Shown here: in pieces, positions 1 to 64,000 of the stretch | How positions within the stretch are numbered: position 1 is the stretch's first letter | How the letters are laid out: every line of letters begins with the position of its first letter | Assembly: GCA_022829145.1 (NCBI GenBank) | Contig: CM040765.1 | Span: 13,789,792-13,853,791, forward strand | Direction of reading: 5' to 3' | DNA length: 64,000 bases | Origin: Albula goreensis | Taxonomy: Eukaryota > Chordata > Actinopteri > Albuliformes > Albulidae | Program-made: the position numbers and the translations under genes | Notes under the pieces: generated by a model | The model's database searches: none | Told to the model about the DNA's origin: nothing | The model's input: only the letters and a program-made list of their open reading frames with translations

Positions 1-720
1 GAGTCAGTGCTAGGTCAGATACCATATATATTTCTTCCTTATTTGTTTTTTAATCATGCTTGAAAAAAAAAAATAGAAAATTCCAACTGAATCAGTACCG
101 TTAACGCGGCTAGTGCCCAGGGCTAGCCAATACCCCAGAGTTCTCCAGTCAACAGAAGAGAGGCACCAAGGCAACACAATTTAGCTAACACAGCTGCTTT
201 AAGATTTGTAGGCAAGTGAACTTTACAACACTATGTGGTCAAACAAAACCATATTCACTAATTGCCAAATTGCTCCTATAAACAAGGCAAGGAAGATAAT
301 GGTCAAGTGAATTTAGAATGAAAAATTGTAAGAAATACTGTGATTTAACAGGCTTGCCTGCTTGAATAGCAAACACGGCACTTTTGGAATGGAACTTGTA
401 ATGCCGGAATATGAAAGAGAGCCAGCCTAATAACTGTCCAGAGTTTCCCATAAGGTGTTAAAGATCACACCGATCACACCTTCATGCCTGACATGAAATA
501 TGCTGGGAGGCAGCAGCAGGTCACAGGGGGTGTCAGTGAAGGGGTGTGAGGGGGGTGATGGGAAATTTCATTGCTTAATTCATAACACTAATGCATTTTC
601 ATGACTGGCGTGTAAATTCAGGGCATCCATTTTAAATGAAAATGGAAGAGACATTATTAGTTACGCTTGTGAGCCAATTCTGCCGTGTCAGAGGTAATTA
701 GTGGAGGCATTTGCCGTGTC

Positions 721-722
<2 letters not shown>

Positions 723-757
<35 letters not shown>
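723..757. repeat. (TG)n microsatellite
   Basis: Uninterrupted TG dinucleotides, followed by some 250 bp of degenerate TG-rich DNA to about 1,000. Confidence 0.97.
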
Positions 758-760
<3 letters not shown>

Positions 761-3700
761 TGTGGGGGATGGGTGGATCCTTGAGCAGATATTTGCATGT
801 TCGATGGAGTGAGTGTGTTTGTGTGGGTAGGTGAGAGATAGTCTGAAGGTATGCACGTGTGTCAGGTTGTGCTTGTGTGTGTATGTTTGTGTGTATGTAT
901 GCATGTGTGAGTTAATGCATATGTGTAGTGTGTGTGTGTGTGTACATTCATGTGCGTGTATGCCTGTGTGTTTGCAGTGTGTGAGAGAGAAATAAGTGTG
1001 ACCAGTAGAGATACTTGTAGAACATTCACACATTTTCTGTGTGTTTATGATCTGGTCAGTTCTGTAAGAATACAACAGAAATAACATATATCTGGTGTGC
1101 CCAACCCTTAACTGGTATTCATTGTCAATACTCATGCTTTTTATAGAAAACATTACTTTAGGTCTGACTGAAAACAAATGCAAAGTTGCAATGATTCCCA
1201 AGATAAGCCAATAGTTCACAAACTGAGGTCTTGGGGGATCCCTTCATATTGCCAGTTTTTATTCCCACCACAGTGGCAACCCCTGAATTGTAACGAGCTG
1301 TTAAGTGTTCTTAATTAGACACTCTTAATGTCTGTTTAGGGATGATTTACCCTCTGAAGTCACATTATATCAAAAATAGTGACGCAAGCCGTGAAGAATT
1401 AATGTCCCGTATTCACATCCCAGTACTTTTAATCAGCCAGATCCACTAGTTCTCTCTGTAATGTGCTATTTGCCCAATGATTCAAGCAGACTGAGATAAC
1501 ATATTTAATGGATTACATTTTAGACTGGCAGGTGAAATAAGAGGGATGTAATTGCTTGAAACTGGTCACCTATGCTATTAAACTATACCATTCGTGGAAA
1601 ATTCTGAGTTTAAAGTCAAAGGAAACAGCAGTACAGAAAACATGCTCTGTGTTCAAATAAGTTTAAGGCAAACATTTGTGGAACAACATGCTTGCAACAA
1701 CATAAATTACGTTAATCAGAAAACACAGGGCCCCCCCAGGACTGACTTTGAGAACCCGTGAGATAAGCTAAGGGTTCTGCTTTATAGAATGGCTCTTCGT
1801 TCCCTTTAACATGAGTGTGACGCTTTCACAAGAAGCAGCTTGCAGTTTTGATGACTTTTTTGCTTTGTTTTCACTTCCCAGATTTCAAGCCAAAAGAACA
1901 AATTATATTTTTTGACAGAACAGCAATAAGACAACTCAAATTGTGGAAACCAATCAAGACATTCAATTTTAACATAATGATGAGTTTACAGTGTAGCAGC
2001 CATTGTTATGCATTGTTAAACAATAATTATATTATCATTAATGTGAGTAAAAGACTGTGCATTTGGTCTCTGTAATATTCATGACAAAACAGATGTGCGT
2101 TTGATTGTGTGCAAGTCTTTCTGCTACCCATCTCTGTTAGAAGTAGAACACATGATTGTTGCTACAATCCCACACTAAGTCCAGTATGATTAATTCATAA
2201 ATTCATTAAATCATTCATTCCAGCCTTGAGCTGGTGTGGAAGAACACAGTGCTCCTTCTCATTTGCAGCTGAGAAAGTGTTTGATCGCTGCACCAGGTGC
2301 GATTTAACCCTGCATTAATCAGACTGTTTATCTGTGTAATTGCACTGTGTACCTGCCACCACTGGACCACATCTGTGTCGCTGAATAGTGTGAACAGCAA
2401 ATATGGCTCCATAAATCATGTTTGGCTTGTTTGGGGCATGATGAGTATATGCTGGGCTGTAGCTTTTGTTCAGTGTTACAGTGAGGTTTGGGGTGTAGAG
2501 AGCTGAGGTTGCAGGCTGAATAAGCATCAGTATAAATGTGTGTCTCACATTGCATAATCATGACAAATTGTGGGTACATTGATGGAGAGATAACTTCTGC
2601 CGAAGGTGATATGTGATTACGTAACGTTATGTCATGTTACTGGCTCTTGGCACACACCCTTACCCAGACCGACTCACTAAATGTAAAATATTAGTGTAAA
2701 CATCAGAAAAACAAATGCGCATTAGTTCCATGTAGAAGGTACAGGTAAGCATGTTCATAAATAGCACACTTTTGAGGTACCTGTATGATATAGTGTTAGC
2801 CAGGTGTGTGTTATCAGTTGAGCTTACAGCAGTCAGGATGTCTTAGGGCAGCATGATTCACAGATCTTTATGGTGTGTGGATGGGCTGATATACTGGGGT
2901 TCAGTGAATAGGATGAGCCCATCCAGGTGATTTAGGGATCAGTGAATCTAAAGCAGGACCTGTATGAGCAGGCAGTCTCTGAATTGTGTCTGGGCTCTGG
3001 CTGCCAGGAGTGTGATGGATGCCTCCCTGTGGACGCGGGCGCGAGACTGAAACGCTCTGTCTACCCAGAGTCCCGCGCGGCAGTCAGCGTGACTGTGCCA
3101 CAGCTGCCGTCATGTTTTTAATTAGGAAACGCTTTGCGGGCTTCTGTCATATTTCAGAGGGCCTTCAAAATGGGGTTTTCTGGAAAGTTGAACATTTTTT
3201 TAAGTTTATGGACTGGCGCATTTGACAAAGAGTGATTTCTCTCCCACAATCCCCTGCTCTAGGTGAACGGCACAGAAATGACAGGGTTGTGTCCCCGTTT
3301 AATCATTCAAGTCAGGTGATCTATTGAGCATGGACAGGTATAAACAAACAGGCACAAACGTCTCCTAGTCATATTCAGATGACTGAAATGGCAAAGGAAA
3401 GGGAGGGACGACTGCAGATTATTTGGACAAGGGCCAGGAATCACAGTGGACCTCATAATATCCCTGTAACCTTCGACCTTTGACCTGTACCCCCTCCACC
3501 TTATGAAGATCAGGATCAGGCCGATGTCTGTGAGCCGCGCAGTGGTTGATTGCAGCATTTGGATTAAGTGAGCGTGTTCCCTCACCTTTGTCTCAGTGGG
3601 AGAGGAAAGTGGCAGAAGTATGGGACCCCTCACTAAATATAGACACAGTTGGGTAAAGAGAGGCCTCTTCAAATAAGTGTTAAGCCCTAGGCACGTACTA

Positions 3701-4875
3701 CTCCTAGTAATCCAATACCAACTGGCTGTGAAGAGAACAGGGATTACGTGTCATCCATGAAGACAAGGAGGAAAAGTGCAGTTGAAATAGTTGGCAAAGT
3801 TTCATTTCACAGCTGATTGTGAGGTTTACAGTGGAAGAGAAGACAGTTATTCCACAGGTTCTGCCAAGCTGGATGTTTTATTTACTTGACACATTCGGGG
3901 TTGTGTGCTAAGTTCAACACTTGGGCATAATAAATCTTTCAGGACATTTGCTTCATGTATTTTTTATCTTGTATCTTGTAACCCTGAAACATATCTGGTC
4001 TTGATTATCAACTTAAATAACAAATATCACTTTGTTTTATCAAATAAATGTTGCCTCTATTTTGCACACTATCATTAAGACATTGAGGTTTTCTATAAAA
4101 AGTTCTACTCATGTGAGTGTAATAGAATACATGTTACTTTCACTCACCTTCTTCAACACGAGAATCTAATTGCTGCTGTGGAGAAAGCAATTACTGATAA
4201 ATTACACAATCACTGATCAGGTGGTCACAAAGGAAAATAAAAAGGAAGCATTGCCTCAGCTACTCTCTCTATTTCCTCACAGTGCCCTCTGCTGGTTGAA
4301 TAGAGAAGCTCACCGCAGTCCTAACACCCCTTAATCTGCAGGACATTTGGGACACTCATCTTTCATCTGCTCTCTTATAATTCTGAATGCATCTTCTGTA
4401 CTGCAAACTGAGGTTTTTGTTCTGTTCTTCAACAGTGAAGACAAGAGTTATAGAGTGTGCTATATTCAGAAGCATGTCATATCTGTGAATTCAGATATTT
4501 TATAAGGCACTGATGCTTATTTTCATAAAAGAATTTGCCTATATCTCCAACATAGCTTATCTGCAGTTAAATTGTGTCAGTATGATTGCTGCTGGTCTGG
4601 TGGAAATGTGACATCAAACAAACTGTTGGAACAGGAGTAAGGCTTGGGTTGACGGTGGTTTGGGCTTTGATGACTGTTATGGTGTGTATGTGACCATAAT
4701 GTTCATTCACTGTGTGTGAGTCAGTGTGGGAGATACAGACTCTGTGTGTCTGATTTGAGCTGTGTGATGTAGCTCAGTCGTGCGTGTGCGTGATGCAAAG
4801 CAGTACTAGTTGTGTAAGTTTGTGAATATGTAAACGAATGAGTGTGCGTTTTTGTGAGAGAAAAATGAAGTCCAG

Positions 4876-4878
<3 letters not shown>

Positions 4879-4952
<74 letters not shown>
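4879..4952. repeat. (TG)37 microsatellite with flanking duplicated unit
   Basis: 74 bp of pure TG. It is followed by two 46-bp-spaced copies (4,951 and 4,997) of a unit starting tgatgcagtgcagtaataag, with a diverged third copy near 4,791. Confidence 0.97.
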
Positions 4953-4953
<1 letters not shown>

Positions 4954-5344
4954 TGCAGTGCAGTAATAAGTGTGTGTGTATGTGTGTTTGTGTGGCTGAT
5001 GCAGTGCAGTAATAAGTATGTGTGTGTGCATGTGTGTCTGTCTGTCTGTATGTATGTGTATGTGTATGTGTGATGCACTGTATGGCTGCAGAGCACAGAT
5101 GCCCCGTAGTGCACATGCTCAGTGCCAGGTCTCACACAGAGAGAGTCAGATTTGCAGTGTGCCTGGGACTGTTTGCATGTCCGTATGTGTGGATGTGTGT
5201 ATGTGTGGATGTGGATATGGATGTCCTGATCACACACTCACAGGCACACTCAGCCAGGATATAATTATTTATCGCTGATGCACAGTGCAGGATTATGCAA
5301 AGGATTTGAGGAACAATCATGACTCCCAATGTCACTATTGGATA

Positions 5345-5410
5345 TATTGTGTGAATGGAACCGGGAGGTTGTAGGTTTGAATCCAAGCTGGGGTATTACC
5401 ACTTACCTCT
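5345..5410 (+). mobile_element. possible tRNA-like SINE fragment
   Basis: 'ggttgtaggtttgaatccaa' is a B-box match. No tail was found. Confidence 0.35.
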
Positions 5411-7234
5411 ATATTCACCGCAGCATTAGTGAGAGTGTCCCGACTGACAGGCTACCTCATCCCAGGAGGCCGTCATTCAGTCATATTATATTACACTATA
5501 TACAGTCACTCAATACAGTCACGGTGTCTGACAGATTCCACAACAGAGTGGGTGCCTGAAATGATAAACGGCCCCAGCCAACCCAGTCCAGCATCTATGG
5601 CAACCAATCAGGCTGCAGCAAGCATAGGCCAGTGATGTTAACAGAGCGATCAAGGAAGTTACTTTCATGATTAATAGGAAGGTACTGATTTGTAGACCAT
5701 AAATATCCTTGGGGTCATTAGTATTTGGCTTTATTTATGAGCATTCTCTCATGATATCAGGGATTTTTTTTAAACATACTGAACTCTTCGCATTTAGTGG
5801 AGACATTCAGGGTCTGACAACTAGAATGTCCTGATTACTCTCAGAGTTTTGTTTTGAACATTCTCTTCTGCAGTTGAAACATTTATGGCCCGACTTTCGC
5901 AGACTAAATTTATGGGAAAATAATGGATAAAAAACTTCCTGTATGAAAACCCATGTTTCTGTGATGTCTGTCTCAGGGCAAAGTTAGTTTGAAATGTGTC
6001 CATTGCAGCCACATAACTATCACATTCCTCTTATGCAGGTTTGATGCTAAATAATTTTGAAATATATTTCTAGTTTTGCAGCTCTAATTCTATGTTCATG
6101 GCCCAACGGTCAAGCTCAGTTTTGACCACTGGGCCATGAGCACTGACCATTAAAATAGAACCCTAAGGGTTCGAAAATCAGCCATTAGTGTAATTCAGAA
6201 CAAGTTACATCCCTGATACTGAATCCATTGCATGGCTGTCTGTGTGTAGCTCATACCCCTGAACCCTCAGGCACATGTCTGCTCCTCCTGTGAGAATGAG
6301 GCACGAGTGAAGTGAAGGAGCTCTCTGTAAGATAAGGCTCATTATTTCAGTGTCCTTGCATCTCAGAAAGGATTAAACATGTCATACCCTTGAGCCTGAA
6401 CATGAACAATCTGAATAAGGGAGATGTGGAGGAGCAGAGAATGCTCTTTCTTTGGGTTTCTGTGCTTCTTCAGTCCTTTCAGTTAGACGCATATTTGGGG
6501 TCAGTGGCTCAGAATTTTGAGGTGATTAGAACCTCAAATCCTCCCCCCAACACAGATGCGGTTGACACCTTCTGTTAATTAAGCAGCTGGAGGAAAATGC
6601 AGTATTACTGTACCTACACGTAGACCAGTTCAATTTATGCACTGTCCTCTGCAGGCATACTAATTATGTCTACAAAAGATAAAAGATCTTTTTATTTTAA
6701 ATCTTCAAAACCTCTCAAAAAAGTTGTTTGCCCCAAAGCTGTCTGAGGGAGGCCACACTAAATTCCGAAATGTGTCAGATCTGCAGAGAACACAACACAA
6801 TGGGGTACAATAGCCTCCCTGCCAATGAAAAGGTTTCGCTTGGGAGATATGGAAGGGAAAACTTACAATTTGGTGCTGTCATGTTTATTTATTTTACCTT
6901 TACTTAACTGGTTCAGTCCACTGACATTTTGCTTGGCCTAATGATCAAAGTGGGTGGAAGAAGGGATTGTTAAGCCAATTAGATGCTGAGGATACTTGGT
7001 GGCCAGATCTAGGGAACTAGTTTTTTGATTATCACTCCTGCTGGTTTGAAGACTACCATGGGATCGCTGTTATCTGAAATGACTCATGACATCATGACCC
7101 CAGATTTCTATCCCATCCAAAGGACAGGACTCCTGTTGAGTCTCACAGAGGGCCCCCATGTGGTATATCATGGTAAGCCACTGGCTCCCGGTGCAGTGAG
7201 GGGCAGTAAGACCTGCAGCTAATGCTAACTGTGC

Positions 7235-7447
7235 CTGTCAGCCCCTATGGGGGAGTACATAACTGGCAGTAGTGTCACCCTGAGGGAGGGAATCAGTGTA
7301 ATCAGCTGCAGGTTCAATTCACTGGTAAGGCTGTGTCACTGTACCCTTAAGCAAAGTAATACATGTGAATATCTACATGGATAGTTTAAATGGATAGTGT
7401 ATAAAATGTAAGATCTGTATGTCACTCTGAATTTGGGAGTCTGTTAA
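7235..7447 (+). mobile_element. tRNA-derived SINE, diverged
   Basis: A B-box-like caggttcaattc at about 7,310, 'tgtcactgtacccttaagca' after it, and a tail reading gtcactctgaatttgggagt then ctgttaaa, which corresponds to the fish SINE tail. Confidence 0.65.
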
Positions 7448-7731
7448 AAGAAGGCAGTGTTGTATAATTTCATCATAAACAGTAGTTGTCAGTAGTCCAG
7501 AAACAGATATGGCCCATGCTGAAGCAGGAGTGGAAATCAGAGCCAGGTGAGAAATAGGCCAGAGGCCAGGTTTATGCAGGATGGCTGCACCTGGCTGCTG
7601 TTTCGTCAACACAGGTGACTGGTCCAATGGCTTTAACAGCTTTCCTGTAAGTGGCCCTGAAGTAGCCCTGAATTGTCCTCAGATCCTTTTGTCAGGCCTG
7701 TTTAAACAGCTCTGCCTCAACCTTGTCAGCT

Positions 7732-7732
<1 letters not shown>

Positions 7733-7771
<39 letters not shown>
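7733..7771. repeat. (GT)n microsatellite
   Basis: About 39 bp of uninterrupted GT. Confidence 0.97.
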
Positions 7772-7773
<2 letters not shown>

Positions 7774-10700
7774 TGGGGATTGGCAGTGTCATGGTCATGT
7801 GAGAAAACACTACACAGATGATTCAAAATCATAAAATGGGGGGAAATTTGCCCATCTGATTATTTACTAATCAGTCAGACTTTTTGCTTTGGAAAAGATC
7901 TGGATGGCATTTATGAGCCAGGCTAGTTTGGCTTGGACTCACTGCAGTTGCATATCCATCCAGCAGGTGGCAGTGTTGTGATAGTTTATTTCTAATTTTA
8001 AATAACCGTTTATTTAGTCCCACTAGCTGTGCAGAATGTGTTCCTTGGAGCCTCAGTGAGTGACCCCACTGTACTTCAGAACTGTCAGGAGGGCTGCTGT
8101 GGATTAAAGCAGCTCATACCACAATTAACCCCACACACTTGGGACAAACCTGCATGTCTGGGCACAGCTCATAGCTCAGGGCTGTTGGCTTTGTGTTTCT
8201 TCAGTATTTTGTTTAATATGAAACTTTTTTTCTTCATTCATACTTCACCTTCAACATGGCATTAGAATGTATTTATTATGGTCTATATTGTGTTTTCATT
8301 GTCATTTGTTGTCAAATACATTTCTGCTAGTGTTCATGAAACTACATTGTATAGCTTATGTTATATTTAATTCTGGATCAGAACATCTACTGAATAAATT
8401 CATATATTTTGTGTATCTTATATTTTTGAACTGTAATGCTTTTCTGTATGTTATTGGCAGCACAGTAAACACAAATGTAGCATCAGTTGTCCTAATGCCT
8501 TTTTCTTTTCTTTTTTGTATGTACCTTCTCCTGCCACCTTCCTCTCCTACAGGTAAGTTGATTTGATATAACAGGTGACACCTCATTTGTGTGCAGTCTG
8601 TGCATTGTGGGAGTTGTAGTGCCCAGGGTGTTATTCAGTGATTTGATGCTTACTTGCGGCAGTGCCTGCTGTACAGTGATATTCAATACACACAGATGGC
8701 CATTGCAATTCCTTTTTTAATTGGTGCATCTCTCCAAGCTCTCCAAACATTAGTATCATTTAACATTTAGTAAACCACAAGGCTGTGTTATGGGCATTTT
8801 TGCAGTGACTAAAAGTGAGAGTGTGGAGTAGGCCCTCATATTTTCATACTTGACTGCCTGCCTGGGGTTGATGAAGCTGTAAAGCATAACTATTAATATA
8901 TAGAGGTACTTCAGTGTGTCATAGTCCAGATGACAGAACTGGAGGAAAACAGGTTCTTTCAGATATGGACTCATATATTGCAAAAAGAATACCTTGCCAG
9001 AAGGACTAAACATCTTTAAGCCTCAAACTAAATAATGAATAAAGTATGGTGGTTGACACTGAACACTACCCCTTGTGAAAATGATTGAATGTGATGTCAT
9101 TGCCTGGGTACTTTTTGCCTGAACTCACTGCTGTGATGCATATTTTGACATGGTTTGGTTTGTTAGACCTGCTCCCCTGATTTTACAGCCTTAGTTCCCT
9201 GAAAAGCTTCTTCTGATTTGCATGGTGCTTATTCTCCTTTATCTACACTCTGACCCCTTTGTGACTGACAGCCTTGTCTGCCAATGGTGTAGCTTACACC
9301 CAGTGTTTATCCAATGAGATTTCCTGATTAGATCCTCCCACAGTCACCTTTTCAACTGCAGCATTTGCACATCCAAGGATCAAGTTCTATGAACCTGAAG
9401 CCATAATACTTGGTCATAGAAGCCAGCATTTGCTGTATATCCCCGTTAGCATGTAGCCATAAGTGTCTGGTGGAGTAATCTCTGTTCATATGTGTGTGAA
9501 AGAGAGAGAAAAACACCCAAAAATGAAGAAAGTAGTTTAAATGCTGTGTGGGAAATGGTCTTGCATTTAGCTTACTGTGGAGGGTATTTACACTGAAAAT
9601 CAGGGATCTGAAACTCTAGATATTCAATTCCTGCAGAGCTACAACGTCTGCAGGTTTTCTCTCTGAACATCCCGAGGTCCTGTGTGTGTGTGTGTGTGTG
9701 TGTCTCGACCCTAGAGGAGTGAAAGAATAAGGAGGAGTGAAAGAATAAGGTCTGTCATTCCCTCTCTCACCCCCACACAATGCTGAGGAAGGATCAGATT
9801 CTCTATTACTGCAGATTTGTATGGCTTAGTGCATGGCGGAGTCAGATGTGCTGCTGATATCCTGCTTTCCTTTATGATCTGGACCTTGGCGTGCATGGGC
9901 AGCAGAGCCCAGCTGGGGCTCACGGTCACGTGACCCAGCCAGGCCTTTACAAGACGCTGCTGTAATTTTTGTAATGGTATGTCATAAACACGCACATCTA
10001 GAGCTTCTGTGCTATTTTACAGCTGATAGCAGGAGGGAATGTTCAGCAATAATACCAAACTACAAGTGGCCCTTTGAGATATTTAGAAAATAAATATTCA
10101 CCAACTAATCAGGAAAAAAAAATAACATCTCCATTTTGCCAGATGTCAATGTGTTGTAAGCAATTGGCAAACACAAACACTTAACAGTTAAACAACTATT
10201 AGCTGCTGGTTCTCCTGGTTGTGCTAAGCAGACGGCTAATGCTGTGTAAAAGGGGTGTCAGAGCAGGCGCGCTAATCCTCCTAATACCATGGCTTCCCCC
10301 TGCTTAGATTTAGACTTGTTAGCGCTGGAACACTGAGGCAGCAGCCATGTCAGTGGGTCTAGGCGTTGTTATAGGGCAGTGTTTATGTTTGCTGGTTTCT
10401 TTAGGGGCGTGGCTGCCAGATAGAGCAAAGGTATTGGTGGTATGGAGTTTAGTCTCAGAGGCAATTTACCAGCTTGACTGACTCTGTGTTCTCCACACTG
10501 GTGGAAAAAAAAAAAACTTTCACATTGAATTGATAAATGCGAAACCTGTCATTGGCTAAACTTGAAAAATGCTCCCAAACTGTGTCACTCTGTCCAGCGG
10601 TGTGGAATTGACTGCCAAGGTAGCCTGGAAATGGGTAAAAAGTGAAATGCTGCCCCGTTTTCCCCACTCTGCCCATGTGTGCCGGATCATTTGTGGCCAA

Positions 10701-11628
10701 TCATTTAGCGTCTATATGCTTTCCAAGTCTGCGTTCAGAAAGAGCAGCTCATTCCTCTGATGAGCTGCTGTCAGTGCTCAGGCAGCTCATTAGCTTGCAG
10801 AATTGGAAGAGGTTTTTCCATCAATGTGTTGCCGGGATGGTGGAGCTGGTTCTGAATATCGAAAAGGTTTGGGCCGGTATTATATATATATATTATTAAC
10901 AAATCTTCACCATACAATTATTATTTGTGTATTCCCAAGTGCTATATCAGGCTGACCTTTTGCTGCTGTCTTGCACAGATATTGACTAGCTTTATCTAAA
11001 GGTGCTTCTGTTTGTTTATTTTGGTAATATTTTTATTGCAGTCTGCTCTTCCTTCCATTTTTGTTGTGTATGTAACATACCATGTCATTTTTTGGCTGTT
11101 CAGTCCCATCACAGACAATAAAGAAGTGATTATTGTAGTTGACTGAACTAAAACATCAGTAGGCACTGCATTATTTGAGCCACATCTATTACCTTTCTCA
11201 TAGAGAAGTAAGCCATTGGAAGGGGCAAGTGTTTATGTGGTCAATATGAAAGGGGTTGATTGACATGCAGTAGCAGTTGTGAATCAGACAGGCTGTCCTC
11301 ATGTAGGAGCAGCGCACATGCTCAGTGGAACGTGACTTTTAAAACTTAAAGAGGATCATGGTTCATGCTTGAAGGCCCACTGTGCATCTTTGTGGACAGA
11401 ACACAAGTTTGCTGTAGTCTTCCTACCGTGCTGTGTGCTGTTGGAAGGCGGAGCAGAGGAATGCAAATGTGTCTCTGCCTGTCTGTCGGTCTGTCTGTCT
11501 GTCTGTCTATGCGCAGTACTGGACAGATTAGAAGGATGGTCACAGAGCGGAGGGAGGGATGACTTCTTATGCTTTATCTCTCGTGTTGTGGCTGTATTTG
11601 CTGTAGAGGATTACTTCATAAGCACAAG

Positions 11629-11630
<2 letters not shown>

Positions 11631-11680
<50 letters not shown>
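11631..11680. repeat. (GT)25 microsatellite
   Basis: 50 bp of pure GT. A short (GTCT)n run lies upstream at about 11,480-11,510. Confidence 0.97.
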
Positions 11681-11682
<2 letters not shown>

Positions 11683-13446
11683 TCTGCATAATTAAAGCAA
11701 CATATCTACTCAGTATGCTTTTTACACAACTGTGATTCATTTTCACACGAAAAAGTATATTGATGGGAGATTAATTAGTTTTGAATCCATATTTACAGTT
11801 AATTTGTGTTTTTACTGTATAGCCATAAAACCGCAGGAACACTGTGACATGCAGAACTGCCTCCAGGGCAGTGATGAAGCTCTCTTTATCACACACAGAA
11901 CAGAAGCACACGAGGGCTTTGTAATGAGAACGCCCCCACCCCGACACCCCCTCCTCCTCCAGGCAACTCATTTCACCTGCCCCTCAAACTGTTACATATC
12001 CTTTATTTGTGTGGTGCTTTTCCTGCATTACAACCAATTACAGCCAAACAGCAGTAAAACTAAATTGTGCTAGCCTGTGTTGCTGGGTTCTGCCACTGGT
12101 TTTCTACTATTGACATGCCTGGGAAGAGGCGGGGCAGATGTAGTCAGGTGTAATAACAGTCCTGAAGTTGTACACTGTCTGCTGGTTGTTGTGGTTTGTT
12201 GTCAATCAGCAGATATTTAAGCCCTTACAAACATGGTTTATGGATTCTTTCACAAGCCTGTGACTTACACGTGTACTTGAGGGATGACTGTGCTGTTTGA
12301 GCAAATTTCGCTTGTTTGACTGTAGTGTTCTTAATTATAGTCTGATTAGTGAAGCAAGTAACATTTAGTCGTAAGAGTGCATATTTAGTCACAGCAGAGG
12401 TTTTGGAAACATTAAAAGCCATGGGGAGGCATGGGGTGTTTGTGTTTGTTTGATGTCAGTCTCCAGTCCTGGAATGCTTAAGTAGATCTTGATTTTCATG
12501 TTATTTCAGCACTTCTGTACTTACATTAAGTCAATAAATGCCTCAACAGTCCACACACCTTGTGTGTAAGGCTTAAACTGGTGCCACATTGATTGATAAC
12601 CACAAAAATGTGCAGGCACTGCAGTCCTCCAGACTAGGATTTGACACTGCCATGTTAGAGTTTGCGCTTGCCTCAACTGAGCCTCAATACACTGTCAGGG
12701 TAAAGGCACAAACTACAGACTAAAACCATATGTTTGTGGTGCAGCTGTACATCCTATAGCCAGAGGTCCACACTGGTGAGGCAACGATGGAGTCTGCCTC
12801 ACCGGGGGAAAACCAAACTCCTCATTCTCATCACTTTCTTGCCGCCTCCCTCGTTGGCTGGCTGAGGGTCTGCAGATACATGGACAGAGCATATGCCGTA
12901 TCAGTGTTGCATCTGCACATGTGTGTTGCCAGGTGTGCTGCTTCCTCCAGGAGCCTAAAGGGCTTTCAGTGTGCTGGGCTGATAACATTGTCTGGTTGGC
13001 ATGAAAGAAGGCCTTCAGACACCAAACCTTTCTGCTTGATTTTGCTCCAAGCTTACAGACAAATACAAAGTCTCTCTCACTGAATCTCTTTTTGACTTCC
13101 ACAATTAAGTTACATATGCTTGTATATGAAAAATGACAATTTTTTAGGAAATGAGAAATGTTTTTTTTATTACTTAAATTTTAGTGACACAGAGTGTTTA
13201 TTTTTTAGCCCCAAAACCAATGAATTGACAGTCCGTAGCTGACAAGCCAAGCTTTAATTTATGAACTGAACCCAAACACTGCAATATTGAAGTGTTTTTA
13301 TGATGCTGAATATGTGTGGTTGTTGAATGTAGCTGTTTGTTTATATTGTCCTATTGAATATTACTGTTGGGGTCAAACATGTATTCCGTGTCATAATCTG
13401 TACTGTTTGACTGTCCCAGCTGTGGGAAACATACCAGTGGGCACTA

Positions 13447-13490
13447 AAGTAATCTGATCTAATCTATAATCTAATCTAATCTATAATCTG
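13447..13490. repeat. TAATC-type short tandem repeat
   Basis: Repeated 'taatctaatctataatc' steps. Confidence 0.85.
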
Positions 13491-14185
13491 CCCTCATGTG
13501 AGGACTTCAGACTAATCCAATCTCATGTAATACAGTCCATATCTTGTGGCATGAAATATAGCATGGCATGCATGCTTCGCCGTCTCCGTGGAGTTGAGAC
13601 CTGTAGAGCTGTTTGGTACGTTGTCATGGTGATGACAGCTGAGACGGGGAGTGTTAATTGAACTGCTGAGATCACATGCCAAATTCTTGTCTTTTAGCAT
13701 CTGAGGAAAGGAGCTTTATTCCTGTCTTCTGGTCCATGGCGGTTCCATTTACATAATTCAATGCTGTGTCAACATTCAGTAACAGAAAAACATTGCTGCT
13801 GAATATTTATTGTTTGCATTTACATTTGTAATTCAGGTGTGGATAATCTTTTTTCTTTTGGAGTTTTTCTCAAATTGTCAGCCGTTGCTGCATTTCTTTA
13901 GGGTTTCATTTCAGGCAATGAGGTTATTTTGTGTGCAGGGGCTGTGAAGATATTTGTATAAGATGCTTGGGGTATTTAGTGTTGAAGATGAGTATTTTGT
14001 GCACAAGGGGTGGTGAGTATTTTGTATACAATTGGCACACTGAATTTTGCTCTTAATTGCTGTTTGCTGTGCCAGATCAAGAAATCTATTTGGCACTAAT
14101 GGCGTGGAATCCAAATTTGAATCCCTCTGTAATTGCTTTATTAGTCTAATGCATGCAGAATGGCTGCAGTCCATATTTGTGAGCT

Positions 14186-14208
14186 GGGGGCGGGGGGGGG
14201 GGGGGGGG
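14186..14208. repeat. poly-G run
   Basis: Five G, one C, then 17 G. Long mononucleotide G runs are rare and often mis-sized in sequencing. Confidence 0.93.
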
Positions 14209-16754
14209 TGAAGGCTAGTCACATCCGCTGAAGAGGAATCAGAAGGATTATGCAGCAGTGCTGTGCCATTGATATATTGTGTTTTGTCTGGCAAATGCTG
14301 GATTATTTTATGATGAGAATTCTATTACTGTTAGACAGGGGGAGAAGCAGTCAGTGTCTTTACACAGCCTTCATAACTTTGCTCCAATGCTTCTCTAGTC
14401 CTGTCATTCACCCAAATCCCTGCCTGTGCCAGTGGAAAGGCCTAAGACTGGAGCGCAGATCACTGATCCAGGGTCAGTTCTTTTATGGTGTTAGCCACTG
14501 CTATTGCTCCTGTGGTGATGGCGAGCTGGTGAGTGTTAGCCTATTAGCTACCCCTAATCCAGCATGGGTTAAATAAGCCCACTCCCAGCCCTGAATCAAC
14601 AATCCCTCTATCCCACTGTGCAGGAGCACGTTGCAGGCGTAGACTATTGATTTACGATGTCTAATTATCACAGTCAGTAGTAATCAGACCTAGCCTGTAG
14701 TTATGATCAGCAGTGCTGTGTGATCTTTGTCTGCGTTTGACTGAATTTCCTGACAGACTGGAGCCAAAGGCATCGCTCATTGATTCCGTGGGACAGACAG
14801 AGCAGAATTACACGCCTTTCGCCCGATGATGCTTTAGGGTGTTTTTCTGGATCATTCTGGCTGGACCTGGAATTGAACAAGAGGATGTAAATTACAGAGA
14901 TCTTGTGCTCTGAATTCAAACTCCCATTGTGAGAAATTCATCTGAAATTTGCTTGGAACCCAACCTGTAATACTTTGGAAATCTTCTTGGAATTCTTCTT
15001 GCTTTCTCAAGTCGGAGTCCTCTGCATGCACTCAGAAGCCCCACACATAATGCCGGTGGGATAATGTTGCAGCTTATCAGGAAGGCAGTGGATTAGATCA
15101 CCCTCTGAACCGTCTGTGTGCAGTTCTGCAACTCTGTGTGGCAGGCTTGTAGTGTTTACCCTGACCTTGTGTTCAGAGCTGGGTGAGTACACTATAAACG
15201 GGTGTGTCTGTCTCATTCAAACTCAGCATGGAGAGGAGTCCGGATACATTTTAAGGTTATGAACTTAAAAATTTTAATTCCGGGCTATTTTTCCAGATGC
15301 GCTTAGCTCTTGGCCCTTTTTTAAAATAAAAGATGTTTGTTTATTTTGGATTGGTATTTCACAGGCCAGATGGTGACTGTGTGCAATCAGTGCAGGTTCT
15401 TAGCCGGTGCTTTTGTAAAACCCAGTGATGAAATTTTTAAACAGAAGGCAGTCGGGGGTCGGCATTATTATTTTCCGTAAAAGATACTGGAGCGTGCTCA
15501 TCTCTCGCTTGTCATGTACGCTTTCTGCATGTTTCAGTGAGATTTCCCAACTGCAAGCATGTTGTGTGTGATCTGAAGAAAGCCTTTATCACTTACAACA
15601 GTTTGAAAGTTTGCTGAATCTTTCTTATTATTTTTGTATGCATGTATATGGGATTATTAGGTCGTTTTTATGCGTTTTAGTGTAACGTGACCTGTGGCAC
15701 TCCCATAACATTGAGGAATGGCACAGGGTGGGGGAGGTTGGTGGTGTGGAATGAGAACCATCTTTGTCCCATGTGACTGAATGTCAGCTCCTGTCACAGT
15801 TCAAGCCCATGGAAGCAGCCTTTATAACAGACACCAAACTCTTCCCACACCACAGCCCTTCACTGGTGGGGCACGCACAGTGGATTTATGGGTAATCTGC
15901 TTTGGGTGACATGCCTCTAAGTCAGAAGACAAAATCCTACAAGATTTATGAAAAACAATAAAGACAACTTTAAAACATTGAAATTTTATGAAAGGATAAG
16001 AGCTGGATATGTGTATTATTCTGTACTGTGTCTGTTCACTATTACCTGCATTAGAGCAGCACTCTAATAACGAAAAACTGATTCCCCTCATGACTCCGAA
16101 TTTTTCAGCGTTAGATGAAATAACGCCAGAGGCCTCTGTGATATCAGATGACTCATCTACAGTGTCGTTGTCAGCATTATTAACATTGGTCTATTTTTTT
16201 CTTCCTGTAGGTCAGCCGATTAATCATGGTTGTAATTAGCTACTTAGCTTCCCTCCCAACCCCTGCACTGGGGCATTCATGCAGAACTGAACACTTTGCG
16301 AGGCCTGTGAGCACATGCCTACCTGTGCCCCTTACTGCTGAACCGATTATGAGAGGGCAGTCCATACCAGCGATACCACTCTAATTATCACATTCATGTC
16401 ACATCCTCCTGAAGGGGTTTGTTTCCAGAAAGTCTCGATTCCAGCCACTCAGTGTTTTGTAAATATGCAATTATTTTGCATAAGATCCTGGAGGCCCATT
16501 GGTGCCCTCTGATTTTTGAGGGTGGATTTGGCTGATGTGAAAACGTTTGCCTACGTCTACATTTATTAAGGACCAACCATCAGAGAATGTTCTGTATCTG
16601 AATAGCCACTTCCCCAAAGTTTGGCATGGTTATGCCATAACAGAGACAGCGACCATAAACCTGACAACTGATGCCAACTGTCCGCATGTCTTGGAAACTT
16701 GTTTACAGTTTTTCAGCACTTTATACTACCACTAGACTGTGGGATGTGTCCCAG

Positions 16755-16802
16755 CCCTGAAAACCAGTGCTTTAACAGGCTGTGCCACACGACCGCCCCA
16801 CT
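16755..16802 (-). mobile_element. possible SINE head fragment, minus strand
   Basis: 'gctttaacaggctgtgccac' followed by acgaccgcccc resembles the reversed 5' end of a fish tRNA-SINE. Short and weak. Confidence 0.35.
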
Positions 16803-19800
16803 GGAGTGAATAATTAATTATCGGTGAAACGCCTGATCCTGGATCTGCCCTGAGTTCAGGCTGCTGCAGGGAGTGTGGAGACAGACACTACTCCTCGTGG
16901 GGGTTGGGGGGTGTGAAAGTCTGCAGAAACAGCAGAGGCTGCTTCACACCAGGCAGATCTCACTCTCTAACACTCCAAAGTGTTACCTGAGCTGTGGAGG
17001 GGCTGATAATCTAGCCTTCATTTCCTCATTGTCATGCAGGTATTTTGTGTGCCTTTAGTTTTTTGTGTTTTTTTTTATGTTGTTTGCACACATCGAAATG
17101 CCTGAAAATTGTTATTTTATGTAAATGTATGCACTGCAAATACCTTACAGAAACTCAATAATTAACAGTTTGTTTTGTTTGCAGCTAAACCATTGTACTG
17201 TGCTGCACATGACACCTGTTGGACACTTGACAAATGAGAGCTTTAGTGACCTACCAGGAAGACTTCTTAGGTCAACCTGCAGCCAATCAAACCATTGTCT
17301 CCAGCATAAACGCTCCCGCTTCTGAGCTCAACTGCTGTTCCATCAGTCTGTGACCCACCACCTCCCCACCACACCAGTTCTGATCCCACTTTCAGGGGGC
17401 GTCTACCCAATACAGATCAGAAAAGGATCAGAGAGAGTGAGAAAGAGGTGTAACATTTCCTGTATTTCCCATCATACAGGAAACACAAAGGGTGGATCCT
17501 GTGTACAGATGGAAATCCACCCAACAATTAAGATAACCTTAATATGTATTATTAGATTTTGGAAAGTTGTGAAACCATTGTTTTCCTGCGATTTTGCCAG
17601 GTAGCAAATACATTTTGAAAACATGTTTTCCTGTGGAAAACAGTAATATTGTGATCGGAATATGGAGTGGTTATATTGTTGTTGGAAACTTGTGGTTTTG
17701 GGGATGGTACAAAAAACGTTGAAAAGCATTGCAGCAAAGTTTCCATCCACCACAATCTTATAAAGCCAAACAGCAAAAAATGTACATAACAGTTTTTCAT
17801 AGTTCATAGCTGGTTAGAGGAGTCGCAGAATTAATGAGAACCTCATGGTTACTGTGGTTCACATGGTATATGTATTCTGCTCATGTTGATAGAATGCCAG
17901 GCCATCACATGATCTTCACTGTCAATCTGCCCGTTTCTAACTGGCACTGTGCCGTGCATTGGCTGTGGGTGCAAGCTGAAGATGATAGGTCCACATCTCA
18001 TGTTGAACATTGTAATTATCCATATTCTCCTAACATTACTTCACCTCAGTTTCTCCTAGAAAAAAAAAAAATATTGAAATTGATAATTTGAGAGCTTTCA
18101 CGTGATATGCTCAGTCAGGCTTTGTTTTCTTCCCTGTGGTCTGGTTGGTACCAGTATATTTCTGACCATGGAGTTGGCTGGCCAGGGGCAGTTTATCATT
18201 CTATATGCAAATCCCTAAGACTCTTGATTCATTATAAGTTACAGATGATTTGTTTATTAGCATCATGTGAATACAAGGTAGTTGGGCAGACTGCTAGAGA
18301 AATTAAATATGAGCTTGGTAAGTTAGGATATGAAATTGTTCTGTAGGTGTGTGAGCATAGTGACTGATCTTGGATCAAGATGAACAGTCATGTAAGTTGT
18401 CTGTCTCTTCGAGGAAAGCTACCTGTGTGCCTCTGAGTTGGTCCTGTATAACTTTTGCTGTGTTGGTAGCGTTGTTGCTTTAAGAGTCCCATCTTGCTAT
18501 TGCTATGGCATCTCGGGGAGGTGAAATCCACGCTGCTCAACAAACTGATCAGATGGCAGGCTCCAGTGGTCCAGAACGCCTGGACTGAGCCGTCCCTTGT
18601 GTCTTCCTCTCAGTTAAAGGACAGCAAGCCCTGGTGAGGTCCATTCACCTGTTGCCCTGGCAACACAGGCCCCTTGACAGACGTCTTGGTTTGGAAGCTT
18701 ATGTTGGATGGGTTCAGAACTGCCTGGCTCTGTGGAGCCTCTTGGGTAACAGTCCTGGTCCTGGAGGGCAGCCAGACGTTTAACTACCTGATTGGCCACA
18801 ACCCCCCACACCTCATCCCCGTTTCCACGGATTCTTTATCATTTCACAGTTAATGTCCATAGGTATCATGTTTATCTCCTCAGTTTTATGACTTTTTTTA
18901 AATTGCCATAAATCTGCTAACGCAGAGTATGTTGGTGATTATTTTCTCCTGTGGGTCCAAGATTGCACTGTAAAATGTGATGCAAACAAGCTCACATACA
19001 GGTTTTGTTGATTTAGCTTTTTCCATAATTTAAGCCTCAAGCTTGACTGGTTTCGAGCAATATAATCTCATATTTTTATGGATTTTAATACTAATGTGCA
19101 TTCATTTTTTTTCTATTATTGTTGGCAGCAACACTTCAGAACTGTTATATCTACATTTAAAACTCTGTTTATTAAAACTAATTTGACATCCAGAACTATA
19201 AATGTATGATCCATTTGGTTGAGGCATCTTTTAACAAACAAAAAACTGAGATGAAAGACTTCATGCATTTAATGATCTAAACAGAACAAAATAAAGCCAT
19301 TGCAAATAAATCACATCATGACACACTGGTGCTCCCCCCCCCCCAAAAAAACACACAAAATTACACACTGTCTATCAATATACACAAAGCAGCAATATAC
19401 ATAATGATACACTGTTGAAACTGATTTTCCAGTGCTGTCATTGAAACCAAATTGGAATTATTTCATTGTACAGTACATTATAGAAAAAATAAACAACCGG
19501 GGAACAACCCCTGTAATTCAAGCAGGTCTTTCCCCAATTTACTTGGGGGGAAAAACAGGGTATTTTCCAAAGCCATTATGGACATTGCGGTTGATTTGTT
19601 ATCAGCACAGTATGTCCTGACAGACTGATGCATTGTGGGTTTTCTGCATACAGTGGAGGGCACACACTTTCCATCCTAATGCCAAGAAAAACTCTGGGGT
19701 TTTGGAAAAGGGAGGTTGATGGTAAAAAGTATCTTGGTCCAAGCCAATATTATTGCATAGCCTTTACCCCCTCCTAGATTTGAGCTTTGCCTGTAACATC

Positions 19801-20699
19801 TACTGTAATACAAGCTTTTCTATGGCCATTCCAAATTAGACCACTACTGTAACCTTCCCCACACCACAATAACAACCCTGTCCCATGGGCTGCTTTCAAG
19901 TAAACTCAGCCTTTTGAACAATGGCAACATGATTATCAGTGAAGCGTTGCGTGATTTTCACATAAAGCGATTATCAGAAATGAAATGGGGTGTTTCCTAA
20001 AAAAAAGAGTAAAAATGAAATTAGGACTGTTTTAAGTGACATTTTGTTTAAACTGTTAGCATTGAAAAAGAAATGTTCAAATTTTTACCGCACATCAGAA
20101 GGTGGATAACCTCACGAGTGTCTGTACGGTCTGAATGATTGACCTGATTGCTTGGCTGTTACCTTCATGGTGAAGCAAACCCCTTACGTCACTCTTTTCA
20201 CAGTGAAAGTGCAGCATGGTGAGTGAAAGTGTACCAAACCTGCTAAACATAGTTAATTGGGTTCTAAACACATAAACTGTGTTAAGAAACAGTGATCTAA
20301 GCTTCTGTAAATTGGAGTTTGTTTGCTCAGCACAGATGTGGTTTGTCTTTGGACTTTAGAGCTTGGACCCAGGGGCTCCGTTATGCCATAACACTGAGCA
20401 AATACTGATAATCCCATGAAAATGTGTTTCGTCACTAGAGCTAAAGGATATGTTCTGTGGGATTAGTTCGCAGCATAAACCGATTTTTGTATTATTATTA
20501 TTACTACATGTTGTGCTTCCCATTATTAGGTTTTTAAACTAACCACGATGTTGAATTTGTGCTGTCTTGCAATCATTCACTTGGCCAAAAAAAGATGGAA
20601 ACAAGGAGAGAGATAATTATTGCTAAAGTGTTCATAAAAATAACAGTTCTGTTGAACTGCGCTCTTTGGCTATCGCTGTTTTCCGTAGGTAAATGCTCC

Positions 20700-21271
20700 C
20701 TCCATGCCTTTGAGGTGGATGTATTAGGGTGAAGGTCACGTCGGAGCTGCCTCAACCGTTCACCACCGTTTCGGTTGGTCGCCTTTCTGACCGCCAAGTA
20801 CTGCAGTTTGACAGGCGAGCGCGCTCGCATTCGAGTTTTCTTCTCAGAGACTTCTGTAGAAAAGGGGAGTGGATTTTTCTCCCTAATGGTTATTTCCCCC
20901 GTATTTGCATATGCAGGCTTTTTTTTCCAGTAGTCTCTTCGCGCAAGCAAACAGACCCAGTCCACTTCAGACAGAACCGGAGCGTGCCATCACGCGGGTG
21001 TCACGTTTCAGGTTTTGTTTTCCACCAGGTTTTTTCACGCGCACAGAGGGAGACTGACAGCTGGAATTCTCTATATCCTGTCTCCAGTTCGTTCATAGGA
21101 GCGCGGTCTGTAGCGGAACGGCTTCAAAGGAGCGGGCACCCATCCGTGAACTCAGCAGAGCGCTTTTCCCTACTGATGTTTTGCATCTGGATTGCGAGTT
21201 AAATTCCTCCAGGTTAGATAATTAATTTCTCATCGGCACTGTACTCCTCGCGTTTATGGAAGGTTTCCAGC
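20700..21271 (+). promoter_or_regulatory. CpG-rich block with putative alternative first exon
   Basis: CpG is frequent here (gcgagcgcgctcgcattcg, gagcgcggtctgtagcgg), while the surrounding tens of kilobases are CpG-poor. This is the pattern of an unmethylated vertebrate promoter. An octamer motif ATTTGCAT lies at 20,903-20,910. A strong donor, c|gtaagta, follows 21,271, just after ATGGAAGGTTTCCAGC (ATG at 21,256). The ATG gives only MEGFQ before the donor and ends in phase 1, which does not match the phase-2 exon at 35,456. The exon is therefore either untranslated or joined to an exon I could not see. Strand is inferred from the donor. Open frames of 130-157 codons on both strands here look like GC-rich chance ORFs. 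Confidence 0.5.
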
Positions 21272-24200
21272 GTAAGTAAACATGCCCGTATTTTTTTTTT
21301 CTAAAATATGATATAGCTTACACTGTATTTCATGGGCGGTTACTTGAAAACGCACTCGTTAAATGCTTTGATATGTTTTCAGATCTCAAACATTTACAAC
21401 GTAACATTATGATATTTATTTTACAAACATCTTTTGCTCTTATTTATGGTGACATTTTAACGTTTTACTTTCTGCGTGTGCATCATGACTGATTATTCTT
21501 TGAAAAGCTAGTTTTATTCGTAGGTTTGTTTTCCCCTTCTCAGACATGCATCTATTGATATTCCATACTACGCTGTCCCGCGGGTGGGCTTAATTTAAAA
21601 TAACAGGCTTATTATTGCTTTTCCATTGTCATTTCTCATAGGGAAATGCTTCCAGTTTTAAAATGAATTGCTGTACCTATTACGTTTTGGAGCGAACGTG
21701 ACGTGACATAATTTGTCTGACCAAGCTGAGATATCAATTCTAAAATAAAGCTGGAGATAAAACTCCCGTGTTTCAAATATGTTATTTGAAGGGCAGAGTA
21801 AATCGCTGTTTATTGTACATTTTAAATAGACCCGTGAGCTTACGGCTGCTTGGCCATTCAACTGTCCACAGAGAGCGGATGATTTATTATTGCACATTAA
21901 GTTGTGTTGCTGCCATATCTCTCCTGTCCAGTTAACCTGCCGTGACCTTCTGTCTTCTTTAAAAAAAAAATAACGCGCTGCAGTTGGAGCCGTTTTTCAC
22001 CGGAGTCCTGTTGCTCTCTCCTGCTTGGCAGATTTCTTTAGAGGTTTTAGATGGAATGAAAGCCGAGCTGCCTCATTGGGTCCTGCGGTGATATTAACTC
22101 TCCTCTGTTTCCTGGAGCTAGTACATTCAGACTCTTGCAATGCGTGGCTTGTTTTTTGGTTCCTCCTAAGGATGATGGAATCCACTGTCCAGCTGTACAA
22201 ATAGATACTTTGTAAAATATATGAGATAAATAAAATACACTCCAAAAGAAATAAATAATGCAATGTTAATGTCAACATTCACATTTTTCATCATATTTTT
22301 GGATATTAAGACCTGTAGCTGTTGGGTTCAGGTCAAACCGTGGAAGTGTTTGTTCTACCTGGCTCAGGCATAACCTGAAGATTTAAGGCTTTAGTGTATC
22401 TCTGTGTCCTCATGCAGAGTATATTGGTGAGAGGGCAAAGGAATTCCAAAAGCTTGTGCAATGCACTATTTTATGAATTACAAACAAAAATCTCACATCT
22501 TCAGTGTCAGAAATGTTGTCACACCAGCAAAACATGTGTCTTTCTGAAGTTCACACTGTTCACACTGCGCTGTGGGTTGTTCCAACAGATTTTTTAGATA
22601 ACTGACGTTTATGTGCTCAGTGTCTCAAATCTGGCTTAATCTTAGTATACACATTTATAATAGTTTGGTGTAGTTGAATGTCTTATATATATATCCCACC
22701 ATTTGCAACTAACAAATACTTATAACGTAGAATAACAAGAAAGGAAAAAATAATGACAGAAGCAACTTTGCACTCATTTAAAGGAAGGAAAAATTATGCA
22801 GAACTAAGGTAATAAAATAATAAGATTTTGTTTATAAGTTTATTTGTGGAAGGGATACATCTGACAGGGTTTAGAGCTAGAAACTGTGCTTGGTATATAA
22901 CGAAAGGGCTTTTTCTGATTGGTTTTGATGGCTTACAGAAGGCAATAGTTTTGCGACTGTCACCACTGCTTAATTAATATAAGGCAATGACTGTAGTGTA
23001 GTGATTAGAATTTTATAGCCCTTGCTTTTGTTAAAAGTGCTTGCTTGGCGAAATGCATGTGATTTACTTTTTATTTTCGAATCTCTGCGCATGAATAGTT
23101 CCACACTGCTCCCGCTAATCTCCTTTTTACCCCACTGTCGTTAGCGAAAGCAAATCTCCTATGGCTGTGAATTGAAAATGTGCTTTTAATCGGCATTAAA
23201 CCCGGTTTTACCTTTTAAAATCTTGTTAGGCAAGCTCTGCACTTGTTTGTTGAGGGCGTGCAGCAGGGTGCTGTCTCTGCTATGGAAAGGCTAATCAGGA
23301 GACGCTTTATGGAAGCTGGCATTTTCAGCTGTGTTGATGCAGTAAAGGGTGAGGGGAGATAGAGGGCGATATGGAGTGCTATCCTCCATGGTCCTCTTAG
23401 TCTCTGTTGTAGCATTAGGTTTCATAGCCCACTTATCCATAACTGCAGTGGTGCCTGTTACAATGTCTGCATTTCAGAGCAGTGATTCCAGTGCTGTAAA
23501 GTAGTACGAGATATAGCTGTAGCTTTGATGTTTGACGCTATATAGGGAATGTATATGATGTGACAGTCAAAGGTATCAGGTCTTTAACAGGTGTAATAGT
23601 GAAAAGTGTCAGGTATGTGATGCAAGTGTTGCTGTGGAAGGTAGCAGGCTTGCTATCCGTTCAGTGCCACTTATCTTAATCTTGCTCTCTGGACTCTGAG
23701 ATTACATGCTTGAATTGGTCTGTGCTTACCTCAGACTTTGTGGGTTTCCATTTTGATCCATTCATATACCACTGGGTTGCCAATTTCCACAGAGGATCTC
23801 TTGATGCATTAATGCGATTCTTCAAGGTTTGAGTGTGTGGCCATTTTCTGTTAGGTTCAGTAGTTGTAATCTTTACGTGGCTTTCTTGTGTTACAGGGAA
23901 TGTCTCAAATGTGTCAATGCTGTTTCCTTTTTTTACAGATGTTTCAATTTGGCAGGTTTTAAAATATATCCATATGTAATACAAGGTCAAAGCTGTCCTT
24001 TCATGTGATTTTGAAATCAGGTGGTTCAGATTGAGGAAGTAGATTATTATAGCCTAGTTTTTTACCAGATCAGCACTGGGCAACCCTTGTCTATCTATTT
24101 CTTTCCCCCTCTAGCTCTCATTCGCTCCTTTCCTCTCTTCTCATTCCTTGGCTGCATCCCTCTGTCTCCCAACATCAAATAATTGAACCCTGGTTGTATT

Positions 24201-24784
24201 TTTCCCCAAGCACATATTGAAACTCCAGCTCTGTAAATAATGAGTCAGTACAGAGATATGAATTCACTCACACTTTCAGGAAGGCCCATCTCTTCTGGGA
24301 ATGATAACGATTAAAGAAAGAATTGAAGAAATCCTTCCAGTTCAAATGAATATGTCTTCTTTACAAAGATAACTGTAAAAATGAGCTTCAGTGATAACAG
24401 TAGGTGTGATTTGGATCTCTCCCAGAAAGAAGATCTGAGTTCTGAGAATGAATTTTAAGCACACCTATAGTGATGAAACATGTCTAACCAAGTGTGCACT
24501 GTCTACCTGTGGGAAATGGGTATGTGTTGATTGACAGGTGTTTACAGTGTAATAATGAACTGCATTCTGATGCTGGTGCCAGCAGATGAGTAATATCCTA
24601 GCATTATATTATTATATAATATAATAATTATTGTCATAGCTTTTATTTCCAGTAGAATGGGTTTGAAAAGTATCAATGAATTATCTGTCATTTTACAGAA
24701 TATTAAACTCCTTCCTTCATGATTCTTTGGAAGAAAGAGTAGTGTCAACAATTTTTATTATCTTCTTTTTTTTGTTCATACTTC

Positions 24785-24932
24785 TGGCAATCTTATCCAG
24801 AGTGATTTGCACAACATACATATTTAACAGATATTTAACTAAAGAAATTTAGGCTCTGTACCTTGCTCAAAGGTAGAGCAACAGTGTAGTACCTAGGTAA
24901 AAGGTTATACTACAGTAACTGATCCACCTGGA
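24785..24932 (-). mobile_element. SINE fragment, minus strand
   Basis: It reads 'cttatccagagtgatttgca', then '...taccttgctcaaaggt' and 'gtagtacctaggta', the usual reverse-complement order of a fish tRNA-SINE (tail first, then body). Confidence 0.65.
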
Positions 24933-27264
24933 CCATCAGTTTCACAGCTGTATGTGTTTGTATGTTGGATGTATCATGGAAGATGAGGTGTGTCTAATGC
25001 AGCCATGGACAGACAATACTGTAATGTAATGACCCGTTAAATTGTGTGTGGGGCTATATCCACTAGGCGGTTTCATCATAAAGCCAGCAATAGGTATAAA
25101 CTCAAGAAACAAGATGAGGTACATGTGTTATCAGCAGTCTCAACTGATGAAGTGAGACAAAAGTAAACTGGCAGAACCTGAGGTTCTGTATGACCAGGGT
25201 TTATCAACACTGCTCTACTCTGCTCTGATTCCTGTGATTCTCTTTGTTTCTTGGACCTGGGTCAATGCATGTACATGTAAATAGAGCACAGGCTATTCTG
25301 CTGCACTCAGATCTGATTGTGCTGTGAAGGAGAATGTGGGATGGAGTCCTGTAGATGAGAGGGGCAGGGAACGAATCAGTTTTGCACCCATGGGGCCCAT
25401 GATGACCCGTTCCTGGCCTCTCTCTGACTCAAAGGTGGGATTATTTGCGCTGTTGTCAGGGGAGAGGATCGGAGCAGCTGTGCAGCTGAGCTGAGCGCTA
25501 CAAGGCCCTGCCTCTTATCCAGAGAACAGACAGCTGCGCCACCTCGTCGCCAGGGGAGACGCAGCTCAGCGGCAGGCTGTCGGTGCCCGGCCACTTTGGT
25601 CTACCTTTTCAGTGAAGAAAGACGAAAATGTCTTTGCAGGAAGCTCAGGTTTAATGAAGCCTTAATGTTTGCATGGCTAATAGCATCAGCAATGAATTGG
25701 GAAGTCAGTGAAATGAGCAGTTAGCACATACATAAAAATGGAGTCAAAGTAGGTTTCTTTTTGAATATGTTAACATTTCACATAGTGTCAGCAAAGCCCA
25801 ATTTAGTTGCGTAACATTTCCTACCATTAAATGAAATGCTAATTAGACAAAACACTTTTTGGCTGTTTTTGCATATGCTCTCCGCATATTTTGTGGAGCT
25901 TTATCAGACTGCGAGGCCCTGGAGCTGCATGTGGCGGGGCTGTTTCAGAGTTTTTTATTTCCCCTCTTTGGATTTGCAGACAAAAGGAATGCAGCACATG
26001 CGCCCTAATCGTTCCCCCGGGCAGGTGAATGAGCAGAGATTCAGTGTGCTCAGAGAGATGGGCTAGTGCTGGACAGGGAAATGTTTTCAGGTCTGTGTCC
26101 ATGGAGTGACATAACCCAGGTAGCAGTGGGATCTTCTCTCTTCCACAAGGTATTTAAAACAGGAGTGAATTTGGTTGCTTGGCAGGCAACGTAAAAACTG
26201 CCAAAAGATGCAAAGCACTCAAGGTTAACTAGCATTAATTAGCCAACTAGAATCTATGACCGGTAGCAATTGGAGGTCCTAAATAATACAAAGAGCAGCA
26301 CAGCCTGGCTACACCTTGGCAGATGATAGGAACCTTACGCTCTTATGGTAGTGAGTCTGCCTGTTATTCAGCTGGCTTACAACACAAGTTGAACTGCAAA
26401 AGATTTCTCAGGTTTAGCTCTGTAAACAGAACAAAGGGATATAGATTTAAACTGGTTCCTTCAATAATGATTTATTAGAGTATTTAGTCATTTTTTTTTA
26501 AACAGACAGCTATCAATGCTTGACAGATCATGTAAGGGAGGCAGGCACACTTGGAGTGTTCAAGTCCTGGCTTGACACAGTGCTGATTACTCTCTAGACT
26601 TTAGGTTATGTAAGTTATGAGCCTAAATGATAATGGCCCGGTGTTGTAGAAAATTAAGTTCTTTTGTTTTACCCACTATCCATTTATATCATGCTGAAAA
26701 ACTCCCCATTTTAGACAATCTAACAGTGCCGATGTTATATGGTGTGGAGAGACAGGGCAAGGTCTTATCTGTTGGAAGTTGCATACAGTGCATTTCAAAA
26801 GCCTCATTAAGTCTGAGTCGTTGAGCAGTATCTGCTCTTCTTCCCCTGTTGTTTTTGCCAAACTTGCTAAACAAGCTCTCAACACATCCACTGGTTATAA
26901 ACAACGGCATCAATTTAGATTTTAAAAGGCACCCCAGATGGCTCCTATTCTGCAGAAATGACAGGCGGCTCATTGGTTTGAGTGACGGTAATGGTGAGCA
27001 TTGTGGCTGTTTATTGGGACATTTTTAATGTTTCAGAGCCTTCAACTACTCAGTGAGCATACAGTGTATTAGTATGGGCTGATGTAAGGGTGTTTTTGTA
27101 TGCATATGGGTATGTGGGAGAGTGTGAGTGATTGGATTTCTGTATGTGGGCACTTGTGTGTTATAATTGTGTATATTTGTATGTATGATCTGTATGTGTA
27201 CATTAATGTTAGAGTGGAGTATGTATGCATGTGTATGCAAAAGGATGTAAGTGACTTAAAGAGA

Positions 27265-27379
<115 letters not shown>

Positions 27380-27654
27380 CATGTAAGCTTATGCATGTTT
27401 CTTAAGCATGTTTTTACTGTCATTGTGATGCTTTTAAGAGCAGGCTGCTGGACATGGTTTGTCTGCTTTAGTCTTGGTGAGTGTTTCATTATCTCCTATT
27501 GGGGACATGGTTTATGCTGGGTGGCATATGCTTAGGAATGTGTTTCATCTTTTCTTAAGTGCACTAGTCCAAATAATTGGCCAACAGTTGTTTTAACCAT
27601 GAGGTCATAATGGTGTCAGCACACAGTCAAAATACCACAACCAGGAGTGGAACT

Positions 27655-27790
27655 TGTATAAGCATTCCAGAATATGCTATAATATTCAGGAGCATTCTGG
27701 GACTTACAGGAGCATTCCAGAGCCTTCTCTAATGGTCAGGAGAATTCTGGTGCCTTCAGGAATATTCCGGCATGTTCAGGAGTGGCCTGT
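27655..27790. repeat. degenerate tandem repeat, 20/30-bp units
   Basis: Units of the form agcattcyrg...ttcagg recur with lengths of about 30, 20, 30, 20 and 20 bp. Confidence 0.75.
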
Positions 27791-30700
27791 CACAGGCTAT
27801 ACTGGAATGTATTACCTTTCTGCAAATGCATGGTGAGGTCTACTCAGCTGTGTTCCATCTCTACTCAAGGCTCAGACAGAGAACTCGGAGGCTGTGCTAA
27901 AGTTGGGTTTCAGTGTTCAGGCAAACGGCAAGATATTGTACTGAAAGTAGGAATGTGGTGTTTGGTGAGTAGGCATTTTTTCTTAATGTTTATATGAGTG
28001 GAGTGCTGGGTGAATGTAGATGTTCTGCTGTCTATAGGAATGGAGGTTGTTTGGTTAGCATAGCTTTTGCAGTGATGATTGGAATGCAGAGTGATTGGGG
28101 AGTGCTGTGTGTTGGAATGGAGGTTTTCCAGTGGGTAGAGAGATGCTGCATTGTCTGCTGGAATGAGGGAACTTGGCTGAATAGAGTCATTATCAGAAAT
28201 ACGGACAAATGGCACTGTTCCTCAGGAGCTGTAGAAAACACTTTTCTATGACAGGAAATCTCAGGAAATTGCACCATTTTTTTCTTGGTCATAATTGAAA
28301 TTGTTATTGTGTATTTTTAAATCTTTTTTAAAGATGAGAATGAAATGTCTTTTTTCAGAAGGATCGGTAATGAAGGTTTACAGGAACCTGCAGAGTGTCT
28401 CAGAATTTCCAGTGGCAAACCACGAGTATGACCACAAAAAAGCAAAATGTCTGGTTTGGGGATTTTGTTGTGCTATGTGGTTCCTTTGCTTGTTTCTCCT
28501 GTTTAAACAGCCTCAGATACTGTTTATTTTCACACTTTCTCGGTTTGACCTAAAAGTAGGAGAGAAGCGGGGAGGTCAAGCTCAGCGAGGAGCCTTAGTC
28601 AGCTGACCGGCTGTCAGAGCGCTGCATTCTGCCGCAGCTCCTCTTACTGTGAGGGTGAGGGTGCACACACGCACAGTGCTGGTCTCAGCTGTCATGACTG
28701 TGTCTTCCTCTGCGAACAGCTGGGGGCCCCTAGCCTCGCGTGCCTGGCTATAAGCCCTGCTGGTGAAAGCAGTGCATTTCAGAGCAATGAAACTGCCAGC
28801 GTTTGGGACATAACCAATAAATCCTAACCAATCACATCAGTTTGGTGAAGGTGGGTCCAAGGTGAAGGTAACATCGCAGACGTAAGCTATACTGAGAGCA
28901 GGTGTGTGTGTCATACATCACATGTCTGAGCCAGCCTCTGAGAATATGACGGATGTCTAATGTCCAAGCTGCCTTGTCCCTGGCTTTCCTTTGCCAGCTC
29001 CAGTAAGTGCTGTGCTGTTCCCAGACTGTAAGGCGGGAGTGTCTCAACAACTCGGGAGATCTTACCGTCTGGCTTCCGAGACGACAAACCAAATCGCAGT
29101 GCTGAGCCTCTTCTCTCTGGAGTTTCTGTGAATCCTGGTGGGTCACGTGGTACAAAAGCACAAGGCTGGAAGCGTCTGGCTGGAAAGGGCAGTGAGCGCC
29201 ATAAGGTAGAAGAATGACGTGGAGCAGCTCTCTCCTCTCTGACCACAGTGCCCCACAGGCCTGCACTCCCATTGGCCAAACATTCTGCTCCAAACCATCC
29301 ACTGGCGAGCGTGTGACCTTCATGCATTCACAAACACACCCTCACTCACTCAGCTCATTCCCTCAATCAAACTTATACACTCTCAGTCTCACTTACCCAT
29401 TGATTTCTCTCTCTCTCCCTTTCTTTCTCACAAACACACACACATACCATGCCTGCATTCAGTCATGTTCTTTCTCTGCATACACCTACGTGCTTTACAT
29501 TGTTAGAGATGGGAACCTTCACACTCTGCATTAGTGGTATATCTTGGCTCTGTATCTGCAATGAATTATCTCACTAATTCCTTTGTGGATTTGGTCCCAT
29601 TTGGTGTGAGTGTGTGTGGGTGTGTGTGAGTGTGAGTGTGTGTGTGTGTGCGTGCATGTGCGCGCGCATGCATACGTGTATATGTGGATGTGTAAGCATA
29701 TGTGTAGTTTGTATGTGCAAGTATGCATGTGTATGTGCATGCATATGCATGCATGCATTTGTATATGTGTGTATAAGCAAATGTGGAGTTTGTGTTTGTG
29801 CATATGTGTGTATGCTTGCATGTGTGTGAGATTGTGAAAGCATCACTGCATGTGTGTTTGAGAAAGGGCATACGCACCCAGCTATGTGGCAGTTGATTCT
29901 CTTGTGGGTCTGCAGTTTGAATGTAAAAGAGGATTGATTCATTCATCAGATCATCTCCCACAGGCAGAGACCACATGTGAGTCATGCTGCAGACTCAGCC
30001 ACAGGGATTATTAGAAATTACAGCCTCCTGCAAGCTGGTGAATGAAAAATAATGGAGCATAGATGCAAGTGACAAGGAAGGCAGTTATTTATAGATATGC
30101 TATAGGGAGAACATGCTGGCTCTTCCAGACTGAAAGCTCCTCACAGCGGCGTCCACATCCTGACCCCTACCCCTCTCCTGACTCCTTCTCCATTTACTGC
30201 CCCCTTTCCTCATCTTCCTCCTGATCTCCCTCCTCCTCATAGGTCACTCCTTCCTCTCTCCCACCTGACCTGCAATGGCCCCTGGGTAGTGGTCAGATGA
30301 GTGGGGCCATCGTTAAGAGACAGTCAGTTCACTCAGAGAAGTTGTGAGATTGTGTTCAAGAATTTTAATTTTTTTTTTTACATAAACAGGGTCATGATCA
30401 GTTGTTGTCCACCCTCACCACCTGTCCTACAGTTTCTTTTCTGTTGTCCTCCATTAAAGTCATTTAGCAGATTCCCATATCCCGGACAATTTATAACTTA
30501 TATGAAAGAACGCGGGAGCATCCATTTAAGATCTGAGTTAAGAGCAACAGCAGCACCAGACCTGAGAGAGCAGCTCCCACAATGCTACATTAAAAAGATT
30601 AAAAAGGTCTTACCAAGAAATGGCGAGTGGTTCAGGATCATGTTTTGTATGTGTGAGTGACCCAGTTATTTACGTAATGATAATTTGATCTCAATCCTTT

Positions 30701-33357
30701 GTGTATGCATAATCTTGCATTTTGGCTGCAGCCATAAACTCAACAAACCTTCTTACTCTCCAGAAAAAAAAATAGAGCAGTGCCAATGTTGAGAAAACCA
30801 GAATGCTTTTTGGGTTGACCAGGAGTCTCTGGGAATTTTCCTCTTTCTTCTGACAACAAAAACATCATCATCATTCCAGGAAGTGTTTCAACATCAAAAT
30901 ATATACAATTATTTAATGGCCAAATTTGGCTTTCAGAATGAATAGAGTGTAGACTCACCATCACTAGTTAAAGTACAAGAGGATGGGGCAGAGTCAGGAC
31001 AGGCTGGGGATTATAAGGTAAAAACAAATGTATATCAGTATGTATTGATTATGCAGGGCTATGTCTGGTGCAAATGGGTGTCTGGGTAGTTAACTACTAT
31101 AGCTAGCATGTTTTTCCACTGTAGCATATTGGTGCGAGACTATAGGTCACAGTTCATTAATGATAGCCATCGAGCTATGGTTCAATAAGGGTAACCACAG
31201 CCTGTCAGCAAACACTGCAACAAAAACAGTCACACACAGAACTAGCTAATTAAGCACAATCTCTGGTGCTGAAATTTAAAGCTGACATAATACATTTAAT
31301 TAAAATAGCATGCTAATTTTAGAATGTACAGGAAAGCTTCACTTGTTTTATTAGCTGAGGTTTTGAAGTTATTGTTTTTGTTTGGGCCAGAAATGTTCCA
31401 AAATGAATTTGACCTGAGTTGGGAACCCTATTTTGGGATCATTACGTCCTCCCAGTGTGAGCCGTGCAAAGAATTTCCTAAACCGAGGGCGACCATGCAG
31501 GACATGCAGTGAAGAGGGAAATTATGATGAAGTGCGGAGGGGCTGAAAGTCCATGCACTCAGAGTCCTGCAGTCATCACAGCAGGGCTCTTTCTTAGAAA
31601 AATAACTCCTCCCACCAAGCACAGACACCTCCCAGGGGCAAGTTACATTCTGGTTCACATCTGCTCAGCTGTTGTGGGTCAAAAAGATGGATCTGTCAGA
31701 TGGTGTTTTTTTAGATATTTTTTCTCTATGAAGTGGTGAGAGAGCATTAGGGAGTGGGCAGTGAAACACTCATTGATTGCAGCCCGCTACGCTTCCCCCT
31801 CCTCCCGCCACCCCTCCACCCATTTCCAGTGGCTTACAGAGCATCCATGGTGGCTAAATCTCTGTGGTTGTTTGGTCCATGGTTGAGTGTTGCTTTCCTA
31901 TGTATTCAAATAAAGCAGTAGATGTCAGCGTTAGTCAGATAATTTATTTGAAATACTTTAACCTGTGATTAGTGACCATTGTCCAAGAATATATTGTATA
32001 AGCTATATATTTCATCAATATTCAGTGCTACATTTTTCATTCTTGTTCTTGGATGTTTTCACTAGTACAACCCGCATTTAAAATATTCCAATAGATATTT
32101 GATGTTCTTGTTAGCTATAATTGCAAGATAATGTCAACTGACTGACTGTGGGTAATTGCAGATTACCTCTTCACTGAGCAGTCACAGAAGTGTGCGCATT
32201 TGTCTCTTCCCCCGGTCTGAAAATGATGAAACCTGATTTATGTGGTGCTTTTCATTGTCAGATCTAACAGTGCTTCACAGTGGGATCGGGAAAGCCCACC
32301 TGACCCTACACCACACGCCGTACCGGTTTTGAAAAGGTGAAAGTACTGCACATCCACAAGTGTTTGGAAGCCCTGCAGCTGTGGTGATGAGAGGAACAAG
32401 TGCAACCAGAATGGTCACATGGGCATGTGATCCATATTTCTCTCCTGGCAACCAGCCCCTCCTCCTTTTGAGAGGCTCATTGAAAGTGCATCTGTGTGTA
32501 TGTCTGTCTGTCCAGACTTCTGTTGACAGGCACACTGAGGTTTACATGCCCATGCGCCATATCACGAGGACCTGAAGCATGAGTGCCTGCTACCGCAAAC
32601 TGCACCAAGCTGCATGTCCGTGCAGTGCGTAAAACTCCTGTCAAAGCGAAGTGCATTCAAATCTCTCCCCTTTTTAAAGATTTACGGCTTTTCTCGGGCG
32701 TCTTGTGTCCGGCGGGATTACAGGCCACAGATGGGCCAGAGGCCGGTCAGAGCTGCCTGCAGACGGCTTGTTTGTTTTTGACAGCTTTATTTTGGGATCC
32801 TGCGGAAATGGATTTCTGTATCAGAGCCGTTGATGTTCAGGCTCTCATAGTGGCACATGGCATTTATGAGCTGATTCATATTGCGGCTTGCCAATCAAAG
32901 AGATGAGATAAAGCCTTCAGCTCAGAGGCGTGTCTGCTGTTTTATTCTTATGTATTTGTGTATTTATTTATGAATTCTCCAGATGTGCAGGAATGCATTT
33001 CGCCACTCCTTAATGTGAGTGTTATTTTGAGGCTCATCTGCTGAGGCTCTGGGGACCAACAGAGCGGGTGATGACGTACAGCACGTGCTAAGGTCACATG
33101 CCTGCTTTCCAAAGGAGAAAGTGTGCTGTTTCCACAGCATTCTCATTGGTGTGAGAATGAAATTCCTGAACACTTCAATGCTCTGCTCGCCCTGGGACAC
33201 CTGCTGGTTGCACCCTGACACTGCAGCCTGCCATTACAGCGATCTTCTCTGAACATCAATGTTTTAATCTGCAGCCATGGTCTGGAATTGTCTGGTAGTG
33301 TGTTTGTGTGTGTGTGTGTTTCTCTTTCTGTTTACTTGTCTATGTGTGTATGTGTAT

Positions 33358-33362
<5 letters not shown>

Positions 33363-33400
<38 letters not shown>
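33363..33400. repeat. (TG)19 microsatellite
   Basis: Pure TG, preceded by about 60 bp of degenerate TG. Confidence 0.97.
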
Positions 33401-33401
<1 letters not shown>

Positions 33402-34194
33402 ATATTATCCCAACTTTATACATTGAAATGTAAAGCTGAATAGCTGATATAAGGTGTCATGCAGCACTTGGCTGGGGGGGGGGGTTGTGAACTTGCCGAT
33501 ACTGCGTGCTAATGTGTGCGTGTGCACCACCAGATGGGCACTGTTGTCAAGGTTACAGTCACAAGGTTTGTGACGTCATACTCTTCTCCAGGGGTCTGTG
33601 CTAGGAAGGAGCAAGACCCTGCCAGTGGCTGTGTGAAATGACATGGGCTGGGCTGGGCCCAGGCTGAAACTGGAGCCCTGCTTCACAAACACCCTGCCCC
33701 TCACATGTATGAGGCAGCAGGGTGACCCTCACACGTACATGTCATGTGATAAGGGCTTGGTTTTACAGGGCAATGCTGAAAAGGGACTGGGGGGGCAGGG
33801 GGTGGGGTCAGTGGTGAGGAGATGTGTGGTTCTGTGCACTCTGAATTGGCTTGATGCTTTTGGGGTCGATTTACGGTACTTTAAGGGTGTCCTAGTAACT
33901 CTCTCATTTTGTCTTTATTCACTTACTGTCAAGGGAACCACAGTTTGGCAATTTAACACACACCTGCAGATGATCGATCTCAACACCTTTAATGACAATC
34001 TCTCAGAAGGCTCCACAAACAGAACCTAAAGGATTACACAGGCTTACAGGGTGCCGAAACTCAGTGCTGTTTATCGGCTAAAATCCATGATGCAAGGTCT
34101 GTTTTCTAACTTGCTCAGTCAGTTTTCACCAGTTTGGTCTGTCCAGGTGTTTCTACTGGACTCATAGTCTTCCATGTCCACACTGTGCTCCCTT

Positions 34195-34455
34195 TAATTT
34201 GGTAATATCCTTCCCCTTTGAGAGTTGGTATCACCATTTACAGTTTAGTCATACCTTTCCAGTGTGCTAGAAATGGCCTTACTTGTTATGAGCTGGTAAT
34301 AGCATTTCCCTTTTAATAGATGGCAGTGGACTTTCCTCAGTATAAGTACTGGTAATAGCCTCTCCCTTAAAGAGCTGATAATATTCCTCCCCTTTAAGAG
34401 CTGTGGTCGTTCTTTTTTCCCTGTAAGAGCTGGTAATGGGTTTTCCCTTGCGTCT
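34195..34455. repeat. degenerate minisatellite, about 28-30-bp unit
   Basis: Repeated 'gagctggtaatagc' followed by 'cttcccctttaa' type blocks, about eight diverged copies. It opens an 81-codon minus-strand frame that is not a gene. Confidence 0.75.
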
Positions 34456-35181
34456 GGCTTGCTGGGTCCCTCTGAAGGGTGTCTTTCCACAGCTTCTGCA
34501 GGATGGTGTTTGCGTGCTGCTGCACTAATTGTATTTATAGATAGATGAGTGGCGTGAAAGAGGCCCTAATTGGGGCGGTCGGGGGAAGGGGAGGGGGCGG
34601 GGTGGCTGACGGAGGAGGCTGTGCTTCTGGGTGTGACTGCAGAGCTGAACAGACAGGACTGAGCCTCCCGTGCCAGAGAAGCAGGTTGTTAAATGGGGCC
34701 AGGCAGGACCACTGAACTGGGATTGCCATGCTGAAGTTTAGCACCACCCACTCCTCAAGGTTGGCAGGTGTGAGTTTAGCGAGTGTCTCCTTTCACAGAG
34801 CAGTTAGTATGTGCACCTCTCTCTGCAGATTGTTTTTGTGACAGCAGTAGTTTCTCTCCTTTTCCTCCCTCTCTCGCTTTACACTCATACCACATACTGC
34901 CGGAAGGTCAGTCTGTCCGTGTGTGTCCATAAGACTGTAATTCTTCTGCTTATCAGGAATGTGTCTGGCCCCGTTAATCACGTCTCTGTCTCAGTTGGTG
35001 TTCTCTTTGCAGTTTAGCTGTAAACAAGAGGAGGCGCTTGCTTGGCTGCACCGTGTCTCATTCACTTTTCCCTAGACTGAACTTCCAGAAGGTTCATTTG
35101 TCAGAAGACAGATGTTATGGTTCTTTCCACTTGGTTTTGAGCGCACTGATTGGCCATTTAATAAAACAGTGACTAGATACT

Positions 35182-35363
35182 GGGGCAGCATTGTGGGACA
35201 GTGGTTAGTGGAGTGCACTGGCAAGAGGCAGATTGTGGATTTGAGTCTCAGATGTGCCACTGGTGCGGGGAGGAACTTAATCCAGATAAAGTGTGTATCT
35301 GATAATGTAAACTTTGGTCAGATAAAGCTGTCCTTTATAATGGCATCTGCTAAGCCTGTAAAC
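35182..35363 (+). mobile_element. tRNA-derived SINE, diverged
   Basis: It begins ggggcagcattgtgggacag, has a B-box-like gatttgagtctc and ends with a diverged tail (ataatggcatctgctaag). It sits 92 bp upstream of the WW exon. Confidence 0.7.
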
Positions 35364-35414
35364 AATGGAGTTAGATGGCACTAGTCTAAGAACTGTAAGC
35401 TGTGTATTGTCTAA

Positions 35415-35440
35415 TCTCTCTCTCTCTCTCTCTCTCTCTC
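35415..35440 (+). repeat. (TC)n tract in a splice acceptor
   Basis: About 26 bp of TC dinucleotides ending 15 nt before the exon at 35,456. It serves as the polypyrimidine tract of that acceptor. Confidence 0.95.
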
Positions 35441-35455
35441 TTTTCTTCATTCCAG

Positions 35456-35539
35456 TCACAATGAACGGAAGGTGACCTGTAAGCACCCTATCTCAGGTTT
35501 ACCCTCGCAAGACACCTGCATCTTCATCCTCAGTGAACA
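35456..35539 (+). CDS. plekha5: plekha5 exon: C-terminal half of second WW domain
   Basis: 84 nt, entered in phase 2 and left in phase 2. It encodes HNERKVTCKHPISG, then LPSQDTCIFILSEQ. The first part is the last strand of a WW domain (the HN...T..HP pattern; here the usual second Trp position is Cys-Lys, as in PLEKHA5 WW2). The acceptor is a long (TC)n tract ending in ttccag; the donor is gtgagt. The preceding exon should end in ...YYIN with two bases of the shared codon; I could not find it. A reading that started inside this exon has no in-frame Met, so it must be spliced to upstream coding sequence or be part of a 5' UTR. Confidence 0.9.
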
Positions 35540-38500
35540 GTGAGTTATCCTCAAATTCAGATAATCTTTACTGACCAAACATCAGCATGTAATGCCAAAG
35601 CATAATGTTTAGAACACTGTCTGACTGGAGACAGACAATAATACTAATAATCAACAATAATACCACGCACAAAATGTTTTTTTAAATGTGTTTGAAGTGT
35701 CCTCTTGACATATTTCTTTGCGGAGCTGGCAGACAATTCCAGTAGTGTTTAGCTGTAAAATTAAAGGGCTTTAATAAGGCCAGTAGCACTGAATATCTTT
35801 GAGTAATGCTCAATGTAAAGTGTTATTTTGTGACGACTGAGGCACCGTGATGCTTAAAGGTAATTACTGTGATCCCTGCTGTTTTGTATAGGCGAGTGAG
35901 TAAGATGGTTTTTATCATAAAATGTTCTGAGTACTGTTATCTTTACATCTGGATAATGGACTAGGCTCCCATCCGGGGGGCATGATGTCTTATATCAGCC
36001 TCTTTAGAGAGTATGAAAAGACTACTGCATTTTTTCAGGATTACTTACACTGAGTCTTTACCATCCCCTCTTACAACTATGAAGGCAAGGCATTCTTCAT
36101 GTAGTGCTATATACAATTAGAGTTGATATATATAGAGTTGTGATATATAGATTGAATGAAAAACTTAATCCTGTTTTCATTAAAACACTTTTCCCCCATT
36201 TGCTGTCTGTTCTGGAATACCAAGGAAGAACACACGTGCTGTTGCCCTGGCAACCAAACAGGCCCTCTGGGTAGCATGCTACTGTCAGTTAAAATATTGT
36301 AGCACATTTTTGTATTTTACAATGCACATACAGAGCACAAGACACAGTCCGAAAGAATGTAAGACATCATTCGAATGGATCAGGTTTCTTTACTTTTCCT
36401 GCTTTAGTTTTGTGATCTTACCAAGATGTTGAGAAATTTGTATTTGCGCAGGAAGTAACCTCACCTGATATTGAAACCTCACCTCATATGGCAAGTACCT
36501 GATCAAAAAAGAAAGACATGTGCAGGATTCAGCACTGCAACAGCTCGCCTTTGTGGTATAACATAAAATTCCCTGAAGGAAAAAATCTGTTAGTTCTTTT
36601 GAATTGCATCCTTAGACCTACCTCCTGTGAATTGATCTGATTAGTGAAATAAAGTTGTGAATGTCTTCAAAGCAGGCACTTTTTGAACTACTTTTGCCAA
36701 GCTTGTAGTGGATTGGTATAAGTCTGGCAGCAAACAAGCCTTACACAGTTACATATATAATCATATTCACAAAATGGGGGAAAAGTATGATATATTTTTT
36801 TAATGAAATGTTTATGTAGAGCCGTCATTCCCCAGGGAACGCAAAGGGGTATTATGTAAAACAGTGACGCTCTCCTGGGGACTGTGAGAGCAGCTGCAGA
36901 AGGAGCCATATAGCGCTGTGAAGTACAGTATGTGATCCTCCTTCAGAAGACAGATGAGCTCAAGTGCTAATCCTTGCTTTTTAAAATAAATCTGTCAGGA
37001 AGGCCGCAAGGCCAGTCATGTGGGGGTAAGGGGACGGGGACGGGGGGTGGCATATGTAGGTACTTATGAAAAAATATTGTGGATGTAATTTAGAAATGTT
37101 GTCAGTAATCTGTTAGCCTGACTTTTCGGGCTTATACCTATAGGCTTGACAAGATACAGCCTCAGCTTTTGGCGTAACGTGAGCTCAACCTCAAGGATAT
37201 GTAATAACCCAGTGCACAGCTACTGCTCCAGAATAATCACATCTTGTGTACACAGGACTCCGATTTGCACCTCCTCAGAGCCCGAAAATTGTCTGATGGT
37301 TCATCTGGCACCAATGAAATTGCAGGCAGACTGTGCCAAAGGATAAGTGCATGTTTTCCAGACTCTTCATCAGAGATTATCTGGAGTTGGGAATATTTAA
37401 TCTGTTGTAAAGTTATTGTTGTCTAAAGGGTTAAAGTATTGTATTCTTTATCTCATTACGTTCTGTCTCCCTTTTGTCACTGTTCCTCCCACTCTCCTCT
37501 CAGTCAAGAGCTTCCTGTCTGCAGGACAGTTGAGTGTGCCACAGTGAAAGGAAAATCGATTCAGTAGTTGACGTGGGTGAGCTTTGGGATACCTCAGAAG
37601 TGTGCAAGAATGCAATCATGGACGAGAGCTTAGCACAGCTGAGAAGATACTTATCCACTAGTATTGTACCCAGGATCTAAACAATAATGTCCAATTCTGT
37701 ATCCAGTATGTATTCAATAGTGCTGGTTCTGATTTCAGGATGTAACAAATAGGTTCCATGTTATAAATAGCTTTTATTCAGTTGTTTCCTCTAGTGCCCA
37801 TTGTCACTGCACAGTGACTCCCATGCTGTGTTCAGTATCTATCCAGCAATGCCTGCATGCCTCCAGCTCACATCTGTGAAAGTCAGCTTTTGGGCTGATG
37901 TGCTGGGTGACATCACACATTTCAGTGGTCAGTGTGTGCTCTAGTCTGCGTCTCCCAAGCGAATGTCTGAGGCTGAAGCAATCTGCAGTGTGATACAATG
38001 CATTCAGGTTCGGGGGAAAAACAGGGACAGACACCTTTTGTATTTTTTGGGTTTGTTTGGGGCCAGATATTTAGTACACAGAGCAGGATTATATGAAAAC
38101 TGAGGGGAAAAACTAAGCCATGCGGCTCTGAAATTGGCTCTTGAAATTGTCACATTGGGCTCTATTTTAATGGTACAAACACATGGCACTACAATGAGAA
38201 TAAGAATATTACCTAAAGTAATTGCTGCCTTGCTCCTCAATTTTGGTCCTCAAAACTAGTATGTGGTGTCAGTTTGGCAGTGGTAGAATGTGACTGTATC
38301 ATAGCCACAGCTGTTACACACCAAACAAAACAATAATTATGTATAATATAACATTTTTATGTTATTGAGGCACAAGTTTCAACTGTAAAAATAGATCTCA
38401 TTATGTTTTATGTGTCTTTAATTTTCATTTGTGTGCATATCTGCCCCTCAGATAATACTGTTTAAGAAATAAATGTTTTGAAGGCATTCACCACAGTCCA

Positions 38501-38873
38501 GTCAAACATTTACCATAAAGCAGTTCCTCTGGTTTCCACCGGAAAGATCCACACACAAATTTTCTATGCTTTCACTAGCAGCATCTGCAATAATGCGCAC
38601 CCATTTACAGCAGAACAGATATGGGGATAGAGACATTTTTATCCATTATGAGTTTCTTGGTAGACAACAAAGGCAATTTCATCTTCAATTACTGCCCATG
38701 AAGAAAAAATTCCCTCCCCCAGACTCACTCATTTCCTGATGATAGACTCATCTTTTCTCTCACTTCTTCTCTCACAGTTTGAGTTTCGGCCCTGCCACTC
38801 ACAATTGTCGAAATGTTGTTGATTGTCGATGCATTACAGAATTATGTTACCATATTCTGCAGCGGTGTTCTTC

Positions 38874-38899
38874 TTTTTTTTTTTTTTTTTTTTTTTTTT
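38874..38899. repeat. poly-T run (26)
   Basis: 26 consecutive T. It could be the A-tail of a minus-strand retroposed copy, but I see no recognisable body next to it. Confidence 0.93.
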
Positions 38900-39143
38900 G
38901 TAGTTCCTTTTTTCTGGAGTGCACAGATAAATTGGTGGTGGGGGGAATTAGCTCAGGGCGGAAATGAAAGAGAATGTTGGAGTGCTGGGACTGCAGGGGG
39001 TAAATGTGGATTTATGGGGCGATGGATGGCGGGGCCTCTCATGGTAACGAGGTTACCCACCCTGCAGTGCCAGCTCATTTCCTGCCTGTGGCCCTCGCTG
39101 CAGGATTAATGCCCTCCCTCTCCCTGCACCCTCTGCCCCTCAG

Positions 39144-39219
39144 CCCTCCTCCAGAATTACACCCCCAAACCTTCACCTCATCCCTCCTCCAGAATTACAC
39201 CCCCAAACCTTCACCTCAT
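39144..39219. repeat. 38-bp tandem duplication
   Basis: Two identical adjacent copies beginning ccctcctccagaattacacc, with a partial third start. Confidence 0.92.
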
Positions 39220-39889
39220 CCCTCCCTCCTCCAGTCAGGCGAATGTCACTTACTGTACAGAGAGAAGAAAGTGCCTTTCAGGCTGAACTTCTGCCGTTCG
39301 CCTGCAGTCAGGGATGGGTATGTTTAGAAACATTTTATTATCTGAACTGACTAATAGATTTCCATAAAAACCTCCTGCTGGACTAACAATAAACTTCAAC
39401 AAATTTCCCTGTGTTAGAGTGTAAGTTTAATTGTTTGAAGAATAAACACAGCTATGGTTGGAAATTATTATTTCAGTCTGAATCGAAGGATAGCAATCCT
39501 CTTGTGGGCCTCACAGGCACTGAATGAAACTAAGATTTTCAACAGAAAGCTCATGCTCCCTTTGGCCCCGCCCAGTATAGGCTATTCTCAAAGAAAGTTT
39601 AATTTACTCTGGTTATTTATCAAGCAGTTCCTTCACACATCCAAAAAGAAAATAGTTTTTCATGACCCCCCATCTTTTCTCCGAAAATCCAATTCCCAAT
39701 TCCCAATGTTCTCAGGTTGAATTCTTTGCAACAAAATCTGCAGTCAATTAAGAAAAGTACAGACAATATCATGTTATGAGAACAGGCACTACACAAGTTG
39801 AGCTTGTCCCAGCATGAGACCCAACAAGGTATCTCATATGCAGCAGTCACTGAAAGAATTGTCATAAATTCTCAGTCATTGTTAGCGCT

Positions 39890-39985
39890 GTTATGGTTTA
39901 TATTGGGTACCAGATGGGTGTTGGGCCCATCCGCACTCTGGAACAGTGCCCTACCACATGAGCCACCCAGCAGCCCCCAGAAAAA
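39890..39985 (-). mobile_element. possible SINE head fragment, minus strand
   Basis: 'cagtgccctaccacatgagc' followed by cacccagcagccccc resembles the reverse complement of a tRNA-like SINE head. Weak. Confidence 0.35.
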
Positions 39986-40497
39986 CTGTCTTTGAATTGA
40001 GTTCCCAAGGTTGATGTTTTTCGGTTTTTGGAGTGGGTTAATTGCAGAGAGAATCATTTTTTCAGTGGGGAAAGAAAGCTTGAGTCACTCTATCCGTGGT
40101 GACGTGCGGCGTCACCTCTGAGGGCTCGGTTTCCCTGCTGCGATGATGATGAAATTAGTCAGAAAATTAGAGTAATTTCAGGAAGTCCTCCTCTATAGCA
40201 CATCTGTGCGCTCTCAAAGCCTCGCTGCCAGGTGGAGGGCTGGAGGCTCTCCAGGCGCAGATGAATTCGGTCTGATTATTGGTCTCTTACACCCTCTCAA
40301 ACGCTCAATATATTCTATGGTGGAGGGTTCGGAAGTTGGAGGATGTTGTATGTGGATGTCAGTGGCTGACTAAGGTGTAACAATGCTCTTTTTTTCTCAC
40401 ATGCGTTTTCGAAGGGGATATACTGCATGTAAATATGTAAATATAAGGCAGGCGTCCAAATGATATCCTATGCCAGGGGTTGCCACGGGATGCTGTG

Positions 40498-40633
40498 TCT
40501 GCAGGTATTTGTTCCATCCAAGTCCTGCTCCAGCAGATTGTACTGATTCATGAATCTCCTCAGTTTGGAAGGAGAGCTGATTCATGAAATAAAGTGGTGC
40601 AGTTAATAGTTGGTTGGACTGAATACCTGCAGA
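40498..40633. mobile_element. short palindromic (MITE-like) element
   Basis: 24-bp terminal inverted repeats, left at 40,498-40,521 starting tctgcaggtatt and right at 40,610-40,633, match at 20 of 24 positions. The interior contains two ttcatgaa palindromes in mirror positions. Total about 136 bp with no coding capacity. Confidence 0.65.
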
Positions 40634-40699
40634 TTCTATGATACTTGGAATGAGGAGTTTAGTATATTGATTCTACGCTATACTGCTTTTCCTCTACAT

Positions 40700-40790
40700 T
40701 TCCTTTACATTTAATTATGTTACATTACAGTGTTCTAGCAGATCCTTTTATGCAGAGTGATTTTCACTGTAGTACATTCACCTGATTGAT
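40700..40790 (-). mobile_element. SINE tail fragment, minus strand
   Basis: 'tttacattt...gttctagcagatccttttat' then 'gcagagtgattttcac' is the tail of the common SINE read backwards. Confidence 0.55.
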
Positions 40791-41008
40791 ATGAGCGGTA
40801 GTGAAGAACATAGCTAACAACATTCCCAGAACAGTGAGTATAGGCAGCAGCGTAAACGCAGGCTAACTATTCTCATATGCGTTGCGTGCATGGCAACTGA
40901 ACCCATTGTTGTCATGGCAACCTGTGACCCTGAATCCAGTGGAAAAGCTTTATGTCCATTGACTGATTCGCAGTCCACCTGTATCACAGCCCAACACAGT
41001 ATGCCTCT

Positions 41009-41219
41009 GGGCAGCAGTGTGGTATAATGGCTGGAGAGCTGGGCCTGTCACTCGGAGGCCACAAGTTCAATTTCCTAGCACGCCACTTTGTTGTACTCCA
41101 GAAATTCACCTGAATTGCATCGGCAAATGTCCAGATGTATAAATGGATGGTGTGTAAAAACGTAAGCTGTGTGAGCTGCCCTGGATAATAGCATCTGCTG
41201 AATGTCTGTAACGTAATGC
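41009..41219 (+). mobile_element. tRNA-derived SINE
   Basis: The 5' part has an A-box-like segment (tggtataatggctggag) and a B-box-like segment (agttcaatttc). The 3' part ends with the common fish SINE tail agctgccctggataatagca, then tctgctgaatgt. About 211 bp, the best preserved copy in the window. Confidence 0.8.
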
Positions 41220-42295
41220 TATGGCCCAGCTGAGTGCACTGTGATGCAGTGCACTGTAGCGTAATTGGGTACCCTGGAAGGGGTGCTATTGGCCTAACAA
41301 GCTGCACTGTGGCTGGATGCTGTAAATAAGCTTTGGCCTAATCAGGTATTCTCTGACCAGGAAGACTTGAGTCCAGTGCAGTATACTGTGTACTGTTAAT
41401 ACAATATACTGTCACTCAATATAGTATACAGTGGTCTAGCACATCAGCTAGAGCTTGGTAAGGATTGGGTTCATTAACCTGAGCTTGAGCTGGAAAATAA
41501 TCAAGTCGAGCTTTTTCTTGTTGTTTCTGTTGCAGTTAAAAGGGAAAACACTCTATAAGGGATGACTTTGTTTTCTTTTTAAGAGCCTTTGGCTTTTTTT
41601 CCATACCGCTGTTTGACTTTGTGCATAAACTTGAACGCGGCTCAATTTGTCAGCCAAATTAAATGCTTGGCAGACGACTGAAAGCAGTTAGATGTAGGAA
41701 AATCTATCAGCAAGGGTACGGTGTGAGTAATTGCTTAGATTCTTGGGGCCATTTTATTATTTTTTTTTTTTTTCCCCATGCATTGGTTAGTGTGTGATGC
41801 TGAGATACGAGTCTCATTAAGACTGAAATTAAAGATGTGGCAGGCCGGAGGACGGTAGGCATTGTCATCCAGTCCTGAGAGGTCAGCGTCTCTGTGTCTG
41901 TCCCCTTTCTGGCATCAGAAACCAGCATTTTAGTTGATGTGCTGAACTGAAAAAAATGACAGTTTCAAACTTTGGAATGTAAATCAATCCAGTCCCCTTC
42001 CAATACCAGAATCTGGTGTCACTGCTGACTGGTCAGAAATCCCACTTTAAGTGCAGGTCTCTCACAGTTAGGAGCAGCACCACTGGCTGGTGGCCACACT
42101 TGGAGGAAACATGAGCCTGTGTGCATTGAATAGGCTTGTAATTTGCTCCATATTGGGCAAGAAGATGTCAGAGACGGTGTTTCATATGAAGGATTTTGGT
42201 AACAGGAGCTGTTTGCTGAAGTGTTGAGAGGTGTTCAAATGGGACCTCTTTAAACACATATACACTCAGTTTTTGTTTGGTCCTTCTCCTCCCAG

Positions 42296-42416
42296 ACCGG
42301 TTCCCAAAACACCAGCGAACGAAAAGAAGGACCGCCCCCTGAGCACGATGACCGACGCCTCCATCTGCACCAGTGGGTCTGACTACGCCACCCATCCGGG
42401 CAGCCCCCCGGGCAGA
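42296..42416 (+). CDS. plekha5: plekha5 exon: WW-to-PH linker
   Basis: 121 nt, acceptor ctcccag and donor gtgagt, entered in phase 2 and left in phase 0. It encodes PVPKTPANEKKDRPLSTM, then TDASICTSGSDYATHPGS and PPGR. This matches the low-complexity linker of PLEKHA5 between WW2 and PH (EEKKERP...SDYAVHP in mammals, from memory). It contains the first in-frame Met downstream of the WW half-domain, at 42,348, in an acceptable start context (A at -3 and A at +4). A WW-less isoform could start there, but no transcript evidence is available. Confidence 0.92.
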
Positions 42417-43025
42417 GTGAGTACCCCCACCTGCCCCTCTCTCCTCACCGCTATATGGTGGACATTAATGATGACACAGTGAGGCGTCATGAAACCGAAA
42501 ACGGACAGGGCTAGCGAGCTACCATATGCTATTAGCTACATACTGGCTTTAAATAGTCACAGTGTTTTGCTGTGGAGGGTCGGCCTTTGGGTTTGCTCAA
42601 ACAAAGATGATTAGCAGCTTATTTTTTGCTCCATCCATTATGTATTTTACCTTCAAGCTTCCAATAAGCAGAGTTCTCAGCCGTTTGGTCAGGTCAGGTT
42701 GCATGCTTTGTTTTTGAAAAATTGTATAACTTGTCAGACTATATGTGCTGGTTATTTATTGGACATATTTATTGGAGTTTTTTGTGGTTCATGTATGTTA
42801 TCCATAGTGTGGAAGAATTGGAGTCAATGCTTATTTAATGCTTATTAAAGGTGTTATTGTTTGATTGAAGTGATAGATGTAATGTAATATGCTACATAGC
42901 AGAAAATTGGTCATTAGGACCCAGCCATTGCCTGATGTATGGCCATCTGTATGGGTATGTTCCCCCAGTGGGATGGAAAGACTAACTGAATTGTGAGCAT
43001 CAATTTGTGCATTTTCAATTCTCAG
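42417..43025 (+). other. plekha5: plekha5 intron (609 bp)
   Basis: GT-AG intron. Nothing distinct was seen in it. Confidence 0.9.
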
Positions 43026-43130
43026 CCATCAAGACCCTCAAAGAAAGTCCACAATTTCGGGAAGAGGTCCAACTCCATAAAGAGGAATCCCAATGCCCCT
43101 GTTGTGAGGAGTGGCTGGCTGTTCAAGCAG
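43026..43130 (+). CDS. plekha5: plekha5 exon: start of PH domain
   Basis: 105 nt, phase 0 at both ends, acceptor ttctcag and donor gtgaat. It encodes PSRPSKKVHNFGKRSNSI, then KRNPNAPVVRSGWLFKQ. The basic stretch KKVHNFGKRSNSIKR immediately before the PH domain and the first PH strand (VVRSGWLFKQ) are characteristic of PLEKHA4-7. The basic run plus the later KKRW motif is where phosphoinositides are expected to bind. The frame stays open for about 70 codons past the donor into a (GA)n repeat, but that part has no family similarity and is intron. Confidence 0.96.
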
Positions 43131-46100
43131 GTGAATAAGCACACTGTCCAGAGATACACAACTCCACAGAGATGGAGATACAGCCTCCACATTCAGAGAA
43201 ATGAACAACACAGTAAGAGAGAGAGAGAGAGAGAGAGAGATCGAGAGAGATACATAGATCATTTAAATGCTGCCCAGAGAGAGAAATATGCTAATACCAT
43301 TACTCATTTATATAAAATTGATCCATTCAATTTTGAAAACACATAAAAACAGTGATCAGCACTCATATCATTAAAAGGTTCTGAAATGCCAAGAAGAGAG
43401 CCCAGAAAAGAGCCCCTTAAAAAACAGATGGCTCTGAGGCGAAGGTCACTAACCTCCACTGACACCAAAAGCGATGATTTTTGTATTAAATTATACATAA
43501 CGCATCATGTATGCAGCTGCGGCAAATGTCTTGAATAACAGTCACAAGGGGTCAGCAGAAATAGGCTTTAAATACTCTAATAAGTGCAAGTCTGTTTAAA
43601 TTTGCTCTCTTTTTATTACCATAACCCCACAGGCCCCTGTTCTCAGAGCTTTAACAGAAACCTGACTGCTCAGCCTGGATAGCTTGTTCATATGCAAACT
43701 TAATCATGGAACAAGAAAAGGAAAACATGTGACTTTTAAAAGAAATACATGCATAGTTTCTGCATGGCTGATATTTTGTAGACTGATTTGGTATCACAAG
43801 TTGTACATGCCCGAGTATGATGTCTTCAATAGAACGCCTGCTTTCCGTCACAATAATTCAGCGGTGAGGCACGGAGCTCAAGGCATCAATACTTCTGACA
43901 GGGGCAACGAGCGATTAAGTTTTCAGGTGAAGAATATTTTGTAAAACACAAACTCTGAAAAATAACAAGCCGTTGCTGATGTGAAAGTGCCAGTTGTAGG
44001 GATCATGTTTTAGCAGAGATACATCTCATTGTTTCATTGTTAATTGCTTTGGCAGTGTTATGTATGCAGTCTTGCCAATAAAGCAGTATTGAGCTGATTT
44101 CTATTGATACAGAATCCGCAGAGGGAGTGGATACAAACACTACTCAGAGAGTGAGCTACAGACCATGCAGCTGTATTTAAGAGGGTTTTATTTTTAATTG
44201 ACTGCAAGAGAGCGAGTAAGGCTCTTAGAATATTTCTTATTAATTTCCTTTGGTTTCAGTTCAGAGCGAGTAGATGACAGAAACAGTGTCAATTTAACTG
44301 AAATATCAAAGAACCCTCACAGGATTTGTGAATGAGTTCTGCATAGAGGAATTAAATATGTGCATGCACAGATGTTCACAAACACACATGCATCTACACA
44401 TAAAAACACACACACAAAGATGCACACAAATACACATTTATTAAGATGAAACTAATGCCGCATCTCTGTTGTGAACTTTCTATTTGCTTCCTTCCACTAG
44501 CTTTGCTTACTGCAGCCAAATGGACATGGATACTTCCTCCTAAAATGATTTCACGCATGCCATGGTGTTTGTTCTTGCATAATTTACAGATTTGATGCAG
44601 CTGCAGTTACAGAGAAAATGAGGGGGTATAACCTATGAAAAAAGGTCCATGAAGTGCTATGTTGCTTACTTCTACTTCTTTTTTGGAGTATTTTTTTCAG
44701 GAAAACTAGAAAGGGAAATTGGTGGTGGGTACCTTTAAACAAAACCAGTCTCACTTTATCTCCATTCCTGCATGCTCCTTCCCCAGGGTTTAGTTTTTCA
44801 CTGCAGCCTTGGGTTCATTGGAAAGGGCACTGGTGGATAATGGATGGCACATACAGACAGATTCATTTTCAGCACAGTAAGACACATCATCTAATGCTCC
44901 CTGCAGAGCGTGTCACGCACATACGGTTATATTACACGCATGGTAATGGTCTTCTTCTATACCGTAGGTCATTGTCAAGACTGAAGGCCTTGTTTACGCT
45001 GAGCATAGGCAACTTTTATTGCTTGCAACCAAATCACCCTGAGATTGCTCCATGTAATGCAATGGGACTTGGTGCAGTTTGTTATGATATTGTATGTAGC
45101 TCTTTGGAGTATAGCTCTTTGGTCCTGTATTTGCACTAAACCATTTCTGACATTCAGTTATATTTTTAGTCTGATGCTTAGTTACATGCTATTCTGGCTG
45201 CCCCTGTGATATGCATTTTGGATCACTTCCCATAGTTGAATTATGTTGTTAGCCAGCAAAACAAGTAAATACTACAAATGGACATAAATGAAAAATTGCA
45301 TAATCTCCAGGAATAGTCTCACAGCTGTGATGGTAATTAGAACAGTGAGGTCAAAGGTCATGTACCTGATCTAGAAATGGGCATCAACTGCTGGTGCCAA
45401 GCATACCAGTTTGATAGATTTTCTTTCAGCAGTAATACAAAATTATTCTGAGGAAGTAACACTCTGCTTTGAATGCCAAGCAGTATGTTTTTATCTAACC
45501 TTTTGACAAGCGAGCTGTTTTTCCCACAACATAAACAAGTCATATTTTAAATAATTTATCAGCAATGTCTAAAATACAGATGCTACAATTTTTCAGTTTG
45601 TGGAAAATAATTTTATATGACATTACCACATTCTACATGGTGTCTCATGAATATTAGTCAAGCAAGTTTCACGCTGCTTTGGGATGTTGTATTGCTGACT
45701 TGAATAACTTAATAAATGCACTTAGTAAATGCATTTGTGCAAGTCTCTGTTTCCTCATGTAATCAACTGGCTGAATATCTGACTTTCAAGCAAGCTCCCA
45801 TGATCAATATTTTGCTTAACAGTAATGTGCAGCTTGGTTTTTATTCTACGTATTCTTGTGTTAAGATTGTGAAGGGTCAAAGCATGTCCAACAATCTTAG
45901 ACTATGACTTGCGGAGACCCTTTTCTATTGACATGCATTATAAGTTAGTTATCTTGTTAGATCCTTCATGGTGTTTGGCAGTGCGTAGCGCGGTGTGCTA
46001 TTGATTCATGTGTACGGCCTTCAGTATCCTGCAGCACCAAATCCCAGTGCTGTGTGCCTTGTCCTTGATTGCAGCTTGAATCGTCCTTTCAGGCCAGTCT

Positions 46101-46998
46101 TCCGTCAAACAGCAAAGGACTCTTCCTGGATAACAGGAAGTCTCCTCACAACCAAAGCGAGAGATAAGAAATCACACTCTCTTTTCCTTAAGATGTACTG
46201 AGCGCCAACAACATCAGCGACCTTTTGATAAACTCCATGTTTAATTAACGCTGTGCTGAAAGCACCATCGTTTGACACAACCGAGGATAGCTTTTTTTTC
46301 CATCCTGACACGTTTTCCTTTAGGGACACAGTTATTTAGGGTATACAGGTATTTTGGGTATATGAACAAACTGGAAAACAAGTATAAAAATATAAGGTTT
46401 ATGCTGAGTATTACTACAGCAGAGTTACAAAACAGTATTACCCTGTGTTTTAGGTGTATGGCAACAGCAACAGATTCAAAAACAAGGCAGGACCGTATTA
46501 TCTAGAAAAAAAGACACCAGGAATTTTGTCTCTGCTGTTAAGAGATAAAGAGGAGTAATTTGTCAGTCAGAGGAGAGAGAGTGAGATGGGTTTTTGCAGT
46601 AGATTTTAAGGGAATTGGGAGACATTGCACTTAGCTGGCTGGGCTCTGTGAGTGATGCTGTCTAGGGGTGGGGAAAAGATCAATATAGCTGAGTATCTGG
46701 TATTATTTTTCACCATATACCATAATACTTTATTGTAGGAACACAGTGACATTTTTGTCTTTGTGAAACAGTTTACCTTTATGAAGCTTAAGTTCACATT
46801 ACCCCAAGATTAAAAATAGGTTTATGTAAGTTTGATGGCCACATCCTTTTTAATGGATTTTGACAGGATTTTGGTTGTAAGGCATATCAGATCTCAATAT
46901 TCATATATTTGCCGTATTGTCATACTGTGGGAGTAGCATATTGTGAGGTCCTTGGCAATTTCACCCCTAACGTTACCCCTGCTGTCTCCCTATCCCAG
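43131..46998 (+). other. plekha5: plekha5 intron (3.9 kb)
   Basis: GT-AG intron inside the PH domain. It starts near a (GA)n tract at 43,215-43,241 and has a degenerate CA-rich stretch at 44,360-44,440. No other feature is supported. Confidence 0.88.
43215..43241. repeat. (GA)n microsatellite
   Basis: GA dinucleotides in the intron after the first PH exon, continued by interrupted GA to about 43,250. Confidence 0.95.
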
Positions 46999-47071
46999 GA
47001 CAGCGCAGGAATGAAACTCTGGAAGAAGAGGTGGTTTGTGCTGTCTGATATGTGCCTGTTCTACTACAGAG
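46999..47071 (+). CDS. plekha5: plekha5 exon: PH domain, strands 2-3
   Basis: 73 nt, acceptor atcccag and donor gtgagt, phase 0 in and phase 1 out. It encodes DSAGMKLWKKRWFVLSDM, then CLFYYR plus the first base of the next codon. The K-x-W-K-K-R-W-F-V-L motif is the hallmark PH core, and its basic residues line the lipid headgroup pocket in this family. It joins the preceding exon at ...LFKQ|DSAG and the next at YYR|DEKEE without loss of frame. Confidence 0.97.
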
Positions 47072-47386
47072 GTGAGTCTCTCCCTCTCCCCTTACCAGCA
47101 AACACTGGGCCTCTACGCTCAATGACAGGCTAAATATTTAACCCAGGGACAGTCTTAGGAGAATAATGGGGAATAAAGAGCAAATGTTACTCATGGTAAA
47201 CAGACACAATGCTAATGTAGCATGGATTGGAAGGATTGCAGTAGAGAAGGTAGTTTTATGTACGGATTGTCTCTTCTTGTCACTGAGTGGCTGTTGTGAA
47301 TTTTGAGTAGTAGTTTTCGGGTGCTGATTGACTGCTTTACTGTCCTCCCTGTCTGTGTGTTGAATGGTTATTTCTTTCTTCTACAG
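47072..47386 (+). other. plekha5: plekha5 intron (315 bp)
   Basis: Short GT-AG intron within the PH domain. Nothing else was seen. Confidence 0.92.
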
Positions 47387-47487
47387 ATGAGAAAGAAGAA
47401 GGAATCCTTGGAAGTATTCTTCTGCCTAGCTTTCATATTTCAATGCTTTCTGTGGATGACCATATCAATAAGAAGTATTCCTTCAAG
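47387..47487 (+). CDS. plekha5: plekha5 exon: PH domain, strands 4-6
   Basis: 101 nt, acceptor tctacag and donor gtcagt, phase 1 in and phase 0 out. It encodes (D)EKEEGILGSILLPSFH, then ISMLSVDDHINKKYSFK. The DEKEEGILGSI segment is nearly invariant in PLEKHA5/6, and DHIN.KY.FK is the PLEKHA5 form of the next strand. The intron before it is only 315 bp, short compared with the neighbouring introns. Confidence 0.97.
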
Positions 47488-49136
47488 GTCAGTACTTCAT
47501 CATTATAGTAATAGTAATGCAATGTAATGCTTTGTAAAAGGGAATGGAGATGGTATTCAGCGTTGGATAGAAACAGATGCGCAGTTCAGTGTTATCTGTT
47601 CCTGTCCCTTTACAAATGAACCTATAAATAAATAAAGTAATATTTGTTTTCAGACTTGGGATAATTGGATGTTGTCAAAGCTCAGTGTTTTTCTTCATCT
47701 CTCTCTGTCTCTCTCTGGCCATGGTTTGCTTCATGTCTCTCGGGGCTGAGTGAGGTGGAGTGTATTGGCATGCTTACAGAGAAGAATACTGCTTCCACAT
47801 GGTAAGTTGGGTTACAATGCAGGACAAGGTCTGAGCTCACACATACACACACACACACACACATTGGCAGATACGCCAAGCTCACAACCACAGGCATACA
47901 CAGAAACATGCACAGATGCACGCTCAACTACGTACACACATATACACACACATCCTCTCTCTAAGAGATTAGTATTTTATTCCTTTCCCCAAATGACTTT
48001 AATTAGGCTTTAAACATGAACAGCTGCATCCTTTTATTTTGGATCTGTTTATGCTTTCTTCTCTCTTTTTCTTTTCTTTCCTTCTGTCACACATAGCTCT
48101 CAGCGGCAGCTGATTTTGCCTGCATTAACCACACTTCTCTGTTAAACTCAGTAGATGTGTGTGAAGTCATTTTCATTACCCAGTTTGCTGGGCCAGAGGG
48201 CTCTTTCACACATGTAAAGCAAATTTTCACAGTATTCACTCATTCATTTCACATATCACACGTTCATCAAGAATGGACTTCATATATGTGTGCGAACCAT
48301 TTGGCTTTAGCTATGCCCATCCACACCCTACACAGTCATGGGACATGATTTTTCTTTAAGTACATTTCCACCATATTTCTTGGTTGAGCTCACATTTATC
48401 TCATATTGACCAGATGTGTGTGAAATTCCTTTCGCCACCCTAGTACACAAACCACACCTGTTATGGCTGCCAGTGACAGCGCTCACACTTTTCCCTGCCG
48501 TTTTGCTCATGCATCAGGCATGCATTGCACATGTGCATGAGCGTCTGCCCGTGGCTCATAATTTAAAGGTGCACCCGCGGTGTGAATCCTAGCCTCACTT
48601 TTCAGACTAATACTGTGAGCCAGACAAAATACCCACTTAATGCCTTAATGCCCGCATAATGCCTTCAAACTTTGGGGATGTTCTTTGCCAGTAAACTCTA
48701 TTAGTGACTATTTGTAGCTAATCACAATCTCTGTGAAGGGGGTAATTGAGGTTGAAGCCGGGAGATTCTCTGGAGGTTGTTCAGTAATTAATACAGACGT
48801 ATGTAAACCTTTCTTGGCCAACCACATCTAGCCTTACAAATTGGAGGGCACCAATAAGCTTGGGGACAGCCTATGCCAAATCAGAGAATGTTTCACAGGT
48901 GGTCTGTCAGAGATTCAGTATGCGGGCCGTCTTGGCATACTGCACCCAATCAGGAGTCCATGTGTCACTCTGATTACCAGAAACCAATCTGAAAACATGG
49001 AAAACCACTGCATAAGAGGACAGTGCATTAATCCAATCTCACCCAGCCCTCTTCCCTCCCTCTCTCTTCCCTTTCTGTCTCTCTTTTTCAGGTGGCAGGG
49101 CTTCCATAAACCCTCACCCTGTGCTTTCTCGACCAG
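47488..49136 (+). other. plekha5: plekha5 intron (1.65 kb)
   Basis: GT-AG intron. It has a CA-rich stretch at about 47,840-47,950 and, near the 3' end, a pyrimidine tract followed by an unused AG at 49,090-49,091. Confidence 0.9.
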
Positions 49137-49252
49137 GCCACGCACCCCAACATGCGGACCTACTACTTCTGCACGGACACGGCCAAAGACATGGAGTCCT
49201 GGATGAGGGTGATGACTGATGCAGCCCTGGTGCACACAGAGCCAATCAAGAG
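49137..49252 (+). CDS. plekha5: plekha5 exon: end of PH domain with C-terminal helix
   Basis: 116 nt, phase 0 in and phase 2 out, donor gtagaa. It encodes ATHPNMRTYYFCTDTAKD, then MESWMRVMTDAALVHTEP and IK plus two bases of Arg. HPNMRTYYFCTDT followed by a Trp-containing helix (ESWMRVM..AA) is the PH C-terminal strand and helix of PLEKHA5. The acceptor (ctcgaccag) is weak. A more pyrimidine-rich AG lies 45 nt upstream, but its use would bring an in-frame TAA at 49,107. Confidence 0.96.
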
Positions 49253-49605
49253 GTAGAAACAGTGATGACATCAATCAGAGGGGGCAGTTTAAAAAACACA
49301 GCCATTACAGTTTATGTCATGTAAATTATCTTCTGTCTTTGAGAAACCCATTGCAAGTGATCAGAATGCATAATTCAGCTAAATGGAACTTTCTGCCCAC
49401 AACTTGAATGGAACCTGTGTGTGAAATAGATCTGCTTCTTTCTTTCCTTCTCTCCCTCTTTATCCTTCTCTCCCTGTCTCTGCCTCTTTCACCTTCTCTC
49501 CTTTATCTCACTCCATCTTTTGTATCTTCATTTCTCACAATATTTTTGTTTTTTGCTCCCCTCTTTTCCTCCATTTCTCTCTGCTCTATCTTGCTCCCTC
49601 TGTAG
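49253..49605 (+). other. plekha5: plekha5 intron (353 bp) with long pyrimidine tract
   Basis: GT-AG intron. From about 49,430 to 49,600 it is almost pure C/T interrupted by short A-containing steps. This is an unusually long polypyrimidine tract before the giant repeat exon and a possible landing site for PTB-type splicing factors. Confidence 0.9.
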
Positions 49606-51084
49606 GCAGAAGATGGAGCGCTGTATCGTGCAGGAGATGAACAGTACTCTGTGCCGGCGGGTTGTGACCCGGCATGAGGCCCATCAGCAGGTCCTGGTCC
49701 AGTCAGAGATGCAGAGTAAAGACATACCATGGGAGGCAGCGGTCCAGTGTGTCCAGGAGAGGGAGAGGAGGTCAACGGATAGTGGGAGGGCTGGAGAGAG
49801 CTACGATGTGCAAAAGGATGGAGCAGAAAGGCCGCGGCCCAAGAGCAGCAGCTCCAGACTGCAGCCCAGCCAGGCGGCAGCCATCGTAGCAGCTGTGATT
49901 TCTTGCGCACACCAGAGCAACAGTGCTGCTCCCCAGCAGGTCAGCCAGTACAAGGTCGCCCAGGTGAATGGGGCAGGGGACGTCAGCCAGGTGGAGGATG
50001 TGAATGCTCCACCCACCAGGGCCTCCACTCACGCCCTCCCCCAGAGAGACTCCACCCAGCCTCAGGCTCTTCCCCAGAAAGACCTCACGCAATCCCAGCC
50101 GCAGACTCAGAAAGACTCCGCCCATTCTCAAGCCCCTGCCCAGGTGGACTCAATCTACTTTCAGACCATTCCCCAGAGAGACTCCGCTCCTCCGCAAAGA
50201 GACCCCGTTCAAAGAGAATCTACCCATCCCCAGCCCCAGAGAGACTCCACCAATTCACAGGCCCTTCTCCAAAAAGACTCCACCCATTCACAGGCCCCTC
50301 CCCAAAGAGACTACACTCAGTCACAGGCCCCTCCCCAAAGAGACTCCACCCATTCACAGGCCCCTCCCCAAAAAGACTACGCTCAGTCACAGGCCCCTCC
50401 CCAGAGAGACTCCATCCAATCACAGGCCCCTTCCCAACAAGACTCGACCCATTCACAGGCTCCTCCCCAAAGAGACTGCACCCATTTACAGCCCCCTCCC
50501 CATAGAGACGCCACCCATTCACAGACCCTTCCCCAAAGTGACTCCACCCATTCGCAAGTACCTCCTCAAAGAGACTCCAGCCATTTACAGGTTCCTCCCT
50601 ATAGAGACTCCACCCATTCACAGGCCCCTCCCCTAGTAGACACCACCCATTTACAGGTTCCTCCCTATAGAGACTCCTCCCATTCACAAGCCCCTCCTCT
50701 AGTAGACTCCATTCATTTACAGGTTCCTCCCTATAGAGACTCCACCCATTCACAAGCCCCTCCCCTAGTGGACTCCACCCATTCACAGGTTCCTCTCCAA
50801 AGAGAATCCAGCCATTCCAAGACCCAGAGAGATCCAGCCCATTTACAGACATCTCACCTAAGAGATCCTGCAAATACCCAGCTCCATAGAGACTCTTCCC
50901 ATTTCCAGGCTTCTTCCCAGAGAGACCCCGCCCAGTTTCAGACTCTCCCCAAGAGAGACTGTTCCCGTTCTCAGGCGCCTCCTCAAGAGCCTGAGAAGAC
51001 CTTACAGAGAACTAACTCCATGCAGCAGCTGGAGCAGTGGGTGAGGATTCAGAGAGGGCGGGTCCAAGAGGATGACACCAGGAG
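49606..51084 (+). CDS. plekha5: plekha5 giant exon: disordered linker with 11-residue repeat array
   Basis: 1,479 nt (492 full codons), phase 2 at both ends, acceptor tctgtag and donor gtgagg. The first 125 or so residues are ordinary linker (RQKMERCIVQEMNSTL..., then YDVQKDGAERPRPK, which resembles YGFQKDGQDRP in mammalian PLEKHA5). From about 50,037 to 50,987 follow about 30 imperfect copies of an 11-residue unit, consensus QAPPQRDSTHS. It then returns to conserved sequence, TLQRTNSMQQLEQWVRIQ, ending in EDDTRR. The repeat is rich in Pro, Gln, Ser, Thr and Asp, with almost no hydrophobic residues and no membrane segment, so it is predicted to be disordered. The mammalian interval between these landmarks is, from memory, a few tens of residues. 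The insertion keeps frame exactly and has no stop, which argues that it is translated. Confidence 0.93.
50037..50987 (+). repeat. coding minisatellite, 33-nt unit, about 30 copies
   Basis: The unit encodes QAPPQRDSTHS with changes such as QKDYAQS, HRDATHS, YRDSTHS, LVDSTHS and QRESSHS. Most units are exactly 33 nt; a few at the edges are shortened (for example QRDPVQ and KTQRDPAHL). Positions 50,588-50,785 hold three near-identical 66-nt double units (YRD type followed by LVD type). Degeneracy is greatest at both ends and least in the middle, as expected if unequal exchange homogenises the centre. Confidence 0.95.
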
Positions 51085-51821
51085 GTGAGGAGATGGTGGG
51101 CTGGCGATTATGGGAATTGTGGTCCGTGTCATATTGAGCCTTCATCATCCAAACAATACATGCAAATTGTTTTGCAGTTTCAGCATCATTGCCAACCCCT
51201 GACATAAAAGCCTTATTGTTTAGATTAACTTGTGAGAGTTTTGATGTTACTTTGAGTGTTTATAATATTCTCTGTACCTCCTCCACTTCTGTAAACAGTT
51301 TACTGAGCGCTCACACTGACAACAGCAAAATGTGTAAATGTACAGAAAACTGCACACCAGCAGAATTGCTTCTCTATGATTTTCTTCCACTTTGTATTGA
51401 TTTTAATTCACACTAACAATGCAGGAGATAATGGCATTTCATATTTTCATATATTTACAGTAGCCTTTATTTTTGAGGAAAAGATATTTGAAAATACAAG
51501 GCGGCTCATTCATTTTCACCCCAAGTTAAAGTGGGAAGTTATTTCCATTGATCAGCTCTGGACGTGAATAGATCAGTTTCCTTGGGCTTTTTTAAGTTAG
51601 AAGAAAATGTAAGCACAATTCTGCCCATTAGCTGTGTGATATTAGAGGGAAATATATACACAGTTTCATTGGCTCTCTAGCATTCCAGGGAAGAGTAAAT
51701 GCTTTTACAATTGGCTCCTCTTTGTTGGAGGGAAATATAAGTGATTTTCCCATTGGCTCTTGAATGTCATGTGGAAATGTAGCATAGTTCTCATTCGCTT
51801 TTCCATCCGTTTACTTTCCAG
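51085..51821 (+). other. plekha5: plekha5 intron (737 bp)
   Basis: GT-AG intron, AT-rich. Between about 51,600 and 51,790 a motif of the form 'ggaaatata...cattggctct' recurs about three times, a weak degenerate tandem repeat. Confidence 0.85.
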
Positions 51822-52305
51822 CATCTCCTCCTACCTGACTCTGCCAAGAAAAATGCCCAGCCAGCGGGCGCAGGTGGTATCCCGCTACCCAGAGGGTTAC
51901 CGCACTCTCCCCCGAAACAGCATGATGCGCCCCGACAGCATCTGCAGTCTGACCCCCTCCCTGTATGACCGGGCCTTGGGCGGGCCCTCGTTGTCCTCGG
52001 CGGAGAAGCGGCGCTCCATGCGGGACGACACCATGTGGCAGCTGTACGAGTGGCGCCAGCGACAGACCTGCGTCAAGCACGTCCCCCAGTCCAGGGGCTC
52101 CTACAGCACCCTGCCCAACCCCCGGACCCTCATCCACCCCTCTGACCACATGGCGCCCTCCATCCCCACCTCACCCTCCCACGGATCGCTGGCTCGCTGC
52201 CAGGCCTACCCGTCGTTCAGCTCATATGGCGCAGACGGCATGAGCTCGCACCTGTACCAGGGAGACGCCACCATTGACCGCCGCCACAGGAAACATGTGA
52301 CCCAG
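51822..52305 (+). CDS. plekha5: plekha5 exon: conserved TLPR / DDTMWQLYEW region
   Basis: 484 nt, phase 2 in and phase 0 out, acceptor tttccag and donor gtaagc. It encodes ISSYLTLPRKMPSQRAQV, VSRYPEGYRTLPRNSMM, RPDSICSLTPSLYDRAL, EKRRSMRDDTMWQLYEWR, IPTSPSHGSLA and GDATIDRRHRKHVTQ. The order and wording match PLEKHA5 closely (RYPEGYRTLPRNS, ICS.TPS, RRSMRDDTMWQLYEW, IPTSPSHGS, GD.TIDRRHR). These are probable phosphorylation and scaffold-binding motifs; no catalytic function is expected. Third codon positions are strongly G/C, unlike the AT-rich PH exons. Confidence 0.97.
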
Positions 52306-52843
52306 GTAAGCTGGCAGGGCCGGTCAGTGGAGCCCAGGTGGATTTTCTTGCCTTTGGCCTTGGTCTGATACTCAGAGGGTGGATCTCAGAGCTGTGATGT
52401 AATGTTTCAAACTCCACCTGTATTGGCAGTTTATGCTTGAATTGTTGTCTTCACCTGAGACACACCTAAACTCGGTTACTGTGATTTGAAAATATTGGTC
52501 ATGTTCTGAAGGGCTGGTTTATAGCTCTCACTGCTTTGCTTTCACCAGACTTTTAGCAGTGAGGTTTTAAAGCCTGGCGGGTGAGACTGGCCGCTACCCC
52601 ACCCCTATGCTCAGACCTCCTGGGGAATGTGGACTCCCCAGTGAGGTCTTTCACCCAGGGGAACACAGGGCTTTTGTCTGTCGGTCAGAGAAGCTCAAGT
52701 GTGACATCTTATGCAACATCTGTGAAATATGTTAGCGTGCGTGTACAGTTGCATGTTTCTCCTCGTGTCAGTGTGGGTTTTCTCTCTGCACTGTGGATTC
52801 CTACCAAGTCTTGAATTCATGCTGTCCGAGCTTGGTATGTCAC

Positions 52844-52879
<36 letters not shown>

Positions 52880-54646
52880 ACTCCATGGAGCACATGTCAG
52901 CTAACACCTTGTTCCTGTCATGCTCAACTCCAGCTCACCACCACCCCCTACAGGCTATTGTGTTTACTGCGGTCAGACAAATGACATGACTGGCTATGGG
53001 GGTTCATTTTTCATCTCTCAGCATGTGTTCAGTGGCCTGATTCCATCCTTTGTGAATATCTCAGAGCTCAGGAAGTCCTACTGGAGCATGATTTCTTTAC
53101 TTTCAGGGCCTACTTAGTGTGTGTCTTTGAAAAAAAAATGGTCCAGAGGAGTTATGGGATTTTTCCCTCTAAGAATTGCTCAAACATGTTTTTTTACTTT
53201 TTTCTGTTTGACTTTGCTAATTGTGTAGTGCGGAACATTTTCATTTTGAAGTGTTTATTGGTTGCATCTCTGCACGAGACACCTAATCTGATAGAGGGTC
53301 TGGATAACTTAATTAACTTTTGTGGAATGGGCTTCCTGCAGTCTGATTGGTGCGAGCACATATCTGAGAGTAGCTTTGATTGGCTGTGCTGGTTTATCAT
53401 TTCACACCCCTATCCCAGACACTCTGTGTCCACTCTCACAAGTTTTTGATTTGTCAAGTAGTAACTGGCCACTGGCTGACTATGAAAGTGCATCCTTATA
53501 AACTGAGCAGACCTCGACTGCATTGAGTGAGAAACTAATCAGGCTTTTATGAGAGAAGCTAGTCGGGCCTGTCTTTATGAGCTTTAGAAAGAGAGGCTAC
53601 ACTCCCTCCATAACGTCTGACATCTGTATGTTTATTTACTGCCCTTGTGAGATTCATTGATGCATTTGGCTTCAAACCACTGCTGATGGGGGCTGCAAGC
53701 TCACCAGTTTTCCAAGCAGGAAGTGACACGCTGAACTGAGACAGGGCGCAGAAGGCTACTGTGAAAGAGTGTTTTCTCTGGCAGCGGCAGGCGGGGGTGC
53801 TTTTGGAAGCGGTCCTGGAGCTGAAGGGCTCACGGCTGCTGTACAGCATGAGGCCGGTGTGTTTAATTAGCCGGGCTCCTCCAGTGTGAATGACATACTA
53901 AATAAGCAATCAGTTCAGCCTGGACGAGGTAAAACTGGTTTGCATCGCGGCCACATGCCACGCTCACGCCCCAGTGCCGTCACGGCCAGCCTCTTGTGAA
54001 TGTGGCACTATGCCATGTTTGGGGAATCTGCAGAATATCTTATGTGCCTAAAGTAAGTGCACATACTGTTTGGGAGGTACCCGGTTGTGATTGTCATATC
54101 AGATGGTTTGAAGGAAGTGCACCATTTAGAATAAGGATATGAAGATGACAACACAGTAAAATACCACAGAAGACATAATGTTGCAAACATTTCTGTCGAA
54201 TAACCTCCTTCAGTGCATAACACAAGACCAAATCTTTATACATAGAAGTCACGTGATAAGAGTCACATGATTGAGCCAAATGGTAGTTCAAGAGAAAAAC
54301 TTTTTATCAAGAAATATTAATGGGCTAGACACAATCAAGCACTCTCTTTGAGAGCAGATGCAGTTAAATCAAAACACTTTACTTCAAGACATAATTTCTT
54401 TGAGTATGTGTTTTTTTTTACTGGAGACAGTAAAAAAACAAGTTAGTATCATTTTTGTACTGTCTGAAACAGAATAGTGCAAGCCGTTCAAGGACTTAAG
54501 GCCATTTAAATTGAATTGCAAATGAAGAAACCATGTGTATTTGATTGAATATAGTCAGATGTTGCAGGATTAGAAATAAGAAGGAAACACATATGAAACT
54601 TTGGCTGTGACTGTGACCATATTTTCTGTCACATTCTGTCTGGCAG
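52306..54646 (+). other. plekha5: plekha5 intron (2.3 kb)
   Basis: GT-AG intron with a TG tract at 52,847-52,878. No other feature was recognised. Confidence 0.88.
52847..52878. repeat. (TG)16 microsatellite
   Basis: 32 bp of pure TG in a plekha5 intron. Confidence 0.96.
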
Positions 54647-54730
54647 TATGTCTACCCACCTGACCGGAGGCTCCTGACCGCTACTATCCCTGTCCAAACT
54701 GTCACCGCACAGAGCCTGCAGAGCAAGACG
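54647..54730 (+). CDS. plekha5: plekha5 exon: PPDRR segment
   Basis: 84 nt, phase 0 at both ends, acceptor ctggcag and donor gtaaga. It encodes YVYPPDRRLLTATIPVQT, then VTAQSLQSKT. This matches the mammalian PLEKHA5 segment remembered as HVYVPDRRS...QSVSPQSLQGKT. It follows the RRHRKHVTQ end of the previous exon directly. Being a multiple of three with matching phases, it can be skipped in frame. Confidence 0.93.
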
Positions 54731-55076
54731 GTAAGAGAGCAGAAAAAGGAGCTCTGTTCTCAATTCTCTTTTTTCTGTAACATTATTTTGAATTTTGCAT
54801 GCGTCCTGCATTTTTATTCTTTGCACATGGACTAATTTATTAATTTATACATAGTCTAACTATTAAGCTTTTTCCTGCCCTTGTAATGCCATTGAATATT
54901 TGCAAAGTGTAAGTATGGTATGGCTGGCAAATGTGTGCAGATTTTCAATGCTGTAGACAAAACATCCTGTGAAGACTATGAAGATCTGCTGAACTGAAAG
55001 GGACTGTCCAAATAAAGCCCTGGGGTTCAGAATTTACATTTAATTTAAAAGACAAATATATGCATGCATACATACA

Positions 55077-55084
<8 letters not shown>

Positions 55085-55124
<40 letters not shown>
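55085..55124. repeat. (CA)20 microsatellite
   Basis: 40 bp of pure CA in a plekha5 intron. Confidence 0.96.
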
Positions 55125-55128
<4 letters not shown>

Positions 55129-55299
55129 CCTCTCGTCTCACTGCACTAAGGTAAGTGTGCTGAGATATGGCATTTGTGGCTCTTACATATGCAGTGGGCT
55201 TCCTCCTGATTCGCACTGTTAAATTCAGTACGTCCGGTTTCTATGCTACAGGATAATCGCTTAATAATATTAATTATCAAGTTAATAAATGCCTAATAG

Positions 55300-55385
55300 A
55301 TCCCTCCCTACGGATTTGAACCTGTAGCCCTATGAAAGCTGCTATGGTACTCTGCCAATTTAGCCTAAGCTAAGCTAAGACATGG
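55300..55385 (-). mobile_element. degraded tRNA-like SINE head, minus strand
   Basis: The reverse complement carries a perfect B box (ggttcaaatcc) and an A-box-like ggcagagtacc upstream. The T-stem does not pair, so it is not a functional tRNA. Confidence 0.4.
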
Positions 55386-56084
55386 GTCAAATCCTTGTTT
55401 GAAACACCCAAACCATTATTATACCTGAAATGTCCTTCAGATTGTTGGCAATTTTAAAAGAAAAGGTCTCAGAATACTAACAAGATTCCTCACTCAAGTG
55501 ATTATTTATGAAATGTTATTTTGAAAGTTTAGCATGATCTTAAGAGTTAAACACGTATTTGACCCGACTTGCTACAGCACAGCCTGTCCTTTATAGACCA
55601 GTTTAGACCATTGCAGTCATGTTTTGGTTCATAACTACTGGCTTGGTTCAGTACAGCTCACCCCTCCACACCCTCGAAGCAGAATGACTGGTGTTACTCC
55701 AATGTGATTTGTAGTAGCTGCTGCTTTTTTCATAACTATGTGGCTTCATGTCCACACAAGCAGTGATGTTTATGTTTATGCAATGCTTACTTTAAAACTG
55801 CGATCAAGTCAACTTTGTACTGACGCAGCTATTACAAAAATCTGGGCTTTCACACCCATGATACTTCATCCGACGCACCATGTGCTAGAAATGTCAAAAT
55901 AGTTCTGAAAGTCAGTGTTTCCTGATTATTCAGGGAAAAAAATCACATTCTGGAGTCGAGAATAGAGTGGGTGGAGTTTCCATGGTTGGAGAGGCGTGAC
56001 CCTGTTGGTCTAACTCTATCGTCCTGCATCCCTCCATCCCCTCCCCACCCTCCCCGCCCCACCCGCCCCCGCCCCCCCCCCCAG

Positions 56085-56204
56085 CCTGAGGAGCTGACCC
56101 TGCTGCTGATCAAGCTGCGGAGGCAGCAGGCCGAGCTGAGCACCGCTCGCCAGCACACTTTAGCCCAGCTCCTGCAGCTCAATCTCGATGGCGCCAACCC
56201 AAAG
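56085..56204 (+). CDS. plekha5: plekha5 exon: leucine-rich coiled-coil-like cassette
   Basis: 120 nt, phase 0 at both ends, donor gtcaga, acceptor within a C-rich tract ending cccag. It encodes PEELTLLLIKLRRQQAEL, then STARQHTLAQLLQLNLDG and ANPK. The spacing of Leu and Ile in LTLLLIKLRRQQAEL and LAQLLQLNL suggests an amphipathic helix. I recall a similar cassette in long isoforms of PLEKHA5, but I cannot check it here. The frame reads on into the intron, but the similarity stops at NPK and the donor is good. Confidence 0.9.
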
Positions 56205-58815
56205 GTCAGAGGTCATCCGCTGTGCTGTGTGCCATTTCCATATCCACCAGCTTCTGCTGACGAGGGAGAGGTTAATCAGTGTGCCATCTGCCATCTCCAC
56301 ATTCATCAGGCTGCTTAGACACATGTGGTTAAACCAAACGACTGATTCCACAGTTTTGACACCAATACATTTTTTTGACTCAACAGCAGTGCTGTCGATC
56401 AATAGATACTATTTATAGATATGTTTGTTCTGTCCATATGGAACACCTTCTCTGGTTAGCTTGTCTGCCTTGAGGCCTGTTCAGTCTCTTCCCGACAGAT
56501 TGACTGCTCAGTGAGTACATAAGAAATTACAAGTCTAGAAAGTAAAGGACTGAAGATTCAGTTGACTTCAAAATCATGGTATAAAAACACAAAGGAGCTT
56601 CGAAGCTTCAATGTGCTTTCATGACTGTATTTTTTGCTTTGAACATCCAGAGGAGTATATTTATAGTGCTTTAAGGACAGATTGAATTGGTAAGTAGAAA
56701 ACATATAGAGGTGTCAACCAACCCTGTAATCTATGCGCCATTTCCATATTCACCAGTCGCACTGTAGACAGGGAGGTTATTGCATGTGCTCTGTATTACT
56801 CACCAAACAGACACTGGTAGGAAGAGAATGAACAGTCCTGGAGGAAGAAGGGTTCACAAACACTGGCTCAGGACAAATTTCTGAATTTCCCTCTGAAAAA
56901 ATGAGCCTTGGTTACCCAGGTCTACGCCTCATTTCCCAAACTTTTCTCTTTTGAATTTTACTTTTATGCAAGGGGTGAAGAGAGAGAAAAATCTGGCTTT
57001 ACATAATGGCTACCAACTTGAAAAGCATAGCATCCTGCTTTGACTGTAATCATGAAGTCTCCTGCTGGAAACTACTTACTTGAAAATTTATAATTGCAAA
57101 AAGAGGCTATCTGTGTCCTGCATCTCCAAAATGGCCACAGAAGTCAGGATCAGTTCTGATTTTTCTTCTCATAAGATGTATTATAGTAGGGAGGAAAACA
57201 GTGTGAGGAAGGTGCCCTGTGCAGCCTAAAGAAAATGCTTTCATCAATGCTTTCATCTCCAGCAGCTCTGCTACAGCAAAATGTTGCCTATATAGTGAAG
57301 AAGCTGCAAAATGTAGCAGTAATCTCAAAAGCAGATAAACGGAGTAGAAGATCCAGATAATTCCAGCAGTTACTGAGGTCCAGCTGCCCTGTGGATGAAA
57401 TGCTAAACTGAGGTCCTGACTCAAGGTGTCATTAATGATCCCATGGCTCTTCCGGCAAGGTTGGGGCATTAACCCAAGTGGTAAAATTTAGAACCTGGCC
57501 CTCTCCATCTGGCCACTGAGACTGTGTGATTATTGTCACCTAGTTAAACCCTTGCATTTCCTGCCTACTTTGTTTTCCACAGTGGAAAAAAAAATTCAAT
57601 TTGTCTTTCATACTGTCGGCTGGGTAAATAAATAAAGCAAAAGGGAGCTTGTGTTAATCTCGATGTAAAGGCAGTTATTCTGCCTCTGGCTCAGTGCTGT
57701 GTCCGGTGCCGAAAGGGTTAATGGTGACACCTCTGAGTATGTGAGTGAAATCGTCAAGGGCGACAGCAGCTCAGCTTCCTGGCTGGTAAACAGCGGCCTT
57801 TTTCAAGGGCATCGCGGTCTGTCAAGTTCATTCATAAAAGCATAGAACACCCATGTATTTTCATTTCCACTGATCACAAAACAGCTATTACTTTATTGTT
57901 TGGAGTTTTTGCTGCTTTGTCATGGTAAATACCGCAACAGCTGGCAGTAATGAACATTGTGGTGCAGATTCTTTTCATGGTGGTTATGTGAGTGTCCCTC
58001 TGGTGATGGAAGCAGTCTTGCATGGTAGAACTGTCAGCTTCTAATTCACTGTGTCATAACGAGCTGCATAGTGTTGGGTTTAGCATAGTGTTTTGCACAG
58101 TGTGGTGTTCTGCATGCTGGGTACATCACAGGGTACTCCTTGAAGAATGTTAGTGTCTTGATGTTCCCTTTCTCGCATCACAGTGTTGAAAATACCCTGT
58201 CAATTGAAGTGGCTTCAAAAGATTTTTTTAAAAAAAGTGAAATGATGTTTTTTATTTATTTGCAACGGTCAGATATTTAATGTACTATTTGCACAATGCA
58301 ACAGACTTTTGCAGGTACTGTATTCATTTTAATTCAATTTCTTTGTTTTTAAGACATGCTGCACCACCCTGTAAAAGAATTCAGGGGAGGCCATATTTTA
58401 ATATTTTAATATTTGCAAAGTGCTGCCATCTATCCACATCAAACTGTCATCTGCCATTCAGTGCAGAGCTCTGCATTGTATTTATCGCTCCAAGCTGTGG
58501 ACAGTGGGTTGCATTTGTGTTTTTCTTTTTTATTTAAGGAAATCTTTTGTATCTAGCTCGACGCACCTTATTCTCTCTGACTGCATTATCTCCTTGTTCA
58601 ACTGTCAGTAGTTACAGAATGAATGCGTTTAATTTTTTTATAATCGGAAAGGCAATCTGCTGCTGAATTACTTTCTGTCCTATCTTCTACCTGTCTGTCT
58701 CTGCTCTTTCACCCCCCCTTCCCTTCTTCTTTTTGTCTCTCTCTGTCTCTCTCTCTCTCTCTCTCGCTCTGCCTGATTATGTTCTCCTCCTTGTCTCTGC
58801 TGCTGCTGATGCTAG
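56205..58815 (+). other. plekha5: plekha5 intron (2.6 kb)
   Basis: GT-AG intron. It holds a dispersed fish repeat copy at 57,370-57,535 and a long CT tract at about 58,720-58,770 near its 3' end. Confidence 0.88.
57370..57535 (+). mobile_element. dispersed fish repeat copy
   Basis: 'atgctaaactgaggtcctga', then 'gtcattaatgatcccatggc' and '...cctggccctctccatctggc' follows the order of a repeat I have often seen in fish introns (ends in a 'gctttgagtgt...gctatataaa' tail, absent here). Family name not assigned. Confidence 0.55.
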
Positions 58816-58869
58816 AATGAGATCCTCTCTCATCACCTGCAAAGGAACCTCCTGTTTCTGGATAGCCAG
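58816..58869 (+). CDS. plekha5: plekha5 small exon, 18 codons
   Basis: 54 nt, phase 0 at both ends, acceptor atgctag and donor gtggga. It encodes NEILSHHLQRNLLFLDSQ. The sequence continues the helical character of the preceding cassette, and NEILSHHLQRN resembles a segment of long PLEKHA5 isoforms as I recall them. The exon is too short to be found by ORF length; it is supported by the splice sites, the frame and the similarity. Confidence 0.87.
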
Positions 58870-61800
58870 GTGGGAGTTGGCGCGTTTTCTGTGACTGTGC
58901 TATGTGTGCTTGTGTCAGACACCCGAGAGGAAGTTCTGTCTGTCTCTGCAGAGGGCGTGTGTGCTCATTTATAATCATTGCTTTTATAACATTGTGTGAC
59001 AGTATTATATATTGTTATTATCAATAATAATAATAATAATCAATAATAGTAATTAATATAAGCAGAATGGATTGCAGCTATGTATCCCTTAACCCAAAAT
59101 GCTGTATGGTAAGCGAGGAGCTCACCTCAGTCACCATGCATCTGTCGCATTCACCTGGGGTGATGCATAGCAGCCATTTTGAGCCAGAAGGCCCACCATG
59201 CATGAGCTGAGGTGGAGAAAAACATTGCTCATGAAGTATCAATTTCCTCATGAATTGTGACTTGTGAGCCCAAAACGGCAAGGAAATTTTGTGTGAAAGA
59301 CATTGAAATTACAAAGAAGAAAAAATCAATCACTCAAACCTCTCAGGTGTAAGCCTCAATAAAGCTATTAAATGAAAAGTGACTAACTGTCCATTTTAAG
59401 GGACATAACTCATGTTTTTCTAATGATTCTTATATCTCAATAAATGTAGGCCTAGAGGGTCATGCATGCCTCAATCTCACTCTCAGCTGTCCTGAAATGA
59501 CTCATCAAACAGCAGGCAAAGCACCATCAGAATCGACCCTTTGTGTGTGAAGTGAATGCGGGGAGAATTATTCATCATACAGAGAGAAAAATGACCTGCA
59601 GCGTAAAAATATCACTGTAAAACCAGCATTTTAAAAGGCATCGCGTGATCTAACAGGACCTGTATCAGTAGGCCATGGCCTGGAAAGAGCTGGCAGCCTT
59701 CTTCTGATAGACATCTTTCAAAGGCTGCTACTGGTGTGATTCAGAATTAAGTTTTTTTAAGCATAGCCTAGCCACCAAATGCATGGAATAGCAAAGTGGT
59801 TAAATAGCAAATAAAAGCATGTGTCCGACCTCTGATACACACACACACACACACACACTCACACACAGATGGAGAGATACGACAGGCAAAATGCCATCAA
59901 AATATCACTTGGAGAGAGAGAGAGAGATATAAAGCAAAACACTATCAAAAGCAGAACTCTGAGATTGAGAAATATGACATGAAAGAAGGGCAGTTAAGAA
60001 AGAGAGACTAAGGGTGTGGTGAGAGGGTGGACTGTGGACACCATTCTGGCGTCAGACACAGTCTCCACGTTTTCCTCCTTTCTGGCCCCTTTTGTATTGA
60101 TGTGTCCTCTTTCTCCGGGGCTCTGTGGGTGAGGATTCACTGCTCCATCACAGTATGCGGTAACACTGCCTGCCTGCTCCACTGTTATGAATCATTAAGA
60201 AAAAAACTGCTCTCTCTGCCCCCAGACTCTTTACAAAGCACTGTCAGCAGCATTAAAACAGATTTACAGTGTCCTCCAGCGTGGCTGCACTCCAGTGTGA
60301 GATACAAATGGGTTTTTATTGTAGAACATTTTGCCTTTATTGAAACGTCTCTTAATAAAAAGCTGTTAATAGCAAGCTATTGTATGTTAAAAGACTATTT
60401 ATTTGACTTTTTCTCTTTCATTACAGTACCCCATAATGTAAATGCTGAGTTTTTTTTAAAGATAAAACTGAATAAACACCAACATATGGGTGTCTTCAGA
60501 GTGTCAGGCAGTGGCTACTGTAGAATATAATGCACTACATTTGATGGCCTAAGATTACCCTAACAAATTGTACAGCTTATTTGAGTTAGCAGGGAGGTAG
60601 AGACAGCATGACCTCATCTATTAAACTCTCTCATTCCAGAGTGTACTCTCACCTGTTCCTCTTTTTAAACGCTCATCTGGAATTTTGTCTCTGGATTTGT
60701 TCTATTATGCGGTCACACGTAATATTCTCTCACATATGCGCACATACACATAGATTCACAAAAGTATTAAAATGTAATTTCCAGTATATGAGCAGCCAAG
60801 TCCTAAGATTGTCTACATGATTTTAATGATAAAGAAGTTAGAAAGGTTCTGGTCATGAGTTTTTCTCATTTTATAAGCCTTTTGTAAAGTGTACCAAAGT
60901 CAATTCAGAGATCGCAGATTTATATGTAAAATATTCCAGACATGCTTTCTTTTTGTGGACAGAACTTTGATTATGTGGGTAAGCTTGCAAGTCACATCTA
61001 AGTTTCTGGTCTGCTGGTCTGAATGCTCAGCCTTGCCAGTCTAATCATATCAGACATTTAAATGTGCATGCTTTCTATTTTTGAAATAGATGTTATATTT
61101 AGTGAGGCAGTCTGAGTTTTTGAGTCTCTTATATATACGGCCCATCACTTTTTAAGCATAAAGTTTAACTTATCGTAATACAGCAATATACCTCAGATAC
61201 ACATATCACAGTTCCAAGGTGAGCTGTCAACCAAACAATATAAAAAGTATGTATAAGCCAAAGTTTGCAGCCATACATGATTAGCCTGTTAAGGAATGAA
61301 GGCACTGATATGTGAGTAAGGAATCCAGTCAATAACACATTCAGATTCTCTAAATCAGGTTAATTAATCACTTTGAGAGCTATGCACATTTTAGGATCTG
61401 CAACGGCCTCCGTTTGTGCAAATGTGTGGATTTCCCTGCCGTCCTGTGCATTCTCATGTGCGCATTTTGGTCGTTAATGACCATTTCTGTAAACAAAAGT
61501 TAACAAACTGTTACAATGACTTGAAGAAGAAAGCTTTGTTTGACATCTCTTCGGTTTTGATAAAACGGTGGATGGACATATGTACTTTACCCTTATTGTT
61601 GAACGAGGTGTGTTGAAAAGTAGTCTCTATGGAGACTCCGGTGTGGGTGAGTCAGTAAAATGCTGTCTTGTCCACAGAAAGAGACAGAAAGTTGTTCTTG
61701 TTGTAGTTGTCACTGGTATTTTTTCTAACGTTATTACTACTGATTTCATTTAAATGGATTATTCACTTTTCTCTGCTGTTGATTGTGTTCAATGATTTGT

Positions 61801-62121
61801 TTTATTTGTTGATACAAATAATCTCTTGGCAGCAATTGCGGCATTCCATGTGACAGTAAATATAATTTAATTTGAGATTTGAATTTCAGTAGGAGGGAAA
61901 GAAGGAGAGCGACTGACAGTTCAAAGGGCTTGTGTTGTCTGCTGTAATCTGATTGTTGTGTGTGTGTGTGTGTGTGTGTATTCGTGAATGTTGTTTGTGG
62001 ATGTTCTGTCTTCATGCGTGGATGCTGCGTGTGTGTTTGCATGTATGTGTCCTCATGCCTGCATGTTGCGTGTATGTGTGTGTGTGTGTGTTTGCCCTCT
62101 CCTCTTTCCAATTTAAAATAG
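58870..62121 (+). other. plekha5: plekha5 intron (3.25 kb)
   Basis: GT-AG intron with an AAT-type repeat at 59,026-59,050, a CA tract near 59,836-59,858, a GA tract near 59,912 and TG tracts at 61,957-61,979 and near 62,070. No exon was seen inside. Confidence 0.88.
61957..61979. repeat. (TG)n microsatellite
   Basis: Pure TG followed by about 120 bp of degenerate TG-rich DNA, close upstream of the exon at 62,122. Confidence 0.93.
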
Positions 62122-62202
62122 ATGAAAGAGAATGACCCACTTATCTTCATGAGTCACACAATGATTGAGAACTCGGCTCCAAGGCCCCAGCTGTACCAGC
62201 AA
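62122..62202 (+). CDS. plekha5: plekha5 exon: MKENDPLIF...ENSAPRPQLYQQ
   Basis: 81 nt, phase 0 at both ends, acceptor aaaatag and donor gtaagg. It encodes MKENDPLIFMSHTMIENS, then APRPQLYQQ. The segment lies directly after LFLDSQ in the spliced protein. It has no recognisable domain and is probably a linker before the C-terminal coiled coil. It begins with an ATG, but this is internal to the frame and there is no reason to see it as a start. Confidence 0.88.
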
Positions 62203-63968
62203 GTAAGGTCCTGGCCAATCAACGGCTTCTTTGCTCTCTGTGTGTCATCAAGCGAAAGACCACCCCTCCCCTCCTGTTTTTAAATCAGCAACTCTTTGGG
62301 TTCACTCCAAGTGTCCGCACAACTTCTTATTCAGTCTTATGATTTTGTATCTTCATCCATAGCTTATATATTTTTGTGTCATTGCTGAGATTGGCCTGGT
62401 GTTGGCATGGCTTAATGTGTACACTCTGCTCTGTTAAGCTACCCCTCCATCTCTTCCTTTGGGTGAGAAATGGGCAGTTCCACTACCCTGTCTTCTTTCA
62501 GGTTGTTAGAGGTTCTACAGAGGTTAAATGGATTGGCATTATTTTTGAATGCAACTGCCAGCATCACTTTCCTGCCACTTTTTTTTCACTGTTGTGTAAA
62601 AGTGTTGCCAGCAGTGCCACACCCCTTCATCAGCCCCACACCTTATGACATCATCACAACACCAGCCGCATCACTGTCTGCACTCGTGGAGCCCAGAGGG
62701 GCTTGCTGTATAGTTAGCCATCTTTCTCCCTGTCTTCAGTACACCCGGAAACTGCATGTGTAGTGTGGAATGTCTCAAAATGTGCTTGTTCAGAAGATAG
62801 ACATGGCTGTGCTGTGAAAACAGCACTGCACGTGTGTGTGTTTGTTCGGATTTGCTGATATGCATTTAATCTTAATTAAAATGCATTTTGACATTATTTA
62901 CTCTTTGCTCGAAAAGTTTTTTTTGTAAGTATTCCAGACTAAGATATTACAGTGATGTAACCTGCTGAAAAAAATTAAATGCATATCTCAGGTTTTGTAT
63001 TGTTAAGTGATCGTTAAATGGTGTTTATGAACCTCTAAAAGGTTCATTTTCAGCACTGAGGAGTAATTAAGAAATGGTAAGGTAATGGGTGAGAGCTGTT
63101 TGAATGCCTTTTAACTTTAATGCACAGCAGTAGACTGGACTGATTTGATAAAGTACAGCATTTGTGCCAGGATGGTAAGTAAAACGTTTTTGGAACCAGG
63201 ATGCCGCTGGTTTTAATTCCTCACTGCTCTGTCCTTTGAGCCCTGAACCTGAACTGAAATATCCAGCTTTATTAATGGGTAGCAGAAGTGCCATGCCTTC
63301 GATAAGGGCAGCCGCCGACCTAATGCCATGCAAAGCAGAATCTCTGCCATGTGCTTTCCGAGGGAGGTGAGCTGGGTTTAGCATTAAGCTCCTGGCTACG
63401 CTTTGCATTCGGTTTAAAACAGCATCCAGAATTTCCTCACCTCTGTCGCCACATTTGTCCCCTAAGTGTGCCCTTGCCCAATTTCTGTTGCCTTTAGGGC
63501 ATGTGTCATGATAAAGCCCTGGAGGGCAGATCTGTCTGCTGGTTTTGGGTGTGTGTCAGCATTTAGGGTCCTGTCTAAGCCAGTGGTATGCACCTTGTTT
63601 CTAAGGCATTAATTACCTGCTGATTGAAAGGAAACCACAGACACCTACAGGCACTGCAGCCCTCCAGGATTCAACATTGACACGGCTTGTGTATGGTTAT
63701 CAAGAGAAAAGGTCCTCAACAGAGTGGTTTGACATACATTCTCTCTCTACATCCAAGAAGGTCACATACTCATCTTTACTAACATCCAGTTTTTTCAGGA
63801 TGTATTGATACTTTTCCCATATAGTGTATTAGATCAACACCCCTAGAGGGAACAGATTTGGGCACAATATCCCCTATGACCTAATGCTCCCAGTGTAAAT
63901 GGCTGAATGGCCGGCCTACAGCCCTGTATCTGGGCAGTTTTTGCTCTGATCATTGCTCTTTCTTGTAG
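62203..63968 (+). other. plekha5: plekha5 intron (1.8 kb)
   Basis: GT-AG intron. An element with imperfect inverted ends lies at 63,517-63,680. Nothing else was recognised. Confidence 0.85.
63517..63680. mobile_element. short element with imperfect inverted ends
   Basis: The left end, ccctggagggcagatctgtc, and the right end, whose reverse complement reads tcctggagggctgcagtgcc, are alike. A related right-end half occurs at 12,611-12,648 (gcaggcactgcagtcctcca). Confidence 0.5.
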
Positions 63969-64000
63969 GCTCTCCCAGAGGACTACAGGGACAGCTCTTT
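63969..64000 (+). CDS. plekha5: plekha5 exon, cut by window edge
   Basis: The acceptor is tcttgtag. The first 32 nt encode ALPEDYRDSS plus two bases, in phase 0 after the preceding exon, giving LYQQ|ALPEDYRD. The conserved C-terminal coiled coil of the family (the CEQDK region) should follow outside the window. The exon end cannot be seen. Confidence 0.8.

Follow-up and report, generated by a model that had tools for sequence, protein, structure and literature searches.

A probable coding minisatellite in Albula goreensis plekha5 that would lengthen a flexible linker of the encoded scaffold protein

A single coding exon of plekha5 in Albula goreensis contains 31 head-to-tail units of a 33-bp, 11-residue repeat that together encode 323 residues in one open frame (50018-50986). 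We consider it likely that this array is a coding minisatellite that has expanded into a long, probably disordered, flexible tether under weak constraint. Positions are those of the window, the whole 64-kb stretch of DNA that was analyzed. The features of the gene and of the array are as follows.

43026 to 43130, + strand: exon, start of the PH region; match to the human PLEKHA5 probe, GT-AG joined model, Pfam PH match on the joined exons
46999 to 47071, + strand: exon, PH domain; match to the human PLEKHA5 probe, GT-AG joined model
47387 to 47487, + strand: exon, PH domain; match to the human PLEKHA5 probe, GT-AG joined model
49137 to 49252, + strand: exon, end of the PH domain (HPNMRTYYFCTDTAKDME...); match to the human PLEKHA5 probe, GT-AG joined model
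49606 to 51084, + strand: plekha5 exon of 1479 bp with linker, array, and RTNSMQQLEQW; phase 2 at both ends, GT-AG borders, open joined frame
50018 to 50986, + strand: coding minisatellite of 31 units, consensus DSTHSQAPPQR / GACTCCACCCATTCACAGGCCCCTCCCCAAAGA; Tandem Repeats Finder and in-frame reading of units
50276 to 50407, + strand: 66-bp dimer in two copies, DSTHSQAPPQR-DYTQSQAPPQR type, 63 of 66 bases identical; unit listing and dimer comparison
50573 to 50770, + strand: second 66-bp dimer in three copies, DSSHLQVPPYR-DSTHSQAPPLV type, 60 to 62 of 66 bases identical; unit listing and dimer comparison
50987 to 51084, + strand: tail EPEKTLQ and conserved RTNSMQQLEQWVRIQRGR segment directly 3' of the array; 32 residues aligned to the human comparison sequence at 62.5% identity
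51822 to 52305, + strand: exon 3' of the array (TLPRKMPSQRAQVVSRYPEGYRTLPRNS...); match to the human PLEKHA5 probe, GT-AG joined model

The six exons between 43026 and 52305 have GT-AG borders and join into 786 codons with zero stops. Pfam PH matches the joined exons at 5.8e-20, and among solved structures the PH domain is nearest to PLEKHA5 (2dkp, 229.7 bits), ahead of the best PLEKHA6 (152.6 bits), the best PLEKHA7 (141.1 bits), and PLEKHA4 (125.1 bits), so the name PLEKHA5 given to the gene in the first-pass annotation holds. Relative to the human comparison sequence, identity is 62.5% over 32 residues in the RTNSMQQLEQW segment and 58% over 158 residues in the TLPRNMPS...YPEGYRTLPRNS segment. 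With human PLEKHA5 as the probe, further exon-like matches lie at 35454-35540 (WW region, 72% over 29 residues), 42315-42422, and 54644-54745. PLEKHA5 would be expected to have tandem WW domains ahead of the PH domain, but in positions 1-35400 of the window this probe revealed no convincing exon for the first of them; it may be diverged or lie beyond the window. Pieces closely resembling the long PLEKHA5 isoform (PEELTLLLIKLRRQQAEL..., NEILSHHLQRN, and MKENDPLIFMSHTMIENSAPRPQLYQQ) were also picked up by the probe at 56085-56204, from 58816, and at 62122-62202. As judged from these matches, the gene probably spans at least 35.4 to 62.2 kb. It shares with PLEKHA5, of the PLEKHA4/5/6/7 subfamily of WW-PLEKHA proteins, the PH domain, a candidate part of the WW region, and the RTNSMQQLEQW and TLPR segments, and the array occupies the disordered region described between the PH domain and the coiled coil in an excerpt of PMC8983885. 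It differs in its 323 residues of 11-residue repeats, which the human comparison sequence lacks.

Tandem Repeats Finder reported a period of 33 at 50234-50817 (17.7 copies, 76% matches, score 664), and reading the exon in frame extended the array to 50018-50986. Twenty-four of the 31 units are full length, at exactly 11 residues, and a 7-residue tail reaching 51007 brings units and tail to 32 pieces. The array lies where it had first been placed, between the flanks YDVQKDGAERP and RTNSMQQLEQW, and its position in frame within a coding exon is borne out by the open frame and the GT-AG borders. The original estimate of about 30 copies is sound as a count of degenerate units. The string proposed as the repeat, QAPPQRDSTHS, is the unit DSTHSQAPPQR read from another start, but as an exact string it occurs only once. 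Internal stretches that do not consist of 33-bp units (50180-50242, 50804-50830, and 50864-50890) restore the codon register in all three cases. With a unit length divisible by three and a regain of register after these length-variant stretches, the frame stayed open.

No second copy of the array was found in the 64-kb window, where 10 matches lie outside the exon, each of 11 to 15 bases. Two other repeats were seen in the window: a 38-bp tandem repeat at 39138-39225 (2.3 copies, 98% matches), presumed intronic, and an uninterrupted series of 56 GT dinucleotides at 27267-27378. Scanning the window for Rfam families and tRNA genes gave no matches, and the stop-to-stop frame 49430-51088 matched no solved structure up to an E value of 10. 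Searches for relatives of the central array (50243-50803) gave 46 pattern-matching stretches in prokaryote genome contigs and 4 in viral contigs, and a search of viral contigs for relatives of the downstream conserved exon gave another 4; none was confirmed, as is expected for a vertebrate gene.

The 24 full units have a mean pairwise DNA identity of 0.716 (minimum, 0.42). Identity to the consensus is 0.79 to 1.0 for the 17 central units and 0.61 to 0.79 for the 7 full edge units. In the list of full units, those two apart are on average more alike (0.777) than neighbors (0.721), consistent with duplication of dimers. The near identity of the central dimers (60 to 63 of 66 bases) points to recent copy number change or ongoing homogenization. 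This speaks against the array being old and widely shared among fish plekha5 genes instead of a recent lineage-specific expansion. Such an origin, which we judge plausible but less likely than not, would be compatible with a minisatellite-derived tether. In its favor, the edge units, down to 0.61 identity with the consensus, look old, and some teleosts keep two plekha5 copies, 5a and 5b, according to an excerpt of PMC8983885, one of which could have carried an array throughout. Among the matches listed for PLEKHA5 with tandem repeats, zebrafish, or intrinsic disorder, titles and abstract openings mention no such array. Tandem repeats are prone to assembly error, as stated in an excerpt of PMC6868369, and a wrong count of the near-identical dimers is possible. 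That misassembly produced the array itself, or its number of copies, is very improbable in our judgment, given that the units differ from one another to the extent described above and that the exon has an open frame along its whole length.

The interval from QKDGAERP to RTNSMQQ is 391 residues long, made up of 61 residues before the array, 323 in the units, and 7 in the tail, versus 69 residues in the human comparison sequence. By this comparison the linker greatly exceeds its human counterpart, in agreement with the first-pass annotation, and the array appears to be close to a pure addition to it. By the customary scaling of disordered chains, 391 residues would span about 18 nm on average versus about 7 nm for 69. 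The array has an Uversky value of −0.205, a coarse measure by which the folded PH region is also just negative (−0.005), and its net charge is −3. As described in an excerpt of PMC8983885, human PLEKHA4/5/6/7 proteins have two long disordered regions, one of them running from the PH domain to the coiled coil, and these regions are highly divergent in sequence. A longer disordered spacer at this position is the simplest role for the array. A coding minisatellite in plekha5, expanded partly as 66-bp dimers, would yield a nearly neutral spacer of 323 residues, rich in Gln, Pro, Ser, and Thr, whose composition makes disorder probable. The most likely consequence would be a lengthened flexible tether joining the PH domain, which binds membranes, to the remaining scaffold. 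The spacer itself would engage in little sequence-specific binding, and weak constraint would keep the array open, soluble, and disordered.

The reading frame fits coding use. The array frame has no stops in 990 bases, while the other five frames have 6, 7, 23, 20, and 2; in 2,000 base-shuffled copies the mean was 8.8 stops, and every copy had at least one. Measured against the consensus, 47 of all 136 differences are synonymous in the real frame versus 36.3 at random placement (P = 0.023), as are 20 of the 56 distinct changes versus 15.1 expected (P = 0.007). These P values are rough, since the units share descent and the counts are not independent, and over six frames with two tests each, one reverse frame also reached P = 0.041 in the distinct-change test. 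Three single-change stops enter the substitution count for the real frame and are not stops of the sequence. The pN/pS ratio is 0.69 in the real frame (bootstrap, 0.57 to 0.86), 0.96 and 0.92 in the two remaining forward frames, and 0.76 to 0.78 in the three reverse frames; by position, the central units (17) give 0.84 and those at the edges (7) give 0.60. Asp1 and Gln6 are invariant in all 24 full units, although each is encoded by two different codons (GAC 23 and GAT 1; CAG 20 and CAA 4). Protein-level constraint on the array looks real but weak. An antisense frame of 263 codons is open over most of the array (50223-51011, − strand), which in our view arises from codon use and the 33-bp period and does not point to a gene.

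The first-pass annotation had also foreseen ligand-like sites for SH3 and WW domains and many possible phosphosites. The former are not supported: PP pairs are enriched (16 versus 6.8 in residue shuffles), yet PxxP occurs once versus 6.8 in shuffles, and PPxY, LPxY, PPLP, and S/T-P are all absent from the array, which holds one class II SH3 motif and none of class I. SH3/WW docking as the main role was set aside on this absence of a repeated PxxP or PPxY core. As to the latter, R-x-x-S/T (15 versus 4.7) and S/T-Q (24 versus 12.4) are both above residue shuffles, as are [RK][DE][ST] (14 versus 0.6) and PxxDY (2 versus 0.1); CK2-like sites are not enriched (4 versus 6.8). These excesses follow from repetition, because any repeated unit multiplies the motifs within it, and they do not show phosphorylation. 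Together with the invariance of Asp1 and Gln6, the enriched motifs might suggest a functional multivalent docking region in which S/T-Q or R-x-x-S/T sites would be phosphorylated, or PxxDY sites would bind an SH3 domain, and whose copy number would be under selection. We regard this as quite unlikely, in view of the origin of the enrichment in repetition, the depletion or absence of the other motifs, and the weak constraint among the central units.

The array could also be viewed as sequence that is removed from the message, wholly or in part, as an exitron or a mis-called intron, in which case the long linker would be missing from much or all of the mRNA. Upstream of the array lies one candidate donor.

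49961 to 49969, + strand: candidate donor-like site CAG|GTGAAT, cut after 49963, upstream of the array; score 8.9, versus 10.2 for the exon's own donor

The score of this site is within the range of the six model donors (4.0 to 11.4). By general splice matrices and a threshold of 7.5, set by the weakest of the six model acceptors, the 990-base array contains 14 acceptor-like sites (the best, 12.6, at 50909) versus 2.75 per kb elsewhere in the window, and all 14 keep the frame. Codon-synonymous shuffles of the array protein average 11.4 such sites, however (P = 0.13), so that coding sequence rich in Pro, Ser, Thr, and Gln largely accounts for them. The AG-free stretch ahead of the array sites is 8 to 19 bases in 13 cases and 23 in the other, in contrast to 26 to 174 at the six model acceptors, but this comparison is not sharp, as background sites of equal score have a median of 22. 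The stop-free frame and the invariance of Asp1 and Gln6 likewise fit coding use, and we consider removal of the array by splicing unlikely. Highly unlikely, in our estimate, is a splice-tunable tether, in which the donor after 49963 would be joined to any of the 14 in-frame acceptor-like sites, all of them candidates. If true, a single exon would give a ladder of PLEKHA5 linker lengths, to which copy number change would add rungs.

In its anatomy the array is typical of coding minisatellites: its tandem unit is longer than the 10-bp minimum of the class, has a length that is a multiple of three, and lies within an open exon. MUC1 and others are coding minisatellites, or intragenic tandem repeats. 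With those such as yeast HPF1 (excerpt of PMC7263189), the array has in common an in-frame, multiple-of-three unit, degenerate edges, higher-order duplications, and a low-complexity product; it differs in that its host is the linker of a scaffold protein and in that it is known from one sequence.

Pfam PF16058 (Mucin-like), which occurs in an excerpt of PMC7594059, has a cutoff of 28.7 bits, exceeded by the array alone (40.1 bits) and by its 187-residue core (31.1 bits) but not by the whole exon (28.6 bits) or the longer reading frame (27.3 bits). Two residue shuffles and one reversal of the core gave no match, while one of three column-permuted copies scored 21.7 bits, indicating that much of the match derives from composition and period. 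The match was set aside on these controls, and we read it as a likely reflection of shared composition and period, not of ancestry. Pfam nonetheless labels the excised array as mucin-like, which could mislead automatic annotation.

Apart from this annotation point and the length of the linker, the array is an ordinary coding repeat. The PLEKHA5 scaffold helps proteins to reach the cell edge, among them the copper pump ATP7A, as described in an excerpt of PMC8458771. If other fishes lack the array, it would provide a natural experiment in which the effect of disordered-linker length on such a membrane scaffold could be studied.
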